64,000 bases of DNA from Actinomycetospora termitidis (GTDB taxonomy: Bacteria; Actinomycetota; Actinomycetes; Mycobacteriales; Pseudonocardiaceae), in contig NZ_JASVWF010000003.1 in assembly GCF_030286555.1 (NCBI RefSeq), forward strand, positions 310,001-374,000, written 5' to 3'. Positions 1 to 64,000 of this stretch are shown piece after piece (position 1 is the first letter of the stretch; the number at the start of each line of letters is the position of its first letter). Below the pieces are notes generated by a model, which saw only the letters and a list, made by a program, of their open reading frames with translations, did not search any database and had not been told where the DNA came from. A program made the translations under genes and the position numbers.

Positions 1-1087
1 CGGCCCGGCCGAGCTCGTAGCGCATCTCGAGCAGGGCGGGGGCGGTCACCTCGGAGGCGCAGTCGGTCTCGACGAGCAGCGCGGCGCCGTACGGGTCGAA
101 CTCCAGCGACGACGACGCGTGGTAGGTGTAGCCCTTGTCCTCGCGCAGGTTCTCCACCAGCCGCGAGGAGAAGTAGCCACCGAAGGCCAGGTTCGCCAGC
201 TGCAGGGCGGGATAGCGCGGGTCGGTCCGCGCGACCGCGGCGGCGGAGAGCCGCAGCTGGGACTGCACGGCGCCGGGGCGGTCGACGAGCAGCAGCTCCG
301 AGCCGTGCAGGGCCGGGAGCGAGGGCAGGAGCCCGGCCTCGCCCGGGGCGTCCCAGGACGCGAGCGCCGCCTCCGCCGCGGCGACGGCGGTCGTGGGGTC
401 GATGTCGCCGACCAGCACGAGCACCGAGCCGCGCGGCACGACCTTGCGCCGGTGGGTCGCGAGGAGGTCGTCCGGGGTGACCGACGCGACGTCGTCGACC
501 TCGGGCATCTCGCGGGTGACCGGGTGGTCGCCGTAGCGGTGGCGCTGCAGCGCCCGGCGCGCGATCACCGACGGCTGCGCGGACGCGACCTGGATGCGCT
601 CGGCGAGCCGCTCGCGCTCCCGGGTCACCTCGTCGGCGGGGTAGGTCGCGCCGGCGAGCACGTCGGCGAGGACGTCGAGCAGGGTGGGCAGCCCGTCGGC
701 CAGGGCGTGGCCCGCGGCGGCGAGCCGCTCGGGGTCGACCGAGAAGCCCATCTCGCCGCCGACGCCCGCGAGGTCGTCGTCGAGCGAGACCCGGCTGCGT
801 CGCGTGGTGCCGGAGAGCACCGTGGACGCGAGCACCTCGGCGACGGCGGCGTAGCGCGGGTCCTCGGAGCCCTCGCCGGAGAAGGGGATGCGCAGCCGCA
901 CCTCGACCATCGGCACGCCCGGGCGGCGGACCGCGATGACGCGCAGACCCGTCGTCAGGACCGTGTCGGCCTCGTCGGGGGCCGGGACCTCCGGCTGCGG
1001 GCGCAGCGGCGGCAGCTCCCGGGGCCCGGCCTCGGTGCGGCCGATCTCCTCGGCGGAGCGGCGGTCGGCGGTGGTGGGGGCGGTCAT
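1..1087 (-). CDS. M16 family peptidase, non-catalytic-type subunit (3' end outside window)
   Basis: The visible 362 residues are the N-terminal part of an M16 (pitrilysin/insulinase-like) protein. The segment that would carry the zinc-binding HxxEH lacks it, while the glycine-rich R/Y region (FGGYFSSRL followed by GYTYHASSS) is kept. This is the pattern of the beta-type partner in two-gene M16 systems, which helps bind substrate while the other subunit cleaves. Its ATG overlaps the stop of the upstream M16 gene by 4 bp (ATGA, 1084-1087), so the two are translationally coupled and probably form a heterodimer. The C-terminus lies beyond position 1. Confidence 0.88.
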   Translation of the reverse strand, partial: MTAPTTADRRSAEEIGRTEAGPRELPPLRPQPEVPAPDEADTVLTTGLRVIAVRRPGVPMVEVRLRIPFSGEGSEDPRYAAVAEVLASTVLSGTTRRSRVSLDDDLAGVGGEMGFSVDPERLAAAGHALADGLPTLLDVLADVLAGATYPADEVTRERERLAERIQVASAQPSVIARRALQRHRYGDHPVTREMPEVDDVASVTPDDLLATHRRKVVPRGSVLVLVGDIDPTTAVAAAEAALASWDAPGEAGLLPSLPALHGSELLLVDRPGAVQSQLRLSAAAVARTDPRYPALQLANLAFGGYFSSRLVENLREDKGYTYHASSSLEFDPYGAALLVETDCASEVTAPALLEMRYELGRA

Positions 1088-2409
1088 GCCTGGGCTCCCG
1101 GGGTGAGGACGAGCAGGGCGCGGGAGTCCGGGCGCAGGGCGGCCGCGGCCTCGGCGACGGCCTCGGGGGTGACGGCGGCGATCTCGGCGGGCAGCTCGTC
1201 GGAGAGCTCCGCCCGACCGTGGACGAGCTCGGCCGAGCCGAGGGCCAGCATCCGGTTCATCAGCCGGTCGTGCTCCCGGTAGAGGGCGCTGGCCCACCGG
1301 GCGGTGACCCGGCGCAGCTCCTCGGGCTCCGGTCCCTTCTCCGCGAGCAGCGCGAGCTCGGCGTCGACGGCGTCGACGACCTGCCGCGGGTCGACGGAGT
1401 CCGGGTGCACGGCGGTGACGGTGAAGGTGTCGGGGTCCCGCGCGTCGAGCGGCGCGCCCATGAGCCCGGCCGCGGCGGAGACGTCGGTGACCAGACCGTC
1501 GCCGTAGACGAGGCGCTGGGTCAGCCGGGCGGCCTCGCCGTCGGTGAGCAGGCTCCCGAGGACGGCGTGGGCGAGGTAGCCGCGCAGGTCCGCCGCGGGG
1601 TCGGGCAGGCGGTAGCCGAGCGCCAGCGCGGGCAGGGGCGCGTGGGGGTCGACGACGGACTCGTACCGCTCGCCGTCGGGAACCGGCTCGCCGAAGGACG
1701 GCCGGGCGGGCACCGGGCGCGCCGGGATGTCCCCGAAGTGGCGCTCGACCAGCGCCGCGGCGTCGTCGGGGTCGAAGTCGCCGACGACGGTCAGGACGGC
1801 GTTGCCCGGGGCGTAGTAGGCGTCGAAGAAGGCCGCGGCGTCGTCCAGGGTGGACGTCTCGAGGTCGCGGAAGTCCCCGTACCCGTTGTGGGCGTTGGGG
1901 TAGGTCGAGTACAGCACCGGCGGCAGCAGGATCCAGGGGAAGCCGCCGTAGGGCCGGTTGAGCACGTTGAGGCGGATCTCCTCCTTCACCACGTCGATCT
2001 GGTTCGCGAGGTTCTCCGCGGTGAGCTTCGGCGCACGCAACCGGTCGGCCTCGAGGAAGAGGCCGCGCTCCAGGGCGCCGGCGGGGAGGATCTGGAAGTA
2101 GTCGGTGTAGTCCTGGTGGGTGGAGCCGTTGAACACCCCACCCGAGCCCTGGACGTGCCGGAAGTGCGCGAGCTTCTCCAGGCTCTCCGAGCCCTGGAAC
2201 ATCAGGTGCTCGAAGAGGTGCGCGAAGCCGGTGCGCCCCTCCGGTTCGCTGCGGAACCCGACGTCGACGTGGACGGCGACCCCGACGACGGGGTTGGTCC
2301 GGTCGGGCGCGAGGAGCACCCGCAGGCCGTTGCCGAGGGTCAGACGCTGTCGCTCCGCGCCCGGCGACCGCGGGGCGGCCGGGGCTGTCGAGGTGGGGGC
2401 CGTACTCAC
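1084..2409 (-). CDS. M16 family zinc metallopeptidase, catalytic subunit
   Basis: 441 aa, the usual length for a single-unit M16 peptidase. The inverted zinc motif HLFEH is near residue 65 (context GFAHLFEHLMFQG), followed by a downstream glutamate region, so this is the catalytic member of the pair with the next gene. No signal peptide is visible, so it is probably cytoplasmic and acts on peptides or small proteins. The start is the ATG at 2409, with an N-terminus rich in Ser, Thr and Pro. It lies 9 bp downstream of a small membrane protein gene on the same strand. Confidence 0.9.
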   Translation of the reverse strand: MSTAPTSTAPAAPRSPGAERQRLTLGNGLRVLLAPDRTNPVVGVAVHVDVGFRSEPEGRTGFAHLFEHLMFQGSESLEKLAHFRHVQGSGGVFNGSTHQDYTDYFQILPAGALERGLFLEADRLRAPKLTAENLANQIDVVKEEIRLNVLNRPYGGFPWILLPPVLYSTYPNAHNGYGDFRDLETSTLDDAAAFFDAYYAPGNAVLTVVGDFDPDDAAALVERHFGDIPARPVPARPSFGEPVPDGERYESVVDPHAPLPALALGYRLPDPAADLRGYLAHAVLGSLLTDGEAARLTQRLVYGDGLVTDVSAAAGLMGAPLDARDPDTFTVTAVHPDSVDPRQVVDAVDAELALLAEKGPEPEELRRVTARWASALYREHDRLMNRMLALGSAELVHGRAELSDELPAEIAAVTPEAVAEAAAALRPDSRALLVLTPGAQA

Positions 2410-2418
2410 CCCACGACC

Positions 2419-3084
2419 CTAACGGCGACGGTGGGTGCGCTGGGCGGGGACGGCGTTCCGGGCGGATCGACCGGCGGCGCGACGGGTCGGTCGGGTCGCA
2501 CGGCGGGCGGGTGCAGGCCGACGGGCGGGCGTCGTCCGGCGAGCCAGGGTCACCACGAGCGATCCGGCGCCGAGCGCCGCGGCGACGGCGAGGGCGAGTT
2601 CGAGGCGCGCGACCAGGGGGGAGACGGTGTCGCCGCCGACGTCGGTCGTCGTGGGGGCGCCGTGGCCCCCCGTGCCCGCGACGGCGAGCGGGGCGACGAT
2701 CGCGCCGTCGGCGGGGACCTCGACGGCGACCGGGAAGCCGGGGCTGCGTCCGCACCCGTCGAGGACCGCCGCGCGCAGCACCCCGCCGACGTCGACGGTG
2801 ACCCGGTCGTGCGGGTCGGGCGACAGGCAGGACGCGGTGGCGACGACGACGGCGGTGGCCGTCACCGGCGGCGCGACCGGAGCGGCCGCGGGCGCCGGGG
2901 CGAGGCCGATGACCTGCGCGAGGGCGGGCACGCGCGGCACGACGAGCGCGACGACGGCCATCGCCCCGAGCGCCAGCGCGACGAGCAGCACGAGGGTGCG
3001 GGTGGAACGCTGATCACTCTCGGCGACCCGGGGACGCGCGAGCGTGGAGGCGCGTGACGGGAGCCCGTCGACCGAGAGTGACAC
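2419..3084 (-). CDS. Two-pass membrane protein of unknown function
   Basis: 221 aa from a GTG at 3084; no Met is available in this part of the frame. A first membrane segment lies at about residues 27-50 and a second at about 165-190. Between them is an external domain with two cysteines about 24 residues apart, which could form a disulfide. The tail is very basic (Arg-rich, with Thr, Ala and Pro) and would lie in the cytoplasm. I do not recognise a family. It ends 9 bp before the M16 peptidase gene, so it may be co-transcribed with the peptidase pair. The start is uncertain because the only purine-rich stretch upstream (GGAG) is about 13 bp away. Confidence 0.6.
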   Translation of the reverse strand: MSLSVDGLPSRASTLARPRVAESDQRSTRTLVLLVALALGAMAVVALVVPRVPALAQVIGLAPAPAAAPVAPPVTATAVVVATASCLSPDPHDRVTVDVGGVLRAAVLDGCGRSPGFPVAVEVPADGAIVAPLAVAGTGGHGAPTTTDVGGDTVSPLVARLELALAVAAALGAGSLVVTLARRTTPARRPAPARRATRPTRRAAGRSARNAVPAQRTHRRR

Positions 3085-3255
3085 GGGTGGGATTCTGCTC
3101 CCGAGGCGCCGGACCCGATGGAGGGATCCCCGGCTGTACCCACCGCGACCGGCTGGTACACCTACCCGCCGCGATTCCGTCCCGACCGGCGCATCGACCA
3201 CCGGTCGGCGGTGGCCCCCCGCTGACGGTGGGTGCCGGCTACGGGGACCCTTCCG

Positions 3256-3312
3256 GAACGAACGAACGGCACTCTCGCTGCATCTACGCGCGCGAGAGTG
3301 CCGTTCGATCAG
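3256..3312. repeat. Palindromic repeat, family B copy 1 (terminator position)
   Basis: A perfect 16-bp inverted repeat (CGAACGGCACTCTCGC at 3263-3278 and its complement at 3292-3307) with a 13-nt loop. It abuts the stop codon of the M20 peptidase gene (3309-3311). A close copy, including the 5' flank TCCGGAACGARCGAACGG, lies after dctA at 63776-63836. There is no T-tract, but the hairpin could end transcription or stabilise the 3' end. Confidence 0.85.
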
Positions 3313-4733
3313 GGTCGACGGCCACGAGCGGCCAGCAGCCGCCACAGGTGTGCCACGGACTCCGCCCCGCGCAGCAGCAGGGGCAGCACGGCGCGCTCGT
3401 CCGGGGCGTGGATGCGGTCGCCCGGCAGCATCACGCCGAGGAAGGCCAGCGGGGCGCCGAGGGCCTCGGTCAGCAGCGCCTCCGGCCCGCTGCCGCCCTC
3501 GCGGGCCGGGAGGACCTCGGCGCCGAGCGCGATGCCCATCGCCTCGCGGATCGAGGCGACCAGGTCGGAGTCGAGGTCGCAGATCAGCGGGGGCACGCCG
3601 GGCCCGCCGGTGGAGACCTCCGCGTCGATCCCGGCCGGGACGCGGTCGGCGACGTAGCGCTCGAGGAGGGCCTTGATGCGTGCCGGGTCCTGGTGGTCGA
3701 CCAGCCGGAACGTCATCTTCAGCGTCGCCGAGTGCGGCACGATCGTCTTGTGGCCCGGCCCGGCGTAGCCGCCGTGCAGGCCGTTGACCTCGGCGGTCGG
3801 GCGGGCCCAGAGGCGCTCGTAGGTCGACCAGCCGGCCTCGCCGGAGGTCGCCATCGCCCCGGCCGCGGATCCCGCGAGCCACGCGGGCTCGTCGAACGGC
3901 AGCGCCGCCCAGGCCGCGCGTTCCTCGGCGGTCGGCTCGCGGACGTCGTCGTAGAACCCCGGGACGGCGATGTGGCCGTCCTCGTCGTGGAAGGTCGCGA
4001 CCAGCCGGGCGAGCTCGGTGACCGGGTTCGGCACCGCCCCGCCGAACTGGCCGGAGTGCAGGTCGACCGAGGCGCCGCGGTAGACCACCTCGAGGTCGAC
4101 CAGGCCGCGCATCCCGCAGCACACGGTGGGCGTCTCCCGGTCGACCATGCCGGTGTCGGTCACGACGATCTCGTCGCACGCCAGCGCGTCGCCGTGCGCG
4201 GCGAGGACCTCGGCGAGGTGCGCGGAGCCGGACTCCTCCTCCCCCTCGACCAGCAGCTTCAGCGACACCGCGGGCGCGCTCGCCCCGGTCGCCGCGAGGT
4301 GCGCCCGGACGCCCAGCAGCACCATCGCGATGTGGCCCTTGTCGTCGGAGGCGCCGCGCCCGCGCAGCTCCTCCCCCACCACCTGCGGGTCGAACGGGGC
4401 GAAGGACCACCCGTCGTCGAGGTCGGCCGGCTGCACGTCGTGGTGGCCGTAGACCAGCACGGTCGGCGCGGCGGGGTCGGCGGCGGGCCAGTGGGCGTAG
4501 ACCGCGGGCAGGGCCGCGGTGTCCGACCACACCTCCACCGTCGGCCACCCGTCCCGGCGCAGGGTGGCCGCGAGCCACTCCGCGGAGCGGGCCACGTCGC
4601 CGTGGTGGTCGGGGTCGGCGCTGATCGACGGGATGCGCAGCCACTCGGAGAGCTCGGCGACGAAGGCGTCGGCCCGGGCCGCCACCTCGGTCTGCTCGAC
4701 GGTTCCGGAGAGCGGCTCGATCGTGCTGGTCAC
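3309..4733 (-). CDS. M20 family dipeptidase / metallopeptidase
   Basis: 474 aa. The di-zinc site motifs are in order: YGHHDVQPA (His and Asp ligands), GRGASDDKG (bridging Asp), EGEEESGS (catalytic Glu and ligand Glu), TDTG and a late GDRIHAPDE (last His ligand). The lid/dimerisation domain lies between them. This is the M20 dipeptidase group (CNDP/ArgE/DapE fold), which hydrolyses dipeptides or N-acylated amino acids in the cytoplasm. Two GTG starts are possible, 4742 and 4733; 4733 is preferred because a G-rich Shine-Dalgarno-like stretch precedes it. It follows the DoxX gene with almost no gap. A strong palindrome sits on its stop codon. Confidence 0.9.
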   Translation of the reverse strand: MTSTIEPLSGTVEQTEVAARADAFVAELSEWLRIPSISADPDHHGDVARSAEWLAATLRRDGWPTVEVWSDTAALPAVYAHWPAADPAAPTVLVYGHHDVQPADLDDGWSFAPFDPQVVGEELRGRGASDDKGHIAMVLLGVRAHLAATGASAPAVSLKLLVEGEEESGSAHLAEVLAAHGDALACDEIVVTDTGMVDRETPTVCCGMRGLVDLEVVYRGASVDLHSGQFGGAVPNPVTELARLVATFHDEDGHIAVPGFYDDVREPTAEERAAWAALPFDEPAWLAGSAAGAMATSGEAGWSTYERLWARPTAEVNGLHGGYAGPGHKTIVPHSATLKMTFRLVDHQDPARIKALLERYVADRVPAGIDAEVSTGGPGVPPLICDLDSDLVASIREAMGIALGAEVLPAREGGSGPEALLTEALGAPLAFLGVMLPGDRIHAPDERAVLPLLLRGAESVAHLWRLLAARGRRP

Positions 4734-4743
4734 CCGCCCCACG

Positions 4744-5148
4744 CTAGTCCGCGACGAGGGCCCGGATCTCGTGCCGCCGCACCACCGCGACCACGAGGAG
4801 CAGCACGCCCAGGATCACCGGCGTGTACCAGAAGCCGACGGAGAGGAAGAACAGCTGCGCGATCGTGGCGCCGACCATCAGCGCCGCGAGGCACGCGGCG
4901 GCGAGCGCCGTGACCCGCGGGACCAGCAGGCCGATGCCGCCCGCGATCTCGAGGACGCCGACGACGTAGCGGAGCACCTGGCCGCCCGGGAGCTCCGCGA
5001 AGAGCTGGATCGCGTACGCGTCGCCCCAGAGCTTCGGCAGGCCGGAGCCGACGACGAACATCAGGGCCAGCAGGACCTGGAGGACCCACAGGCCGATCGT
5101 GACGGCGCGCGAGCGGGAGGCGGCAGGGGCGGCGGTGAGGGTGCTCAT
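4744..5148 (-). CDS. DoxX family membrane protein
   Basis: 134 aa with four predicted membrane helices, at about residues 16-36, 58-76, 82-104 and 108-126. It has the typical DoxX loop with a conserved LPKLWG-type segment after helix 1. Family members are small integral membrane proteins, some linked to oxidative-stress protection; the substrate is unknown here. ATG start at 5148. It is divergent from the gamma-glutamyltransferase gene across an 84-bp gap with an unusually AT-rich patch. Confidence 0.85.
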   Translation of the reverse strand: MSTLTAAPAASRSRAVTIGLWVLQVLLALMFVVGSGLPKLWGDAYAIQLFAELPGGQVLRYVVGVLEIAGGIGLLVPRVTALAAACLAALMVGATIAQLFFLSVGFWYTPVILGVLLLVVAVVRRHEIRALVAD

Positions 5149-5155
5149 GGGGACG

Positions 5156-5185
5156 ATCCTGCTGCTCAGCGCGTCGTGGTGTCAA
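5156..5185 (-). promoter_or_regulatory. Candidate sigma-70-type promoter for the DoxX gene
   Basis: On the minus strand, TTGACA (complement of 5180-5185) is followed after 18 bp by CAGGAT (complement of 5156-5161). The start point would fall close to the ATG at 5148, giving a leaderless or near-leaderless transcript, which is common in actinobacteria. Identified by motif match only. Confidence 0.35.
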
Positions 5186-5232
5186 TACCGTAGTTCAGAG
5201 TTGTTTTTTCGTACTGCACCTCGGGCGGGATC

Positions 5233-7089
5233 GTGCGCGACCATCGGCGGGTGACCTTCTCCCGCCCGCCGGCCTTCACCACGCGCCCGACCCTGGAGGG
5301 CACCGTCGGGATGGCGGCGTCCACCCACTGGGCGGCGTCCGCGACCGCGATGGGCGTGCTGGAGCGCGGCGGGAACGCCTTCGACGCCGCGGTGGCCGCG
5401 GCCTTCGTCCTGCAGGTCGTCGAGCCGCACCTCAACGGGCCCGGCGGGGACCTGACCGCGATCTTCACGACGGCGGGTGAGGAGACCCCGCGGGTCCTCG
5501 ACGGGCAGGGCCCGGCACCGGCCGCGGCCTCCGCCGCGCGGTACCGGGACGAGGGCCTCGACCGCGTCCCCGGCTCGGGCGCGTTGGCCGCCGCGATCCC
5601 GGGCGCGACCGACGCCTGGCTCCTCCTGCTGCGCGACCACGGGACCTGGGAGGTCGCCGACGTCGTCGCGCCGGCGATCGACTACGCCCGCGACGGCTTC
5701 CCCGCCGTCGCGCGGGTCGGCTCGACCATCGCCGCGGTGGCCGACCTGTTCACCGGGCACTGGCCCTCGAGCGCCGCGTTGTGGCTGCCCGGCGGCCGCC
5801 CGCCCGCGCCCGGGCAGGTGCTGCGCAACCCGGCCTGGGCGGCGACCCTGAACCGGCTGGCCGACACCGCCCAGGGGCCGACGCGCGAGGCCCGGGTCGA
5901 CGCCGTCCGGACCGTCTGGGCCGAGGGGTTCGTCGCCGAGGCGATCGAGGCGTTCTGCCGGACCCCGCACCGCCACGCCTCGGGGACCGACCACGCGGGC
6001 GTGCTCACGGTCGCGGACTCCGCCGGCTGGCGGGCGTCGGTGACCGACGCCGCCGTCGGGACCTTCCGGGGGTACCGCGTGGCCAAGACCCCGCTGTGGG
6101 GGCAGGGTCCCGCTCTCCTGCAGATGCTGGCCCTGCTCGAGCCGGACCCGCCCGACCCGTCGACCGAGGAGGGCGCGCACCGCGTCCTGGAGGCGATCAA
6201 GCTCGCGCAGGCCGACCGCGAGGCCTGGTTCGGCGACGCCTCCCCGATCACGGTCGACGAGTTGCTCGACCCGGACTACGTCGCCCGGCGGCGGACACTC
6301 ATCGCGGACGAGGCCTCGTCCGACGTCCGACCGGGCGGGGTCGGCGGGCGGGACCCGCGCCTCGCGGAGCTCGCGACCGCAGGCCTGGCCCCGGGGGTGT
6401 CGGGCGGGTCGGCGGTCGGCGAGCCGACGGTGACGATCGGCGGGGAGCCCGGGGCGAGCGGTGCGACGGGAGAACCCCGGACGTCGTCGCACGGGGAGAT
6501 GCGCGGCGACACCTGCCACCTCGACGTCGCGGACCGGTGGGGCAACCTCGTCTCGGCGACGCCGTCGGGCGGGTGGCTGCAGTCCTCCCCGACGATCCCG
6601 GAGCTCGGCTTCGCGCTCGGCACCCGGCTGCAGATGACGTGGCTCGAGGAGGGCCTGCCGTCGACGCTGACGCCAGGGCGTCGGCCGCGGACGACGTTGA
6701 CCCCCACCCTCGTGCTCGACGACCGCGGCCCCCTCGTCGCGGTCGGGTCACCGGGCGGCGACCAGCAGGACCAGTGGCAGCTGCTCTACCTGCTCCGCAC
6801 CCTCGTCGGCGGGTGGTCGCCGCAGGCCGCGATCGACGCCCCCGCGCTGCACACGACGTCGTCGCCGGGCTCGTTCTGGCCGCGCGACCGGGAGCCGGGC
6901 GGGGCCGTCGTCGAGGACCGGCTCGGTGACGCGGTCATCGCCGGCCTGGAACGGCGGGGGCACCGGGTGACGCGGGCGGGCGACTGGTCGCTGGGCCGGC
7001 TCTCGGCGGTCGGGATCGACCGCGACCGTGGGGTGCTGTGGGGCGCGGCCAACCCGCGGGGCATGCAGGGGTACGCGGTGGGAAGGTGA
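5233..7089 (+). CDS. Gamma-glutamyltransferase family (Ntn hydrolase) enzyme
   Basis: 618 aa. The N-terminal half has the GGT signature (AASTHWAASATAMGVLERGGNAFDAA, read as two parts, then GPGGDLTAIF). The self-cleavage site is GDTCHLDV, with the nucleophile Thr at about residue 427, followed by DRWGNLVSATPSGG of the small subunit. There is no signal peptide, so it is probably the cytoplasmic YwrD-like branch. It likely transfers or hydrolyses gamma-glutamyl or related amide groups; the natural substrate is not evident. The start may be GTG 5233 or the in-frame GTG at 5251. The next gene starts 5 bp after the stop. Confidence 0.88.
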   Translation: MRDHRRVTFSRPPAFTTRPTLEGTVGMAASTHWAASATAMGVLERGGNAFDAAVAAAFVLQVVEPHLNGPGGDLTAIFTTAGEETPRVLDGQGPAPAAASAARYRDEGLDRVPGSGALAAAIPGATDAWLLLLRDHGTWEVADVVAPAIDYARDGFPAVARVGSTIAAVADLFTGHWPSSAALWLPGGRPPAPGQVLRNPAWAATLNRLADTAQGPTREARVDAVRTVWAEGFVAEAIEAFCRTPHRHASGTDHAGVLTVADSAGWRASVTDAAVGTFRGYRVAKTPLWGQGPALLQMLALLEPDPPDPSTEEGAHRVLEAIKLAQADREAWFGDASPITVDELLDPDYVARRRTLIADEASSDVRPGGVGGRDPRLAELATAGLAPGVSGGSAVGEPTVTIGGEPGASGATGEPRTSSHGEMRGDTCHLDVADRWGNLVSATPSGGWLQSSPTIPELGFALGTRLQMTWLEEGLPSTLTPGRRPRTTLTPTLVLDDRGPLVAVGSPGGDQQDQWQLLYLLRTLVGGWSPQAAIDAPALHTTSSPGSFWPRDREPGGAVVEDRLGDAVIAGLERRGHRVTRAGDWSLGRLSAVGIDRDRGVLWGAANPRGMQGYAVGR

Positions 7090-7094
7090 TCGAC

Positions 7095-7490
7095 ATGGCC
7101 TCCCTCCTGCGCCGTCGCCGCCGCCCCTCCCCGGACACCTCGGCGGCCCTGCTCGCCTACCCGCTGCTGGGCATGGGGGTGCTGCACTTCGCGGTGCCCG
7201 CCCCGTTCGACACGATCGTCCCGCCGTGGATCCCGGGCGGCGCCCGGTTCTGGACCTACGCGAGCGGGGTGGCCGAGCTCGCCGTCGGGACCGCGGTGGC
7301 CGTGCCGCGCACCCGGCGCCTGGGGGCGACGGCCGCCGCCGGGCTGTTCCTCGCGGTGTTCCCCGCCAACGTGCAGATGGCGTGGGACTGGCGTCGGCGG
7401 CCGTGGCCGTGGCAGGCGGTCGCGATCGGGCGGCTGCCGCTGCAGTACCCGATGATCGCGCACGCGCTGCGGGTGCGGGCCGAGGCCTAA
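7095..7490 (+). CDS. Small DoxX-like membrane protein
   Basis: 131 aa with about four membrane segments. The core LLGMGVLHFAVPAPFDTIVPPW and the later FPANVQM motif are shared with the protein at 18331-18723 (VPPWVP and FPGNVAQW), so the two are paralogues of the DoxX-like family. The start is the ATG at 7095, a few bases after the gamma-glutamyltransferase stop, suggesting co-transcription. Its stop overlaps that of the convergent gene on the other strand. The function is unknown. Confidence 0.8.
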   Translation: MASLLRRRRRPSPDTSAALLAYPLLGMGVLHFAVPAPFDTIVPPWIPGGARFWTYASGVAELAVGTAVAVPRTRRLGATAAAGLFLAVFPANVQMAWDWRRRPWPWQAVAIGRLPLQYPMIAHALRVRAEA

Positions 7491-8227
7491 CCGGGCAGCC
7501 CGAGGACGTCCGCCGGGTCGTGACGGCGGGCGAGGGCGGCGAAGCGGGCCTCGTCGCCCGCGCCCGGCTCGGCCGCGAGCAGCGCGGGCCCGGCACCGTC
7601 GGCGTCCAGGACGATCTCGGTGACGACGCCGACCGCCTCCGGTCGGCAGCGGAAGGCCCACCAGAGCTCGGGATCGGGGTGGGCGCCGGCCAGGTGGTGG
7701 ACGACGCCGTCACCGGTCACCAGCGTGACGCCCCGCAGACCGCCCGCGCCCGGGGCGTCGGCGACCGTGTCGCCCCGCCGCGGGACCCGCACGGTCCCGC
7801 CGGTCGCGGCGACGACCCGCCGGACCTGCGCCCAGGAGGCGCCGACGCCGGCGTGGACCAGTCCGTCGCGCAGCTCCACCCGGTCGACCCGGGCGAGCGA
7901 CAGCGCGACGGCGGGTCGGCCGGTCCGGCTCGGGGGCTGCGCGGTGTGCGGATCGAGCACCACGACCTCGGTGTCCTGCTGCGCCGCCCAGGTCAGGGTG
8001 GCGACGACGTCCGCGGTGCTCGTCGCGCCGACCACCGCGACGACCCGCGCGGGTGGCCGGCCGAGGGACGTGGCACGCAGCAGGTCGACCGCGCCGTCGG
8101 CGGTCCAGGACGGGTTGACCGGGCCGTCCACGAGGTCACCGAGTTCGAGGGCGGCGCGGGCCACCCGACCGGAGGCGCCGTCGTGGCTCGGGCGCGGACT
8201 GATCGTCACGCCCGGTGCATCGCTCAC
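7487..8227 (-). CDS. Half-length relative of an FAD-linked oxidase
   Basis: 246 aa from a GTG at 8227. It aligns by eye with the FAD-binding N-terminal domain of the oxidase encoded at 9052-10428: the PARVVAVVGATSTADVVATL segment, then VGASWAQVRRVVAATGG, GVTLVTGDGVVHHL and GVVTEIVLDADG. The segment matching the full-length protein's GHADFSHRG flavin-attachment region is replaced by LDPHTAQPP. The substrate domain is missing, and the sequence jumps to a tail like the oxidase's own C-terminus (HDPADVLGLPG). It probably does not bind flavin covalently and may be a regulatory or structural relative. It is last in a three-gene tandem. Confidence 0.7.
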   Translation of the reverse strand: MSDAPGVTISPRPSHDGASGRVARAALELGDLVDGPVNPSWTADGAVDLLRATSLGRPPARVVAVVGATSTADVVATLTWAAQQDTEVVVLDPHTAQPPSRTGRPAVALSLARVDRVELRDGLVHAGVGASWAQVRRVVAATGGTVRVPRRGDTVADAPGAGGLRGVTLVTGDGVVHHLAGAHPDPELWWAFRCRPEAVGVVTEIVLDADGAGPALLAAEPGAGDEARFAALARRHDPADVLGLPG

Positions 8228-8240
8228 GACCCCGGAAGGG

Positions 8241-9023
8241 TTATCCGGATTCCGGCACCGATCGGGTGAGCACCCCGGACGGGTCGTGCCGGAGGAGGGT
8301 CGCGGTGACCCGGTCCTCCTCGGCGTCGGTCAGTGCCGGTCGGCGTGCCAGCACGGTGACGTCCCAGGGGTCGATCTCGACCTCGGTGACGACCCCGGCG
8401 AGCTCGGGCCGCACCCGGTAGGCCCACCACAGGTCCGGGTCCCCGGCTCCGGCGCCGAGGCGGTGGACCACCCCGTTGCCGGTGACGAGCGTGACGCCGA
8501 GCTTCGTCAGCGCTCCCACACCGTGGGCGACGGTGCCCGGGCGGCGCAGCAGCGCCCGTGGCCGCCGGGGCCCGCCGGGTCCGGGCGCGTCCTGCTCGAC
8601 CCGCGCCGCCTCGCGGTGCAGCGCCGACCAGGCGGCGCCGACCCCGGCGCGGACGCCCCGTGTGCGCAGGTCCGTCGACACCCCGTCCACCCGGCTGAGC
8701 GAGAGCGCGAGGACCGGCCGGGCACCCGTCGTCGGGAGGGTGTCCATCCGGCGCGGGCGGGGGTCGAGGACGACGACGCCCACGTCGTGGGCCGCCGCCC
8801 AGCCCAGGGTGGCGGCCACGTCGTGCGTGCCGGTCGCCCCGACCACCGCGAGGACGCGCCGCAGCGTGCCCGCGGTCGGGTCCCCGGCGAGCTCGATCGC
8901 GGCACCGGTCGAGGACGGAGCGTGGACCGGGCCGTCCAGGAGCGGCTCGAGCTCCGCTGCGGCCCGGCCGGCGCGTCCCCCGTGGATCGCGCGCCGCGGC
9001 AGCTCCTGCGGTCCGATGGTCAT
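8241..9023 (-). CDS. Second half-length relative of an FAD-linked oxidase
   Basis: 260 aa from the ATG at 9023. It is closely related to its downstream neighbour: VLAVVGATGTHDVAATLGWA, VVVLDPRPRRMD in place of the flavin-attachment His region, VGAAWSALHREAARV, LGVTLVTGNGVVH, DLWWAYRVRPELAGVVTE, ending RHDPSGVLTRS. The N-terminal flavin domain fold appears kept while the catalytic domain is absent. The 17-bp and 28-bp spacings on either side suggest that this gene, the next one and the full-length oxidase are transcribed together. The function is not known. Confidence 0.7.
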   Translation of the reverse strand: MTIGPQELPRRAIHGGRAGRAAAELEPLLDGPVHAPSSTGAAIELAGDPTAGTLRRVLAVVGATGTHDVAATLGWAAAHDVGVVVLDPRPRRMDTLPTTGARPVLALSLSRVDGVSTDLRTRGVRAGVGAAWSALHREAARVEQDAPGPGGPRRPRALLRRPGTVAHGVGALTKLGVTLVTGNGVVHRLGAGAGDPDLWWAYRVRPELAGVVTEVEIDPWDVTVLARRPALTDAEEDRVTATLLRHDPSGVLTRSVPESG

Positions 9024-9051
9024 GACGTCCCCCTGTCGACCCGGTCCGGTG

Positions 9052-10428
9052 TCAGCGCAGCCCGAGCCGGCGGCCGCCGAGCACGGCGTCCGGGTCGGTC
9101 CGCGCGACGACCGCGGCGAGGCGCTCGCGGTCCGCGTCGCTCCAGCACGCCCCGGGTCGGGCGGCCAGGGTCTGCGGGGAGGCATAGTTCGCCGGCACCG
9201 TGCCGGCCGACCACGCGGCGAGCGCGTCGACGATGCCGTGACCGACCGCGGGCACGATCCCGGCGAGCTCGGGCACCATCGGCGCGACGACCCCGACGGA
9301 GAACGGCGCGCGGGCCGCGACTCCCTGACGGCCGCGCAGCGCGGCGCCACCGGTCTGGCGCAGCTCCACGACGATGACCGGCAGCTCGTGCTGCGGGCCG
9401 GCGACCTCGAGCAGGGCGTCGATCGTCGCGTGGGTCATCCCGTCGAGGAAGCCGCCGGTGATCCACGACGGCATCGGGTCGGTCGGGTCGCAGTGCACGG
9501 CGTCGACGGCCGCGGCGGGCAGCACGTCGACCGTGTCGACGATCGGGGTGGCCACCCGACGCATCGGCGAGAGGACCTCGAGGCCCTCGATCTCCGGGCC
9601 GAGGTGCGCCACGCGCAGGTGCACGACGGTGCGCCCGCGCAGCGGCGGCGGGGCACCGTCCATGTCGGGCATCCGCAGGATCGCGATCGAGGTCGTGGTG
9701 TTCTCGGTCAGCCCGGCCTGCCAGTCCCGCCAGGCGTGCAGGACGGCGGGGGCGTCGGCGCCGTCGAAGAAGATCGCGCCGCCGTAGAAGGTGGAGAGCT
9801 CGACGAGCTCCACGGTCATCTCGACGACGATCCCGGCCGCGTCCTTCCCGCCCAGCATCGCGTCGAACAGCTCGTCGCCGGCGCGGACCTCGCGGACCTC
9901 CCCCTCGCCGGTGACGACCTGCATCGCGCGGACGCGGTCGGAGCCGAGACCGAAGCGGCGGATCATCGGGCCGATCCCGCCGCCGGTGCAGAAGCCGACG
10001 ACACCGACGTCGGTCGACGAGCCGGTGACACCGGCGAGGCCGTGCGGGGCGGCGGCCTCGACGAGGCGGGCCCACTTCACGCCGGCGCCGACCGTGGCGG
10101 TCCGGGTGGCGGGGTCGACCTCGCACCGGTCGAGGCGCTTCGTCGAGACGATCAGGGTGCCGCGGTGGGAGAAGTCGGCGTGCCCGGTGGCGACGACCGC
10201 GACCCCGAGACCCCGGGCGCGCGCCCAGCGGACCGAAGCGGCGACGTCGTGCGCGTCGGTCGCCCCGACCACGCCGACGGGCTCGTGCACCGGGGCCAGG
10301 TTGAAGCCGGCGATCTCGGCGACGACCTCGACGTCCCCGGGATCCCACACGGGTCCGGTCACGGCTCTGCGCAGGTCGGCGAGCTCGACGTCGGAGGTGG
10401 TGGCGGCGCGGGTGGCGAGCTCGGTCAT
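9052..10428 (-). CDS. FAD-linked oxidoreductase, PCMH/BBE type
   Basis: 458 aa. The N-terminal PCMH flavin domain (about 50-230) contains VVATGHADFSHRG, where the His could carry the covalent flavin, and the GSSTDVGVVGFCTGGGIG loop. A substrate domain follows, and the C-terminus has VPANYASPQTL, resembling the berberine-bridge-enzyme tail that contacts FAD. Such enzymes oxidise alcohols, sugars or amines with oxygen. The start is the ATG at 10428, preceded by GGAGAG at a good distance. The two shorter downstream paralogues lack its substrate domain. The pirin gene lies upstream on the same strand, across a 148-bp gap that may hold the promoter. Confidence 0.85.
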   Translation of the reverse strand: MTELATRAATTSDVELADLRRAVTGPVWDPGDVEVVAEIAGFNLAPVHEPVGVVGATDAHDVAASVRWARARGLGVAVVATGHADFSHRGTLIVSTKRLDRCEVDPATRTATVGAGVKWARLVEAAAPHGLAGVTGSSTDVGVVGFCTGGGIGPMIRRFGLGSDRVRAMQVVTGEGEVREVRAGDELFDAMLGGKDAAGIVVEMTVELVELSTFYGGAIFFDGADAPAVLHAWRDWQAGLTENTTTSIAILRMPDMDGAPPPLRGRTVVHLRVAHLGPEIEGLEVLSPMRRVATPIVDTVDVLPAAAVDAVHCDPTDPMPSWITGGFLDGMTHATIDALLEVAGPQHELPVIVVELRQTGGAALRGRQGVAARAPFSVGVVAPMVPELAGIVPAVGHGIVDALAAWSAGTVPANYASPQTLAARPGACWSDADRERLAAVVARTDPDAVLGGRRLGLR

Positions 10429-10576
10429 GGTGGACTCTCCGTGGTCAGAACAGGGCCGCTCGGGTGAGCAGCCGGTGCAATGACCGTAGAGTTGCCACGC
10501 AGAGTGACACAAGACGCAGTTAGGTCAGGGATCTTTCACGCTGCGTCGTCGGAGGGTCTCACCATCCGTGACCGGA

Positions 10577-11545
10577 CTACCCGCGGGGACGGATCCGCGC
10601 GTTCGGGAGCGCGGGGGCGTGCAGCCGGGCGCTGCGACCGTCGAGACCGACGTAGCCGGCGACGTGCCCGTACCGCTCCTCCGGGGCGTCCTCCCACGCG
10701 GCACGGAAGGCGACGATCTCGTCGTGGGTCCGGGCGATCAGGTTCCACCACATGACGATCTGCTCGCCGAAGGGCGTGCCGCCGAGCAGGAGCAACCGCG
10801 CCGAGTGGTCCCCCGGGTTCGTGAGCTCGATCCGTTCCCGCCCGGGTGCCAGGTAGGCCAGCTCGGCCGCGGAGACGGGACGTCCGGCGACCGTCACGGC
10901 GCCGGTGTCGAGCAGGACGCCGTGCTCGAAGGTCGGGTCGACGTCGAGCCCGACGGTGGCGCCGGGCTCGAGGAGCAGCTCCGCACCGAGCAGTGGGCTG
11001 AACGTCTCGACCGGGCTGGTGATCCCGGCCAGCTCGCCGAGGAAGACCCGCAGCGTCGCGCCGACCAGGTCGACCGCGTCCGGGGCGTGGTGGGCGAAGG
11101 CGCGCGGGGTGTCGCGGTGGGCGTCGGGCAGGGCCACCCAGAGCTGCACCCCGTGCAGGACCGTGGTGCCCGGCGTGGACACCTCGGAGTGGCAGACCCC
11201 GTGCCCGCCGGTCATGAGGTTGAGCTCGCCGGGCCGCACGATCGCGTGCACGCCGTGGGAGTCGCGGTGCTCCACCTCGCCGGTGAACAGCCAGCTGACG
11301 GTCGCCAGCCCGGTGTGCGGGTGCGGCGGCACGTCCATCCCGCCGGTCGCGGCGACGTCGTCCGGACCGTAGTGGTCGACGAAGCACCAGGCGCCGATCA
11401 ACGACCGCTGCCGCTGCGGGAGGGTGCGGCGCACGGTCATCGCGCGGGGCCCGCCGAGGGGTACCTCGCGGGGCGTGAGGATCTCGACGACGGCGTCCGG
11501 CTGGGCGCTGCCGTCGCAGAGGACCTCGTCGGGCGCCGTCTCCAC
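10577..11545 (-). CDS. Pirin family protein
   Basis: About 322 aa, a bicupin. The metal-binding residues are visible in DVPPHPHTGLATV (two His) and LNLMTGGHGVCHSE (His and Glu). Pirins act as metal-dependent dioxygenases (quercetinase-like) or as redox-sensing cofactors in the cytoplasm. Start choice: ATG 11566, GTG 11554 and GTG 11545 are all in frame; 11545 is preferred because GGAGGGG lies about 8-10 bp upstream, whereas it is too close to the other two. The gene follows adnB on the same strand but is unlikely to be functionally linked. Confidence 0.88.
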   Translation of the reverse strand: METAPDEVLCDGSAQPDAVVEILTPREVPLGGPRAMTVRRTLPQRQRSLIGAWCFVDHYGPDDVAATGGMDVPPHPHTGLATVSWLFTGEVEHRDSHGVHAIVRPGELNLMTGGHGVCHSEVSTPGTTVLHGVQLWVALPDAHRDTPRAFAHHAPDAVDLVGATLRVFLGELAGITSPVETFSPLLGAELLLEPGATVGLDVDPTFEHGVLLDTGAVTVAGRPVSAAELAYLAPGRERIELTNPGDHSARLLLLGGTPFGEQIVMWWNLIARTHDEIVAFRAAWEDAPEERYGHVAGYVGLDGRSARLHAPALPNARIRPRG

Positions 11546-11609
11546 GTTGCTCACCCCTCCGATCATCCTCCGCCCCGGACCCGGCTGACAGGCGTGCCTC
11601 CGGGGCCGC

Positions 11610-14600
11610 TCACCGCACCTCGGGGTCGCCGTCGTCGAAGCCGGTCTCGTCGGGGTCGGCCTCGTCGTCGGTCCAGCTGGCGCCGGACACCGCGTCGTCG
11701 CCGACCGGCTCGCGGACCTCCACCGGCACGCTCGCGACCAGCGCCCGCAGCCCGGCGGCGTCGAGCAGGTCGGCCGGGGTGACGGTGCGGTCGTCGCGGA
11801 CGTAGTGCAGGGCCGCCCGGACCCGCTCGACCGGGGTGTCGGTGAGGGCGGCCCACGCCAACCGGTACGCCGCGAGCTGCACCGACAGCGCCGGCATCGC
11901 CTCGGTCCCGGGCGGCGCGCCGGTCTTCCAGTCGACCACGGTGGCCCCGCCGTCGGGGTCGGCGAAGACGGCGTCGATCCGGCCCCGCACCAGCGTGCCC
12001 TCGACCTCGGTCTCGAACGGCACCTCCACCGCCACCGGTGTGCGGGTCGCCCAGCGGCTGGCGGTGAACCGGTCCTGGAGCACGGCGAGGTCGGCCGCCG
12101 CCTCGGCGTCGGCGTCCGCGGCGTCGTCGGCCGCCCCGGGCAGCTCGTCGAACTCGAGCAGCTCGGTACGCGCGAACCAGCGCTCGACCCACGCGTGGAA
12201 CTCGGTGCCGCGGCGCGCGCGGGGGTCGGGCGGGCGGGGCACCGGGCGACGGAGGCGCCGGGCGAGGGCGTCCGGGTCGGCGGCGAGGTCGACCAGCTGG
12301 CTGACCGAGAGCTGCGGCGGCAGCAGGACCCGGGCGTGGCGCTCGCGGGCGGCGGCGCGCTCGGCGAGCAGGACGTCGACGTCGGAGGCCCAGCCGTCGG
12401 GGTCGGTCTCGTCCACGGGCGCCGCCGGCTGCTCGCGGGCCGCACGGACCATGGCCGCCCCCTCCTCGACCGCCGTCCGTCGCTCGGCCAGCGGGTCGAC
12501 CGGCCAGGCCTCGGCGCGCACGGTCTCGGCGAGCGGGTTGTCCGTGCCCTCCTCGGGCGGATCGGCCCACGTGTCGACGACGGCCCGCCCGGCCCCGGCG
12601 AGCTCGCCGACCTCCGCCAGGAAGTCCGACGGACCGCGCGGGGTGGCCCCGGACTCGGGCCACCAGTGCCCGGAGACCAGCAGCGTCCGCTCGGCGCGGG
12701 TGAGCGCGACGTAGAAGAGCCGGCGTTCCTCGACGAGCCGCCGGTCGTCGAACTCCCGCTCGTGCCGCTCGAGACGCTCGGTGAGGTCCTTGCGGTCGGT
12801 GACGCCCGCCACGTCCAGGGAGGGCAGATCGGGCCGGTCGCCGCGCAGGTCGACCGGCAGCGACGGGATCGTGGTCAGCCACGAGCCGCTGAGCTTCGGC
12901 CCCGGGAAGACCTTCGCGCAGACGTGCGGGACCGCCACGATCTCCCACTCCAGGCCCTTGGCGGCGTGCACCGTCAGGATCTGCACGCGGGTGCCGCCGA
13001 GCGCCGGGTCGGTGCCGGCGGCGACGTCGACCTCGCCGGGCGTGAGGCCGTCCTCGGCCTCCTCCGCGGCGTCGAGGTAGGCGAGCAGGGCCGTCGGGGT
13101 GGCCGTGCCCCCGGAGGCCGCGGCGCCACCGGAGAAGTCGGCGACGACGTCGGCGAACGCGTCCAGGTGCGCCCGCCCGGTCACCCCGGGGCGCGCGACC
13201 GCCTCGACGTCGAGCAGCAGCGTGCGCTCGACGTCGGCGACCAGGTCGACGAGCGGGGCGGTCACCCGGCGGCGGAGGCCGGCGAGCTCCCGGGCCAGCC
13301 GGGTGATCCGCTCGAGGCCCGCCGGGGAGTAGCGCTCCCGGGGACCCGGGTCGTCGAGCGCGTCGACGAGCCCGGCCCGCTCGGCGTGCTCGCCGGGCAG
13401 GGCGTCGGCGATCGGGTCGGGCGCGGCCGCGGTCGGCAGGTCGGGCGGGGTGGGGGGCGCGGCCAGCTCCCGCGCCCGGCGCCACAGGGCGGCGAGGTCG
13501 GCGCCGCCGATGCGCCACCGCGCCCCGGTCAGGAGCCGCACGGCGGCTCCCCCGGCGAGCGGGTCGACCACGAGGCGCAGGGCCGAGACCAGATCGCGCA
13601 CCTCGGGCTCGTCCAGCAGGCCCCCGAGCCCGACGACCTCGACCGGCAGGCCCCGCGCCCGCAGCGCGGCGGCGAGGTCGGTCATGTCGGCCCGGCGCCG
13701 GACGAGCACCGCGCTCGTCGGGGCGGGCTCCCCGGCGTCCAGCGCGGCCCGCCAGCGGTCGGCGATCCCGTCGGCGAGCCAGTCGCGCTCGGCGAGCACG
13801 TCGGGATGCAGGGCGACCCGGACGTCGCCCGGGGCGGCCCCGGTGAACGCCCGCAACTCGCCGACGCCGTCGAGGGCCTGCGGAGCGCGCAGCGGCTCGA
13901 CCACGCCGTTGGCCAGCTCGAGCACCTCGGGCGGGTTCCGGAAGCTCGTGAGCAGGCCGAAGCGGCGCGCCGCCACCCAGTCGCCGTCCGGGTCGGGCCG
14001 CGGGAAGTCGGTGACGAACCGCGGCAGGTTGGCCGCGCTCGCCCCGCGCCACCCGTAGATCGACTGGAACGGGTCGCCCACCGCGGTGACGGCCGTCGCC
14101 TCGTCGCCCGCGAACAGCGCGCGCAGCATGATCCGCTGGGCGTGCCCGGTGTCCTGGTACTCGTCGAGCAGCACCGCGCGGAACATCGACCGCTCCGCCT
14201 GCCCGACCTCGGGGTGCTCGTCGGCCAGCCGTGCCGCCGCGGCCATCTGGTCGGCGAAGTCGAGGCACCGCTCGGCCTGCTTCCGGGCGGCCAGCTCGGC
14301 CACCAACGGGAGCAGCGCGACCCGGAACCGCTGCCGCTCGACGTACTTCGCCAGCTTCTGCGGCATCGCCGCCCGCTGGCCCTTCGCCGGGGGCGCCGAC
14401 TCGATGACCCGGCACAGGTGCTCGGTGTGCGCGCGCAGCGCCTCCGGGTCGGCGAGGTGCTCCCCCAGCTCCCCGGCGAGCGCCAGGACGTACTGCGTCA
14501 CCGTCGTCGGGATCAGCGCGGTGTCCAGGTCGCGCGCCCACGAGGACACGACGCGGTGCGCGAGCTGCCACGAGGCGGTCGGCGAGAGCAGCCGCGCGCC

Positions 14601-15038
14601 GGGGTCGGTCGGCAGCCGCAGCCCGTGCTCGGTGAGCAGGCGGCCGGCGTACGCGTGGTAGGTCGACACGGTCGGCTCGAGGGTGCGCACCAGCACCCGG
14701 CGCTCGCCGGTGGGGTCGATCTCGTCGAGCAGCGGGTCGGACGCGAGGCGCCGCAGGCGCTTCCGGATGCGGTCGGCCAGCTGCCCGGCGGCCTTGCGCG
14801 TGAACGTCAGGCCGAGGACCTGGTCGGGCCCGACGATGCCGTTCGCGACCAGCCACACCACCCGCGCGGCCATCGTCTCCGTCTTGCCCGACCCCGCACC
14901 CGCCGTCACCAGCGCGGACGCGAACGGCGCCGCGATCACCTCGGCCTGCTCGTCGGTGGGCCGACGCAGGCCGAGCCGCTCGGCGAGCTCGACCGGGTCG
15001 ATCACCGCGTTCGTCGGTCCGGTCATCAGTCCCGTCAC
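11610..15038 (-). CDS. adnB: AdnB-type ATP-dependent DNA helicase-nuclease subunit
   Basis: 1142 aa. It has an N-terminal UvrD-type motor with Walker A AGAGSGKT near residue 45, FTRKAAGQL (motif Ia), LLDEYQDTGHAQR (Walker B), GDPFQSIYGWRGA (motif III), and QILTVHAAKGLEWE and LFYVALTRAE (motifs V and VI). The C-terminus has a RecB-like nuclease with ATVVDWKTG. With the upstream gene it matches the mycobacterial AdnAB complex that resects double-strand breaks. The start is the GTG at 15038, whose GTGA overlaps the adnA stop and which has GGGGAGG about 9 bp upstream; the ATG at 15026 is an alternative. Confidence 0.92.
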   Translation of the reverse strand: MTGLMTGPTNAVIDPVELAERLGLRRPTDEQAEVIAAPFASALVTAGAGSGKTETMAARVVWLVANGIVGPDQVLGLTFTRKAAGQLADRIRKRLRRLASDPLLDEIDPTGERRVLVRTLEPTVSTYHAYAGRLLTEHGLRLPTDPGARLLSPTASWQLAHRVVSSWARDLDTALIPTTVTQYVLALAGELGEHLADPEALRAHTEHLCRVIESAPPAKGQRAAMPQKLAKYVERQRFRVALLPLVAELAARKQAERCLDFADQMAAAARLADEHPEVGQAERSMFRAVLLDEYQDTGHAQRIMLRALFAGDEATAVTAVGDPFQSIYGWRGASAANLPRFVTDFPRPDPDGDWVAARRFGLLTSFRNPPEVLELANGVVEPLRAPQALDGVGELRAFTGAAPGDVRVALHPDVLAERDWLADGIADRWRAALDAGEPAPTSAVLVRRRADMTDLAAALRARGLPVEVVGLGGLLDEPEVRDLVSALRLVVDPLAGGAAVRLLTGARWRIGGADLAALWRRARELAAPPTPPDLPTAAAPDPIADALPGEHAERAGLVDALDDPGPRERYSPAGLERITRLARELAGLRRRVTAPLVDLVADVERTLLLDVEAVARPGVTGRAHLDAFADVVADFSGGAAASGGTATPTALLAYLDAAEEAEDGLTPGEVDVAAGTDPALGGTRVQILTVHAAKGLEWEIVAVPHVCAKVFPGPKLSGSWLTTIPSLPVDLRGDRPDLPSLDVAGVTDRKDLTERLERHEREFDDRRLVEERRLFYVALTRAERTLLVSGHWWPESGATPRGPSDFLAEVGELAGAGRAVVDTWADPPEEGTDNPLAETVRAEAWPVDPLAERRTAVEEGAAMVRAAREQPAAPVDETDPDGWASDVDVLLAERAAARERHARVLLPPQLSVSQLVDLAADPDALARRLRRPVPRPPDPRARRGTEFHAWVERWFARTELLEFDELPGAADDAADADAEAAADLAVLQDRFTASRWATRTPVAVEVPFETEVEGTLVRGRIDAVFADPDGGATVVDWKTGAPPGTEAMPALSVQLAAYRLAWAALTDTPVERVRAALHYVRDDRTVTPADLLDAAGLRALVASVPVEVREPVGDDAVSGASWTDDEADPDETGFDDGDPEVR

Positions 15039-18000
15039 GGCACCTGCCTCCCCGAGGAGTGCACCGGGCAGGCGGTGCGCACCGGACACCGCGGGCACGC
15101 GTCGTTCTCCTGCCCGACGAAGCGCGGCCCGGAGGTCAGCCGGGCCGCCGTCGCGACCTGCTCACGCCAGTGCTCGACCCCCTCCTCGTCGAGCGGTGGC
15201 TGCGCCCGGGTCTTCGCCTCGGCGCCGTCGCGCTGCAGGTAGATCAACCGGGCGCCGCCGGGGACCGACCGTGCCGCCGAGTCCGCCGGACCGCCGAGCC
15301 GCTCGCTGAAGGCGCCGAGCGCCACCGCCAGCTGATAGACCGCGAGCTGCGGGTGCTCCTGCGCGGCCGGGGCGCTGATCGGGGTCTTGCCCGTCTTGAC
15401 GTCGACGATCACCGGACGGCCGTGGTCGTCCACCTCGAGCCGGTCGACCCGGCCGCGGATGCCGACGCCCTCCGCCAGCCGCGCGGACACCGACTCCTCC
15501 ACCGCCACCTCGGTCAGCTCCCGCCGCGACGAGTCCCGCCAGGCCAGGAACGAGCGCAGCATCGAGCGGCAGTTCGCCAGCTCCCGCCGCGAGAACCAGG
15601 GGGCGCCGGCGTCCACCGACGCCCACGCCACGTCGAGGGCCTCGTCGAGCTCCCGCTCCCCCGCGCCCTCGGCGGCCCGCTGCACGAGTGCGTGCACCAG
15701 CGAGCCGGTCACCGACGCCAGGGAGTCCGAGTCGTCCCCGCCGTGCGCCTGCAGCGCCCAGCGCAGCGGGCAGGTCAGGATCGTCTCCACCGCGCTCGGG
15801 CTGACCGCGACCGGCGCCCCGGGCTCCCGCAGCGGATCGGTGGTCGACACGTCGAGCAGGCCGTACCACTCGTCGGGGTCGGCGCCCGGGACGCCGGCCT
15901 CGGCCAGGCGCGCCAGGTGCGCCGCGGCGCGGGACCGGCGGGCCGGGTCGGTGTCGGCGTCGGTGACCGCGCGCCGCAGGTCCCCCACCAGCTCGGCGAG
16001 GACCAGCGAACGGCGGGGCCGCGACCGGGGCCGCGGCGTGTCGTCGGCCGCGACGTGCGGCGCGACGTCGTCGAGGAACCGCGACGGCGTGACGTCCTCG
16101 GCCTCCACCGCACCGACGTGCACCGCCCGCCGCGCCCGGGACAGCGCGACCGCGAACAGCCGCCGCTCCTCGTCGAGCAGCGGGACACGGGTGGACAGCG
16201 CCGGGTCGTCCGGGACGCCCGACAGCACGTCGATCATCCGCTCGACGCCCAGCAGCGTGCCGCGCCGTCGCAGGTCCGGCCACACGCCCTCCTGGACGTC
16301 GGGCACCACGACGACGTCCCACTCCCGGCCCCGCGACGCGTGCGCGGTGAGCAGGGCGACCGCCTCGCCGTCGGGGGCCCGCGGGGCGAGGGAGTCGCTG
16401 CGGATGCGCTGCTCGTCGACCTGCGCGACGAACCCGGCGACGGTGCCGCCCGGCAGCTCCTCGGTGTACCGCCCGGCCCGTTCGACGAGGGCGACGACGG
16501 CGTCGAGGTCGCGGTCGGCCTGGGCGCCCACGACCCCGCCGCGCTCGCTGACCGCGACCCAGCGCCGCTGCAGCCCGCTCGCCGACCACACCGCCCACAC
16601 CACGTCGGGCACGCTCTGCCCGGCCCGGATCGCCTCGACCGCCGTGCCCAGCAGCCGCACGATCCGCCGCAGCGGGGCGACGTCGCCGTCGGGCAGCAGC
16701 GCGAGCCGGTCGGGCCGGCCGGCCAGGTGGTCGACCAGGACGTCCACGATCAGCTCGTCGCTCGACCGGGACCCGTCGCCGCCCCCGCCCTCGTGCAGCC
16801 GCAGCAGACCGCGCCGCAGCCGGCGCAGGCCGAGCGGCTCGGCGCCGCCGAGGGGCGAGACCAGCAGCGCGAGCGCGGTGTCGGCGTCCAGCGCCTCGGC
16901 CGGCGGGGCCACCGCGGCCGCTGCCCCCGCGCGCAGGAGGGTGAGCACCGGGGCGACGGCGGGCAGCGCGGCGAGGGGAGTGTCGTCGGCCGGGACCGCG
17001 AGGGGGACCCCGGCCGCGAGCAGCGCCCGGCGCAGGGGCGGCAGGGACAGCGGCACGGACCGCACGACCACGGCGAGCCGCGACCACGGCACCCCGTCGA
17101 CGAGGTGGGCCCGACGCAGCGTGTCGGCCACCCACGCGGCCTGGTGACCCGCCGTCGCGAAGACCGAGACGGTGGCGGCGCCGGACTCCGGCTCCTCCCC
17201 CGGCGGGCCGGTCCGCGTGCGGGCCGGACCGGTGCCGCGCAACGGCTCCACGACCCGGGCGACCGCGTCGCGCACCGCGGGCGATCCCCGGTGGTCGACG
17301 TGCAGCACCGCCGTGGCCCGCCCGGACGGGTCGGCGTCGCGCAGGAGGGTCGGTGCGGCGCCGCGGAAGCCGAGCACGGACGAGTCGGGGTCGCCCGCCA
17401 GCAGGTGATCGTCCGCCGCGGCGCCGAGCACCCGGGCGAGCTCGAGCTGCTGGGGGTCCATGTCGTGCGCGTCGTCGACGACGAGGTGCCGGACGGCCGC
17501 GCGCTCGGCCTCGAGGAGCCCGGGATCGTTCGCGAAGGCGTCGAGCACGGCCGCGACCAGCTCGGCGGCGTCCAGCGGCGGCGCGGAGGCCAGCGGGTTC
17601 GCCGAGCCCGCCGCCGCGCGGAGCAGCGTGACCTCCTCGTAGGTCTGGTAGAAGCGCGCCGCCGCGACCCACACCGCGACGTCGTGCTCCTTGCCCAGCG
17701 CCCGCAGCTCCCGCGGCCCGAGACCGCGCTCCGCGGCGCGCAGCAGCAGGTCACGCACCTCGGCCGCGAACGCGGGCGCCTCGAGCGCGGGCACCAGCCG
17801 CGCGGGCCACCCCGACCCCCGCCCCGCGCCGTCGGCCTCGCCGGCCAGCAGGTCACGCACCATCGCGTCCTGCTGCGCGCCGGGGAGCAGGCGCGGCGGC
17901 GCCTGGTCCTGCCGCGCGGCGTGCCGGCGCAGCACCGCGAACGCGTAGGAGTGCACGCTGCGGACCAGCGGTTCCCGTGCCGCGGTCAGTCCCGCGCCCA

Positions 18001-18283
18001 CCTCCCCGGCCAGGACCCGGCGGCGGGCCGAGATCCGCTCGCGCATCGCCGCGGCGGACCGCCGGTCACCGACCAGGACGAGCGACGCCGCGTCGGGATC
18101 GGCGTGCAGCAGCCGGGCCACGCGCTCGGCGAGCAGCGTCGTCTTCCCCGTGCCCGGCCCGCCCAGCACGCGCAGGAATCCGGCGTCGTGCTCCAGGACC
18201 CGCCGCGACCCGTCGTCGAGCAGGAGATCCGCGGGGAGACGGGTGGCCGCCCGGAGGAGGCGGGGAGCGCCGTCGAGGGTCAT
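15035..18283 (-). CDS. adnA: AdnA-type helicase-nuclease subunit with Fe-S nuclease domain
   Basis: 1082 aa. The N-terminal UvrD-like motor has Walker A GGPGTGKT (residues 41-48), VDDAHDMDPQQ at Walker B (more divergent than in the partner) and LLTAHASRGREWD. The C-terminal nuclease has GRVDRLEVDDHGRPVIVDVKTGK in two parts (Asp and Lys of the PD-(D/E)xK site). It also has an AddB-style iron staple: an early TCPLRW cysteine and a terminal C-x2-C-x5-C (CPRCPVRTAC). It works with AdnB in end resection for recombination repair. ATG start at 18283. A 4-bp GTGA overlap couples it to adnB. Confidence 0.92.
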   Translation of the reverse strand: MTLDGAPRLLRAATRLPADLLLDDGSRRVLEHDAGFLRVLGGPGTGKTTLLAERVARLLHADPDAASLVLVGDRRSAAAMRERISARRRVLAGEVGAGLTAAREPLVRSVHSYAFAVLRRHAARQDQAPPRLLPGAQQDAMVRDLLAGEADGAGRGSGWPARLVPALEAPAFAAEVRDLLLRAAERGLGPRELRALGKEHDVAVWVAAARFYQTYEEVTLLRAAAGSANPLASAPPLDAAELVAAVLDAFANDPGLLEAERAAVRHLVVDDAHDMDPQQLELARVLGAAADDHLLAGDPDSSVLGFRGAAPTLLRDADPSGRATAVLHVDHRGSPAVRDAVARVVEPLRGTGPARTRTGPPGEEPESGAATVSVFATAGHQAAWVADTLRRAHLVDGVPWSRLAVVVRSVPLSLPPLRRALLAAGVPLAVPADDTPLAALPAVAPVLTLLRAGAAAAVAPPAEALDADTALALLVSPLGGAEPLGLRRLRRGLLRLHEGGGGDGSRSSDELIVDVLVDHLAGRPDRLALLPDGDVAPLRRIVRLLGTAVEAIRAGQSVPDVVWAVWSASGLQRRWVAVSERGGVVGAQADRDLDAVVALVERAGRYTEELPGGTVAGFVAQVDEQRIRSDSLAPRAPDGEAVALLTAHASRGREWDVVVVPDVQEGVWPDLRRRGTLLGVERMIDVLSGVPDDPALSTRVPLLDEERRLFAVALSRARRAVHVGAVEAEDVTPSRFLDDVAPHVAADDTPRPRSRPRRSLVLAELVGDLRRAVTDADTDPARRSRAAAHLARLAEAGVPGADPDEWYGLLDVSTTDPLREPGAPVAVSPSAVETILTCPLRWALQAHGGDDSDSLASVTGSLVHALVQRAAEGAGERELDEALDVAWASVDAGAPWFSRRELANCRSMLRSFLAWRDSSRRELTEVAVEESVSARLAEGVGIRGRVDRLEVDDHGRPVIVDVKTGKTPISAPAAQEHPQLAVYQLAVALGAFSERLGGPADSAARSVPGGARLIYLQRDGAEAKTRAQPPLDEEGVEHWREQVATAARLTSGPRFVGQENDACPRCPVRTACPVHSSGRQVP

Positions 18284-18330
18284 GCTCCCGAGGGAACCAC
18301 GACCCCCCGACAGTCACGCCACCGGCAGAC

Positions 18331-18723
18331 CTACCGGCGGGGCACGACCCCCGTCGACCACAGCGCGACCGCGATCGGCACCGGCTGGGCGAACAGCCGC
18401 AGGAAGCGCATCCGGTCGGAGTTCAGCCCGAGCCCGTCGCGCCGGTGGCGCCACTGCGCGACGTTGCCGGGGAACACCGCGGCGAAGAACGCGGCCGCGA
18501 CCGTCCCGACCCTCACGCGCTCCCGCGGGAACGCCACCAGGGCCGTCCCGAGCGCCACCTCCGCGCACCCGGAGATGACGACGGTGTCGTCGACGTCGAT
18601 CGGCACCCACGGCGGCACCTGCGCCCGGAACCCCTCGCGCGCGACCGTGAGGTGCGAGAGCCCGGCGCCGACGAGGAAGGTGCCCAGCCCGACGCGGGCG
18701 AGGTCCTGCAGGGGCGAGGTCAT
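18331..18723 (-). CDS. Small DoxX-like membrane protein (paralogue of 7095-7490)
   Basis: 130 aa from the ATG at 18723, with about four membrane segments. It shares the GLSHLTVAREGFRAQVPPW and AAVFPGNVAQW motifs with the protein encoded at 7095-7490. An upstream in-frame ATG at 18759 would overlap the divergent repair gene's promoter and is less likely. The function is unknown; the DoxX-like family is often linked to redox stress. Confidence 0.78.
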   Translation of the reverse strand: MTSPLQDLARVGLGTFLVGAGLSHLTVAREGFRAQVPPWVPIDVDDTVVISGCAEVALGTALVAFPRERVRVGTVAAAFFAAVFPGNVAQWRHRRDGLGLNSDRMRFLRLFAQPVPIAVALWSTGVVPRR

Positions 18724-18767
18724 GGCCGCCGGGTGCCCCGACCGGCGCACGGCGCACACTCTGCGGC

Positions 18768-19055
18768 GTGGAGGAGGCCCGTCACGAACGCATCCGGGAG
18801 CTCGTCGCGTCGATCCCGGAGGGCTCGTGGTGCAGCTACGGCGACGTCGCGGCGGCGGCGGGCGAGCGCTCGGCGCGGGTGGTCGGGACGGTGCTGCGGG
18901 AGGACGGCGCGGACGTCCCCTGGCACCGCGTGCTGCGCACCTCCGGCACCCCGGCCCCGCACATTGCCGTCGAGCAGATCCGGCGGCTCACGGCCGAGGG
19001 GGTGCTGGTCGTCGACGCGAAGGCCGCGCAGGACCAGCGGCACGTGTTCGAGTGA
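18768..19055 (+). CDS. MGMT-family alkyltransferase-like protein (ATL)
   Basis: 95 aa, the size of a stand-alone Ada/MGMT DNA-binding domain. The alkyl-acceptor motif PCHR of true methyltransferases is PWHR here (DVPWHRVLRTSG), the hallmark of ATL proteins. These bind O6-alkylguanine without removing the group and hand the lesion to nucleotide excision repair. The helix-turn-helix with its finger arginine (GERSARVVGTVL) is present. It is near adnAB, as I recall for mycobacterial genomes as well, giving a small DNA-repair neighbourhood. GTG start. Confidence 0.88.
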   Translation: MEEARHERIRELVASIPEGSWCSYGDVAAAAGERSARVVGTVLREDGADVPWHRVLRTSGTPAPHIAVEQIRRLTAEGVLVVDAKAAQDQRHVFE

Positions 19056-19059
19056 CCGC

Positions 19060-20265
19060 TCACTCCACCGGCTCCGCCGGCGCCGGGCGGAGCAGCTCGA
19101 GCGCCCACGTCGCCACGCCGATCAGGGCCACGACCGCCCCGAGCGCGCACACCCCCGCCCAGCCCACGGTGGCGTACAGCCCGGAGGTCAGCGCCGACGC
19201 GATGCCGCCGCCGATGAACGCGGAGACCAGGAACGCGCTGGTCACGCGGCTCCGCGCGTTCGGGCGACGGTGGTAGATGGCGTGCTGGTGGCTGATCTGG
19301 AGCAGCTGCTGGGCGAGGTCGAGCACGACGATCCCGGCGAGCAGCGCGACCAGCGACCCCCCGCCGAGCGCCAGCAGCCCCCAGCTCGCGAGGAGCAGCA
19401 CCAGCCCGACGGTGACGGTCCGCCGTCCGTGCCCGCGGTCGGCGAACCGGCCGGCCCAGATCGCGGCGAGTGCCCCGGCGAGTCCAGCGAGCCCGAACAG
19501 CCCGATCACCCCGGACCCGTACGAGTACGGCGGCGCGGCCAGCAGGAACGACAGCGAGGTCCAGAGGATGGTGAAGCAGCCGAACCCGACGGCGCCGAGC
19601 AGCATCCGCCGCCGGACCAGGGCGTCGTGGCGAACGATCGACCCGACCGAGGCCAGCAGCGACGGGTACGGCGCGCTCGCCGCCACCGGGACCTTCGGCA
19701 GGGCGAGCCGCACCAGCCCGGCGAGCACCACCATGACCACGGCCGCCAGCACGAACACCAGCCGCCAGCCGCCGACCTCGGCGACCAGTCCGGCGACCGT
19801 GCGCGCGAGCAGGATGCCGACGAGCAGCCCGCTCATGACGGTGCCCACCACCGACCCGCGGTTCTCGTCCGAGGCCAGCGACGCCGCCATCGGCACCACG
19901 ATCTGCGCCACCGCCGAGGTGACCGCCACGATCGCGACGGCGGCCAGCAGCACCCCGAGCGACGGTGCCGCCGCCGCGCCGACCAGCAGGACCCCGGTCA
20001 CGGCGAGCAGGCCGCTGACCAGGCCGCGGCGCTCCAGGATGTCGCCCGCCGGCACGAGGAACGCGAGCGCCAGCGCGTAGCCGATCTGCGACGCCGTCAC
20101 CAGGTAGCCCGCCGTGCCCTCGCCGACCCCGAAGGCCTGCGCGACGACGGGGAGCAGCGGCTGGGCGTAGTAGATGTTCGCCACCGCCGCGCCGCACACG
20201 ACGGCCAGCAGCAGCACCGTGGGGCGGCCGAGGTGGGTGGGCGGGGCCTCCGCCTGGGCGCTCAT
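19060..20265 (-). CDS. MFS transporter (drug-efflux-like)
   Basis: 401 aa with 12 predicted membrane helices. Features are typical of the DHA1-like major facilitator branch: an early YYAQPLLPVVAQAF segment, GYALALAFLVPAGDILERRG between helices 2 and 3, and a repeat of this layout in the second half (WAGRFADRGHGRR). It probably exports small organic compounds by proton antiport; the substrate is unknown. ATG start at 20265. It is convergent with the ATL gene, with 4 bp between stops. Confidence 0.88.
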   Translation of the reverse strand: MSAQAEAPPTHLGRPTVLLLAVVCGAAVANIYYAQPLLPVVAQAFGVGEGTAGYLVTASQIGYALALAFLVPAGDILERRGLVSGLLAVTGVLLVGAAAAPSLGVLLAAVAIVAVTSAVAQIVVPMAASLASDENRGSVVGTVMSGLLVGILLARTVAGLVAEVGGWRLVFVLAAVVMVVLAGLVRLALPKVPVAASAPYPSLLASVGSIVRHDALVRRRMLLGAVGFGCFTILWTSLSFLLAAPPYSYGSGVIGLFGLAGLAGALAAIWAGRFADRGHGRRTVTVGLVLLLASWGLLALGGGSLVALLAGIVVLDLAQQLLQISHQHAIYHRRPNARSRVTSAFLVSAFIGGGIASALTSGLYATVGWAGVCALGAVVALIGVATWALELLRPAPAEPVE

Positions 20266-20319
20266 CGTGAGCCACCCTAAGCAGCTGCCGCGACCGGTCG
20301 CGCGCGATCGCGTGCCACG

Positions 20320-21042
20320 TCACCGGTGCTGGCGGCGGCTCCCTCCGTGCCAGTCCTCCACCAGCCCGGCCTCCCCCGGCGCCACCCCGAACGACGGGAG
20401 CTGCGGGCGCTCGCGCAGGCTGCGCTTGAGCTCGGTGAACCCGGGGAAGCTCGCGAGCCCGACCACGTGGTCCCAGAGCTCCTCGGCCTGCTCCTCGTCG
20501 GGACGGCGGCTGATGACCGGTCCGAAGAACGCGAGCCCGTCGGGCGGGGCGATCTGCATGATCGGGGTGCCGACGTCGCGGCCCACCAGCTCGAGCGCCT
20601 CGTCGGTCTCGGCCCGGATCGTGGCGTCGTACCCGTCGTCGTCGAGGGCCGTGGCGAGCTCCGGCGGGAGTTCCACGCCGGCGAGGATCGGCGCGACGAA
20701 GTCGTCGTGGCCGGCCGTGTCGCCCGCCCGCTCCGGCACGGCCTCCTGCTCGAAGATCGCGCGGCCCAGCCCCTCGTAGAGGCGGGCGACGCCGTCGTTG
20801 CCGTGCACCTCGCGCGTGGCCGCGCACACCCGCAGCAGCCGGAGGCCGAACGTGTGCCCGGCCTCGTACTCGGGCGGGAACTGCGCGTCGTAGTCGACGT
20901 GGGCGTTGAGCAGGCGCAGCGAGATGAAACGCCACTCGACCGCCAGGTCCCGACGGCGGGCCACGGTGCGGACCCAGCCGCTCGTCAGCCAGCAGAAGGG
21001 GCAGACCGGGTCGAACCAGTACCGGACGTCGGTGGAGGCCAC
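20320..21042 (-). CDS. DsbA-fold protein, mycothiol-dependent nitroreductase (Rv2466c) type
   Basis: 240 aa from a GTG at 21042. The N-terminal VRYWFDPVCPFCWLTSGWV has the CxxC followed by Trp and the WFDP lead-in that mark the Rv2466c group. Those proteins are mycothiol-dependent oxidoreductases that in mycobacteria reduce nitro-compounds. A helical insertion and the cis-Pro region TPIMQI follow. It is probably cytoplasmic, as no signal peptide is seen. This family fits an actinobacterial host that uses mycothiol. Confidence 0.85.
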   Translation of the reverse strand: MASTDVRYWFDPVCPFCWLTSGWVRTVARRRDLAVEWRFISLRLLNAHVDYDAQFPPEYEAGHTFGLRLLRVCAATREVHGNDGVARLYEGLGRAIFEQEAVPERAGDTAGHDDFVAPILAGVELPPELATALDDDGYDATIRAETDEALELVGRDVGTPIMQIAPPDGLAFFGPVISRRPDEEQAEELWDHVVGLASFPGFTELKRSLRERPQLPSFGVAPGEAGLVEDWHGGSRRQHR

Positions 21043-21051
21043 GCCGCCACG

Positions 21052-21582
21052 CTAGTGCTCGATGAGGATCCGCAGGATGATCACGATCAGGCCGATGACG
21101 AACGCGACGGAGGCGCCGAGCAGGGCGGCCCACCATCGCCGCAGCGCACGCCACCCGCCGACGCCGCCGAGGACGACGAGCAGGAGCAGCCCGAGGTCAC
21201 CGACGAGGTCGAGCGCCTCCGTGGGCCCCTCCCGCCCGCCGATCCCCGCGAGCGCGTACACGCCCACCACGATCAGCGGCGGGACCGCGAGCAGCAGGTA
21301 CTGGGCGGCGTGCGCCGTCAACGAGCGGAACCGCCGGCCCGAGGGCAGGGCCCGGTCCTCGTTCACGGCGGCGAGGACGGAGGCGAACAGGTGCGCCGCG
21401 AACGTCGCCACGAGTGGCCCGACGACGACCTGGGCCGCCGTGACGAAGTCCTCGACCCCGTCGTCCTCCGCCACGGCGAGCACGGTCAGCAGCACCACGG
21501 TGCCGTACACCGCCACCTCGACGTCGAGGGCGAACCGCCCCCACGCGACGAGCTCGAGCCGCTGCCGCCCGATCCGCACCAC
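21052..21582 (-). CDS. Integral membrane protein of unknown function
   Basis: 176 aa from a GTG at 21582 with GGGGGA just upstream. Membrane segments are at about residues 22-38, 52-72, 92-112, 126-146 and 152-172. A conserved-looking FAAHLFASVLAAVNE stretch lies in the second segment. I do not recognise a family. It ends 9 bp before the nitroreductase-type gene and may be co-transcribed with it. Confidence 0.65.
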   Translation of the reverse strand: MVRIGRQRLELVAWGRFALDVEVAVYGTVVLLTVLAVAEDDGVEDFVTAAQVVVGPLVATFAAHLFASVLAAVNEDRALPSGRRFRSLTAHAAQYLLLAVPPLIVVGVYALAGIGGREGPTEALDLVGDLGLLLLVVLGGVGGWRALRRWWAALLGASVAFVIGLIVIILRILIEH

Positions 21583-21648
21583 CGCCGTCCCCCTTCGACG
21601 GCGGACACGCTAGCGGCGCGCACGACGATGCGGCGAATATGACGTCCG

Positions 21649-21675
21649 GTGTCAGCATGGCCGCACTGCTGACAC
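21649..21675. repeat. Palindromic repeat, family F copy 1 (at glycosyltransferase stop)
   Basis: A perfect 9-bp inverted repeat (GTGTCAGCA and TGCTGACAC) around a 9-nt loop TGGCCGCAC. It ends on the base before the stop codon of the glycosyltransferase gene (21676-21678). The core and loop recur identically at 57563-57585 inside a coding sequence. It could act as a terminator for the Nit1C-type operon. Confidence 0.8.
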
Positions 21676-22746
21676 TCACGAAGACCCGTACACCGCCAGG
21701 TGCCGCTGCGCTACCTCGTCCCACGAGTGCGACCCCGCGAGCGCGCGACCCACGACCGTCCGGGCCGGGTCGGCGGGGTCGCCGCCCTCCAGCGCCGCGG
21801 TCAGCTCGGCGGCGATCCCGTCCGCGTCCGCCGCGAACCGCACGGCGCCGGCGAACACCTCCCGGAGCACCGGCAGGTCCCGCGCGACGACGGGCACGCC
21901 CGCCGCCAGCGCCTCCATCGCGGCGAGCCCGAAGCCTTCCTTGGTCGACGGGAACGCGAAGGCGGACGCACCGGCCACGAGCCCGGGGAGCTCGTCGTCG
22001 GGAACGGGTCCGAGGACGACCGGCTCGACGCCCAGCGAGTCCGCGAGCGCGAACACCTCGTCCCGGTAGGACCGGTAGTCGAAGAGGGTGTCGCCCCCGG
22101 CGACGACCAGCGGGGCGTCCACCTGCGCCATCGCGCGCACCAGGTCGAGCGTGCCCTTGCGCGGCTCGATCCCGCCGACCGACAGCACGTAGCGCCCGAA
22201 CCGCCCGCGCCACGGCGTCCCGTCGGCCGCCGCGAAGCGCGCCGCGTCCACCCCGTTCCCGACGACGGGTGCGGTCCGGCCCCAGCCCGCGGTCACCTCG
22301 GCGGCGACGGCGTCCGACACGCACAGCAGCTGCGCCGGCTCGACGAGGGCGCGCTCGTGGCAGGCGACCAGCGACGGCGTCGTGAACTGGTCCAGGTGGT
22401 GGACGGTCCGCACCAGGCCGGCGTAGCCCCACGCCGCGCCCTCGGCGTTCGCGGTGAGGCAGTCCTGGGCGTGGCGGACGTCGGAGGGGCCCGCGTCCGC
22501 CAGGCCGGCGGCGAGCAGGGAGATCGAGCGCAGGATGCGGTCGCCGACCGACTCGCCGTCGACCTCGGGCACCTCGACCAACCGGATCGGCACCCCGACG
22601 GGGCGGAAGAACGCCGAGTCGCCGCCCCGGGCCAGCGCCCACACCTCGACGTCGTGCCCGGCGCGCACGAGAGCCTCGGCCAGCGCCAGCGTGTGCACGA
22701 CCCCGCCGCGGGGCTTCGTCGAGTAGGTGGAGAGCCGGATCCTCAC
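21676..22746 (-). CDS. Glycosyltransferase of the MSMEG_0565 type (GT4-like), Nit1C locus
   Basis: 356 aa, GT-B fold. The N-terminal acceptor domain begins MRIRLSTYSTKPRGGVVHT. The nucleotide-sugar domain has LSVGGIEPRKGTLDLV and FAFPSTKEGFGLAAMEAL (ExxxxxxxE-type motif). This glycosyltransferase class habitually sits beside the actinobacterial version of the nitrilase/radical-SAM cluster and may glycosylate the cluster's product; that role is inference. The start is the GTG at 22746, whose GTGA overlaps the stop of the upstream nitrilase-fold gene. It is the last gene of the operon and ends at a palindrome. Confidence 0.85.
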   Translation of the reverse strand: MRIRLSTYSTKPRGGVVHTLALAEALVRAGHDVEVWALARGGDSAFFRPVGVPIRLVEVPEVDGESVGDRILRSISLLAAGLADAGPSDVRHAQDCLTANAEGAAWGYAGLVRTVHHLDQFTTPSLVACHERALVEPAQLLCVSDAVAAEVTAGWGRTAPVVGNGVDAARFAAADGTPWRGRFGRYVLSVGGIEPRKGTLDLVRAMAQVDAPLVVAGGDTLFDYRSYRDEVFALADSLGVEPVVLGPVPDDELPGLVAGASAFAFPSTKEGFGLAAMEALAAGVPVVARDLPVLREVFAGAVRFAADADGIAAELTAALEGGDPADPARTVVGRALAGSHSWDEVAQRHLAVYGSS

Positions 22747-23579
22747 GAATAGGCCCCGGGCCGGCGCTCCTCCAGGTGGTGCAGCACGGCGCGGGCCGCG
22801 TCGACCATCGCGGACGGATCGACCTCGGCGACCGCGAGACCGCCCTTGGACCAGGTGCGGGCCAGGATCTCCCCGCCCGGCCCCACGACCTTCGCCCGCC
22901 CCAGGAAGTGCAGCGCCCCGGAGCGGCCGCTCTGGTTCGCCGAGAGCCACAGGACCTGGTTCTCGGCGGCGCGGGACTGGTCGTAGAGGTCGAACAGCCG
23001 GGCCTGCCGGTCCTGGGCCATGCGCGGCGCGCGGTTGGTCAGCGAGGTCGGCCAGGCCGAGAGGCACGCGATCGTCGTGGCCCCGTCGAGGGCCAGCGCC
23101 CGGGCCGACTCGGGGAACGTCTTGTCGTGGTCGATCAGCATCCCGAGCCGCCCGACCGGGGTGTCGAACGCGGTGAACCCGCACCCCGGCGTGAACAGCT
23201 TCGCCACCCCCGCCGGGTGGTGGACCTTCCGGTGCCGGCCGAGGATGCCGTCCCCGCACAGCGCCACCGCGGCGTTGTAGAGCTCCCCGCCCGGCCCCTT
23301 CTCGCAGTACCCGAGACAGACCACCATCTCCTCGGCCAGCGAGATCACCGACCGGACCGCGTCGCCGTTGGGCTCCAGGGCGGGCGGGAGGTCGACGGCG
23401 TCGAGGTCGTCCGGGCGCAGGTCGGTCAGGTACCCGCCCAGGGCACCGTCGGGAAGGGCCAGCAGCTTCACCCCGGCGTCGCGGGCGTGGGAGATCACGA
23501 CGCCGATCCGCTCCAGGTCGAAGTCCAGGTCGCGGGTGAAGTGGGCCGCCGCGGCGGCGATGCGGAGGGGCGGGGTCAT
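22743..23579 (-). CDS. Nitrilase-fold protein lacking the catalytic cysteine (pseudoenzyme), Nit1C locus
   Basis: 278 aa carbon-nitrogen hydrolase fold, similar along its whole length to its neighbour at 23590-24432. Of the Glu-Lys-Cys triad, only Lys118 (GRHRKVH) is kept. The Glu position reads LPDGALGG (Asp44), and the cysteine position reads GMLIDHDKTFPE (Asp150) where the neighbour has GMMICYDKAFPE. The reading frame is intact and the surrounding fold residues (FPESARAL, SANQSG) are conserved, so it looks like a selected non-catalytic or differently acting protein rather than a decayed gene. It is 10 bp downstream of the active copy and overlaps the glycosyltransferase start by 4 bp. Confidence 0.85.
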   Translation of the reverse strand: MTPPLRIAAAAAHFTRDLDFDLERIGVVISHARDAGVKLLALPDGALGGYLTDLRPDDLDAVDLPPALEPNGDAVRSVISLAEEMVVCLGYCEKGPGGELYNAAVALCGDGILGRHRKVHHPAGVAKLFTPGCGFTAFDTPVGRLGMLIDHDKTFPESARALALDGATTIACLSAWPTSLTNRAPRMAQDRQARLFDLYDQSRAAENQVLWLSANQSGRSGALHFLGRAKVVGPGGEILARTWSKGGLAVAEVDPSAMVDAARAVLHHLEERRPGAYS

Positions 23580-23589
23580 CGCGACGGCT

Positions 23590-24432
23590 CTAGGCCGGGA
23601 CGGCGGCGTAGCTCGCCTGCCGCCGGTCGCGCAGGTGGCCCATGAAGCGGCGGGCGGAGTCCACCGCCTCGTCGACGTCGATCGACGCGACCGCGAGCCC
23701 GGCCTCGGTCCCGGTCGTCGCGAGCACCTCGCCGCCCGGGTCCACGACCTTGGCGCTGGCCACCAGCCGCATGCTGCCGTACTCCCCGGCCTGGTTGGCC
23801 GAGACCCAGACGATCTGGTTCTCCAGCGCGCGGGCGCGGTCGAACAGGTCGAAGCGCCGGGTCCAGCGGTCGTCGGCGAGCACGGGCGCCTGGTTGGTCC
23901 GCGAGGCCGGCCACGCCGACATGCACACCACGACCCGCGCCCCGTCGTCGGCCAGTGCCCGGGCGGCCTCCGGGAACGCCTTGTCGTAACAGATCATCAT
24001 CCCCATCCGCCCGACCGGGGAGTCGAACGCGGCGAACCGGTCCCCCGCGGCGTAGGAGTTGTTCTCGTTCAGCGGCTGGTGGACCTTGCGGTGCCGGCCG
24101 AGGACGCCGTCGCCGGTCACGGCGACGCAGCTGTTGTAGGGCCGCCCGCCCGACGCCGCGTCCCCACGCTCGCAGTACCCGGCCGTGACGACCATGTCCC
24201 CGGCCAGGTCGATCAGCCGCGCGATCTCCGGGCCGTCGCCGTCGAGCTGCGGCGGCTCGTCGTCGTGGTCGCCGTGCAGGGAGGACAGGTAGCCCCCGAG
24301 GGCGGCCTCGGGCAGCGCGAGCAGCCCGGCCCCGGCCTCCCGTGCCTGCGCCACGAGCTTCTCGACGCGCCGGAAGTCCTCGTCGAGGTCGCGCACGAAG
24401 CCCTCGGCGGCAGCGGCGAAGGTGATGGTCAT
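23590..24432 (-). CDS. Carbon-nitrogen hydrolase (nitrilase superfamily), Nit1C locus
   Basis: 280 aa with a full triad: Glu42 (LPEAALGG), Lys116 (GRHRKVH) and Cys148 (MMICYDKAFPE). It would hydrolyse a nitrile or amide made or recycled by the cluster. In Nit1C loci a nitrilase is needed for growth on cyanide in Pseudomonas fluorescens. This protein is shorter than the cyanobacterial Nit6803-type enzyme (about 340 aa, as I recall), so substrate preference may differ. Its ATG overlaps the stop of the GNAT-AIR gene (ATGA, 24429-24432). Confidence 0.88.
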   Translation of the reverse strand: MTITFAAAAEGFVRDLDEDFRRVEKLVAQAREAGAGLLALPEAALGGYLSSLHGDHDDEPPQLDGDGPEIARLIDLAGDMVVTAGYCERGDAASGGRPYNSCVAVTGDGVLGRHRKVHQPLNENNSYAAGDRFAAFDSPVGRMGMMICYDKAFPEAARALADDGARVVVCMSAWPASRTNQAPVLADDRWTRRFDLFDRARALENQIVWVSANQAGEYGSMRLVASAKVVDPGGEVLATTGTEAGLAVASIDVDEAVDSARRFMGHLRDRRQASYAAVPA

Positions 24433-25940
24433 CGGTCGGTCCTCTCGGGGGCGGTGGCGGGTCCCAGGCCGGTGACGGGGCCGGCGACGGCGGTCGTCGT
24501 CTCCCCGTCCGGCCAGCGCAGGGCCACTCCGGCGGTGTCGGTCAGTTCCCCGCACTCGTTCCCGACGGCGGGTCCGGCGGCCGGGAGCGGGGCTCCCGGC
24601 TCGTCGGTGGTGAGCAGGGCGAAGCCCGGGAAGCAGGTGACCCAGTCGGCCACGCCGACCCCGTCCGGGCGGGGCACGGCCGCGACGTCGAGGACGGCGC
24701 CGGTGCCGCTCGCCTCGGCGAGCATCCCGAGGGTCCCGACGAGGCCGGCCATGCTGACGTCCTTCGCGGACGCCGGGCGGTACGCGGCGTCGGGGCCGAT
24801 CGCGCCGACCATCGCGCGGAGGTCCTCCGGGCGGCGTCGGGACGTCGTGTCGAACTGGCGGCCGGTGTAGCCGGGGCGCCAGGCCCCGTCGAGGTCGGCG
24901 GTGAGCCGCACGCGATGGCCGACGCGCCCGCCGCCGGCGGGGACCGGTGTCGGCGTGCTGCCGAGCGCGGTGACGGCGAGCGAGGCGGGGACGTCGACGG
25001 TCGTGTGGCCGCCGAGGACCGGGACGCCGTAGGCCGCAGCGGCCGCCCGGAGTCCGTGCAGCACGCGTCCGACGGCCGCGGCGTCCCGGCCCCCGACGGC
25101 GTCCAGGAGCCCGACCGGACGCGCACCCATGGCCGCGAGGTCGTTGACGTTGACCAGCACGCCGCACCAGCCGGCCCACTCCGGGTCACGCTCGACCATC
25201 GCGGGCAGGATCGCGTCGCAGGCGGCGACGACGTCGCTGCCGGGCACCGGCGCCCCGTCGTCCCCGACGAAGCCGGCCGGCGCCATCCCCGCGACCAGGT
25301 CGCCGAGCGGGGCCTTGGTGGCGTCGACGAGGCGCTGGACGCGGTCCATGGGTCGACGCATCCGCAGGTGTGGGACGTCGGGCGCGCCCGGCACCGTCAC
25401 CGCCCGCACGGTCTCCCAGCCGAGCCGGGTGAACAGCGGGCCGTTCGCGGCCTGGACGTCGGCCTCGAAGCGCAGCACGCCCGCGGCCTCCGCCCGGGCG
25501 ACGGCGGCGCGGATCAGGGCGGCGCCCACCCGCACGCCGGCGCGGCGGCGGCCGCCGACGCTGACGGCGAGGCGGCTGCCGGTCCACCAGCCGAGGTCCG
25601 GTTCGCCGGGGACGGCGGGGCCGAGGCGGACCCCACCGAGCGGCTCGCCGTCGGCGTCGCGGGCCAGCAGCACGATCGCGCGGGGGTCGGCGTCGGTGTC
25701 GTCGAGGTCGGTGCGGCGCCCGCCGAACAGCCCCTGCTCCTCGACGAACACGGCCCGACGCAGGGCGCGGTGGGCGATGACGTCCGAGTGCGCGGCGTCC
25801 GCGGCGGAGGCCTCGCCGATCGTGACCTCCCGCGGCGCGGGCCGGCGGGCGAGACCCCCGAGGATCTCCTCCGCGAGGCCCAGGGTCGACCGGAGTCCGG
25901 CGGGCTGGGGCACCACGAGGGGCGGCAGGGACCGCGTCAT
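24429..25940 (-). CDS. GNAT acetyltransferase fused to AIR-synthase-like domain (MSMEG_0567 type), Nit1C locus
   Basis: 503 aa, two domains. Residues about 30-180 form a GNAT fold with the acetyl-CoA loop region GGRRRAGVRVGAALI. Residues about 195-495 form a PurM/AIR-synthase-like ATP-binding domain (PGSDVVAACDAIL, VNVNDLAAMGARPVGLLDAV, LGGHTTVDVP, AKDVSMAGLVGTLGML). Cyanobacteria encode the two halves separately (sll0786 and sll0787 types); here they are fused as in mycobacteria. The PurM half suggests ATP-dependent phosphoryl or amide chemistry on the radical SAM product. The start is the ATG at 25940, 1 bp after the radical SAM stop; an upstream in-frame Met is rejected because it overlaps that gene. 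Confidence 0.9.
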   Translation of the reverse strand: MTRSLPPLVVPQPAGLRSTLGLAEEILGGLARRPAPREVTIGEASAADAAHSDVIAHRALRRAVFVEEQGLFGGRRTDLDDTDADPRAIVLLARDADGEPLGGVRLGPAVPGEPDLGWWTGSRLAVSVGGRRRAGVRVGAALIRAAVARAEAAGVLRFEADVQAANGPLFTRLGWETVRAVTVPGAPDVPHLRMRRPMDRVQRLVDATKAPLGDLVAGMAPAGFVGDDGAPVPGSDVVAACDAILPAMVERDPEWAGWCGVLVNVNDLAAMGARPVGLLDAVGGRDAAAVGRVLHGLRAAAAAYGVPVLGGHTTVDVPASLAVTALGSTPTPVPAGGGRVGHRVRLTADLDGAWRPGYTGRQFDTTSRRRPEDLRAMVGAIGPDAAYRPASAKDVSMAGLVGTLGMLAEASGTGAVLDVAAVPRPDGVGVADWVTCFPGFALLTTDEPGAPLPAAGPAVGNECGELTDTAGVALRWPDGETTTAVAGPVTGLGPATAPERTDR

Positions 25941-25941
25941 G

Positions 25942-27078
25942 TCAGCCTCCCGCCGCGGACAGGGCGCTGCACGCACCGCAGGCGGCGCACCCGGCGGCCT
26001 GGTCGGCGCCCCGCATCCCGGCGGCGCGCAGGAGCGCGGCCACCCGGGCGGTGACGTCGGCGAGCAGGGCGGGGTCGGGCGCCGGGTCGCCGTCGGCGAA
26101 GGCCAGCGTGCCCGGGATCGGGCGGTAGGGGACGACGAAGGGGTAGACCCCCGCGTCGATCAGCTCGGCGGCGCCCGCAACCAGCTCGTCGGGGTCCTCG
26201 CCGAGCCCGACGATGAGGTAGGTCGAGACCGCGTTGCGGCCGAACAGGCGCACGCTCTCGCGCCACGCGGTCCAGTACTGGGACAGCGGGACGGTGGCCT
26301 TGCCCGGCATCCACCGGCGGCGCACGGCGTCGTCGAGGGACTCGACGTGGATGCCGATCGCGTCCGCACCGGCGTCCTTGAGCGCCTGCAGGGCGGCGAG
26401 GTCGTCCGGCGCCGGGGGTTCGCACTGCACCTGGACCGGCAGGTCGGGCACGGCCGCGCGGACCGCCGCGGTGCAGCGGGCCAGGTGGCGCGCTCCGCGG
26501 TCGCGGCCGTTCGACGTGCCCGTCGTCATGACCATCTGCCTGACGCCGTCGAGCCGGACCGCGGCCTCGGCGACCTCGGCGAGCTGGGCGGGCGTCTTCA
26601 CCGCGGTGGTGGCCCCGCTGCGCAGCGACTGCTCGATGGCGCAGAAGCGACAGCGGTCGGCTGCGTCGTCGTCGGTGCCGTAGCGCACGCAGGTCTGCAC
26701 GACCGTCGTCGCGAGCACGTCGTTCCCGTGCAGCCGCGCGACCTGCTCGTAGCGCACGCCGTCGGCGGTCGTCAGGTCGTAGAAGGCGGGGCGGGCGACG
26801 GTGTCGACGTCGACGCCGAGGTCGGTGACGCCGCCGTCGGGACCGGTCCGCACGAGCCGGCCGTCGCGCAGGCGGAAGGGGCTCGCGGGGTTGATCGGGA
26901 GGGTGGTCTTGAGCCCGTCGACGAGCAGGTGCCCGTCGTCGGAGGGCCCCGCGCCGCCCGGGCGGCGCAGCGGGATGGTGGCGCCGAGATCGACCGCGAC
27001 ACCGCGGACGGCCACTTCGGAACGGACGTCGAGACCGGAACGGGATTCGGCGGGAGCGGACAACGCGGGACCTCTCAT
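25942..27078 (-). CDS. Radical SAM protein (MSMEG_0568 type), Nit1C locus
   Basis: 378 aa. The radical SAM cluster cysteines appear as C130-x12-C143-x2-C146 (CRFCAIEQS), an expanded first gap compared with the common CxxxCxxC. A second cysteine set closes the protein: C364-x2-C367-x2-C370 (GCAACGACS), probably an auxiliary iron-sulfur site. TTGTSNGRDRG and GIHVESLDD resemble the SAM-binding strands of the barrel. This is the central enzyme of Nit1C clusters; its product is not established to my knowledge. ATG start at 27078 without an obvious Shine-Dalgarno. The leader between it and the preceding gene holds a 46-bp palindrome. Confidence 0.9.
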   Translation of the reverse strand: MRGPALSAPAESRSGLDVRSEVAVRGVAVDLGATIPLRRPGGAGPSDDGHLLVDGLKTTLPINPASPFRLRDGRLVRTGPDGGVTDLGVDVDTVARPAFYDLTTADGVRYEQVARLHGNDVLATTVVQTCVRYGTDDDAADRCRFCAIEQSLRSGATTAVKTPAQLAEVAEAAVRLDGVRQMVMTTGTSNGRDRGARHLARCTAAVRAAVPDLPVQVQCEPPAPDDLAALQALKDAGADAIGIHVESLDDAVRRRWMPGKATVPLSQYWTAWRESVRLFGRNAVSTYLIVGLGEDPDELVAGAAELIDAGVYPFVVPYRPIPGTLAFADGDPAPDPALLADVTARVAALLRAAGMRGADQAAGCAACGACSALSAAGG

Positions 27079-27092
27079 GTGCGACGGGGTCG

Positions 27093-27138
27093 CAGGTGAG
27101 CACTAGATGCGGCTATAGCCACATCTAGTGCTCACCTG
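27093..27138. repeat. 46-bp palindrome, family E copy 1 (within the Nit1C operon)
   Basis: Left arm CAGGTGAGCACTAGATG (27093-27109) and right arm CATCTAGTGCTCACCTG (27122-27138) pair over 17 bp. The centre GGCTATAGCC is itself palindromic. It starts 3 nt after the stop of the MSMEG_0572-type gene. A second 46-bp copy at 40982-41027 keeps the outer 8 bp, the centre and the flanks but has a different, still largely paired inner stem. Possible roles are an attenuator, partial terminator or RNA-processing site in the polycistronic mRNA. Confidence 0.85.
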
Positions 27139-27141
27139 TGC

Positions 27142-27660
27142 TCACAGCTGGTAGGTCGAGTTGATGATCGCGCCCTTGCGTGCGTAGTAGATGAGCGCGT
27201 CCTGGACGTCGAGCGGGTGCGTCGGGATGACGCCCTCGATCAGGTCCTCCTCGCGGGCCCCGTGCAGCGACAGCCCGAAGCGGCAGCAGTACGCCTTGCC
27301 GCCCTCGGCCATGAAGGTCTTGAGCTGGTCGTTGATGTTGTGCTCGCCGGGGAAGGCCGAGCTGCCCGTCGTCGGGAAGCCGCGGGTGGCCAGGCAGTTC
27401 AGCGAGCCGGGGCCGTAGAAGTAGATCGCGGTCTCGAAGCCCTTGCGCAGGGCGCGCGTGGCCTGCAGGACCGCGACGAAGCTGACCGAGGACTCGTGCG
27501 CGATGCCGTGCACGAGGGTGAAGTAGGTCTCGCCGTTCTCGGCCTGCAGGTCGGGGAAGACCTTGGTGCCGCCGTAGATGCTGGACCCCTCGGGCAGGGA
27601 GGGGTGCGGGATCTCCTCGAGGCTCTTCTGCTCGACGTCGGACAGTTCGGCCGTGGTCAT
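27142..27660 (-). CDS. MSMEG_0572/Sll0783-type nitrogen-starvation protein, Nit1C locus
   Basis: 172 aa. It is recognised by its place and by segments such as YGGTKVFPDLQAENGETYF, IYFYGPGSLNCLATRGFP and AYCCRFGLSLHG. The family is induced on nitrogen starvation in Synechocystis (Sll0783, linked to PHB storage) and is the first gene of Nit1C clusters. Cysteines in LNCL and YCCRF are conserved candidates for metal or thiol chemistry. The ATG at 27660 has AAGGAG upstream. It is the first gene of the minus-strand operon, divergent from the flavoprotein gene. Confidence 0.9.
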   Translation of the reverse strand: MTTAELSDVEQKSLEEIPHPSLPEGSSIYGGTKVFPDLQAENGETYFTLVHGIAHESSVSFVAVLQATRALRKGFETAIYFYGPGSLNCLATRGFPTTGSSAFPGEHNINDQLKTFMAEGGKAYCCRFGLSLHGAREEDLIEGVIPTHPLDVQDALIYYARKGAIINSTYQL

Positions 27661-27791
27661 GGCGCTCCTTGATCGCAGGCGGTGGAGGATGCTGGGGCGG
27701 GCGGGTCGATCCGGACCCGGCCTCGTGGTGACAGAGCCAAACAACGGTCCATGACGGAAGTGTTTCCACGTGACTACGGGCCCGTGACCGA

Positions 27792-27862
27792 ATTCGGCCT
27801 CCGTGACCGGCGGGTTTCGAAACATTCGGCAATGTCGCGGCAGTCCGACGGCAACCATTCGG
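27792..27862. promoter_or_regulatory. Three ATTCGG direct repeats in the Nit1C divergent promoter region
   Basis: The 262-bp gap between the two arms of the cluster has three ATTCGG copies, at 27792-27797, 27824-27829 and 27857-27862, spaced 32 and 33 bp (about three helical turns). GTGAC is also repeated, at 27728, 27770, 27784 and 27803, and there is a GTTTCGAAAC palindrome at 27814-27823. The region is less GC-rich than the genes around it. The binding protein is unknown; the GlnR consensus spacing is not met. Confidence 0.4.
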
Positions 27863-27922
27863 AAACGATTCCTCCCGACTCTGCTCGGCAGCATCCGCAC
27901 CTGCTGAGAGGAACGACCGGTC

Positions 27923-29272
27923 ATGACCGTCACGCCCCTGCGCGGTATCCGGAACGGCACCCCGTCCGAGCTGGACGGGGTCCACCGACCCGTCGTGGTC
28001 GTCGGCGGCGGGCAGGCCGGGCTGTCGATGAGCCGCTGCCTGCAGCGCGCGGGCGTGGAGCACCTCGTCCTCGAGCGCAACGAGGTCGGGCACTCCTGGA
28101 AGACCTACCGGTGGGACACCTTCTGCCTGGTCACGCCGAACTGGCAGTGCAAGCTGCCGGACTTCCCCTACGGGGAGGGCGGCTACGGCGGCACCGACCC
28201 GCACGGGTTCATGGTCCGCACCGAGATCATCGACTACCTCGAGGCCTACCGGGCGTTCATCGACCCGCCCCTGGTCGAGGGCGTCGGGGTCACCCGGGTC
28301 TCCCGCGACGACCACGGCACCTACGTCCTGGAGACGACGGCGGGCCGGCTGACCGCCGACCAGGTCGTCATCGCGACCGGCGGCTACCACACCCCGATCA
28401 CCCCGCCGCTGTCCTCGCCGCTGCCCGCGGGGATCACACAGGTCCAGTCCGAGCACTACAAGAACGGCTCGCAGCTCCCGCCCGGGGAGGTGCTCGTCGT
28501 GGGGTCCGGGCAGTCCGGCGCGCAGATCGCCGAGGACCTGCACCTCGAGGGCCGGCAGGTGCACCTCGTCGTCGGGAACGCCCCGCGCGTGGCCCGCTTC
28601 TACCGCGGCCGCGACGTCACCGACTGGCTCGACGACCTCGGCTACTACAAGATGCCGGTCACCGAGCACCCCCGCCGCGAGGCGGTGCGCGCGCAGGCCA
28701 ACCACTACGTGACCGGCCGCGACGGTGGACGCGACATCGACCTCCGCGCCCACGCTCGCGACGGGATGAAGCTCTACGGCCTGATGACCGACCACCGCGA
28801 CGGCGTCCTGCACTTCGCGCCCGACCTCACCGCGAGCCTCGACCACGCCGACGAGGTCTCGGAGTCGATCAAGGACACCATCGACAAGCACATCGCCGCG
28901 AAGCAGATCGACGCCCCGGTGGAGGACCGCTACACCCCGGTGTGGGCGCCGGCGGAGGACCCGACGTCGTTGGACCTCGCCTCCTCCGGCATCACGAGCG
29001 TCGTGTGGTGCATCGGGTTCCGGCAGGACTTCTCGTGGATCGACGTGCCGGTGTTCTCCGGCCGCGGCACCCCCGGCCACTCTCGCGGTGTCACCTCGGC
29101 CCCTGGCCTGTACTTCCTGGGTCTGCCCTGGCAGTGGACCTGGGGCTCGGGCCGGTTCTCCGGGGTCGGCGACGACGCCCGGTACCTCGCCGAGCGCATC
29201 CGCTCGCAGCGCGGGCTCACCTCCTCCGGCGGCCGCGGCGACGTCTGCAACGTGCTGGCCCTGGGTTCCTGA
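27923..29272 (+). CDS. Flavin-dependent oxidoreductase (MSMEG_0569 type), Nit1C locus
   Basis: 449 aa, two-dinucleotide-fold flavoprotein of the flavin monooxygenase group. It has an FAD fold at the N-terminus (VVVVGGGQAGLSMSRCL), then HSWKTYRWDTFCLVTPNW. A second nucleotide fold is at about residue 190 (VLVVGSGQSGAQIAEDL), and a late FxQD segment follows. It is the conserved oxidase partner of Nit1C clusters and probably oxidises the nitrogenous product made by the radical SAM and AIR-type enzymes. ATG at 27923 with GAGAGGA upstream. It is transcribed divergently from the other cluster genes. Two palindromic repeats follow its stop. Confidence 0.9.
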   Translation: MTVTPLRGIRNGTPSELDGVHRPVVVVGGGQAGLSMSRCLQRAGVEHLVLERNEVGHSWKTYRWDTFCLVTPNWQCKLPDFPYGEGGYGGTDPHGFMVRTEIIDYLEAYRAFIDPPLVEGVGVTRVSRDDHGTYVLETTAGRLTADQVVIATGGYHTPITPPLSSPLPAGITQVQSEHYKNGSQLPPGEVLVVGSGQSGAQIAEDLHLEGRQVHLVVGNAPRVARFYRGRDVTDWLDDLGYYKMPVTEHPRREAVRAQANHYVTGRDGGRDIDLRAHARDGMKLYGLMTDHRDGVLHFAPDLTASLDHADEVSESIKDTIDKHIAAKQIDAPVEDRYTPVWAPAEDPTSLDLASSGITSVVWCIGFRQDFSWIDVPVFSGRGTPGHSRGVTSAPGLYFLGLPWQWTWGSGRFSGVGDDARYLAERIRSQRGLTSSGGRGDVCNVLALGS

Positions 29273-29283
29273 TCGCCTCGTTC

Positions 29284-29333
29284 CGAGCGAAGGGCACCTT
29301 CGGTCGAATAGACCGCCGAAGGGCGCCCTTCAC
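29284..29333. repeat. Palindromic repeat, family C copy 1
   Basis: GAAGGGCACCTTCGGTC pairs with GACCGCCGAAGGGCGCCCTTC with small bulges around an AATA loop. It starts 12 bp after the flavoprotein stop and opens with CCGAGCGAAGGGCACC. A near-identical element follows at 29358-29412. It resembles family B at 3256 and 63776, which share the frame CGAGCGAASGGCAC, so B and C may be one superfamily with changed stems. Confidence 0.8.
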
Positions 29334-29357
29334 CAGGAGACGACTGCCGGCCCCGGG

Positions 29358-29412
29358 ATGAGCGAAGGGCACCTTCGGTCGGATAGACCGACCGAGGGGG
29401 CCCTTCGCTCGG
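29358..29412. repeat. Palindromic repeat, family C copy 2
   Basis: GAGCGAAGGGCACCTTCGG, extended by TCGG, forms the left arm, with its complement on the right (two mismatches) and a short GATA-containing loop. It is followed by a tandem repeat of GGTTCCTGACGGCGG at 29412-29440. Together with copy 1 it may form a strong double terminator after the Nit1C flavoprotein. Confidence 0.8.
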
Positions 29413-29651
29413 GTTCCTGACGGCGGGTTCCTGACGGCGGGTCGGTCCATCGGCGCGCGGGCACGATGACGCGGTGACGATCCGGCTGCTGGCCCCGTCT
29501 CGGTGCGCGACGCCGAGTGCCGCGAGCTGCTGCCGGCCGCGCCGCGGGTGCGGGGGCCTGCGCCGTGATCATCGAGCACTCCCGGCTCTCGGCGACCGAT
29601 CCGACCGCCGAGGGTGCTCGTTGATCGGTGCCGGCTGGTAGACCGGCGGGC
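29413..29651. other. Gene-free stretch with a decayed coding remnant
   Basis: Together with the two family C repeats this makes a 379-bp stretch (29273-29651) without an intact gene. A GTG at about 29474 opens a short frame (start VTIRLLAP) that, after a one-base shift, continues as VRDAECRELLPAAPRVRG before a stop near 29568. That looks like the debris of a small gene. The 60-bp palindrome at 29567-29626 follows. Confidence 0.35.
29567..29626. repeat. 60-bp imperfect palindrome (type D)
   Basis: GATCATCGAGCACTC on the left pairs with GGGTGCTCGTTGATC on the right, and an inner TCGGCG/CGCCGA pair continues the stem. It lies 26 bp before the hrpB start and could affect that gene's leader. I saw only this copy in the window. 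Confidence 0.65.
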
Positions 29652-32180
29652 GTGATCGACGAAGTCCGGCTCGACCTGCCGGTGCGGGCAGCGCTGCCGT
29701 CGCTCGGCGCCGCGCTCGCCGAGCACGGGACGGCGGTCCTGATCGCACCTCCGGGCACGGGCAAGACGACACTCGTGCCGCTCGCCCTGGCCGGCGAGGT
29801 CGAGGGCCGGGTGCTCGTCGCCGAGCCACGACGGGTCGCGGTGCGGGCGGCGGCAGCACGGATGGCGTCGTTGGTGGGGGAACGCGTCGGCGAGCGGGTC
29901 GGCTACGCCATCCGCGGGGAGCGGAAGCCGGGGTCCCGCGTCGAGGTCGTGACGACGGGTCTGCTCGTCGCGCGGCTGCAGCGCGACCCGGAGCTCGGCG
30001 GGGTCGACGCGGTGATCCTCGACGAGTGCCACGAGCGCCACCTCGACACCGACCTGGCGCTCGCCTTCGCCGTCGACGCCCGTGTCCTGCGCCCGGACCT
30101 GCGGCTGCTCGCGACCTCCGCCACCGCGGCCTCCGACCGCCTCGCCACCCTGCTCGACGGTCCCGTCGTCACCGCACCGGACCCGCTGCACCCCGTGGAC
30201 GTCGTGTGGAGCCCGCCCGCGAGGCCGGTGCCGCCGCCCCGCGGCATGCGGGTCGAGCCGGCGCTGCTCGACCACGTCGGCGCGACGACGAGGCGGGCGC
30301 TGACCGAGGCCGACGGGGACGTCCTCGTGTTCCTGCCCGGGCGCCGCGAGATCGACGAGGTGGCGCGGCGGATCGGCGGCGTCGACGCCGAGGTGCTGAC
30401 CCTGCACGGCGGGCTGGACGCCGCCCACCAGGACGCGGTGCTGGCCGGGGCGTCACACCGCAGGGTCGTGCTCGCCACCGCCATCGCCGAGACCAGCCTG
30501 ACGGTGCCCGGGGTGCGGGTCGTCGTCGACGCCGGGCTCTCCCGCCGCCCGTGGACCGACCACGCGCGCGGCCTGGACGCGCTCGTGACGGTCCTCGCGT
30601 CGCAGTCGTCGGCGACCCAGCGGGCCGGTCGCGCGGGTCGGGAGGCACCCGGTGTGGTCTATCGATGCTGGTCGGAGGCCGAGCACGCCCACCGCGACCG
30701 CGACGACGCCCCGGAACTCGCCCAGGCCGACCTCGCCGGCTTCGCGCTCCAGCTCGCCCGCTGGGGCACGCCGGACGGGAGCGGGCTCGCCCTCCCGGAC
30801 CCGCCGCCCACGACGGCGTTCGCCACGGCCCGGGGGCTGCTGCACGGGTTGGGTCTGGTCGACGACGGTGGGATCACCGACCGCGGGCGGGCCGTCGCCA
30901 CGGCCGGCGTCCACCCGCGGCTCGGGCGGGCTCTGCTCGACGGGGCAGCAGCCGTGGGCGAGAGGACGGCGGTCGAGGTCGTGGCGTTGCTGGCCGCCGA
31001 GGTCCCGGGCGATTCCGACGACCTCGCCGAGCGCCTCCGCACCGTGCGCTCCCGCGACGACGCCCGCTGGCGCGCGGAGGTCCGCCGCCTCCGCCCGACG
31101 CTCAGCGAGAGGCACACCAGGCACGCCGAGGGCGCCCACGAGGTGCCTGATGTACCTCTCGGCGAGATCGACCGATCCGGCTCCGCCCGCCCCATTCGCG
31201 AGAGGCACACCAGGCACGCTGACGGCGGGCGCGAGGTGCCTGATGTACCTCTCGGCGAGACCGAGGCGCCTGCGGCCGTCGTCGCCCTCGCCTACCCCGA
31301 CCGCATCGCCCGTGCCCGTGGCCAGGACGCCCGCGAGTTCCTGACGACGGGTGGCACCGGTGTCGAGCTCGCCGCCGGTTCGCGGCTGCGCGGCCAGGAG
31401 TGGATCGTCGTCGCGGACGCCGTCCGGGGGCCGGGCGACCGGGTCGCGAAGGTGCGCCTCGCCGTGCCCGTCGACGACGCTCTCGCCCGCTGGGCCGCCG
31501 CCCACCTCCACGCCGACGACGAGGTGGTCGCCTGGGAGGACGGAGACGTCGTCGCGGAGCGCCGCGAACGACTCGGCGCGATCGTCCTCGCCCGGCGACC
31601 CCTGACGAGCCCGAGCCGGGAAGCCGTCGCGGCCGCCGTTCGGACGGGTCTGCAGGAGGAAGGACCCGACCTCCTCCGGTGGACCGACGAGGCCACGTCC
31701 CTGCGCCGACGTCTCGCCTTCCTCCACGCCGCGCGCGGCGAGCCGTGGCCCGCCGTCGACGATGCGTCCCTGCTCGCGCGGACCGACGAGTGGCTCGACC
31801 TCTCCCGCGTCCGCCGCCGCGCGGACCTCGGCCGGACGACGCCGCACCTCACGGCCCTGCTCCCCTGGCAGGAGGCCGGCCGGCTCGACGAACTCGCCCC
31901 GACCCACGTCACCACCCCTGCCGGACGGCGGGTCCGGGTCGACTACACCGAACCCGACCAGCCGACCGTCGCGCTGAAGCTCCAGCACGCGTTCGGCTGG
32001 GAGCACGCGCCGGTCCTGGCCGGGGTCCCCGTCGTCGTGCACCTGCTCTCGCCCGCCGGCCGACCCGCGGCGGTGACGGCGGACCTGGCGTCGTTCTGGG
32101 GCGAGGGCTACCGCCAGGTTCGCGCCGACCTGCGGGGCCGCTACCCGAAGCACGCGTGGCCGGAGGACCCGCGGGCCTAG
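29652..32180 (+). CDS. hrpB: ATP-dependent helicase HrpB (DEAH-type), carrying two in-frame repeat elements
   Basis: 842 aa. Motor motifs: IAPPGTGKTTL (Walker A), LDECHERHLDTD (Walker B), TSATAASDRLA (motif III), GETS-type AIAETSLTVPGVRVVVD and QRAGRAGR (motif VI). The helicase-associated and HrpB C-terminal domains follow. The family is a putative RNA or DNA helicase of unknown cellular role. Residues about 484-536 contain two copies of a 31-residue unit (ERHTRHAEG and EVPDVPLGE) encoded by 56-bp palindromic elements that look inserted. The start is the GTG at 29652. The stop overlaps the convergent cupin stop through CTAG. Confidence 0.9.
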   Translation: MIDEVRLDLPVRAALPSLGAALAEHGTAVLIAPPGTGKTTLVPLALAGEVEGRVLVAEPRRVAVRAAAARMASLVGERVGERVGYAIRGERKPGSRVEVVTTGLLVARLQRDPELGGVDAVILDECHERHLDTDLALAFAVDARVLRPDLRLLATSATAASDRLATLLDGPVVTAPDPLHPVDVVWSPPARPVPPPRGMRVEPALLDHVGATTRRALTEADGDVLVFLPGRREIDEVARRIGGVDAEVLTLHGGLDAAHQDAVLAGASHRRVVLATAIAETSLTVPGVRVVVDAGLSRRPWTDHARGLDALVTVLASQSSATQRAGRAGREAPGVVYRCWSEAEHAHRDRDDAPELAQADLAGFALQLARWGTPDGSGLALPDPPPTTAFATARGLLHGLGLVDDGGITDRGRAVATAGVHPRLGRALLDGAAAVGERTAVEVVALLAAEVPGDSDDLAERLRTVRSRDDARWRAEVRRLRPTLSERHTRHAEGAHEVPDVPLGEIDRSGSARPIRERHTRHADGGREVPDVPLGETEAPAAVVALAYPDRIARARGQDAREFLTTGGTGVELAAGSRLRGQEWIVVADAVRGPGDRVAKVRLAVPVDDALARWAAAHLHADDEVVAWEDGDVVAERRERLGAIVLARRPLTSPSREAVAAAVRTGLQEEGPDLLRWTDEATSLRRRLAFLHAARGEPWPAVDDASLLARTDEWLDLSRVRRRADLGRTTPHLTALLPWQEAGRLDELAPTHVTTPAGRRVRVDYTEPDQPTVALKLQHAFGWEHAPVLAGVPVVVHLLSPAGRPAAVTADLASFWGEGYRQVRADLRGRYPKHAWPEDPRA
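31106..31161. repeat. 56-bp palindromic element, family A copy 1 (inside hrpB)
   Basis: CGAGAGGCACACCAGGCAC on the left faces GTGCCTGATGTACCTCTCG on the right, which pair except for two C-A positions. It is translated in frame as part of hrpB. The second copy starts 93 bp (31 codons) further on, and a third, also 56 bp, is intergenic at 55842-55897. Confidence 0.88.
31199..31254. repeat. 56-bp palindromic element, family A copy 2 (inside hrpB)
   Basis: The arms are identical to those of copy 1 (CGAGAGGCACACCAGGCAC and GTGCCTGATGTACCTCTCG), with a different loop (GCTGACGGCGGGCGCGAG). It is read in the same frame as copy 1, giving RERHTRHADGG and EVPDVPLGE. Length and phase (56 bp, spaced a multiple of 3) keep hrpB open. 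Confidence 0.88.
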
Positions 32181-32548
32181 CGGCGGGTCCCCTGGTCGCG
32201 CACGAGTCGGTCGAACCTCGCCGGGCCGCAGATCGTCAGCATCCGCACCGGCTCGTCGCCGAGCACCCACAGCGAGTGCTCGACGTCGCGGGGCAGGAAG
32301 ATGAAGCCGCCGGTGTCCGCGGTGAACTCGTCGTCGCCGCAGCGGCCGCCGACCCGCCCCGCGAGGACGTGGAACATCTCGTCCTCGCCCTCATGGGTGT
32401 GCGGGGCGACGACGAGCCCGACCGGCGCGGCCTGCTCCATCACCGACACCCGTCCCTCCGTGTCCTCGCCGGTCGCCTTCACGGTGAACGTGGCGCCGTC
32501 GAAGTCGTAGGTGTCCCCGGCGCCGGGCGCGCGTACGAACCAGCTCAT
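32177..32548 (-). CDS. Small cupin-domain protein
   Basis: 123 aa single cupin. Motif 1 is PHTHEGEDEMFHVLAGRV (His, His, Glu, His metal ligands) and motif 2 is LPRDVEHSLW. This fits a mononuclear metal-binding cupin, possibly a dioxygenase or sensor of a small molecule; the substrate is unknown. The ATG at 32548 is used (MSWFVRAPG). It converges on hrpB with a 4-bp stop overlap. The region upstream is a tandem repeat array. Confidence 0.82.
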   Translation of the reverse strand: MSWFVRAPGAGDTYDFDGATFTVKATGEDTEGRVSVMEQAAPVGLVVAPHTHEGEDEMFHVLAGRVGGRCGDDEFTADTGGFIFLPRDVEHSLWVLGDEPVRMLTICGPARFDRLVRDQGTRR

Positions 32549-32575
32549 GGGCACGGACTACCCGGTCGTGCCGGC

Positions 32576-32805
32576 GTGTGCGGGACGCACACGGGCAGCG
32601 GAGTTCGTGGAGTCCGCGGCAGGCGTTGCGAGACGCACACGGCCGGGGCGCTTGACCCTGCCCCCGGAGAGCGTTGCGCCACGCAACGCCGCGCCGGACG
32701 GGCTCGACCCGAGCCAGCCGTGTGCGCCGCGCAACGCCCGGCCGGACCAACTCGACCGGACCCGGCCGTGTGCGCCACGCAACGCCGCGCCGGAGCAGCC
32801 GCTCG
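32576..32805. repeat. Tandem array of five ~48-bp units, each with a small hairpin
   Basis: Units begin at 32576, 32625, 32673, 32720 and 32768 (spacing 49, 48, 47, 48). Each has a left arm GTGTGCG or GTTGCG, a 4-nt loop, then a right arm GCACAC or GCAACGC, followed by a spacer usually containing GCTCGACC or similar. Units 1 and 3 have matching arms; units 2, 4 and 5 mix arm types. The array lies between the cupin and amidohydrolase genes. No gene is evident in it. Confidence 0.8.
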
Positions 32806-32807
32806 AC

Positions 32808-34013
32808 CTACCCACCCAGCGAGAACACCTTCCGCGCCGTCTCGCCCAGGATGTTGCGCTTGCCGTGCTCGGAGACGAACGGCAGCGCCGCGATCCGGCC
32901 CGGCACGTCGAAGTCCCAGTGCGGCCAGTCGCTCGAGTACATCAGCGTGTTCTCCGCGTCGATCGCCTCGAGCGTGGCGGCCAGCAACTTGTCGTCGGTC
33001 CACTCCATCGGCTGCGAGGTGTAGTACATCTCGCGGATGTAGTGCGACGGCGGCCGCGTGAGCAGCGGGGCGTCCGACTGGCGCATCGAGTACTCGTGGT
33101 CGAGCCGCTGCATCATGAACGGCAGCCACGCGAGGCCGCTCTCGATCCAGATCGTCCGCAGCCCCGGGAAGCGCTCCGGGATGCCGTTGACGACCCAGTT
33201 CGTCATGTGCGTCATGTTGCAGGTCACGAAGCTCATGGCGTGGGCCGAGAGGAACCGGTTCATCGTCGACGTCATCGTGTCGGCCTGGTTCGGCCCGGCG
33301 TGGAACCCGATCGGCAGCCCGCGCCGCTCCAGCTCCCGGTACACCGGCATGTACGCATTGCGGTGCACCCCCGCGTGCCGCTGCGACGTCACGAGGAACC
33401 CGATGACGCCGGGGGTGTCCGCGAACTCCTCGATCGTCGCCAGGCACGCGTCTGGGTTCTCGAACGGCAGCCCCAGCATCGTGCGGATCCGCGGCTCGCG
33501 CGGCAGCACCTCGGCGGTGAACCAGCGGTTGTAGGCCTGCAGCAGCGCCGTCGCGACCTCCGGCTGCGGGTGCAGCCCCGTCTCCAGCATCGGCTGCGGG
33601 AACACCACCTGGACGTCGATCGACATCGCGTCCATCGCCCGGCGCACGAGCGTCACGTCGCGCTCGGCACCGGACCCGACGTCGGGCGTCGACTCCCCCA
33701 GCGACGCCTGGTGCGGGATCCGTCCCGAGACGTCCTGCATCGTCAGGCCGGGCGGGTGGTTGTGCAGCGCCAGGTGCGAGGCCTGCGGCCAGTTCCGCAT
33801 CATCTGCGAGGCGGTGTCCCGCATGACGGGGCTGTCGAGGTAGCCCAGGATCTCCGGCCACGAGTCCAGCTCCACGTGGTGGGAGTCGACGTCGACGATG
33901 AAGTAGTCGTCCAGGCCGTAGAACTCGGTGTCCCGACGCGCGTTGGCCAGGATCTCGCGGGTGTCGGTGGCGGTGGTGATCTCCTGCGTGGGCAGGCGTC
34001 GGACAGAGGTCAT
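32808..34013 (-). CDS. Amidohydrolase-2 family metal-dependent hydrolase
   Basis: 401 aa TIM-barrel protein of the ACMSD/amidohydrolase_2 group. VDVDSHHVELDSW holds the first metal ligands. IGFHAGPNQAD contributes the strand-5 His, and SSDWPHWDFD near residue 375 the late catalytic Asp. Members are decarboxylases or hydrolases of aromatic or cyclic acids. It forms a minus-strand operon with a 94-aa protein (ATGA overlap, 34010-34013) and a Rieske ferredoxin. A LysR regulator faces the operon, so it is probably an inducible catabolic unit; the substrate is unknown. Start ATG 34013, chosen by the overlap. Confidence 0.85.
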   Translation of the reverse strand: MTSVRRLPTQEITTATDTREILANARRDTEFYGLDDYFIVDVDSHHVELDSWPEILGYLDSPVMRDTASQMMRNWPQASHLALHNHPPGLTMQDVSGRIPHQASLGESTPDVGSGAERDVTLVRRAMDAMSIDVQVVFPQPMLETGLHPQPEVATALLQAYNRWFTAEVLPREPRIRTMLGLPFENPDACLATIEEFADTPGVIGFLVTSQRHAGVHRNAYMPVYRELERRGLPIGFHAGPNQADTMTSTMNRFLSAHAMSFVTCNMTHMTNWVVNGIPERFPGLRTIWIESGLAWLPFMMQRLDHEYSMRQSDAPLLTRPPSHYIREMYYTSQPMEWTDDKLLAATLEAIDAENTLMYSSDWPHWDFDVPGRIAALPFVSEHGKRNILGETARKVFSLGG

Positions 34014-34294
34014 GACGAGCTCCTCGAGAACCACAGGGCGAGGTCGAACGGGTTCAGGTCGTTGCTGCGCAGCGCGGCCGTCGCCAGCGCCACCGCGTCG
34101 GTCGGTGTGAGGTCCGTTCCGGACGGCGGGTCGTACCCCTCCTCCGCGGCGACGGCCCAGCAGCGGCCGGCGACACCGACCAGCGCGCGCGCCGTGTCGG
34201 GTGGGAGCTTCGCGAGGGCCCCGTCGTCCAGACCCGCCGCGACCTCGGCGTCCAGTTCGGCCACCAGCGCGGCGATGCGCTCAGACCGTGACAC
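34010..34294 (-). CDS. Small protein of unknown function in the amidohydrolase/Rieske operon
   Basis: 94 aa from a GTG at 34294 (MSRSERIAALVAELDAEV), acidic and probably all-helical, with no membrane segment and a single Cys. It overlaps the Rieske gene by 14 bp and the amidohydrolase by 4 bp, so it is tightly coupled to both and may be an accessory or small subunit. I do not recognise a family. Confidence 0.65.
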   Translation of the reverse strand: MSRSERIAALVAELDAEVAAGLDDGALAKLPPDTARALVGVAGRCWAVAAEEGYDPPSGTDLTPTDAVALATAALRSNDLNPFDLALWFSRSSS

Positions 34295-34670
34295 GGATCC
34301 GGCCCTCCTCCTCGACCACCGGGAACGACCGCAGCGACGCCCCCGGCACCCCCGGGTGCCGACCCGTCGTCACGTCGTACTCGTAGCCGTGCCACGGGCA
34401 CACGACGTGCATCGTGTCCTCGTCGAAGCGCAGGCCGAGGCTCCGCTTGCCCTCGTCGAGCCGCTCGCGGACCCGGCTGATGATCCGTCCCTGGCAGGCC
34501 GGCCCGCCCTGGTGCGCGCAGCGGTTCTCCCAGGCGTACAGCCGGCCGCCGAAGCGGAAGATGCCGACGGTGGTCGTGCCGTCGATCTCGACGACGAGGC
34601 GGCCCCGCTCGGGCACGTCCCCGGCCGCGGCGACGTCCACGGCGCGCGGCGTCGATGTGGTGGTGGTCAT
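34281..34670 (-). CDS. Rieske [2Fe-2S] ferredoxin-like protein
   Basis: 129 aa. The cluster ligands are NRCAHQGGPACQG (C-x-H) and VVCPWHGYEYD (C-x2-H), separated by an unusually long insert of about 30 residues (RVRERLDEGKRSLGLRFD). A stand-alone Rieske protein of this size usually feeds electrons to an oxygenase, or guides a fused partner. Here the neighbour is an amidohydrolase, which needs no electrons, so the true acceptor is unclear. ATG at 34670. It is the first gene of the operon opposite the LysR gene. Confidence 0.88.
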   Translation of the reverse strand: MTTTTSTPRAVDVAAAGDVPERGRLVVEIDGTTTVGIFRFGGRLYAWENRCAHQGGPACQGRIISRVRERLDEGKRSLGLRFDEDTMHVVCPWHGYEYDVTTGRHPGVPGASLRSFPVVEEEGRIRVTV

Positions 34671-34701
34671 AGCAGTCAGCGTCCCCGCCGCCACCGCATC
34701 T

Positions 34702-34720
34702 GTAAATTTCACGATGTTAC
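34702..34720. promoter_or_regulatory. Candidate LysR operator between the Rieske and lysR genes
   Basis: GTAA-N11-TTAC (34702-34705 and 34717-34720) is a perfect T-N11-A-type LysR box, centred in the 58-bp divergent gap. It is in the only AT-rich stretch there. It would let the LysR protein control the amidohydrolase operon and itself. Confidence 0.6.
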
Positions 34721-34728
34721 GGTGCTTC

Positions 34729-35574
34729 GTGAGTTCATCGAACTTTACGCTGCGGCAGGTCTCCTACCTGGTCGCCGTCGCGGAGCACGGCACGCTCGCC
34801 GCGGCCGCCGCGACGCTGCACGTCTCGCCGTCCGCGATCTCGGTCGCCCTCGACGAGCTCGAACGCGCCCTCGGGGTGCAGCTGACCCTGCGCCGCCGGG
34901 CCCACGGGGTGCGCCTGACCCCGGCCGGCCGCGCGGCCGTGACCCGCGGCCGCCGCCTGCTCCGGGACGCCGGCGAGCTGGCCACGAGCCTCGGCGGGGC
35001 GTCCGGCGTCGTGTCCGTCGGCTGCTACCCGACCCTCGCGCCCGTCGTCCTCGCCCCGTGGATCGCCGCGGTGCACCGGCGGCACCCGGACACGCGCGTG
35101 GAATTCGTCGAGGACGACCAGGACCACCTGCAACGCCGCCTGCTCGACGGCGAGCTCGATCTCGCCGTGCTCTACGACCACGGCCTCTCCGCCGACCTGG
35201 AGACCGAGCGCGTGGCCGCGAACGTGCCCTACCTGCTCGTCGCGCGCGACCACCCGGCCACCGACCTGCACGCGGTCGCCGACGAGCCCATGGTGCTGCT
35301 CGACCTCCCGCCGTCGTCGGACCACGCGCTCGCCGTCTGCCGCGAGCTCGGCGTCACGCCGCGGATCGAGCACCGCACCCGCTCGACGGAGATGGTGCGG
35401 GCCCTCGTCGGGCTGGGCCTGGGCTGGTCGGTGCTGGCGCAGGCCGTCCCCGACCACGACGTCAGGGTCGCGCGGGTCCCGCTGCCCGCCGAGCCGTTGC
35501 CGGTGGTGGCCGCGTGGTCGCGGGCGGTCACGCGGAGCCCGGTCGTGCAGGCGATGCTCGACGCTCGCCCGTGA
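34729..35574 (+). CDS. LysR family transcriptional regulator
   Basis: 281 aa. The N-terminal winged HTH (residues about 5-65: TLRQVSYLVAVAEHGTLAAAAATL and SPSAISVALDELERALG) is followed by a periplasmic-binding-protein-like effector domain (about 90-275). It is divergent from the Rieske-amidohydrolase operon with a T-N11-A box between them, so it is the likely local regulator responding to that pathway's substrate. GTG 34729 is taken as start; an in-frame ATG at 34714 would place the start inside the operator. Confidence 0.88.
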   Translation: MSSSNFTLRQVSYLVAVAEHGTLAAAAATLHVSPSAISVALDELERALGVQLTLRRRAHGVRLTPAGRAAVTRGRRLLRDAGELATSLGGASGVVSVGCYPTLAPVVLAPWIAAVHRRHPDTRVEFVEDDQDHLQRRLLDGELDLAVLYDHGLSADLETERVAANVPYLLVARDHPATDLHAVADEPMVLLDLPPSSDHALAVCRELGVTPRIEHRTRSTEMVRALVGLGLGWSVLAQAVPDHDVRVARVPLPAEPLPVVAAWSRAVTRSPVVQAMLDARP

Positions 35575-36024
35575 TCACGGCTCCTGCGCCGCGGCGATGA
35601 CCGCCGTCAGGTCCCCGTGCAGTCGCATCAATTCCTCGACCGGCATCCCGAGCCGCTCGACGATCGCCGGCGGGATGCGCTCGGCCTCCGCCCGCAGCGC
35701 CCGCCCGGCCGCGGTCAGCGTGACGGCAAGCGTGCGCTCGTCGCCCGGGACCCGCCGTCGTTCCAGGTAGCCCTGGCCCTCGAGCCGCTTGAGCAGGGGC
35801 GACAGCGTGCCCGGGTCCAGGGCGAGCTTCCCCGACAGCGCGGTCACCGACAACGGCTCGTCGCCCCACAGCGCGAGCATCACCAGGTACTGCGGGTGCG
35901 TGAGACCCATCGGCTCGAGCAGGGGCCGGTAGAGCGCGATCACCGACCGCGCGGCGACCGCCAGCGCGAAGCAGACCTGGTTCTCGAGGGCGAGGGGGTC
36001 GATCTCGTCCGGGGCGGCCGTCAC
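35575..36024 (-). CDS. ohrR: MarR family regulator, OhrR type (organic peroxide sensor)
   Basis: 149 aa. The N-terminus ALENQVCFALAVAARSV carries the reactive Cys in the position used by OhrR to sense organic hydroperoxides, followed by YRPLLEPMGLTHPQYLVMLALW. The wHTH (LALDPGTLSPLLKRLEGQGYLERRR) is typical. No ohr peroxidase gene is in the window; the divergent neighbour is a DUF5313-type membrane protein, the possible target. GTG start at 36024; an upstream ATG is possible but would overlap the shared promoter. Confidence 0.8.
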   Translation of the reverse strand: MTAAPDEIDPLALENQVCFALAVAARSVIALYRPLLEPMGLTHPQYLVMLALWGDEPLSVTALSGKLALDPGTLSPLLKRLEGQGYLERRRVPGDERTLAVTLTAAGRALRAEAERIPPAIVERLGMPVEELMRLHGDLTAVIAAAQEP

Positions 36025-36034
36025 ACCCCGAACC

Positions 36035-36052
36035 TTACACGTGGTGTGCATA
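36035..36052. promoter_or_regulatory. Candidate OhrR operator in the divergent gap
   Basis: The 36-bp gap between the regulator and the membrane protein gene contains TTACACGTGGTGTGCATA, with an ACAC-GTG-GTGT inverted repeat, and a second GGTGTGCA 13 bp later. It would cover both start regions. Motif inspection only. Confidence 0.35.
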
Positions 36053-36060
36053 CTGTTGGT

Positions 36061-36468
36061 GTGCAAAGTGTTCGGCGGCCCGGTCCTCTGTGGTGGCTCT
36101 GGTACGCCTACGGCGGCGGCCTGCCCGAGCGGTTCTCCGGGTGGGTGCTGCACGACACCACCTGCCGCACCTGGTGGCTCCGCCACATCCTCCGCATCCT
36201 CGTGCAGATCGCGCCCTTCGCCGCCGCGATCATCGTGTTCGTCCCGGGCCCGCTGTGGCTGCGCGTGATGTGCGCGCTCGGCGGCGGCATCATGGGGATG
36301 ATCTTCGCGGTGGCCTACGTGCACGAGACCGCGGAGCACCGGCTGCTCAAGGCCGGGTTCCCGGTGGGCACCGGGGTCGCGACCCGCGCCGAACGCGACC
36401 GCGAGAAGGACGAGGCGGCCGCCGCCCGGTACGCCGCCCGCTACCGCGTTCCCGACGACGGGTCCTGA
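36061..36468 (+). CDS. DUF5313-like membrane protein
   Basis: 135 aa from a GTG at 36061. It starts RRPGPLWWLWYAYGGGLPER, followed by WVLHDTTCRTWWLRHILR, two membrane segments (about residues 48-66 and 70-90) and a charged C-terminal tail. This matches the actinobacterial DUF5313 proteins as I remember them; the function is unknown. It is divergent from an OhrR-type regulator, hinting at peroxide-linked expression. Confidence 0.75.
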   Translation: MQSVRRPGPLWWLWYAYGGGLPERFSGWVLHDTTCRTWWLRHILRILVQIAPFAAAIIVFVPGPLWLRVMCALGGGIMGMIFAVAYVHETAEHRLLKAGFPVGTGVATRAERDREKDEAAAARYAARYRVPDDGS

Positions 36469-36479
36469 CGACGGGCCCG

Positions 36480-37148
36480 TCAGCCCGCCAGCGCCACCGA
36501 CGCCCGGTACCGGTCCGCGACCAACGACGCGACCGCCGGGTGGTCCCCCAACGGCTCCGCGACGACCGCCGCCCCCGCGCCCGTGGCCCACCGGTGGAAC
36601 ACCCCCGGCGCAAGCAGCCACGTCAGCAGCGCCACCGGCCCGTCCTGCGCCGCCACGACGTCGGCCAACCGCGGGTCGCCACCCGCCACGTAGCCGACCG
36701 GGACCTCGACGCCGACCCGGTCCCGCGCCAGCGAGGCCGCCACCCGCAGGTCGGCCTGCGCCACCGCGTCCGTGGATCCCGCCGCGGCCAGCACGACCCG
36801 CTCGTCGGCCCACCCCGCGTCCCGCAGCCGAGAGAGCGCCGCATCGACGAGCACGGCGTCCGGACCGAGCGGCTCGGTCACCAGCACGTCGTCGCGCCCC
36901 AGCGCCGCCAGCTGGTCCGGCACGTCGCGCCGCACGTGGAACCCCGACGCGAGGAACGCCGGCACGACGACCACCGGCCCGTCCGGGACCTTCGGCAGCA
37001 GGTCCGCGAGCTGGGGGCGTGCCACGCCAGCCCAGGCCAGGCGCACGTCCACGTCCGGCAGCAGCGAGCGCACCCGTGTCAGCAACGCGCCCCACGTCGC
37101 CCGCCCGGCCGGGTCGTTCGTGCCGTGCGCGAGCACGACCAGGGTCAC
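36480..37148 (-). CDS. Sirohydrochlorin chelatase (CbiX/SirB type)
   Basis: 222 aa. The N-terminal LVVLAHGTNDPAGR has the catalytic His of class II chelatases, and VVVPAFLASGFHVRRDVP carries the second His. It inserts iron into sirohydrochlorin to make siroheme, the cofactor of the upstream NirB and of the GlnR-reductase fusion nearby. The start is the GTG at 37148, overlapping the hemD stop by 4 bp. It is the last gene of the narK-nirBD-hemD operon. Confidence 0.88.
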   Translation of the reverse strand: MTLVVLAHGTNDPAGRATWGALLTRVRSLLPDVDVRLAWAGVARPQLADLLPKVPDGPVVVVPAFLASGFHVRRDVPDQLAALGRDDVLVTEPLGPDAVLVDAALSRLRDAGWADERVVLAAAGSTDAVAQADLRVAASLARDRVGVEVPVGYVAGGDPRLADVVAAQDGPVALLTWLLAPGVFHRWATGAGAAVVAEPLGDHPAVASLVADRYRASVALAG

Positions 37149-37966
37149 GAAGACGCCGCCACGTGCTCCTCCAACCGCCGCACCATCGCGCCGAGCCGGA
37201 AGCGCTCCGGAGCGATCGACGGGACGTCGAGCCGGTCCAACGGGGCCGCCGTCACGGGGCCCACCGCACACGCGAGCACGTCGCCGCGGAACGCCGACAG
37301 GAGCTCGTCCCGACGACCGACCGCCTCCGCCCGGTGCACCAGCCCCTCGACCGCCGGCGCCGACGTGAACGTCACCGCGTCCACCTCGTGGCCCACGATC
37401 GCCGCGATCAACGAGTCCACGGCGGGCAGGTCCGACGGCGGCTCCCACCGGTAGACGTGCACCTCGACGACGTCCGCGCCCGCCTCGCGCAACGCCGTCA
37501 GGAACGAGGTCATGGGATCGCCGTGCAGCTGCACCGCGATCCGGCGCCCGGACACCCCCTGCGCGAGGAGGTGCTCCAGGACCTCCGGCGAGGACTCCGT
37601 CTCGTCCGCGGACCACGCCTCGCGCAGCCCCGACCCGCGGATCGCGCCCCGCGCCTTCGGGCCCCGCGCGAGGACCTCCGCCGTCCCGAGCACGGACCGC
37701 AGCCGCTCCCCCAGGCCCCACTCGTCGGCGACCTCGAGCCACCCGCGGAAACCCTGGCCGGTGGTGGCGACGACGACGTCGGGCGGTGCGTCGAGCAGGC
37801 CCCGGGTCACCGCGGCGAGGTCGGTGTCGTCGGCCAGCGGCACGATCCGCATCGTCGGGCCGTGCACCGTCGTGGCGCCGCGTCGGTGCAGGAGCTCGAT
37901 CTGGTCGTCGGCGCGGCGGTCCGCCGTCACGCCGACGCGCACGCCCGCCAGCGGCCCGTCAGCCAC
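37145..37966 (-). CDS. hemD: Uroporphyrinogen-III synthase family protein
   Basis: 273 aa, two Rossmann-like lobes (VRVGVTADRRADDQIELL; then DAVTFTSAPAVEGL and CAVGPVTAAPLDRL). The family closes hydroxymethylbilane to uroporphyrinogen III, the precursor of siroheme. In several actinobacteria, as I recall for Rv0260c, the protein in this operon carries an extra C-terminal winged-helix DNA-binding domain; here it ends after the HemD lobes. The GTG at 37966 overlaps the nirD end by 8 bp. Confidence 0.87.
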   Translation of the reverse strand: MADGPLAGVRVGVTADRRADDQIELLHRRGATTVHGPTMRIVPLADDTDLAAVTRGLLDAPPDVVVATTGQGFRGWLEVADEWGLGERLRSVLGTAEVLARGPKARGAIRGSGLREAWSADETESSPEVLEHLLAQGVSGRRIAVQLHGDPMTSFLTALREAGADVVEVHVYRWEPPSDLPAVDSLIAAIVGHEVDAVTFTSAPAVEGLVHRAEAVGRRDELLSAFRGDVLACAVGPVTAAPLDRLDVPSIAPERFRLGAMVRRLEEHVAASS

Positions 37967-38387
37967 GCCCGACCTCCACCGTCCCGTTCACCACCCGCAC
38001 AGGATAGGTCGCGACCACGACGTCCGAATCCTCCAGCGCCGTCCCGGACTCCAACGAGAAGTGCTGCTTGTACAGCGGCGACGCGACGACGGGGGTGCCG
38101 CCGAGGTCCCCGACGATGCCGCGCGAGAGCACCGAGGCGTTCGAGAACGGGTCCACGTTGTGGAGCGCGAACAGCCGGTCGTCGTGGGTGCGGAAGACCG
38201 CGACGGGCTCGCCGTCGACCAGCGCGCACACCCCACGCTCCGGCTGGAGCCGGTCGAGCGGACACACCTCCGTCCATCCCGTTCCCGACGCCGGGTCGGG
38301 CGGGTCCACCGGTTTCGGCTGCGGGTCCTTCGCAGGCTGGGCGACGACGTCGAGACTCATGCCGGGGCTCCCATCGGTATGACTCAT
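37959..38387 (-). CDS. nirD: Nitrite reductase (NADH) small subunit NirD
   Basis: 142 aa, Rieske-like NirD fold (WTEVCPLDRLQPERGVCALV, HNVDPFSNASVLSRG, PLYKQHFSLESG) in which the cluster ligands are absent, as usual for this subunit. It partners NirB. Its 5' end contains a 27-bp tandem duplication that includes the nirB stop and the nirD start, giving two in-frame starts, ATG 38387 (overlapping nirB) and ATG 38360. The longer form adds nine residues. Confidence 0.9.
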   Translation of the reverse strand: MSHTDGSPGMSLDVVAQPAKDPQPKPVDPPDPASGTGWTEVCPLDRLQPERGVCALVDGEPVAVFRTHDDRLFALHNVDPFSNASVLSRGIVGDLGGTPVVASPLYKQHFSLESGTALEDSDVVVATYPVRVVNGTVEVGRG

Positions 38388-38407
38388 GCCGGGGCTCCCA
38401 TCGGTAT
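38354..38407. repeat. 27-bp tandem duplication across the nirB-nirD junction
   Basis: Positions 38354-38380 and 38381-38407 are identical. Each copy holds CAT/TCA, that is, on the minus strand, an ATGA stop-start overlap. The length is a multiple of three, so both reading frames survive. The likely origin is replication slippage. Confidence 0.95.
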
Positions 38408-40957
38408 CCGGGCTCCGTCGGTGATCGGGACCCCGCCGAGGCCCAGCGCGGCCAGGTCCGTCGGCTGGCCGTCCTTCATCCCGGCGGGGACGCGGCGGCC
38501 GAGGTGGTCGACGAACTCGATCGTCGGGTCCGGCACGCCCGGGGCGTTGACGAACGAGGTGAACCGCTCGAGCTTGTCCGGGTCGTCCAGCACCGCGGCC
38601 CACTCGTCGGCGTAGCCCGCGACGTGCCGGGCCATCTGCTCGTCGAGCGAGGCGCAGATCCCGAGCGAGTCGGACATGATCACGTCGCGGAGGTGGTCGA
38701 TCCCGCCCTCGAGCGACTCGATCCACGGCGCGGTCCGCTGCAGCCGGTCGGCGGTCCGGACGTAGAACATGAGGAACCGGTCGATCGTGCGGACGAGCGT
38801 CGTGGTGTCCAGGTCCGAGGCGATCAGCTCGGCGTGCCGCGGGGTGAACCCGCCGTTGCCGCCGAGGTAGAGGTTCCAGCCGGTCTCGGTGGCGATGATC
38901 CCGAAGTCCTTGGACCGCGCCTCGGCGCACTCGCGGGCGCAGCCCGACACCCCGGACTTCAGCTTGTGCGGTGAGCGCAGCCCCCGGTAGCGCAGCTCCA
39001 GCGCGACCGCGAGCCCAACGGAGTCCTGCACGCCGTAGCGGCACCAGTCGGTGCCGACGCACGACTTCACCGTCCGCAGCGACTTCCCGTACGCGTGGCC
39101 GGACTCGAACCCGGCGTCCACCAGCCGCTTCCAGATGGCCGGCAGCTGCTCGACGCGCGCGCCGAACATGTCGATGCGCTGTCCGCCGGTGATCTTGGTG
39201 TAGAGGCCGAAGTCCTTCGCGACCGAGCCGATCGCGATCAGCCCCTCGCCCGTCACCTCCCCGCCGGGCAGGCGCGGCACCACGGAGTAGGTGCCGTTGC
39301 GCTGCAGGTTCGCGAGGAAGTGGTCGTTGGTGTCCTGCAGGGCCGCGGACTCGCCGTCGAGCACGTGCCCGCCCGCCAGCGTCGCGAGCATGGAGGCGAC
39401 CGCCGGCTTGCAGACGTCGCACCCGCGGCCGGTGCCGTACTGCTCGACGATCGCGGAGAACGTCGTCAGGCCGGTCACCATGACGATCTCGTAGAGCTCC
39501 GCGCGGGACTGCACGAAGTGCTCGCACAGCGCCTTCGAGACCTCGACCCCGCAGCTCGTCAGCACCTTCGCGAGCGTCGGCACGCACGAGCCGCAGGTCG
39601 TCCCGGCCCGGGTGCACGCCTTGAGCTGCGGCACCGTCGTGGCCTCGCCGGAGCTGATCGCCTCCACCAGCGCACCCTTGGTGACCGCGTTGCACGAGCA
39701 GATCTGGGCACCGTCGGGAAGGGCCTCGAAGCCGACGGCCTCGCCACTTGACGGCGCGATCAGCGACATCGGATCCCCCGGGAGCGTCGCGCCCAGGAAC
39801 CCGCGCAGCGTCTCGTAGTCCGAGGCGTCGCCGACCAGGACGCCGCCGAGCAGCGTCTGCGCGTCGTCGCTGACGACGAGCTTGGAGTAGGTCCCGGCGA
39901 CCGGGTCGTTCAGCGTCACCTCGAGGGCGCCGGGGGTCGTGGCGTGGGCGTCCCCGAACGAGGCGACGTCGACGCCGAGCAGCTTGAGCTTCGTCGACAG
40001 GTCGGCCTCGGTGAAGCGGCCCTCGCCGCCGGTCAGGCGCTCCGCCACGACCTCGGCCATCGCGTAGCCCGGGGCCACGAGGCCGTAGGTGCGGCCCTTC
40101 ACGGCGGCCACCTCGCCGATCGCCCAGACGTGCTCCGCGTACGTGCGGCAGCGCTCGTCGACCAGGACGCCGCCGCGCTCGCCGACCTCCAGTCCGACCT
40201 CGCGGGCCAGTGCGTCGGCGGGCCGGATGCCGGCGGAGAACACGACGACGGACGCGTCCAGCTCCGTGCCGTCGGAGAGCGTGACCGTGAGCCCGCCACG
40301 GTGGTCCCGGGCGATGGAGCTCGTGGAGACGCCGGTGTGCACCCGCAGGCCGAGCTCGGACACCAGCCGCGCCAGCAGCGCGCCGCCGCCCTCGTCGACC
40401 TGCACCGGCATCAGCCGCGGCGCCATCTCCACCACGTGCGGCGACAGGCCCAGCTGCCGCAGCGCGTTCGCGGCCTCCAGCCCGAGCAGCCCGCCCCCGA
40501 CGACGACGCCCGCGCGGCGCCCCGCCCCGGCATGGGCGGTCGCCTCCTCGGCGGCCGCACGCAGCCCGTCCAGGTCGTCGAGGGTGCGGTAGACGAACAC
40601 GCCGTCCTGGTCGCGGCCCGGGACGGGCGGCACGAAGGGCACGCTGCCGGTGGCGAGGACCAGCTCGTCGTAGGCGACGTCGCGACCCTTCCCGGTGCGC
40701 ACCGTGCGCCCGGCGAGGTCGATCCCGACGACGGGTTCGTCCAGGTGCAGCTCGACCAGCGGGTCGTGCCCGTCGAGCGTGAGGTCCTCCGCGGAGGCGT
40801 CCCCGACGTAGGACGACAGCGCGACCCGGTCGTAGGCGGGCCGGTTCTCCTGCGCCAGCACCACGACCCGCCAGGCGTCCCCGGTGTCCCGGCGCCGCAG
40901 GCCCTCGACGAAGCGGTGTCCCACCATCCCGTGGCCGACGACGACGACGGTCTTCAC
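38384..40957 (-). CDS. nirB: Assimilatory nitrite reductase (NADH) large subunit NirB
   Basis: 857 aa. An N-terminal FAD/NADH module (VVVVGHGMVGHRFVE; VVVGGGLLGLEAANAL) is followed by a BFD-like [2Fe-2S] domain (ICSCNAVTKGALVEA and TCGSC). The siroheme/[4Fe-4S] reductase domain has SCVGTDWCRYG and GVSGCARECAEARSKDFG. It reduces nitrite to ammonium with NADH in the cytoplasm. GTG start at 40957 with GAGGGAG upstream. It follows narK across a 73-bp gap that holds a 46-bp palindrome. Confidence 0.95.
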   Translation of the reverse strand: MKTVVVVGHGMVGHRFVEGLRRRDTGDAWRVVVLAQENRPAYDRVALSSYVGDASAEDLTLDGHDPLVELHLDEPVVGIDLAGRTVRTGKGRDVAYDELVLATGSVPFVPPVPGRDQDGVFVYRTLDDLDGLRAAAEEATAHAGAGRRAGVVVGGGLLGLEAANALRQLGLSPHVVEMAPRLMPVQVDEGGGALLARLVSELGLRVHTGVSTSSIARDHRGGLTVTLSDGTELDASVVVFSAGIRPADALAREVGLEVGERGGVLVDERCRTYAEHVWAIGEVAAVKGRTYGLVAPGYAMAEVVAERLTGGEGRFTEADLSTKLKLLGVDVASFGDAHATTPGALEVTLNDPVAGTYSKLVVSDDAQTLLGGVLVGDASDYETLRGFLGATLPGDPMSLIAPSSGEAVGFEALPDGAQICSCNAVTKGALVEAISSGEATTVPQLKACTRAGTTCGSCVPTLAKVLTSCGVEVSKALCEHFVQSRAELYEIVMVTGLTTFSAIVEQYGTGRGCDVCKPAVASMLATLAGGHVLDGESAALQDTNDHFLANLQRNGTYSVVPRLPGGEVTGEGLIAIGSVAKDFGLYTKITGGQRIDMFGARVEQLPAIWKRLVDAGFESGHAYGKSLRTVKSCVGTDWCRYGVQDSVGLAVALELRYRGLRSPHKLKSGVSGCARECAEARSKDFGIIATETGWNLYLGGNGGFTPRHAELIASDLDTTTLVRTIDRFLMFYVRTADRLQRTAPWIESLEGGIDHLRDVIMSDSLGICASLDEQMARHVAGYADEWAAVLDDPDKLERFTSFVNAPGVPDPTIEFVDHLGRRVPAGMKDGQPTDLAALGLGGVPITDGARIPMGAPA

Positions 40958-40981
40958 GATGTGTTGTGCTCCCTCCGGTCG

Positions 40982-41027
40982 CAGGTGAGCAGTTGTTGCG
41001 GCTATGACCACAACAACTACTCACCTG
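40982..41027. repeat. 46-bp palindrome, family E copy 2 (between narK and nirB)
   Basis: Left arm CAGGTGAGCAGTTGTTG (40982-40998), right arm CAACAACTACTCACCTG (41011-41027), paired at 16 of 17 positions. Outer stem, centre (CGGCTAT..CCA) and flanks (GGTCG before, TGCTCACA after) match copy 1 at 27093-27138, but the inner stem bases are different and mostly still paired. It begins 3 nt after the narK stop, exactly as copy 1 does after its upstream gene. Confidence 0.85.
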
Positions 41028-41030
41028 TGC

Positions 41031-42419
41031 TCACACGGACGCGTACGAGACCTTCGAGCCCGTCGTGGGGTCGGTCGCCGCCTTCGGCGTGCGCATGTAG
41101 ACGAGGTAGGTCACGACGAAGCAGACGGCGTAGAAGGCGAGGAACGCCCAGAACGCCGGCGAGCCGGACGTCGTCGTCAGGAACGACTGGCGGAACGCGA
41201 GGTTGATCAGCAGGCCGCCGAAGGCGCCGATGGCGCCCGCGATGCCGATCACGGCACCGGAGATCCGGCGCGCCCACAGCAGCGCGGCCTCCTGGTCCCA
41301 GCCGCGCGTCTCCGACGACGCCAGGGCCTTCGTCCGGAAGATCGCCGGGATCATCTTGTACACCGAGCCGTTGCCGATGCCCGAGGTGATGAACAGCAGC
41401 ACGAAGCCGATGACGAAGATCGGCAGCGAGTCGATCGCGGAGGCCCAGATGCAGATCAGGGCAGCCACGGCCATCGCGACGAAGTTCCAGAACGTCACGC
41501 GTACGCCGCCGATCCGGTCGGAGAGCGCGCCGCCCACCGGGCGGATCAGCGACCCGAGCAGCGGCCCGATGAACGTCAGCGTCGCGGCCTGCAGCGGGGT
41601 GCGGCCGAACTGGTTCTGCAGGACGAGTCCGAACGCGAAGCTGTAGCCGATGAACGAGCCGAAGGTGCCGATGTAGAGGAAGGAGATGATCCAGGTCTGC
41701 GCCTCGGAGCAGGCCTCCTTCAACGCCCCGGTGTCGTTGCGCACCGAGGTCAGGTTGTCCATGAAGAAGACCGAGCCGACCAGGGCCAGCACGATCAGCG
41801 GGATGTAGATGGCGAGCAGGATGCGCGGCGCCCCGGTCCCCGCCGTCGCGATGATCAGCAGGCCGACCAGCTGGATGACCGCGACCCCGAGGTTGCCGCC
41901 CCCGGCGTTCAGCCCGAGGGCCTTGCCCTTCTCCTTCTCGGGGAAGAACGCGTTGATGTTCGTCATCGACGAGGCGAAGTTGCCGCCACCGACGCCGGCG
42001 ATCGCGGCGATCACCATGAACGTGGTGTAGCTCGTCCCCGGCTGCATGAAGAAGGCCAGCAGCACCGTCGGGACCAGCAGCAGAGCGGCGCTGATGACCG
42101 TCCAGTTCCGCCCGCCGAACACCGCGACCGCCAGCGTGTAGGGCAGCCGCAGCACCGAGCCGACCAGCGTCGGCATCGACACGAGGAAGAACTTGCCCGC
42201 CGTGTCGATGTGGTAGGTCTGCTCGGGCATGAACAGCACGAGCACCGCGAACAGCGACCAGATCGAGAACCCGATGTGCTCGGAGAACACCGAGAACCAC
42301 AGGTTCCGGTTCGCGACCTTCTTGCCGCCGCCCCGCCAGAACGACTCGTCCTCGGGCCGCCAGTCGTCGATCCACCGGCCCCGCAGCAGTCCCTCGGACC
42401 GTGGTGTCGCCACCGTCAT
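41031..42419 (-). CDS. narK: NarK-type nitrate/nitrite transporter (MFS)
   Basis: 462 aa with 12 membrane helices. It belongs to the nitrate-nitrite porter family of MFS (FASSMTNINAFFPEKEKGKALGLNAGGGNLGVAV, read as two parts, is the nitrate signature; a second is near GGALSDRIGGVRVTF). It brings in nitrate or exports/imports nitrite for the NirBD enzyme downstream. No assimilatory nitrate reductase is in the window. ATG at 42419. The 141-bp leader region (42420-42560) probably holds the operon promoter. Confidence 0.9.
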   Translation of the reverse strand: MTVATPRSEGLLRGRWIDDWRPEDESFWRGGGKKVANRNLWFSVFSEHIGFSIWSLFAVLVLFMPEQTYHIDTAGKFFLVSMPTLVGSVLRLPYTLAVAVFGGRNWTVISAALLLVPTVLLAFFMQPGTSYTTFMVIAAIAGVGGGNFASSMTNINAFFPEKEKGKALGLNAGGGNLGVAVIQLVGLLIIATAGTGAPRILLAIYIPLIVLALVGSVFFMDNLTSVRNDTGALKEACSEAQTWIISFLYIGTFGSFIGYSFAFGLVLQNQFGRTPLQAATLTFIGPLLGSLIRPVGGALSDRIGGVRVTFWNFVAMAVAALICIWASAIDSLPIFVIGFVLLFITSGIGNGSVYKMIPAIFRTKALASSETRGWDQEAALLWARRISGAVIGIAGAIGAFGGLLINLAFRQSFLTTTSGSPAFWAFLAFYAVCFVVTYLVYMRTPKAATDPTTGSKVSYASV

Positions 42420-42560
42420 GCCGTCCGCCTCTCGTCCTCGCCGGGGGCGCGACGCGGTGGGCGCCCCGTTCGGCGGCCGACGCTAGGAAGCGGCCGTTAC
42501 ACTCCGATGACGGTGTGTTTCCGGGGAACGACGGAACGAGGGCGGGCCGTCACGGTTCCC

Positions 42561-43445
42561 TCAGAGCAGTTCGGTGACCACGCGGGCGGCGTGCTCGAGG
42601 CCGCGCAGGGACTCCCGCGTGCACGCCGGGTGCTGGGCGTGCACGGCCAGGCGGAAGAGCAGGCCGTGCAGCAGCATCTGCGGCCACGCCTCCAGGTGCG
42701 CCCAGCGCGTGACGATGCCGGAATCGGCCCCGCCCCAGGCCAGCGCGTCCACGACGACGACCGCGGCGGCCCACTCCGCCGGACGCCAGAACGGCACGAG
42801 GTCCAGGACGGCGGGTGGGCCCTGGTCGGCGTCCGCCGCCCCGCCCGGGCCCTCGAAGAGCACCGTGCCGAACAGGTCGCCGTGCACGAGCTGGTTCGGC
42901 AGCGTCGTCGCGACCCGTCGTCGAGCCAGCTCGGCGAAGAGGTCACCGCCGGTCTCGGCGTCCAGGGACGCCTTCTTCTCGCCGAACGCCGCGCGGTCGG
43001 CGCGGGCGAGGATGTCGTCGCGGTCGTCGACCAGGCGCGGCCGGGACAGGCGCGCGGTGGCCCGGTGCAGCCGCAGCGACACCGCCACCACGTCGTCGTG
43101 CCGCGGGCGGATCTCCCCGGCGACGTCGTGGCAGGCGGCCCAGCCGGAGACGACGCGCCGCCCGTCGGAGCCCCGCACGGGCCGGGCGAGACGCACGCCG
43201 TCGACGCCGTCGGTGCCCAGCTCCTCGAGCGTCGCCGCCGACCAAGCGGCGAGCACGGTGTCGGACACCGGCCGCAGCAGGACGCCGTCGCAGCTCCACG
43301 CGGGCCCGGGCAGGTGCGGACGCGGGCGCGGCACCGAGTCCCGCACGCCGAAGGCGGTGCGGACGTGCAGCGGGGGGCCCTCGGGCTCCCCTGCGGCAGG
43401 GTCGTCGGAGGAGCCCTGGGAGGAGTCCTGAGCCACCGCGGTCAT
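42561..43445 (-). CDS. Actinobacterial TIGR02569-like protein (kinase-like fold)
   Basis: 294 aa. LPNQLVHGDLFGTVLFEG and AVLDLVPFWRPAEW resemble the catalytic loop (HGD) and the metal-binding Asp segment of aminoglycoside-phosphotransferase-like proteins. The length and the RTAFGVRDSVPRPRPHLPGPAW N-terminal region fit the actinobacterial family I know as TIGR02569. The function is unknown; it may phosphorylate a small molecule. ATG at 43445. It lies between narK and menC without tight coupling. Confidence 0.72.
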   Translation of the reverse strand: MTAVAQDSSQGSSDDPAAGEPEGPPLHVRTAFGVRDSVPRPRPHLPGPAWSCDGVLLRPVSDTVLAAWSAATLEELGTDGVDGVRLARPVRGSDGRRVVSGWAACHDVAGEIRPRHDDVVAVSLRLHRATARLSRPRLVDDRDDILARADRAAFGEKKASLDAETGGDLFAELARRRVATTLPNQLVHGDLFGTVLFEGPGGAADADQGPPAVLDLVPFWRPAEWAAAVVVVDALAWGGADSGIVTRWAHLEAWPQMLLHGLLFRLAVHAQHPACTRESLRGLEHAARVVTELL

Positions 43446-43566
43446 CGTTCCCCCGTCGCCCCGCCGAGCCTGACCGTCACGCTCCGCACGCTACCGCCGA
43501 CACGGGTCGAGTCAGGGGCACGTGGACCGGCGTGTCCGTCCGCACCGGTGGAGCGCCGATCCCCGC

Positions 43567-44559
43567 TCAGGACCCCGGGACCATGCGTAGCACCCGGGCC
43601 ACCCGGTCGAGCCACCACGTGGCCCGGTCCGGGGACATCGCCGGGAGGTTCCCGACGGCGGGTCCGGGCGCGTCCGGCAGGACCGGCAGCTCCCCGCCGG
43701 CAGGCACGAGGGAGTCGAGGACCGTGTCCTGCGCCAGCAGGCTCGTGGTGCCCAGGCCGCACGCGTACGGCAGCTCCGGCAGGGCGCCGGCGAGCGCGAG
43801 GCCGGCGGCGAGCCCGACCGAGCTCTCCACGGCCGACGACACCACGCACGGCAGCCCGATCGCCTCCGCGATCCGCAGCGAGGCGGCCACCCCGCCCAGC
43901 GGTGCGACCTTGACGACGGCGACGTCCGCGGCGTCCGCCTCGACGACCCGCATCGGGTCGGAGGCCCGCCGGATCGATTCGTCCGCGGCGACCGGGACGT
44001 CGACCCGACGCCGCACCGCGGCCAGCTCCTCGACGGTGCGGCACGGCTGCTCGACGTACTCCAGCCCGCCCGCGGCACGATCCAGGCCCCGGATCGCCGC
44101 CACCGCGTCGTCCACGGCCCACCCGCCGTTGGCGTCGACCCGCACACGCCCGCCCGGGCCCAGGGCGGAGCGGACGGCCTCGACCCGGGCGAGGTCGTCG
44201 GCGGCGGACTGCCCGGCCTCGGCGACCTTGACCTTCGCGGTCCGCGCGCCCGAGGCGGTGACGATGGTGTGCGCCTGCTCCGGCCCGACGGCGGGGACGG
44301 TCGCGTTGACCGGCACGCTCGTCCGCCGCGGCGCGGGCCACGCCGGGCCGAGCGCGGACTCCAGCGCGCACGCCAACCAGGGCACGGCCTCGTCGTCGTC
44401 GTACTCGACGAACGGGCAGAACTCGCCCCACCCGCCGTCGGGACCCTGCAGCAGGAGCGTCTCGCGCGTCGTGATGCCGCGGAACCGGACCCGCATCGGC
44501 AGGGCCACGGGTACGGCCCGGAGCACGACGCCACCGACGGTCGTGACCTGGTCCTCCAC
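43567..44559 (-). CDS. menC: o-Succinylbenzoate synthase MenC
   Basis: 330 aa, enolase superfamily. Catalytic Lys region TAKVKVAE, metal ligands RVDANGGW, YVEQP and AADES, and the second Lys in VVKVAPLGG are all present. It dehydrates SHCHC to o-succinylbenzoate in menaquinone synthesis. GTG 44559 is taken as start; a TTG at 44568 is possible. It is divergent from menE with a gap of about 50 bp, so the two steps share a control region. Confidence 0.92.
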   Translation of the reverse strand: MEDQVTTVGGVVLRAVPVALPMRVRFRGITTRETLLLQGPDGGWGEFCPFVEYDDDEAVPWLACALESALGPAWPAPRRTSVPVNATVPAVGPEQAHTIVTASGARTAKVKVAEAGQSAADDLARVEAVRSALGPGGRVRVDANGGWAVDDAVAAIRGLDRAAGGLEYVEQPCRTVEELAAVRRRVDVPVAADESIRRASDPMRVVEADAADVAVVKVAPLGGVAASLRIAEAIGLPCVVSSAVESSVGLAAGLALAGALPELPYACGLGTTSLLAQDTVLDSLVPAGGELPVLPDAPGPAVGNLPAMSPDRATWWLDRVARVLRMVPGS

Positions 44560-44612
44560 CCAGCCCAACGTAGCGCGTGATCATCGTCGGCGGGCGCGCC
44601 TACCGTGGGGGC

Positions 44613-45785
44613 ATGGAGCGTTCCCGCCCGGTCGAGGTCGTGCCCACCGACGGCTCCGCCGCCGCGGCCCACGCGCTGGGCGAGCGGCTCGTGTCCGCGG
44701 TCGCCGGCCACGGCCCGGCGGTCCTGCCGACCGGCCCCGACGACCCGCCGCCCCCCGCGCACCTCACCGCCCCGGTCCCGGCCGGGGTGGCCGCCGTCGT
44801 GACGACGTCGGGGTCGACCGGCGTCCCGAAGGCGGTCCTGCTCTCGGGGACCGCGCTGGCGGCGTCGGCGGCGTCGACGACCGCGCGCCTCGGTGGCGAG
44901 GGCCGCTGGCTGCTCGCGCTGCCCGCCCACCACGTCGCCGGGGTCCAGGTGCTGCTGCGCTCCGCCCGGGCGGGGGTGCCGGCGGCGGTGATGGACCTGC
45001 GGGACGGGTTCCGCCCGGACGCGTTCGCCGCCGCCGTGGCCGAGGCGCGACCGACCGTCTCCCGGCTGTCCCTGGTGCCCACCCAGCTCCGCCGCCTCCT
45101 CGACGACGCCGGGGCGGGCCTGGCCGCGGTGCGGCGCTTCGACGCCGTGCTGATCGGCGGGGCCGCCGCGGAGGCCGCCCTGCTGGACCGCGCCCGGGAG
45201 GCCGGCGTGCGGGTGGTGACGACGTACGGCATGAGCGAGACCTGCGGCGGCTGCGTGTACGACGGTGTGCCCCTGGACCGGGTCACCGCCGAGATCGTCG
45301 ACCCCGACCCGTCCGGTGTCGGACGGATCGTGCTCGGCGGGGCGACGATCGCCGAGGGATACCAGGGGCTGGACGACCCCGCGTTCCTGCCCGGCCGCCG
45401 CTTCGCCACCTCCGACCTCGGCCGGCTCGCCCCCGACGGCCGCCTGGAGGTCCTCGGCCGTGCCGACGACGTCATCGTGACCGGCGGCGAGAAGGTGCCC
45501 CCGGCCGTCGTCGAGAAGGCCCTGCTCGAGATGCCGGGGGTGCGCGAGGCGTGCGTGGTCGGCGTGCCGGACGCCGAGTGGGGGTCGCGGGTCGTCGCCG
45601 TGGTGGCCGGGAGCGGGCTGGACCCCGAGGAGGTGCGACGGCAGGTCGCGCCGGCCCTCGGCCGTGCGGCGCCCCGCGCGGTGCGGGTGCTCGACGCCGT
45701 GCCCCTGCGCGGGATCGGCAAGCCGGACCGGACGGCGGTCCGTGACCTCTTCGACGAGGGGTCGGGGGCAACACGCCCGTCATGA
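44613..45785 (+). CDS. menE: o-Succinylbenzoate-CoA ligase MenE
   Basis: 390 aa, ANL-superfamily adenylate-forming enzyme, on the short side for the class. Motifs: TTSGSTGVPKAVLLS (P-loop), TYGMSETCGG, RFATSDLGRLAPDGRLEVLGRADD and VTGGEKVPP, with the C-terminal Lys in RGIGKPDRTA. It makes OSB-CoA for MenB (52450-53352). ATG at 44613. The GlnR-reductase fusion starts 20 bp after its stop and may be read from the same transcript. Confidence 0.92.
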   Translation: MERSRPVEVVPTDGSAAAAHALGERLVSAVAGHGPAVLPTGPDDPPPPAHLTAPVPAGVAAVVTTSGSTGVPKAVLLSGTALAASAASTTARLGGEGRWLLALPAHHVAGVQVLLRSARAGVPAAVMDLRDGFRPDAFAAAVAEARPTVSRLSLVPTQLRRLLDDAGAGLAAVRRFDAVLIGGAAAEAALLDRAREAGVRVVTTYGMSETCGGCVYDGVPLDRVTAEIVDPDPSGVGRIVLGGATIAEGYQGLDDPAFLPGRRFATSDLGRLAPDGRLEVLGRADDVIVTGGEKVPPAVVEKALLEMPGVREACVVGVPDAEWGSRVVAVVAGSGLDPEEVRRQVAPALGRAAPRAVRVLDAVPLRGIGKPDRTAVRDLFDEGSGATRPS

Positions 45786-45805
45786 GCGGGTGATGACATG
45801 GGGCG

Positions 45806-48238
45806 ATGCACCTGCTCGTCCTGACCGGGGAGTCGCGGCTCGACGTCGTGCTCCCGGGGCTCGCGGTGCTGCCCGACCACCGGGTCGCCCTCGGCGCCCT
45901 CACCGCCGCCGAGGCGGTCACCTCCGCGGTCGACGTCGACGCGGTCCTCCTCGACGCGCGCACGCGTCCGTTCGCGGCGGCCGAGCTGGCGGCGACCGTG
46001 GACACGGTGCGGCCCGGGCTGCCGGTCGTCGTCGTGGTCGGCCCGGACGCGGCGTTCCCGGTCGAGGACGACGTGCCCGTCGACACGCTGCTCCTCCCCG
46101 ACGCGTCACCCGCCGAGGTCGCGGCCCGGCTGCGGCTGGTCGCCCGCCCCGTCCCGCCCGCCCCGCGCCCGCGCCGGGACCGCCGCCCGGCCGCGCCGCC
46201 CCCGGGCGCGCTGGTGGTCGACGAGCTCGTCGTCGACACCGTCGCCTACCAGGCCTGGCTCGCGGGCCGCCCACTCGCACTCGCCCGTCGGGAGCTGGAG
46301 CTCCTCGCCGCCCTGGCCGCGCGCCCGGGCCGCCCGATGAGCCGGACCGCCCTGCTCCGGCACGTGTGGGGCCGGGACTACGACGGCAGCGCCCGCACCG
46401 TCGACGTGCACGTCCGCCAGCTGCGCCGCGTGCTCGGACCCGGTCACCGCGAGATGATCCGCACCCTGCGCGGGGTCGGCTACGCCCTCTTCCCGACGGC
46501 GGGCCCTGCCGCGGCCGCCGCCGACGCCCCCGGCCGCGTGGCCGCGCCGCTGCGCCCGGAGGAGGCCCTCGACGCGCCGTCCGCCCCGGCCCGTCCCGGC
46601 GGACGGGACGCGCCCGGCGACGTCGTCGCGAGCAAGCGCGCCGGGCTGCCGCTGGACCTGGACGCGATCGCCGAGCCGACCCGGCTGGGCGCCCTCGAGC
46701 GCTACAGCCTCAAGACGCTCGGGGCCTGCTCGGAGGGCGACGACGGGCTCTTCCTCCTGCGGGCCCGCACCCGGGGACGTATCCCGGTGGCGGCCGCCCG
46801 CGCGCTCGCCGCGCTGCTGCGCGAGCGCGACCTCGGGCCGGTGCACCTGACGACCCGCCAGCAGCTGGAGCTGCACGACGTGCCGGCCGGGCTCGTCGTC
46901 GGGACCCTCGACGCCCTGCACGCGGCCGGCCTGGACACCGCCGCGACCTGCGGCCACACGGTCCGCGGGGTGACCAGCTGTCCCGACGCCGGGGTCTCGG
47001 CCGAGGAGCCCTTCGACTGCACCCCCGACGCCGACCGGCTCACCGACTCGCTGCTGCGGCTCGGCCCGGAGCTCAACACCCGCCTGCCGCAGCGCTTCAC
47101 GATCAGCCTCGGCGGCTGCCCCGGGTGCCGAGGGCAGGCGAAGGTGTCCGACGTCGGGCTCGTGTCCGTGCTCGACGACGAGGGCCGGCCGGGCTACGAA
47201 CTGTGGGTCGGCGGCGGGCTCGGCCGGTCGCGGCCGACGCTGGCGACGCGCCTCGCGCCCTTCGTCCCGCGCGACCGGCTGCTGCCCGCCGTGCACGCGG
47301 TGCTGGCGGTCTTCCTCGCCCACGGGGCGTTCGAGAACCCCAACCGGGCGCGGTTGAAGTTCCTGGTCGCGCGCCTCGGCCTCCCTCGCTTCCGCGCGCT
47401 CGTCGTGGAGGCCGAGACCGATCTGCGGCACCGGCCGTGGCCGGCGCCGGCCCCGCTGCCCGAGGTCCGCGTGCCCGGGGTCCCCGAGGGCCCGGCTCCG
47501 CCCGACGGCTGGGGCGACGACGTCCGTCCGCAACGCACCCCGGGGCTCGCCACGGTCACGGTCACCGTGCCGCTGGGGAGCCTGTCCGCGGCGGCGCTGG
47601 AGGCCGTGGCCGAGGTCGCGGGAGAGATGGGCGACGGGAGCGTGCGGCTGACCCGCGAGCAGAACGTGGTGGTCCGGGACGTGCCGGTCGGCCGCGTCGA
47701 GGCCCTCGCCGCCCGCGTCGCCGCCGTCGGCCTCGCCGTGCACACCGACCGCCCCGCCCGGGACGTGCGCGCCTGCGTCGGCGCCCCCTCCTGCGCGCTC
47801 GCGATCACCCCGACCCGCGACCTCGCCCGCGGCCTGTGGCACCTGCCCGCCCTGCGCCGGAACTCCGGCGTCGCGGTGAGCGTGTCCGGCTGCCCCGCGT
47901 CCTGCGCGCGCCACCAGGCCGCGGACCTCGGGCTCGCCGGCAACCTCGTGTCGGTCCGCGGGCACCGCGTGCCCGGATACCGGGTGCACCTCGGCGGCGA
48001 CCTGGGGCGCGACCGCCTCGGCACCGTCCTGGGGCGCGTCGCGGCCGACCAGGTCACGCAGCTCGTGGACCAGGTGGTCCGGACGTGGGAGGGCGTACGG
48101 GTCGGGCACGAGAGCCTCGCCGACACCGTGGCTCGCACCGGCCTGGAGCCGTTCGTGTCCGCCCTGCGCGGGCTGCCCGGCCTGTCCTGGGAGGCGGGCG
48201 ACGACGAGCGCCCGTCGCTCCCGCTGGTCACCCGCTGA
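45806..48238 (+). CDS. GlnR-like response regulator fused to a siroheme nitrite/sulfite reductase
   Basis: 810 aa in one open frame. Residues 1-110: GlnR-like receiver with Asp50 (VLLDAR) but without the full acidic pocket, as in orphan GlnR. About 135-232: OmpR-type winged helix (RRELELLAAL, LLRHVWGRDYDGSARTVDVH, LRGVGYALF). About 233-290: Ala/Pro linker. About 290-810: NirA/sulfite-reductase core with two ferredoxin-like halves (LTTRQQLELHDV; LTREQNVVVRDV) and the siroheme/[4Fe-4S] ligands C657-x5-C663 and C696-x3-C700. A nitrogen regulator is thus tethered to an assimilatory redox enzyme. It might be a siroheme-based sensor, a DNA-bound reductase, or a reductase with a vestigial module. 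The narK-nirB operon is 3.4 kb away. ATG at 45806. Confidence 0.9.
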   Translation: MHLLVLTGESRLDVVLPGLAVLPDHRVALGALTAAEAVTSAVDVDAVLLDARTRPFAAAELAATVDTVRPGLPVVVVVGPDAAFPVEDDVPVDTLLLPDASPAEVAARLRLVARPVPPAPRPRRDRRPAAPPPGALVVDELVVDTVAYQAWLAGRPLALARRELELLAALAARPGRPMSRTALLRHVWGRDYDGSARTVDVHVRQLRRVLGPGHREMIRTLRGVGYALFPTAGPAAAAADAPGRVAAPLRPEEALDAPSAPARPGGRDAPGDVVASKRAGLPLDLDAIAEPTRLGALERYSLKTLGACSEGDDGLFLLRARTRGRIPVAAARALAALLRERDLGPVHLTTRQQLELHDVPAGLVVGTLDALHAAGLDTAATCGHTVRGVTSCPDAGVSAEEPFDCTPDADRLTDSLLRLGPELNTRLPQRFTISLGGCPGCRGQAKVSDVGLVSVLDDEGRPGYELWVGGGLGRSRPTLATRLAPFVPRDRLLPAVHAVLAVFLAHGAFENPNRARLKFLVARLGLPRFRALVVEAETDLRHRPWPAPAPLPEVRVPGVPEGPAPPDGWGDDVRPQRTPGLATVTVTVPLGSLSAAALEAVAEVAGEMGDGSVRLTREQNVVVRDVPVGRVEALAARVAAVGLAVHTDRPARDVRACVGAPSCALAITPTRDLARGLWHLPALRRNSGVAVSVSGCPASCARHQAADLGLAGNLVSVRGHRVPGYRVHLGGDLGRDRLGTVLGRVAADQVTQLVDQVVRTWEGVRVGHESLADTVARTGLEPFVSALRGLPGLSWEAGDDERPSLPLVTR

Positions 48239-48260
48239 CCCGGGGGTCCACGATCACCGG

Positions 48261-49001
48261 GTGACCCGTACCGAGCTCGTCGTCGAGACCCCCGACGGCC
48301 CCTGCCGCGCCACGCTGCACACCCCCGAGGGCGCCGGCCCCTGGCCCGGCGTCCTGTACTACCCGGACGCCGGCGGGGTGCGGGAGACGATCGCGGGCAT
48401 GGCGGACCGGCTCGCGGCGCACGGCTTCGCGGCCCTGCTGCCGGACATCTACCACCGCACGCCGTACCCGCCGTTCGACACGTCGACGCTGTTCGGGGAC
48501 CCGGAGGAGTTCGCCCGGCTCACGGAGCTCGCCCGCACCCTGACCCCCGAGCGGGTCGCCGCGGACGCCGGCGCGTACGTGGACGCGCTGACCGCCCGTC
48601 CCGAGGTCGCCGACGGCGGGGTCGGCGCGGTGGGCTACTGCTTCGGCGGGTCGATGGCGTTCCGGGCGGCGGCGGAACGACCGGCCCTCGTCGCCGCCGT
48701 CGCGACCTTCCACGGCGGCGGGCTCGCGACGCCGGACGTCCCGACGAGCCCGCACCGCCTGCTCGGGTCGGTCCGCGCGGCGGTGTACGTCGCGGCCGCC
48801 ACGGACGACGACTCGTTCGACGCCGAGGCCCACGAGCGGCTGCGCGCGGCCTTCGACGACACCGGCGTGCCCGGGACGATCGAGACCTACCCGGCGGCCC
48901 ACGGGTTCGCGGTGCCGGACAACCCCACCCACGACGACGACGCGGACCGCCGCCACCTCGACGCCATGGTGACGTTCCTGCGCGAGCACCTCACGCGCTG
49001 A
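48261..49001 (+). CDS. Dienelactone hydrolase family protein
   Basis: 246 aa alpha/beta hydrolase. The nucleophile is Cys in VGYCFGGSMA, with acid Asp in AATDDDSFDA and His in PAAHGFAVPDN, the Cys-Asp-His triad of dienelactone hydrolases. The N-terminal segment GVLYYPDAGGVRETI is the oxyanion region. It is probably a cytoplasmic lactone or ester hydrolase; the substrate is unknown. GTG start at 48261. Its last 11 bp overlap the convergent FUSC gene. Confidence 0.9.
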   Translation: MTRTELVVETPDGPCRATLHTPEGAGPWPGVLYYPDAGGVRETIAGMADRLAAHGFAALLPDIYHRTPYPPFDTSTLFGDPEEFARLTELARTLTPERVAADAGAYVDALTARPEVADGGVGAVGYCFGGSMAFRAAAERPALVAAVATFHGGGLATPDVPTSPHRLLGSVRAAVYVAAATDDDSFDAEAHERLRAAFDDTGVPGTIETYPAAHGFAVPDNPTHDDDADRRHLDAMVTFLREHLTR

Positions 49002-51204
49002 CCTCCGCGCGCGGCGCGATCCGTTCCAGGGCCGCGAGGTCGTCCGCGAGCCAGCCGAGCCAGCCCCAGGCGTCGACCAGGCGCAGCGCGACGGCGGGGT
49101 GGGCGGCGCGGTCGGGGAGGTCGGCGACCGCCCGCAGGCCGTCCCGCACGAGGCCCGTCGGCGGGGCGGGGACCGGGCGCGGGTCGCCGTCGTGACCCAG
49201 CTCGGCCGCCCAGTGGTGGTACCGGTCGGTGACGACCGCGACGTCCTCGCGCAGCCGCGCCGCGAGGCCCGGCCACGGCGCGGCACAGGCCGGTCCGGGC
49301 TCGGCCGCGAGCGCGCTCCGGGCGCCCCGACTCACCCGGTGGAGCACGGCGAGCACGACCATCCAGTCCAGGTCGTGGTCGTGCCCGCGGTGGTGCTCGG
49401 ACCGGAACTGGGTGTAGGTCGCCTCGTACCGGGCGATCCCCACGACCGTCGCGGCGAGACGGTCGGACACCACCTGGCGCGGGACCGTCCCCGCGAGCCA
49501 CGCGGTCGTGCCGTCGACGAGCTCCGCGGCGTCCTCGAGACCGAGCGACGCGGCCCGACGGATCTCGCCGTGGCCGCCGGCGGGCCACACGGCGACACCG
49601 ACCAGGAGCCCGATCGCGGCCCCGAGGAACACGTCGAGCACGCGCTCCGGGCCGAGCATCCACGTCGGCGGGGCGAGCTGCGCGAACAGGACCGCGACGA
49701 CGAGGGTGAAGCAGGCCTGCGCGGCGACCGTCCCGGCAAATCGGCCGGAGGCGACCGCCACCACCACGACCACCGGCAGCAGCGCCCCCGTCGCCACCGG
49801 GTGCGGCCCGACGAGCAGCACGAGCCCGATCGCCAGTGCCCCGCCGATCGTCGTCCCCAGCAGCGCCGGCGGCAGGGCGGCCCGGGTCGACGCGGCCGAC
49901 GTCCGCAGGAGCGTCAACGTCGCGAGCAGGACCCAGAACCCGTGCGCCACGTCCAGCTCGCCGGCGACCAGGCGGGCGAGGGCCAGGCCGACGCCCAGCC
50001 GCAGCGCGTTCTGCAGGTACACCGACCGCAGCGAGAGGTGGCACCGCACGCGCCGCCACCACAGGCGCACCGGAGAGGCACCGGCGTACCAGAACGGGTC
50101 GTCGGCGAGGTCCTCGCCCGGGCCGGTCGGGGTCGGGACCGGCCGCCGGGGCGCCAGCACGGCGTGCGTCGCCAGCACGACGATGCGCGCCTCCTCGGCG
50201 ACCTGCGAGACCGCGACGGCGGTCTCGGCGCGCACCACCGCCTCCTCCCCCGGCCCCAGGACCTCCACCGCGTGCAGCCGCCGCGCCGTGAACGCGGCGC
50301 GGGCCGCGTCGAGGCCGTCGAGGTCCGGGGCCGCCCGATGGCCGGCGAGCGCGGCGGCCACCTGGTGCAGGGAGTGCGCGACGGCGGCCAGCAGCGCCCG
50401 CGGCGCCTCGGGGTCCGGGGCGGTCCCGGGACCGATCGGGGCGGGCGGCCACTCCTCGAGGGCCACGACCCGCTGGTGCAGCGCGCGCAGCGCCGCGGCG
50501 AGATGCGTCAGCCCCCGGTCGGCGGCGTCCGGGCCGGTCGGGCGCTCGGCGACCGGGACGACCGAGAGCCGCAGCCGCTCCGCCGTCCACGTCGAGGTCC
50601 GTCGGGCCCGGGCGAGGTCCGCCCCGTCGGTCGCCAGTGCCTCGAGGTGCGCGGCGAGCGCGCGGGCGGCGGCCGCGGCCCGCCGGGCGAACGGGTGGGG
50701 CGACGCGGGCGGGAGCAGGAACCGGTCGGCCAGCGCGAGCAGCGCGGTGCCGATCACGAGCCCGACGAGCCGCAGCGGGAGCTGGTCGGGCTCGAACGGC
50801 GGGAACGACGGCAGGATGTAGAGCAGGTGCAGGCCGACGACGACGCCCGCCGCGCGCGGTCCGCCCAGCGCGAGCAGGGCCACCGCGACGCCCGCGACGA
50901 GCACCCCGAGCGTCGCGGCCCAGGTGTCGACGGCGAGCAGCGACCCGAGGGTCACCAGCACCAGCCCGGCTGCGCAGCACGTCGCGATCGTGCGGAGGCG
51001 CTGCGCGGGGGTGCCGCTGACGTCGGAGAAGACGCCGAACCCGAGCACGCCGAAGACCGCGTACACCGCCACGGTCGGCTCGCCCAGCCCGTAGCGGCAC
51101 ACGAGGAACCCGACCGACGCCGCGACCGCGATCCGGACCGCCCGACGGGTCGCCGCCAGCCCGGGATCGCGGCGCAGCAGCCACCGCAGGAGACGCCGCC
51201 GCAC
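48991..51204 (-). CDS. FUSC-family membrane protein (aromatic acid exporter-like)
   Basis: 737 aa built as two similar halves. Each has about six membrane helices (residues about 25-165 and 390-520) followed by a soluble helical region. VYAVFGVLGFGVFSDVSGTPAQRL and ARLVAGELDVAHGFWVLLATLTLLR are the repeated cores. The layout matches FUSC proteins, which export aromatic carboxylic acids or modify the envelope. The start is GTG 51204, as the sequence upstream loses family character. It is divergent from the flavin monooxygenase, consistent with aromatic metabolism. Confidence 0.82.
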   Translation of the reverse strand: MRRRLLRWLLRRDPGLAATRRAVRIAVAASVGFLVCRYGLGEPTVAVYAVFGVLGFGVFSDVSGTPAQRLRTIATCCAAGLVLVTLGSLLAVDTWAATLGVLVAGVAVALLALGGPRAAGVVVGLHLLYILPSFPPFEPDQLPLRLVGLVIGTALLALADRFLLPPASPHPFARRAAAAARALAAHLEALATDGADLARARRTSTWTAERLRLSVVPVAERPTGPDAADRGLTHLAAALRALHQRVVALEEWPPAPIGPGTAPDPEAPRALLAAVAHSLHQVAAALAGHRAAPDLDGLDAARAAFTARRLHAVEVLGPGEEAVVRAETAVAVSQVAEEARIVVLATHAVLAPRRPVPTPTGPGEDLADDPFWYAGASPVRLWWRRVRCHLSLRSVYLQNALRLGVGLALARLVAGELDVAHGFWVLLATLTLLRTSAASTRAALPPALLGTTIGGALAIGLVLLVGPHPVATGALLPVVVVVAVASGRFAGTVAAQACFTLVVAVLFAQLAPPTWMLGPERVLDVFLGAAIGLLVGVAVWPAGGHGEIRRAASLGLEDAAELVDGTTAWLAGTVPRQVVSDRLAATVVGIARYEATYTQFRSEHHRGHDHDLDWMVVLAVLHRVSRGARSALAAEPGPACAAPWPGLAARLREDVAVVTDRYHHWAAELGHDGDPRPVPAPPTGLVRDGLRAVADLPDRAAHPAVALRLVDAWGWLGWLADDLAALERIAPRAEVSA

Positions 51205-51304
51205 CGCGTCATCGTGGCGGCGCCCGCCCGCGACCGGTAGTCCCCGCGACCGGGCGGCTCTACGGTCGATCTGCTCGTGCCCGACGCCGAGGGAGGGGAC
51301 ACCG

Positions 51305-52438
51305 ATGGGCGGACTCCGCGTCGCGGTCGTCGGCGCCGGGATCGGGGGCGCCGCCGCGGCGCTCGTGCTCGCCCACCACGGCGTCGACGTCGCGGTGTAC
51401 GAGCGGCGGTCGACGGTCTCGCCGGTCGGGTCCGGGTTGGGGCTCGCCCGCAACGGCCGTCGGGTCCTGGAGGACCTCGGCCTCGGGCCCGAGCTGGACC
51501 GGACGGGAGCGCCGATCACGACGATGCGGTTGCTCACCTCGGACGGGGACGAGGCGGGGCACTACGACGTCGGGGCGCTGCTCGGGATGCGCCGGGCGGA
51601 CCTGCTCCGCATCCTGCTGGGCGGACTCGGGGCCGACGTCGTCCGTCGCGGTCGCGAGTGCGTCGGTGTGGACGTCGACGGCCCGCGGCCCGTGCTGCGC
51701 CTCGCGGACGGGTCGTCCGTGACCGCCGACGTCGTCGTGGGCGCCGACGGCCTCCACTCCCGGACCGCACCGGTCGTCACGACGGTGCCCGCTCCGCACC
51801 CGTCGGGCACCTCGGCCCTGCGCGGCTTCGTCGACGCGACCGGCCTGCCCCGGCACCTCCGGTCCGACCAGAACGCCTGGCTCGGCCCGGACCGCCACCT
51901 GCTCAGCTACCCCGTGGACCGGCACGGGACGGTGAACTTCGCGGCGTTCGTGCCCCGCCCGGGCGGGAGCGCCGACGAGTGGTCGTTCCGGGTCGATCCC
52001 GACGACGTGCGGGCCGGGTTCGCCGGTTGGGCGGAGGACGTCACGGCGCTCCTCGCGCGGGCGGACGAGGTCTACCGGTGGGACCTCGCCGACCGTGACC
52101 CGTTCACGCCGTGGTCGCGGGCCGGGGTCGTCCTGCTCGGGGACGCCGCCCACCCGATGCTGCCGCACATGGGCCAGGGTGCGAACCAGGCGATCGAGGA
52201 CGCCGCGGTGCTGGCGGCCCTGCTCGCCGACGTGTCCGACCCGGCCGGGGTCCCGGCGCGCCTCGCAGCGTACGAGGACGAGCGCCGCCCCCGCACGGAG
52301 CGCATCCAGACGCGGTCCCGCCGCAACGGCGAGCGCTTCTCGACCGGCTCGGCGCCGGGCGGCGACCTGTCCTGGGTGCACGGCTACGACGCGCCCGCCG
52401 CGGGCCGTGCGGCGGCGGCGCGGGTGGCCGGCGCCTAG
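51305..52438 (+). CDS. FAD-dependent monooxygenase (PHBH/salicylate-hydroxylase-like)
   Basis: 377 aa. It has the FAD fold VAVVGAGIGGAAAALVLAHHG, the DG motif DVVVGADGLHSR, and GDAAHPMLPHMGQGANQAIED, where the flavin ribityl and active site meet. This group hydroxylates aromatic acids using NAD(P)H and oxygen. ATG at 51305 with GAGGGG upstream. menB starts 11 bp after its stop, so the two may be co-transcribed; whether it acts on quinone precursors is only a guess. Confidence 0.88.
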   Translation: MGGLRVAVVGAGIGGAAAALVLAHHGVDVAVYERRSTVSPVGSGLGLARNGRRVLEDLGLGPELDRTGAPITTMRLLTSDGDEAGHYDVGALLGMRRADLLRILLGGLGADVVRRGRECVGVDVDGPRPVLRLADGSSVTADVVVGADGLHSRTAPVVTTVPAPHPSGTSALRGFVDATGLPRHLRSDQNAWLGPDRHLLSYPVDRHGTVNFAAFVPRPGGSADEWSFRVDPDDVRAGFAGWAEDVTALLARADEVYRWDLADRDPFTPWSRAGVVLLGDAAHPMLPHMGQGANQAIEDAAVLAALLADVSDPAGVPARLAAYEDERRPRTERIQTRSRRNGERFSTGSAPGGDLSWVHGYDAPAAGRAAAARVAGA

Positions 52439-52449
52439 GGTCGCTCGTC

Positions 52450-53352
52450 GTGGATCAACCGCTGTTCGACAGCTCGGCCTGGCGCCCGGTGGAGGGCTTC
52501 GACTTCACCGACATCACCTACCACCGCGCCGTGGACCTCGGCTGCGTGCGCATCGCGTTCGACCGCCCGGAGGTCCGCAACGCGTTCCGCCCGCACACCG
52601 TCGACGAACTGGCGACGGCGCTGGAGCACGCCCGGACGAGCGCGGACGTCGGCGTCGTCCTGCTGACCGGCAACGGCCCCTCCCAGCGCGACGGCGGGCA
52701 CGCGTTCTGCTCCGGCGGCGACCAGCGCATCCGCGGGCGCACGGGCTACCAGTACGCCTCGTCGGAGACCGCGGTCAGCCCGCAGGAGCAGGGCCGCGCC
52801 GGTCGCCTGCACATCCTCGAGTGCCAGCGCCTCATCCGGTTCATGCCGAAGATCGTCATCGCCGTCGTCAACGGCTGGGCCGCCGGCGGCGGACACTCGC
52901 TGCACGTCGTGTCCGACCTGACGCTGGCGAGCGCCGAGCACGCGCGGTTCAAGCAGACCGACGCCGACGTCGGCTCGTTCGACGGCGGGTACGGCTCGGC
53001 CTACCTGGCCCGGCAGGTCGGGCAGAAGTTCGCCCGCGAGATCTTCTTCCTCGGCCGCACCTACTCCGCCGAGCAGATGCACCACATGGGCGCGGTGAAC
53101 GAGGTGGTCCCGCACGCCGAGCTGGAGTCGACGGCGCTGCAGTGGGCCCGCGAGATCCTCGGGAAGTCGCCGCAGGCCCAGCGGATGCTCAAGTACTCGT
53201 TCAACCTCATCGACGACGGCCTCGTCGGCCAGCAGCTGTTCGCGGGCGAGACCACGCGCCTGGCCTACATGACCGACGAGGCCGTGGAGGGCAAGGAGTC
53301 GTTCCTGGAGAAGCGCGCGCCGGACTGGTCGCCGTTCCCCTGGTACGCCTAA
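52450..53352 (+). CDS. menB: 1,4-Dihydroxy-2-naphthoyl-CoA synthase MenB
   Basis: 300 aa, crotonase fold. HAFCSGGDQRIRG (oxyanion hole), VVNGWAAGGGHSLHVVSDL, TDADVGSFDGGYGSAYLARQ and the C-terminal SPFPWYA are the MenB signature. The glycine in the FDGG segment suggests the bicarbonate-independent versus -dependent type must be checked by alignment. It closes OSB-CoA to DHNA-CoA. GTG 52450 is the start. Together with menC and menE nearby it gives three menaquinone steps in 10 kb. Confidence 0.93.
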   Translation: MDQPLFDSSAWRPVEGFDFTDITYHRAVDLGCVRIAFDRPEVRNAFRPHTVDELATALEHARTSADVGVVLLTGNGPSQRDGGHAFCSGGDQRIRGRTGYQYASSETAVSPQEQGRAGRLHILECQRLIRFMPKIVIAVVNGWAAGGGHSLHVVSDLTLASAEHARFKQTDADVGSFDGGYGSAYLARQVGQKFAREIFFLGRTYSAEQMHHMGAVNEVVPHAELESTALQWAREILGKSPQAQRMLKYSFNLIDDGLVGQQLFAGETTRLAYMTDEAVEGKESFLEKRAPDWSPFPWYA

Positions 53353-53534
53353 CCCCTCGTCACTCTGCGCTCATCTCAATCGTCATCCTGCTCACAGCTG
53401 GTTAACACAACGGCAAAGGGAGTACACAAATACGCCATACGCGGCGTGCGAGGGTCGAACGGCGCCGGGCAAGGGAGCTCGCGCATCCCATGACCCGCCG
53501 CCGTCGGGGGCGGCCAGTCGGAAGGAACTCCCGC
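53353..53534 (+). promoter_or_regulatory. Leader and probable promoter of the small secreted protein gene
   Basis: This 182-bp gap is markedly AT-richer than its surroundings at 53400-53435 (GTTAACACAACGG, then AGTACACAAATACG), a likely promoter core. A transcript from there would have a leader of about 100 nt with small hairpins (ACGCC-N6-GGCGT at 53432-53447). I could not match it to a known riboswitch. Confidence 0.4.
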
Positions 53535-53801
53535 ATGTCGAACAAGGTCGTCGCACGACTGGGCCGCCTCGCGGCCGCCGCCGCCGTCTCCGTCGCCCTC
53601 GTCGGGCTGGGCGGCGGCGTGGCCTCCGCCGAGGAGACTCCGGACGGGGTCATCCAGGAGGTCGGCGGCGCCGTCTCCGACGTCGAGGAGGCGACGGGCG
53701 TCGCGGACGCCACGGACAGCATCAGCGAGGCGACCGGGGTGGACGACGTCGAGGAGGACCTCGGCGTCACGAAGGCCGAGGAAGGGCTGGGGCTCGGCTG
53801 A
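53535..53801 (+). CDS. Small secreted acidic protein
   Basis: 88 aa. Residues 1-32 are a clear Sec signal peptide (LGRLAAAAAVSVALVGLGGG, cleavage after VASA). The mature part of about 56 residues is very acidic, rich in Glu, Asp and Val, with heptad-like DVEEATGVADAT and DVEEDLGVTKAEEGLG segments and no Cys. I do not recognise a family; similar short exported proteins are common in actinomycetes and may sit in the cell wall. ATG at 53535 with GGAAGGA upstream. A strong hairpin follows. Confidence 0.78.
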   Translation: MSNKVVARLGRLAAAAAVSVALVGLGGGVASAEETPDGVIQEVGGAVSDVEEATGVADATDSISEATGVDDVEEDLGVTKAEEGLGLG

Positions 53802-53815
53802 GCCACCACGCGCGT

Positions 53816-53853
53816 CGTCGGGGCCGGGTCACCACTGTGGCCCGGCCCCGACG
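53816..53853 (+). terminator. Strong hairpin after the small secreted protein gene
   Basis: A perfect 13-bp stem (CGTCGGGGCCGGG and its complement) with a 12-nt loop, starting 14 bp after the stop codon. There is no T-tract, as usual in high-GC actinobacteria. Confidence 0.65.
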
Positions 53854-53953
53854 TGTGTCCGGCCCCGATCACGAGTGCTACACCTGACACGTCCCGGGAC
53901 ACCAGTTCCTGCGCCACGTCGCCCTCGCGGCGGGAGTCCGGAAGTGAACCGCC

Positions 53954-55006
53954 ATGTGCACCGAGCAGGCCGATCCCGCCGCCGTCGCGTTCGCCGCTCC
54001 CCGACCCGCCGTCGGGAGCGCCGTGGACCCGGTGGTGCTGGAGCCGGTCGACGCACTGTCGATCACGGTGCTCGTCGACAACTCCTTCGACGCACTGCTG
54101 GCGAACACCGACGTCGCGACCCGGGCACGCCTCGGCACCGGGCCGGGGCTGGAGGCGGAGCAGTACGTCGACGGGCTCGCCCGTCCGGGCCTGGTCGCCG
54201 AGCACGGGTTCTCCGCGCTGGTCACCGTCACCCGCGACGGGCACGACCACACCCTCCTCTTCGACACCGGTGTCTCCCCGGACGGCATGGCCACGAACGG
54301 TCGCCGGCTCGGCGTCGACCCGACCGACGTCGCGGCCGTCGTCCTCTCGCACGGCCACGCCGACCACACCGGCGGCTTCCCCGGGCTCGAGCGCTGGCTC
54401 GGGCGTGCCGCGAGCCCGCTCGTCCTGCACCCGGTGGCCTTCACGCGACGCCGGCTCGCCCCGCCCGGTGGCGAGCCGTTCCTCATGCCGCAGCTCGACC
54501 GCGCTGCCCTGACCGGCGACGGGATCGAGCTGATCGAGCGCCGGGATCCGTCGTTCCTGCTCGGCGGGAGCGTGCTCGTCACCGGCGAGGTCGACCGCAC
54601 CACCGAGTTCGAGCGGGGCATGGCCTTCCACGAGGCCCTGGTCGGCGACGCCTGGACCCCGGACCCGTGGATCATCGACGACCAGGCGCTCGTGGTGGAC
54701 GTCCGTGGCCGTGGCCTGGTCGTCCTCACCGGGTGCGGTCACGCCGGCGCGGTGAACATCGCGCGGCACGCGCTGCGGCTGACCGGTGCCGACCGCCTGC
54801 ACGCCCTGCTCGGCGGGCTGCACCTCACCGGGCCGGGCTTCGAGCAGATCATCGAGCCGACGGTGTCCGCGCTGGTCGACCTCGCCCCGGACGTCGTCGT
54901 TCCCGCCCACTGCACGGGGTGGCGCGCGCAGATGCGGCTGGCCCAGGAGCTCGGCGACGCGTTCGTCCCGGGCGCCGTGGGCAGCCGCTACGCGTTCAGC
55001 CCGTGA
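53954..55006 (+). CDS. Metallo-beta-lactamase-fold hydrolase (COG1237-like)
   Basis: 350 aa. The di-metal motif is LSHGHADHTGGFPG, with later ligands in LTGCGHAGAVNIAR and VPAHCTGW. The N-terminal ITVLVDNSFDALL and LLFDTGVSPDGMA fit the branch that includes the 7,8-dihydropterin-6-methyl-4-(beta-D-ribofuranosyl)-aminobenzene-5'-phosphate synthase group. The substrate is unknown. ATG at 53954. Its end converges on the membrane protein gene on the other strand. Confidence 0.85.
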   Translation: MCTEQADPAAVAFAAPRPAVGSAVDPVVLEPVDALSITVLVDNSFDALLANTDVATRARLGTGPGLEAEQYVDGLARPGLVAEHGFSALVTVTRDGHDHTLLFDTGVSPDGMATNGRRLGVDPTDVAAVVLSHGHADHTGGFPGLERWLGRAASPLVLHPVAFTRRRLAPPGGEPFLMPQLDRAALTGDGIELIERRDPSFLLGGSVLVTGEVDRTTEFERGMAFHEALVGDAWTPDPWIIDDQALVVDVRGRGLVVLTGCGHAGAVNIARHALRLTGADRLHALLGGLHLTGPGFEQIIEPTVSALVDLAPDVVVPAHCTGWRAQMRLAQELGDAFVPGAVGSRYAFSP

Positions 55007-55732
55007 GCTCCCACTCCGCGCCGCCCGGGCCGACCCGCCGATGCCGAGCACGACGTGTCCGACCAGCACCACCACGGCTCCCATGACGATGCCGGCGGTC
55101 ACCATCGGCCGGCTCCGACGCGGCCGTTCCGGCCCCGGCACCGGCAGCGCCGCGAGTCCGGCCGGGGCCGCCCCGCCGCCGGTCGGCGCCAGGGCCACCG
55201 GGCCGGCCGTCCACGTCGACACCACCGGCAGCCACATCGTCACGGCGGCGGCGAGGACGACCAGCGCGTGCAGGACGCTCAGCACGACGGGCAGCGGGCG
55301 GTCGAGCGTGAGCACCGCGGACACGTCGAAGACGACCGAGGACACCGCGAGGACGGTCAGCAGCGGCCGGAACCGTCCCCGTCCCTGCTGCAGGCGCCGC
55401 GTCCCCCAGGTCTGCAGGAGCCAGTGCACGGCGGGCGGGAGCGAGAACAGCACCGCCAGCAGGACCAGCATGGTGATCCGCGCGGACTCGTTCGATGCTC
55501 GCGACGAGAGCATCAGCCCGCCCGAGGCGACCGCGACCAGCTGGGCGACGATGCCGAGCGCGAGCGCCGCCCACCACAGCGCGACGGCGACGGTCGCGAG
55601 GCCGGGGCGGCCGGGACCGAGCTCCGGCGGCGGGGTGCGCACCGTCTCCTCGTCGGAGGGCGGGAGCGGGGCCGGCGTCGCGCGCACCGTCTCCTCGTCG
55701 GAGGGCGGCGGGAACACCGACGGACTCGACAT
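54996..55732 (-). CDS. Membrane protein with proline-rich acidic N-terminus (3' end probably frameshifted)
   Basis: The ATG at 55732 has GGGGGAG 7 bp upstream. The N-terminus repeats PPSDEETVR twice, followed by five membrane segments ending near GIGGSARA. The frame then has no stop and would run antisense through two good genes to 53402. Shifting one base in the G/C run at about 55015-55035 gives the end EWELTG and a stop at 54996, a normal 11-bp convergent overlap. I therefore infer a frameshift (real or an assembly error). Function unknown. Confidence 0.6.
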
Positions 55733-55841
55733 GACGTTCTCCCCCCGGAGCGGGCCACTCGGACGAGCCGAGTACCCCGTCCGGGGCTCCTGTGCACCGT
55801 TCATGCCCCGGTGTCTACGGCGCCCATTCCGGGACCCCTCC

Positions 55842-55897
55842 CGAGAAGCACACCATGCACCTCCACCGGCCGTGCGAGGTGCATCACGTACCTGTCG
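55842..55897. repeat. 56-bp palindromic element, family A copy 3 (intergenic)
   Basis: CGAGAAGCACACCATGCAC on the left and GTGCATCACGTACCTGTCG on the right, the same length and layout as the two copies inside hrpB. Stem changes G-to-T and C-to-A in the GGCAC/GCCT part are compensated (CATGCAC with GTGCATC). It lies between the start of one minus-strand gene and the 3' end of another, 11 bp from the latter's stop. Confidence 0.85.
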
Positions 55898-55908
55898 CGA
55901 CCGGGTCC

Positions 55909-58900
55909 CTACCGGCGGTGGCGGCTCGGGGCGTTCAGGTCGTTCAGGCGCCCGTCGGAGGTCTCGGCGCGGTGGCTCCCGGAGCGTCCCGGGGCCGCTG
56001 GGGCCGGCTCCTCGGCGCGCCGACGACGCCCGGGCGGCGCGTCGGCCATGGACGGCGACGGGTCGTCGCCGAACGACATCAGCCGCCGTCGTCCGGACGG
56101 GGCCCGACCGACCACCCCGGTGATCGCCTCCGGGTCGCTGTCCCGACGACGGGGCGGCGCGGGCTGCGGAGCGCTCGGCACCCGGGCCGCCGGCCACGAG
56201 CCGCTCGGACCCGGCGGCGACGGCCGCAGCGCGGGACCGGGCTGGGAGAACGGGCCGGCGCGACGGGCGTCGGGGACGCCCACCAGCGGACGTCGACCCG
56301 GCCCGGTCCCCGCCGGCGCCCGGAACCGCGGGTCCTGCCGGAAGTCCGAGGCCGGCCGCAGCGCGTTGAGCGCGGCGAGCGAGCTCTCCTCGGTCTCGGC
56401 GGGGACGATCATGCCCCCGGCCGGGATCTCGGGCGGCGCGGGCACCGGCCGCTTGGGGCCCCGGGGCCGGAGCGGACGCTGGGCCGGCCCGGGGATCAGG
56501 GCGGGCCTGCGCCCGGCGGCGACGTCCTCGATCCAGCCCAGGCCGAGCGCGAGGACCACCGTCAGGACGACCGCCGTCCCCACCATCGCGCCCGTGGAAC
56601 TCCAGCCCAGCCGCTCGTCCACGAGCGGCGCGAGCGCGATCGCCACGTTGTGCCAGAGGTAGATCGTCACCGCCCGCGCGTTGATCACGGTGATGACCCG
56701 ACCGAGCAGCGGGATCCGCTCGAGCCACGCGAGCCGCGGGGTGTAGCGGAGCACGAGCAGCACCGCGCCCAGCGACACCAGGGCCTGGCCGAGGGGGATG
56801 TCGTTCAGGTCGATCCCGACGTCGCCCGCCGGGTTCGCCAGCGCCCACGCGACCCCCGCGCCGATCGCGACCCCGGCCGCCAGCAGCGCCCAGCCCCACG
56901 GCATCCGCCGCAGCGAGCCGTCGCGGTGGGCGAAGCCGAGCATCCAGCAGCCGGCGAAGATCGACGCGTCGACGAGCGCCGTCCCGAAGGCGCCGAAGTC
57001 GCGCACCGCCCCGCCGAGCAGGGCGTCCAGCGCGACCACGACGAGCGGCACCGTGATCGCCAGCGCCGGCCGTCGCCGCCACGCCCACAGCAGGGCCGGC
57101 GTCAGCAGGACCAGCCACAGGTAGGTCCGGATGTACCAGAGGACGACGGTCGCGTCCCCGGCCCACTCGCTGCCGGGCGGGTCGAGCACGGGCACGAACC
57201 AGAACAGCCACTCGGTCACCGGCGGGGCCTCGTCGGGACCGAACCCGTGCCACAGCATCACCGGCACGACGATCAGCCCGAACAGCCAGAACGGCGGCAG
57301 CAGGCGCTTGAGCCGGCGCCCGATCACGTCGACCGCCTCGGCCCGCGCCAGCGACGCGAGCATCAGCGACCCGCCGAGCGCGAACATCACGCCCATCGAC
57401 GGGAAGACGAACGACAGCCAGCCCCACCCGACGACGTGGTAGCCGATCACCCGCACCAGCGCGATCGCGCGGAGCACGTCCAGCCAGCGGGTCCGCTCCA
57501 GCGGCTCCTTCCCGACGGCCGGTGTGGCGGGCTTCGACGGTGTGGCTTTCCTGCCGTTGGACGTCAGCATGGCCGCACTGCTGACACCAGGAGAGGGCGC
57601 CACCGGCACCGGCGCCGCCTGCCCCGGCATCAGCGCACGCAGCGCCCCGAGCCGCTGGATGCGCTGCCAGCGCACGCGGCCGCCGGTCACCGCGGCCAGG
57701 ACCGACCGGATGAGCACCGCGTACATCAGCGGCCGGTAGAGGATCTGCTGCACCGGGGCGACCCACAACGGCCCCATCGGCTCGCCGTCGAGCCGGAACG
57801 CGTACGCCGCGCCGGCCGTCTGTACCGCCAGCATCGAGCCCCACAGCACCAGCGTCAGCGCCGCGTCGCCGAAGACCAGGCCGTAGACGAAGAAGACGTC
57901 GACCAGCGGTGCGGCCAGGGGGAACAGCACCTGGAAGATCCCGATGTGGCCGAGCCCGAGCCACCCGGTGCGCCCGGAGGCACCGCGCTCACGCAGCGAC
58001 CGGCGGTGCTTCCAGACCGCCTGCATCGTCCCGTAGGTCCAGCGGTAGCGCTGGCGCCAGAGCTGGGACACGGTGGTGGGCGCCTCGGTCCACGCGACCG
58101 CGCGCTCCTCGTAGACCACCCGCCAGCCCGCGCGGCCCAGGGCGATGGTGAGGTCGGTGTCCTCGGCGAGGGTGTCCAGCGAGAGCCCGCCGACCTCGAG
58201 CACGGCCTCGCGCCGGAACGCCCCGGCCGCGCCGGGGATCGTCGTGATCGCCTGCATCGTGTCCTGGACGCGGCGGTCGACGCCGAAGCCGACGACGTAC
58301 TCGATGTGCTGCAGGCGCGGGATGAGCGCGGCGCGGTTCGCGACCTTGACGTTGCCGGCGACCGCGCCGATCCGCGGATCGGCGAACGGCGCGACCAGGC
58401 GGGCGACCGTGTCCGCCTGGAAGACGGTGTCCCCGTCCATCATCACGACGAGGTCGTGCTTCGCGCGGGCGACGCCGGTGTTGAGCGCGATCGGCTTGCC
58501 GCTGTTGGGCTGCCGGATCACGCGGACCGCGGGCAGGGCGAGCGACTCGACCAGCTCCGCGGTGCCGTCGGTCGACCCGTCGTCGACGACGAGGATCTCC
58601 AGCGGGTGCTCGTTCGCGAGGATCGAGCGCAGCGTGGCCTCGATGTTCTCGGTCTCGTTGTAGGCCGGGACGATCACCGACACCGGCGGCGGCGCGGCCG
58701 GTTCCGGTCCCCACGAGAAGGCGGGGTCCCGACGACGGCGGGCGTGGCGGCGCGCGACGAGGAGCGTCAGCAGCAGCCGCAGCACGACGATGCCGCCGAC
58801 GGCGAGCAGCAGGCCCTGCAGCACGCGGACCGCACCGGTCGCCACGTCCACCGCCCCGACGAGGCCGCCGCCGACGAGCCGGTCGCGGTCCGAGGCGGGC

Positions 58901-59805
58901 GCGTGCGCGGCCGGGGCGCCGACCGCGCCGGTCACCGTCTCGAACCGGTACCCCCGCGCCTGCAGCTCGGGGATCAGCCGGTCGAGGGCGGCGACGGTCT
59001 GCGAGCGGTCCCCGCCCGCGTCGTGGAGCAGCACGGTCGCGCCCACCCCGTCGCGCGGGGTCGCGTTCCGGACGATCGCGTCGACGCCGGGACGCTGCCA
59101 GTCCTCGCCGTCGACGTCGGTGAAGACGTTGACGTAGCCGTCCTGCCCGGACTCGAGGACGGCGTCGTAGGCCCGGTCGTCGATCGCGTCGGGGGTCGAG
59201 GAGAACGGCGGGCGGACCAGGTAGGTCGTCTCCCCGGTGGCGCCGGCGATCGCCAGCTGGGTCTCGCCGAGCTCGCGCTCGAGGCGCCAGCGCGGCACCT
59301 GGGAGAGGTCGGCGTGGGTGAACGTGTGGATGCCGATCTCGCCGCCCGCGGCACGGATCTGGCGCAGCAGGTCCGGGTGGCGCACGCCCAGGGACCCGAC
59401 GACGAAGAACGTCCCCGGCACCCGGTGCTTCGCCAGCACCGCGAGGATCTGCGGGGTCCAGGTCGGGTCCGGGCCGTCGTCGAAGGTCAACGCGATGGTG
59501 CGCGGCGGGAGCGCGGTGGACCGGGCGGGGGCGACCCGGCCGTCGACGAAGGTGCCGCCCCCCGAGACGGACGCCGGGACCGCCGCGCTGTCGCCCTGCT
59601 CGTGCTCGGAGTCGTTGCCGATCGAGGCGTTGACCAGGCCCGTGACGCCCAGCACGGTGACCACGAGGACGGCGAGGACGGCGAGGAGGATCCAGGTCCC
59701 GACCGAGGGTCCGGAGCGCGCGGGAGTCGCCCGACGTGCCACCCTGCGCTCACCCACCCTCGCTCGACGGGGCCACGCACCGTGACCGTGTCCGCAGTGT
59801 GACAT
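55909..59805 (-). CDS. Polysaccharide deacetylase - GT2 glycosyltransferase - acyltransferase-3 fusion
   Basis: 1298 aa, membrane-bound. After a signal anchor (about 38-60): a NodB deacetylase (ALTFDDGPDPTW; HTFTH; VRPPFSS), about 85-290. A membrane helix follows, then a GT2 domain like hyaluronan/chitin synthase (VDDGSTDGT, MMDGDT, LAEDTDL, QRYRW), about 345-620, with helices to about 740. An acyltransferase-3 domain (RTRWLDVLRAIALVRVIGYH, about ten helices) spans about 770-1110. A disordered Pro/Arg tail completes the protein. It probably makes and trims or acylates a cell-envelope polysaccharide. The linker between GT2 and acyltransferase parts (GVSSAAMLTSNG) is encoded by a family F palindrome. 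ATG at 59805. Confidence 0.9.
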   Translation of the reverse strand: MSHCGHGHGAWPRRARVGERRVARRATPARSGPSVGTWILLAVLAVLVVTVLGVTGLVNASIGNDSEHEQGDSAAVPASVSGGGTFVDGRVAPARSTALPPRTIALTFDDGPDPTWTPQILAVLAKHRVPGTFFVVGSLGVRHPDLLRQIRAAGGEIGIHTFTHADLSQVPRWRLERELGETQLAIAGATGETTYLVRPPFSSTPDAIDDRAYDAVLESGQDGYVNVFTDVDGEDWQRPGVDAIVRNATPRDGVGATVLLHDAGGDRSQTVAALDRLIPELQARGYRFETVTGAVGAPAAHAPASDRDRLVGGGLVGAVDVATGAVRVLQGLLLAVGGIVVLRLLLTLLVARRHARRRRDPAFSWGPEPAAPPPVSVIVPAYNETENIEATLRSILANEHPLEILVVDDGSTDGTAELVESLALPAVRVIRQPNSGKPIALNTGVARAKHDLVVMMDGDTVFQADTVARLVAPFADPRIGAVAGNVKVANRAALIPRLQHIEYVVGFGVDRRVQDTMQAITTIPGAAGAFRREAVLEVGGLSLDTLAEDTDLTIALGRAGWRVVYEERAVAWTEAPTTVSQLWRQRYRWTYGTMQAVWKHRRSLRERGASGRTGWLGLGHIGIFQVLFPLAAPLVDVFFVYGLVFGDAALTLVLWGSMLAVQTAGAAYAFRLDGEPMGPLWVAPVQQILYRPLMYAVLIRSVLAAVTGGRVRWQRIQRLGALRALMPGQAAPVPVAPSPGVSSAAMLTSNGRKATPSKPATPAVGKEPLERTRWLDVLRAIALVRVIGYHVVGWGWLSFVFPSMGVMFALGGSLMLASLARAEAVDVIGRRLKRLLPPFWLFGLIVVPVMLWHGFGPDEAPPVTEWLFWFVPVLDPPGSEWAGDATVVLWYIRTYLWLVLLTPALLWAWRRRPALAITVPLVVVALDALLGGAVRDFGAFGTALVDASIFAGCWMLGFAHRDGSLRRMPWGWALLAAGVAIGAGVAWALANPAGDVGIDLNDIPLGQALVSLGAVLLVLRYTPRLAWLERIPLLGRVITVINARAVTIYLWHNVAIALAPLVDERLGWSSTGAMVGTAVVLTVVLALGLGWIEDVAAGRRPALIPGPAQRPLRPRGPKRPVPAPPEIPAGGMIVPAETEESSLAALNALRPASDFRQDPRFRAPAGTGPGRRPLVGVPDARRAGPFSQPGPALRPSPPGPSGSWPAARVPSAPQPAPPRRRDSDPEAITGVVGRAPSGRRRLMSFGDDPSPSMADAPPGRRRRAEEPAPAAPGRSGSHRAETSDGRLNDLNAPSRHRR
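57563..57585. repeat. Palindromic repeat, family F copy 2 (inside the fusion gene)
   Basis: GTCAGCA-TGGCCGCAC-TGCTGAC, identical in core and loop to the element at 21649-21675, here translated in frame as SSAAMLTS in the domain linker of the three-domain protein. The 5' neighbour ACGTC differs by one base from copy 1 (GGTGTC). Confidence 0.8.
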
Positions 59806-59914
59806 CTCGATCCGGTCACGCCGCGCCGAGCCGAGAATGCCTGTTCACGATCGGTCACGGGCTTCGGGCGATGCGTCCGGTTCGTCCGGAAGATCGTCAC
59901 GGTCCGGAGCGTCG

Positions 59915-61606
59915 ATGGCCCGCAACGCCGTGGACTTGCGGTACCGGCGTGCGCACCGTCACGGTTCGACCGTGCCCGTACCCCGTCGTCGGTCCCGCCT
60001 CGTCCGCCGGCTGCTGGCGGTCGAGATCGTGACGGTGCTGGTGACGGTGCTGATCGCCGCCGGGGTGAGCGCGGTGAGCACGCGCACGCTGGTGGAGGAC
60101 GACGAGGCGGCGCGGATGCTCGGGCTGGCCACCGCGCTGGCTGCCGCCCCCGGGGTCCCGGCCGCGGTCTCCGCGCGCGACGTCGCCGCGCTCGAGCCGG
60201 CTGCGGAGGCGGTGCGGCTCGACGCCGACGCCTCCTTCGTCACGATCATGACCCCGGACGGCACCCGCCTGACCCACCCCGACCGTGCCCTGATCGGGCA
60301 GACCTACCAGGGCACGTTCGCGCCCGCGGCGGCCGGCGCGACGCTGGTCGAGACCTTCCCCGGCACGCTCGGGCCGTCGGTGCGCGCGATCGTGCCGGTG
60401 CTGGCCACGGCGGGCGGACCCGTCGTCGGGATGGTCGCGGTCGGCCTGCTCCGGGTGGACGTGTTCTCCCGGGTGCTGCGGGAGCTCGGTTTCCTGGCGC
60501 TCGGGGCGGTGGCGGCGATCGGGATCGGGGTCGTGCTCGCCCTCGTGGCGGCCCGGCGGGTCCGGCGCGACACCCTCGGGCTCGAGCCGTCCGAGATCAC
60601 CGCGCTGCACCGCCACCACGAGGCCGTGCTGCACGCGATCCGGGAGGGGCTCCTGGTCCTCGATGCGACGGACCGCGTGGTCGTGGTGAACGACGAGGCG
60701 ACGCGCCTGCTGGAACTCACCGGACCCGCCGTCGGGAAGACCCTGGCGGAGCTGGGCGTCGATCCCGCGCTGGCGGCGCGTCTGGCCGACCCGAGTCCGG
60801 TCACGGACGAGACGCTGCTGGTCGGGGAGCGCCTGCTGCTGCTCAACCGGACGTGGGCCGGTGAGGCGAGCGGTGCGGGCCGCTCGTGGGTGATCACGCT
60901 GCGGGACCGCACGGAGGTCGAGCAGGTGATGCGGGCCCTCGACGACGCGCGGTCGGTCGCGGGAGCGCTGCGGTTCCAGGCCCACGAGCACGCGAACCAC
61001 CTGCAGGCGGTGTCCACGCTCATCGAGCTGGGCGCCCACGACGACGCCCGCGACCTCGCCGTGCGCTGGAGCCGGGACATCGCGGACCTGGGCGCCGACC
61101 TCCGCGAGCGGATCGCCGACCCCGCCCTCGCGGCCCTGGTCCTGGACAAGGCCACCGATGCGCGCGACCGGGGTGTGGACCTGCGCGTCTCCGGCGGCTC
61201 GGCGGCGACGGCGGACTCCGACGACCTCGTGACCGTCGTCGGCAACCTCCTGGACAACGCCCTGGACGCGGTCCTGACGACGACGGGGCGGGGCGTGGTG
61301 GAGCTCGGCCTGTCCGACGGCCCCGACGGCCTGACGGTGCGGGTCGCCGACGACGGGCCGGGCCTGGCCGACCCGGAGGCGGCGTTCCGGGCGGGGTGGT
61401 CGACGAAGGCGGGGGCGGCGGGCTCCCGCGGGCTGGGTCTCGCCCTGGTGGCGCGGGTCGTGGAGCGGCGCGGCGGGACGATCACGACCGGGGCGGGCGT
61501 GGACGGGACCGGCACCGGCTTCGTCGTCGTGCTGCCGTCAGGGGTTCCCCAGCCGGTACCCCACACCCCGGACCGTGACCACGAGGCCGGGGACGCCCAG
61601 GCGTGA
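59915..61606 (+). CDS. Sensor histidine kinase of the DcuS/CitA type
   Basis: 563 aa. TM1 (about 35-55), an extracytoplasmic sensor domain (about 60-190), TM2 (about 195-217) and a cytoplasmic PAS domain (about 235-330). The H box is RFQAHEHANHLQAV (the His after RFQA), and the ATPase has NLLDNALDAV, DDGPG and GLGLALV. This is the family that senses citrate or C4-dicarboxylates. dctA is 0.7 kb away, so fumarate, succinate or malate are likely signals. The start is ATG 59915 with GGAG 5 bp upstream. Its last 69 bp overlap the convergent response regulator gene. Confidence 0.87.
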   Translation: MARNAVDLRYRRAHRHGSTVPVPRRRSRLVRRLLAVEIVTVLVTVLIAAGVSAVSTRTLVEDDEAARMLGLATALAAAPGVPAAVSARDVAALEPAAEAVRLDADASFVTIMTPDGTRLTHPDRALIGQTYQGTFAPAAAGATLVETFPGTLGPSVRAIVPVLATAGGPVVGMVAVGLLRVDVFSRVLRELGFLALGAVAAIGIGVVLALVAARRVRRDTLGLEPSEITALHRHHEAVLHAIREGLLVLDATDRVVVVNDEATRLLELTGPAVGKTLAELGVDPALAARLADPSPVTDETLLVGERLLLLNRTWAGEASGAGRSWVITLRDRTEVEQVMRALDDARSVAGALRFQAHEHANHLQAVSTLIELGAHDDARDLAVRWSRDIADLGADLRERIADPALAALVLDKATDARDRGVDLRVSGGSAATADSDDLVTVVGNLLDNALDAVLTTTGRGVVELGLSDGPDGLTVRVADDGPGLADPEAAFRAGWSTKAGAAGSRGLGLALVARVVERRGGTITTGAGVDGTGTGFVVVLPSGVPQPVPHTPDRDHEAGDAQA

Positions 61607-62221
61607 GCGCAGCGCGGCGACGTGCACCTCGAGGGTGCGCCCGCCCGCGTCGGCGCCGTGGTCGTCCGGGGCGAGCCCCCAGACGTCGTCGAGCAGCTCC
61701 TCGCGGGTCGCGACCTTCCCCTCCCGACGGGCCAGGGCGGCGAGAAGGTCGAACTCCTTGCGGCGCAGCGCCACCTCGGCGCCGTCGACGAGCACGGAGC
61801 GCGCGCCGAGGTCGATCTGGACCGGGCCCGCCGTGATCGTCGAGACCAGCGCGTGGCCGGAGACCCGGCGCATCACCGCCTCGATGCGGGCGACCAGCTC
61901 GTCGATCGAGAACGGCTTGACGACGTAGTCGTCCGCGCCGCTGCGCAGCCCCATGACGCGGGCGCTGTCGTGGCCGCGGGCGGTCACCGCGATGATCGGC
62001 ACCGTCGAGCGGCCCCGGATGCGGCGGCACACCTCGATGCCGTCGAGGTCGGGCAGGCCGAGGTCGAGCAGGACCAGGTCGGGCGGGTCGGCCTCGTCGG
62101 AGACGGCGGCGACCGCCGACACGCCGCTCGCCGCCGTGCCGACACGCCACCCCTGGGCGCGCAGGACCTTGGCCAGCGCGTCGCGCACGGCCTCGGTGTC
62201 CTCGACGAGCAAGACCTTCAT
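61538..62221 (-). CDS. OmpR-family response regulator
   Basis: 227 aa. Receiver domain with the acidic pair VEDTE, phospho-acceptor Asp in VLLDLGLPDLDG, Thr in AVTARG and Lys in VVKPFS; then an OmpR winged helix (RRKEFDLLAALA, LLDDVWG, VTVRGVGYRL). It is the probable partner of the kinase on the other strand, although DcuS/CitA kinases normally pair with CitB/DcuR regulators. It is divergent from dctA across 120 bp with a direct repeat that it could bind. ATG at 62221. Confidence 0.9.
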   Translation of the reverse strand: MKVLLVEDTEAVRDALAKVLRAQGWRVGTAASGVSAVAAVSDEADPPDLVLLDLGLPDLDGIEVCRRIRGRSTVPIIAVTARGHDSARVMGLRSGADDYVVKPFSIDELVARIEAVMRRVSGHALVSTITAGPVQIDLGARSVLVDGAEVALRRKEFDLLAALARREGKVATREELLDDVWGLAPDDHGADAGGRTLEVHVAALRSRLGVPGLVVTVRGVGYRLGNP

Positions 62222-62226
62222 CGGTG

Positions 62227-62243
62227 CCTCAAAGGTTCCTCAA
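62227..62243. promoter_or_regulatory. Candidate response-regulator binding site upstream of dctA
   Basis: CCTCAA is repeated at 62227-62232 and 62238-62243, 11 bp start to start, the spacing expected for tandem OmpR-type binding. It lies in the gap between the regulator and dctA, next to the regulator's start codon, allowing autoregulation and control of dctA. Confidence 0.5.
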
Positions 62244-62341
62244 GTTCGGGTGGCACGACCTGGGTCCGGAGCGCGAGTGTCATCACACTCACCGCAACGC
62301 ATGAGAGCTGTACCACGTCGCCCGCACCGAAGGAGACACCG

Positions 62342-63769
62342 ATGTCGACCACCACCGAGGCCTCGCCGCAGGCTCCACCGCCGAGGAAGGGCCGGGGCGG
62401 CGTCTACAAGCAGCTCTGGTTCTGGGTGCTGGTCGGCATCACCGCGGGCATCGTGGTCGGCTTCGCGGCCCCCGGCTTCGCCTCCGACCTGAAGGTCCTC
62501 CCGGACATCTTCATCCAGCTCATCAAGATGGTGACCGCGCCGGTCATCTTCTGCACGGTGATCGTCGGGATCGCCTCGATCGGCAACCTCGCCGCCGCGG
62601 GCGGCATCGCCGGGCGGGCCCTGGCCTACTTCCTGCTGATGACGGTGATCGCGCTCGGCCTCGGGCTCGTCGTGGTCAACATCGTCCAGCCCGGCGCCGG
62701 CTTCCCGCAGATCCCGCCGGACCCGGCCACCCTCGCCGAGGCCCAGGAGGACGTCGCGGCGGGCGCCCAGGGCGGCGGCGCGATGGACTTCATCACCGGC
62801 ACCCTGCTGCCCGAGAGCTTCCTCGGCCCGTTCGTGGAGAACGAGATCCTGCGGGTCCTCGTGCTCGCGATCCTGGTGGCGGCGGCGACGTCGATGCTGG
62901 CCCCGGCGCTGCGCAAGCGGGTCGTCGGCGGCGTCGACCTGATCGCCAAGATCCTGTTCGGGATCATCCGCATGATCATGTTCCTGGCGCCGCTCGCGGC
63001 CTTCGGCGGGATCGCCTACACCGTCGGCGCGCTAGGCGGCGAGAGCCTCACCAACCTGCTCTCGCTCATGGTCACCTTCTGGGCGACCTGCGCGATCTTC
63101 GTGTTCGGCGTGCTGTTCGTCGTCTGCCTGCTCTCCGGGTTCAACGTCTTCAAGCTGATCCGGATGATCAAGGACGAGATCCTCATCATCGTCGGGACCT
63201 CGTCGTCGGAGACCGTGCTGCCCCGCCTGCTCGCCAAGCTGGAGGCGGCCGGCGCGTCCCGCTCGACGGTCAGCATGGTGCTGCCGACCGGGTACTCGTT
63301 CAACCTCGACGGCACCTGCATCTACCTGACGATGGCCGCGCTGTTCATCGCCCAGGCCGGCGGGCAGGACCTGCCGTGGGGCGTGCAGCTCGGGCTCGTC
63401 GCGCTGATGCTGCTGACCTCGAAGGGCGCCGCGGGCGTCTCCGGCGCCGGGCTCATCACGCTCGCCGCGTCCCTGCAGGCCTTCGGCGGGGAGTTCTACA
63501 CCGTCGAGTCGATCGCCATCGGGATCGCGATCATCGCCGGCATCGACCGCATCATGAGCGAGGGCCGCGCGCTGACCAACGTCATCGGCAACACGGTGGC
63601 GGTCATGGTCGTGGCCGGCTGGTGCGGCGAGCGCGACGACGAGAAGTTCCAGGCCGCCCTGAACGACCCGTCGCTGGTCCGCGACGCGATCGAGCAGGAG
63701 ACCCACGGCGGCGAGGACGACGAGGCGTCGGCGTCCGGCGACCGCACGCCGGTGGGTGCGTCCGCGTAG
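62342..63769 (+). CDS. dctA: C4-dicarboxylate/sodium or proton symporter DctA (DAACS family)
   Basis: 475 aa with about eight helices and two re-entrant loops. The SSSETVLPRL serine-rich loop and the MVLPTGYSFNLDGTCIYLTMA motif are the DAACS substrate-binding elements, and ALTNVIGNTVAVMVVAGW ends the core. It imports succinate, fumarate or malate. ATG at 62342 with AAGGAG about 9 bp upstream. Control by the flanking two-component system is likely. A family B palindrome follows the stop. Confidence 0.93.
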   Translation: MSTTTEASPQAPPPRKGRGGVYKQLWFWVLVGITAGIVVGFAAPGFASDLKVLPDIFIQLIKMVTAPVIFCTVIVGIASIGNLAAAGGIAGRALAYFLLMTVIALGLGLVVVNIVQPGAGFPQIPPDPATLAEAQEDVAAGAQGGGAMDFITGTLLPESFLGPFVENEILRVLVLAILVAAATSMLAPALRKRVVGGVDLIAKILFGIIRMIMFLAPLAAFGGIAYTVGALGGESLTNLLSLMVTFWATCAIFVFGVLFVVCLLSGFNVFKLIRMIKDEILIIVGTSSSETVLPRLLAKLEAAGASRSTVSMVLPTGYSFNLDGTCIYLTMAALFIAQAGGQDLPWGVQLGLVALMLLTSKGAAGVSGAGLITLAASLQAFGGEFYTVESIAIGIAIIAGIDRIMSEGRALTNVIGNTVAVMVVAGWCGERDDEKFQAALNDPSLVRDAIEQETHGGEDDEASASGDRTPVGASA

Positions 63770-63775
63770 CCACCT

Positions 63776-63836
63776 CCGGAACGAGCGAACGGCACTCTCT
63801 CAGCCTCCAGGGGGCGCGAGAGTGCCGTTCGTTCCG
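63776..63836. repeat. Palindromic repeat, family B copy 2 (after dctA)
   Basis: CGAACGGCACTCTC (63786-63799) pairs with GAGAGTGCCGTTCG (63818-63831), extended by GGAACG/CGTTCC. The 5' flank and arms match the copy at 3256-3312. It lies between the convergent dctA and moeZ ends, a terminator position for both. Confidence 0.85.
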
Positions 63837-63852
63837 TCGAGAGGGGTGCGCC

Positions 63853-64000
63853 TCAGTACGTCGGCAGCGACGTGTCGACCTGCTGCGCCCAGCCGGTGAC
63901 CCCGCCGCCCACGTGCACGGCGTTCGAGAACCCGGCCTGCTGCAGCGCGGAGAGCGCCTCGGCGGAGCGGACGCCGGACTTGCAGTACAGGATCGTCTGC
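63853..64000 (-). CDS. moeZ: C-terminal end of a rhodanese-domain protein, probably MoeZ
   Basis: Only the last 48 residues are in the window. ILYCKSGVRSAEAL carries the rhodanese active-site Cys loop, followed by GGGVTGWAQQVDTSLPTY at the end. That ending is characteristic of the adenylyltransferase-sulfurtransferase MoeZ/MoeB-R, which charges sulfur-carrier proteins for molybdopterin, thiamin or cysteine synthesis. A short stand-alone rhodanese cannot be excluded because the N-terminal ThiF domain would lie beyond 64000. Confidence 0.75.
   Translation of the reverse strand, partial: QTILYCKSGVRSAEALSALQQAGFSNAVHVGGGVTGWAQQVDTSLPTY

Follow-up and report, generated by a model that had tools for sequence, protein, structure and literature searches.

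A GlnR-type regulator fused to a siroheme nitrite/sulfite reductase in one clade of Actinomycetospora, a candidate nitrate/nitrite regulator

Regulators that combine an enzyme with a winged helix (NnaR, BirA), GlnR, and siroheme reductases are all already known. The narK3-nirBD-nnaR-sirB genes of M. abscessus are described as one operon, and the HemD domain of NnaR is described in the same source as catalytically inactive in Streptomyces, with a role that is called unclear (PMC11162112). In Streptomyces, nnaR is reported to be activated by GlnR, for which a box of the form gTnAc-n6-GaAAc has been published and whose unphosphorylated dimer is described as being held by residues D50, R52, and T9 (PMC10704036). 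For the siroheme reductase MjFsr, sulfite is described as bound by two arginines and two lysines (R355, R423, K460, and K462; PMC10229431).

We analyzed a 64,000-nucleotide stretch of DNA from Actinomycetospora termitidis (hereafter, the window), in which a GlnR-type regulator and a siroheme reductase are encoded by one gene. The open reading frame at 45806-48238 (plus strand) extends from ATG to TGA over 810 codons without an internal stop, and the third-position GC content is 0.94 to 1.00 in each 54-codon block, including the linker. Pfam models GlnR_1st (residues 1-112), Trans_reg_C (residues 154-228), NIR_SIR (twice), and NIR_SIR_ferr (twice) all match the protein above their gathering scores. 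These results bear out a sequence-only reading of the locus, which had claimed a single stop-free frame of 810 codons joining a GlnR-like receiver and winged helix to a reductase. The gene has the following parts.

45806..48238, plus strand: fused gene encoding 810 aa, with GlnR-type receiver, winged helix, linker, and siroheme reductase (ORF and Pfam; full-length orthologues in 6 other genomes)
45806..46141, plus strand: GlnR-type receiver, residues 1-112 (Pfam GlnR_1st, 62.9 bits, cut-off 27)
46265..46489, plus strand: OmpR/GlnR-type winged helix, residues 154-228 (Pfam Trans_reg_C, 85 bits)
46496..46591, plus strand: variable linker, residues 231-262 (alignment of 7 orthologues)
46592..46657, plus strand: near-invariant junction RPGGRDAPGDVVASKRAGLPLD, residues 263-284 (second half matches the N terminus of stand-alone reductases)
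46601..48160, plus strand: siroheme nitrite/sulfite reductase half, residues 266-785 (Pfam, alignment, tree)

At such a GC content, chance alone often yields open frames of this length, and conservation is therefore the real test. The fusion is unbroken and in a single frame in 7 of the 18 Actinomycetospora genomes (own included), and its orthologues in the other genomes of the genus are 65-88% identical to it (84-88% in four and 65-66% in two). Named public records that contain it come from A. chiangmaiensis, A. soli, A. endophytica, and A. sp. NBRC 106378. The linker, where by the sequence-only reading a stop or frameshift would have refuted the fusion, contains neither in the frame itself or in the orthologues. 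The other refuting outcome that it named, relatives that always encode the two parts separately, holds for relatives outside the genus but not for the six other Actinomycetospora genomes, which keep the fusion. A separate internal product starting in the linker was rejected: no in-frame start codon common to the linkers of all 7 orthologues was found. No HEM4 domain was found in the fused protein using Pfam, and the protein thus lacks the HemD part of the HemD-plus-winged-helix combination that characterizes NnaR. A structure prediction for the fused protein was set aside (mean pLDDT 46, from an alignment of five sequences). The fusion of a GlnR-type regulator with a siroheme reductase is confirmed as a real, single gene.

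Actinomycetospora is a genus of soil bacteria, and, as far as the searched genomes show, only one of its clades has the fusion. A midpoint-rooted tree of four neighboring proteins divides the genus into two clades, and the fusion is present in 7 of the 8 genomes of one and in 0 of the 10 genomes of the other. The eighth genome of the first clade (G013), which has no close menE match, is 59% complete; two more of the 11 genomes of the genus in which the fusion was not found (G004 and G007) are 83-84% complete. Within the family, 7 of 297 genomes match the reductase at an E value of 1e-90 or better, all of them Actinomycetospora, and the pairing of GlnR with a reductase was not found outside the one clade in the class, phylum, and family genomes searched.

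Across all 21 orthologue pairs, dN/dS values of the receiver, winged helix, and reductase range from 0.06 to 0.71 (NG86 method, approximate at this GC content), and those of the reductase alone from 0.14 to 0.45. Residues invariant among the seven orthologues make up 40/115 of the receiver, 48/93 of the winged helix, 26/35 of the junction (residues 266-300), and 277/485 of the reductase, but only 7/35 of the linker (residues 231-265). These values indicate purifying selection on each of the three domains, and both halves are therefore maintained.

The regulator half aligns best with the solved chains 8HIH and 8HIG, which we take to be GlnR. It carries both the GlnR N-terminal domain and Trans_reg_C that mark the GlnR family. 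The dimer-pocket residues of GlnR also have their equivalents: D50 and R52 are invariant in the seven orthologues, and residue 7, which aligns with T9 of GlnR, is T in four of them and S in three. The recognition-helix region is nearly identical to that of GlnR (ARTVDVHVRQLRRVLGP in the fusion, TRTVDVHVRRLRAKLGP in GlnR). Since a canonical GlnR with higher domain scores is encoded elsewhere in the same genome (147.3 and 103.3 bits versus 62.9 and 85 bits for the fusion), the regulator half is a paralogue. GlnR matches in two further genomes, G021 and G024 (46-47%), were rejected as relatives of the fusion, as their loci share neighbors with the canonical glnR of the window's genome and no reductase match accompanies them.

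GlnR-like half-sites are found by eye at two positions in the window.

45768..45794, plus strand: GCAAC-n6-GTCAT-n6-GTGAT, with an 11-bp pitch (by eye; pattern matches)
42496..42521, minus strand: GAAAC-n5-GTCAT-n6-GTAAC, upstream of narK (by eye; pattern match)

The first array ends 11 nt before the start codon of the fused gene and overlaps the end of menE. Judged by eye, all seven fusion genomes have upstream of the fused gene a GnAAC-n6-GT(A/C)A(C/T) followed by n6 and a third half-site, with varying spacers, although in G009 and G015 the array lies farther upstream. The pattern GNAACN6GTMAY, which was chosen after the array had been seen, is found 6 times in the window, where 0.53 occurrences are expected (0/100 shuffles); GTMAYN6GTRAY occurs twice in the window, which is not above chance (22/100 shuffles reach 2). 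A related array is visible by eye in the narK promoters of all 17 genomes printed, and the stricter TnAC-n6-nnAAC matches 6 of these 17 promoters, the window's own narK promoter not among them. Because the narK arrays look alike in genomes with and without the fusion, we see no fusion-specific operator at narK. Both the recognition helix and the half-sites by which the fused protein may bind GlnR boxes are conserved.

Nitrite-related genes lie beside the fusion. The window reads, in order, sirB-hemD-nirD-nirB-narK (minus strand), a TIGR02569 gene, menC, and then menE and the fused gene (plus strand).

36480..37148, minus strand: sirB/cbiX-type sirohydrochlorin chelatase (Pfam CbiX, 67.7 bits)
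37145..37966, minus strand: hemD at the nnaR position, without winged helix (NF005568 positions 7-276 of 381)
37959..38360, minus strand: nirD, Rieske-type small subunit (Pfam Rieske_2, 134 bits)
38384..41011, minus strand: nirB, nitrite reductase large subunit (TIGR02374, 1026.8 bits, cut-off 578.35)
41031..42419, minus strand: narK, nitrate/nitrite MFS transporter (TIGR00886, 307.5 bits, slightly below the cut-off of 311.7)
44577..45785, plus strand: menE, the upstream neighbor, with 20 nt between its end and the fused gene (NF005877, 355.8 bits, cut-off 345)

The order narK-nirB-nirD-hemD-sirB matches that of the M. abscessus narK3-nirBD-nnaR-sirB operon, but the place of nnaR between nirD and sirB is occupied by HemD alone. 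The 273-aa product scores 380 bits with NF005568 (cut-off 273) and matches only positions 7-276 of its 381. Three NnaR-type proteins reach positions 372-373 (204-243 bits, below the cut-off), and their winged helix is in the last part. The comparison that the sequence-only reading had drawn with HemD-winged-helix fusions is therefore apt. We searched 61 genomes with an NnaR-type query, leaving the 24 from other families out of the counts. A full NnaR match was found in none of the 18 Actinomycetospora genomes; short of reading through a stop, the match there covers the HemD part alone. In the other genera of the family, it extends through the winged helix in 15 of 19 genomes (the exceptions are G022, G028, G030, and G035). 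The HemD-only matches in 18/18 genomes suggest that the genus lacks NnaR's DNA-binding domain.

Other genes of the same genome encode NirB, a NirA-type paralogue, and the canonical GlnR, and the fusion is thus neither the sole enzyme nor the sole GlnR. Every one of the 7 fusion genomes has nirB, as do 3 of the remaining 11. These three (G010, G011, and G012) have neither the fusion nor a matched NnaR winged helix, which implies that nirBD does not depend on the fusion. As a one-clade trait, the fusion represents few independent events, and its co-occurrence with nirB is therefore weak evidence.

The reductase half differs from the ordinary NirA of actinobacteria. Among the matches listed, best first, in a search of 394 genomes of the class, none outside the own genome exceeds 39% identity. 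A search of 296 genomes of the phylum gave ten stand-alone proteins, near full length and 43-49% identical, all from other classes; a partial match in G691 was left out of the alignment. In the class of one of the genomes with a stand-alone protein, 6 of 66 genomes have a member of this family (one partial), and none is fused; two matches from this search, G725 and a partial one in G730, were likewise left out of the alignment. The N-terminal motif of the stand-alone proteins (NIPAAKRAGLPVDLDRL in several) appears in the fusion as DVVASKRAGLPLD. In a tree of 50 sequences (7 fusions, 10 stand-alone proteins, and 33 of the 65 NirA; with warnings for long branches and uneven composition), fusions and stand-alone proteins are separated from NirA with support of 100/100, and the fusions form one group (99/98). 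Of the 192 columns conserved at ≥90% in the 65 NirA-type paralogues, 73 are kept in all fusions. The best score of the fusion with the NCBIfam NirA/SiR models is 179 bits, far below their cut-offs of 594 and 523; the same scan was applied to 3 of the 10 stand-alone proteins. CobG was rejected, as its NCBIfam match (136 bits) is below the cut-off of 234.8 and the NirA models score higher. An ordinary NirA paralogue was likewise rejected, given the 43-49% identical relatives in the phylum and their separation from NirA in the tree. By alignment and tree, the reductase half belongs with the stand-alone family, and transfer of the reductase into the genus would be the simplest reading. The NirA-like reductase of the sequence-only reading is thus a full-length siroheme reductase as claimed, but one of a distinct family whose active site differs from that of ordinary NirA/SiR.

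Two stretches of the active site summarize what is kept and what is changed.

47774..47905, plus strand: C657, C663, C696, and C700 (CX5C...CX3C; 7/7 fusions, 10/10 stand-alone, 65/65 NirA)
47093..47101, plus strand: R430-F431-T432, versus K-(F/Y/W)-K in ordinary NirA and R-x-N in stand-alone reductases (alignment)

All seven fusions have the CX5C...CX3C cluster ligands of NirA/SiR, and the four cysteines named by the sequence-only reading are invariant in the aligned families. R319, R351, and R387 are equally conserved (7/7 fusions, 10/10 stand-alone, 65/65 NirA). Judging by motif and spacing, the anion-site residues of MjFsr probably correspond in the fusion to R319 and R387 for the arginines and to positions 430 and 432 for the lysines. 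The lysine pair of the LPRKxK motif is K and K in 65/65 NirA, R and N in 10/10 stand-alone reductases, and K and N in the aligned solved plant nitrite reductases. The fusions have R at the first position (7/7) and T (five) or S (two) at the second. Of the two arginines and two lysines, therefore, the arginines are kept and both lysines are replaced in every fusion. Furthermore, Q726, present in 10/10 stand-alone reductases, is R in 7/7 fusions and in 0/75 other proteins, and N698, which adjoins a cluster cysteine, is A in 7/7 fusions and in 1/10 stand-alone reductases (G564). Because the lysine pair is replaced, the cysteine set alone is insufficient to argue against a dead enzyme, as had been claimed. 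Invariant Fe-S cysteines together with a replaced lysine pair are the pattern expected of a site that is competent for binding but altered. Since R430 is positive and neither lysine is present in the stand-alone relatives either, activity may persist. The anion site of the fusion is, in our opinion, likely altered rather than plainly dead.

The gene neighbors of the ten stand-alone reductases bear on the substrate. A NarK-family gene is nearby in four loci and a formate/nitrite-family transporter gene in a fifth (L137, downstream). In L139, L145, and L146, a HemD-winged-helix gene lies upstream of the reductase and a NarK-family gene close by; L145 and L146 show a 4-nt overlap between the nnaR stop and the reductase start, and L139 has a siroheme-synthase gene between the two. 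The fourth NarK-family gene is in L142. In TIGR00886 score, the NarK-family genes of L145 and L146 exceed the cut-off, and those of L139 and L142 fall somewhat short of it. No such neighbor was found at the other five loci using tblastn with the window's own proteins, a search in which some contigs are short and in which the window's narK missed three NarK-family genes later found at stand-alone loci. The transporter and nnaR neighbors support nitrite as the substrate of the family, and the nitrite/sulfite chemistry proposed in the sequence-only reading can be refined to nitrite rather than sulfite.

Because one conserved protein, encoded beside nitrite genes, contains both, the reductase may signal to the regulator a demand for nitrite chemistry. 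We propose, with a probability of about one half, that the fusion is a nitrate/nitrite regulator that took over the role of NnaR and uses its siroheme-[4Fe-4S] domain as the sensor. The GlnR-type receiver would hold the dimer, the winged helix would bind half-sites in two places, the promoter of narK-nirBD-hemD-sirB and the region upstream of the fused gene, and the reductase domain would sense nitrite, NO, siroheme supply, or redox state. The fusion would fill NnaR's place, with NnaR's HemD part staying in the nir operon without a DNA-binding domain. DNA binding, cofactor loading, sensing, and the replacement of NnaR are steps that we infer. In a more specific form, which we put forward tentatively, the siroheme-[4Fe-4S] center would bind nitrite or NO, or else indicate siroheme supply, and exert direct control over the DNA binding of the GlnR-type winged helix; such a transcription factor could have arisen when a nitrite reductase, kin of the gene that elsewhere follows nnaR, joined a duplicated GlnR in a genus where NnaR has lost its DNA-binding domain. 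The interpretation given from the sequence is supported in part, namely in a GlnR-type regulator joined to a siroheme reductase and kept by selection, next to narK-nirBD, with the recognition helix and the half-sites described above; the identity of the reductase had to be refined.

As the main alternative, the protein could be a bifunctional trigger enzyme, i.e., an active assimilatory nitrite reductase whose occupancy decides how the GlnR half represses or activates the fused gene and the nir genes, in the manner of PutA and BirA. All fusions keep the four cluster cysteines, R319, R351, and R387; five of the ten stand-alone relatives lie near nitrate/nitrite-type transporter genes; and of the 185 columns that the stand-alone family conserves, 117 are the same in 7/7 fusions. 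Yet 32 of these columns differ in every fusion, 7/7 fusions have other residues in place of Q726 and the N of position 432 (10/10 stand-alone), and each of the seven fusion genomes has nirB. We regard this alternative as possible but doubtful. That the protein is mainly an enzyme, with a GlnR-like half that merely dimerizes or tethers the reductase and has lost regulation, would agree with a receiver that is the least conserved domain (40/115 invariant residues versus 277/485 in the reductase) and with the canonical GlnR elsewhere in the genome. It is made unlikely by the winged helix (48/93 invariant), a recognition helix that is nearly that of GlnR, and the GlnR-like half-sites upstream of the fused gene.

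It is improbable as well that the protein is a GlnR-type regulator whose reductase part is an inert, cofactor-free appendage. In 80 of the 173 columns conserved at ≥95% in the 65 ordinary NirA, no fusion has the conserved residue, as an inert domain might show; however, the reductase has the highest invariant share of the three domains (277/485), dN/dS values of 0.14-0.45 over 21 pairs, and all four cluster cysteines. For an assembly or sequencing artefact, we found nothing in favor and give it next to no credence: the same open frame recurs in seven separate genomes (own and six at 65-88% identity), four of which are also present as named public contigs, and this recurrence refutes it.

If it is true that a siroheme center or siroheme supply controls nitrogen promoters, the fusion would be a siroheme-based transcription factor. 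Neither such a factor nor the pairing of GlnR with a siroheme reductase was found among the best matches listed in the open-licence literature. Since the enzyme half comes from nitrite chemistry, siroheme control of nitrogen promoters becomes a directly testable question.

The fusion shares features with several known systems. PutA and BirA, described as trigger enzymes (PMC6978683), likewise combine an enzyme and a DNA-binding regulator in one polypeptide, but the enzyme and chemistry of the fusion are unrelated to theirs, and its mechanism is a proposed one. NirA-type reductases (NF007125, NF007126; PDB 1ZJ8) have the same two-fold NIR_SIR plan, CX5C...CX3C ligands, and conserved arginines, but are a different family, 32-39% identical to the fusion, in which LPRKxK is LPQRx(T/S). 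Closer are the stand-alone reductases, its sister group in the tree, with the N-terminal motif, the cysteines, R430, and 43-49% identity; unlike the fusion, they are unfused, have N at position 432, and in 3/10 cases follow a separate NnaR-type gene. With GlnR of Actinomycetota, the fusion shares the receiver with D50/R52, the winged helix, the recognition helix, and the type of half-site, yet it is only 38-47% identical to GlnR matches in its own family, has about 560 additional residues that include the reductase, and coexists with a canonical GlnR. NnaR (NasE in Amycolatopsis) resembles it in joining a tetrapyrrole-related enzyme domain to an OmpR-type winged helix and in its tie to nir genes, and the fusion gene, like nnaR, is probably a GlnR target. 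In contrast to NnaR, of which Actinomycetospora retains only the HemD part, the fusion has a GlnR receiver and carries its enzyme half, a siroheme reductase, at the C terminus; here, an operon of the same type comes with a regulator that has an enzyme of nitrite chemistry as one of its halves.

The N-terminal half of the fusion's reductase carries four cysteines, which were compared across the seven fusions (the 810-residue protein and its six orthologues), the stand-alone reductases from ten loci and 65 aligned NirA-type paralogues.

46979-47128, plus strand: C392, C405, C438 and C441 of the fused protein

All four are aligned with cysteines in each of the ten stand-alone proteins; among the fusions, C392, C438 and C441 are invariant and C405 is present in 6 of 7. 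Of the ordinary NirA proteins, 34 of 65 also have cysteines at the positions of C392 and C438. The four residues may form a second metal site.

The stand-alone siroheme reductases form a family found in other classes of the phylum. Three of the ten proteins were scanned, and these scored below every curated NCBIfam cut-off listed. Genes for nitrate/nitrite-type transporters lie close to the reductase in half of the loci (5/10).

The half-site pattern GNAACN6GTMAY, chosen after the array upstream of the fused gene (45768-45794) had been seen, occurs six times in the window (0.53 expected).

10480, 19230, 27751, 27803, 42094 and 45768: pattern matches

At 27751 and 27803 the pattern matches the minus strand at two neighboring sites, both upstream of 25942-27078.

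Two further genes were followed across the 18 Actinomycetospora genomes.

G000:C1:709907-712342: second protein resembling NirB; its identity to the NirB encoded in the window is 37-40%
37145-37966, minus strand: gene in the nnaR position, with HemD and without the winged helix

The second NirB-like protein has a long match in 13 of the 18 genomes. In genome G011, the nirB match at locus L124 consists of two adjoining pieces (about 2256-4876, reversed orientation), which suggests a frameshifted or split gene. With an NnaR-type query, HemD lacking the winged helix of NnaR was recovered from every genome of the genus (18/18).
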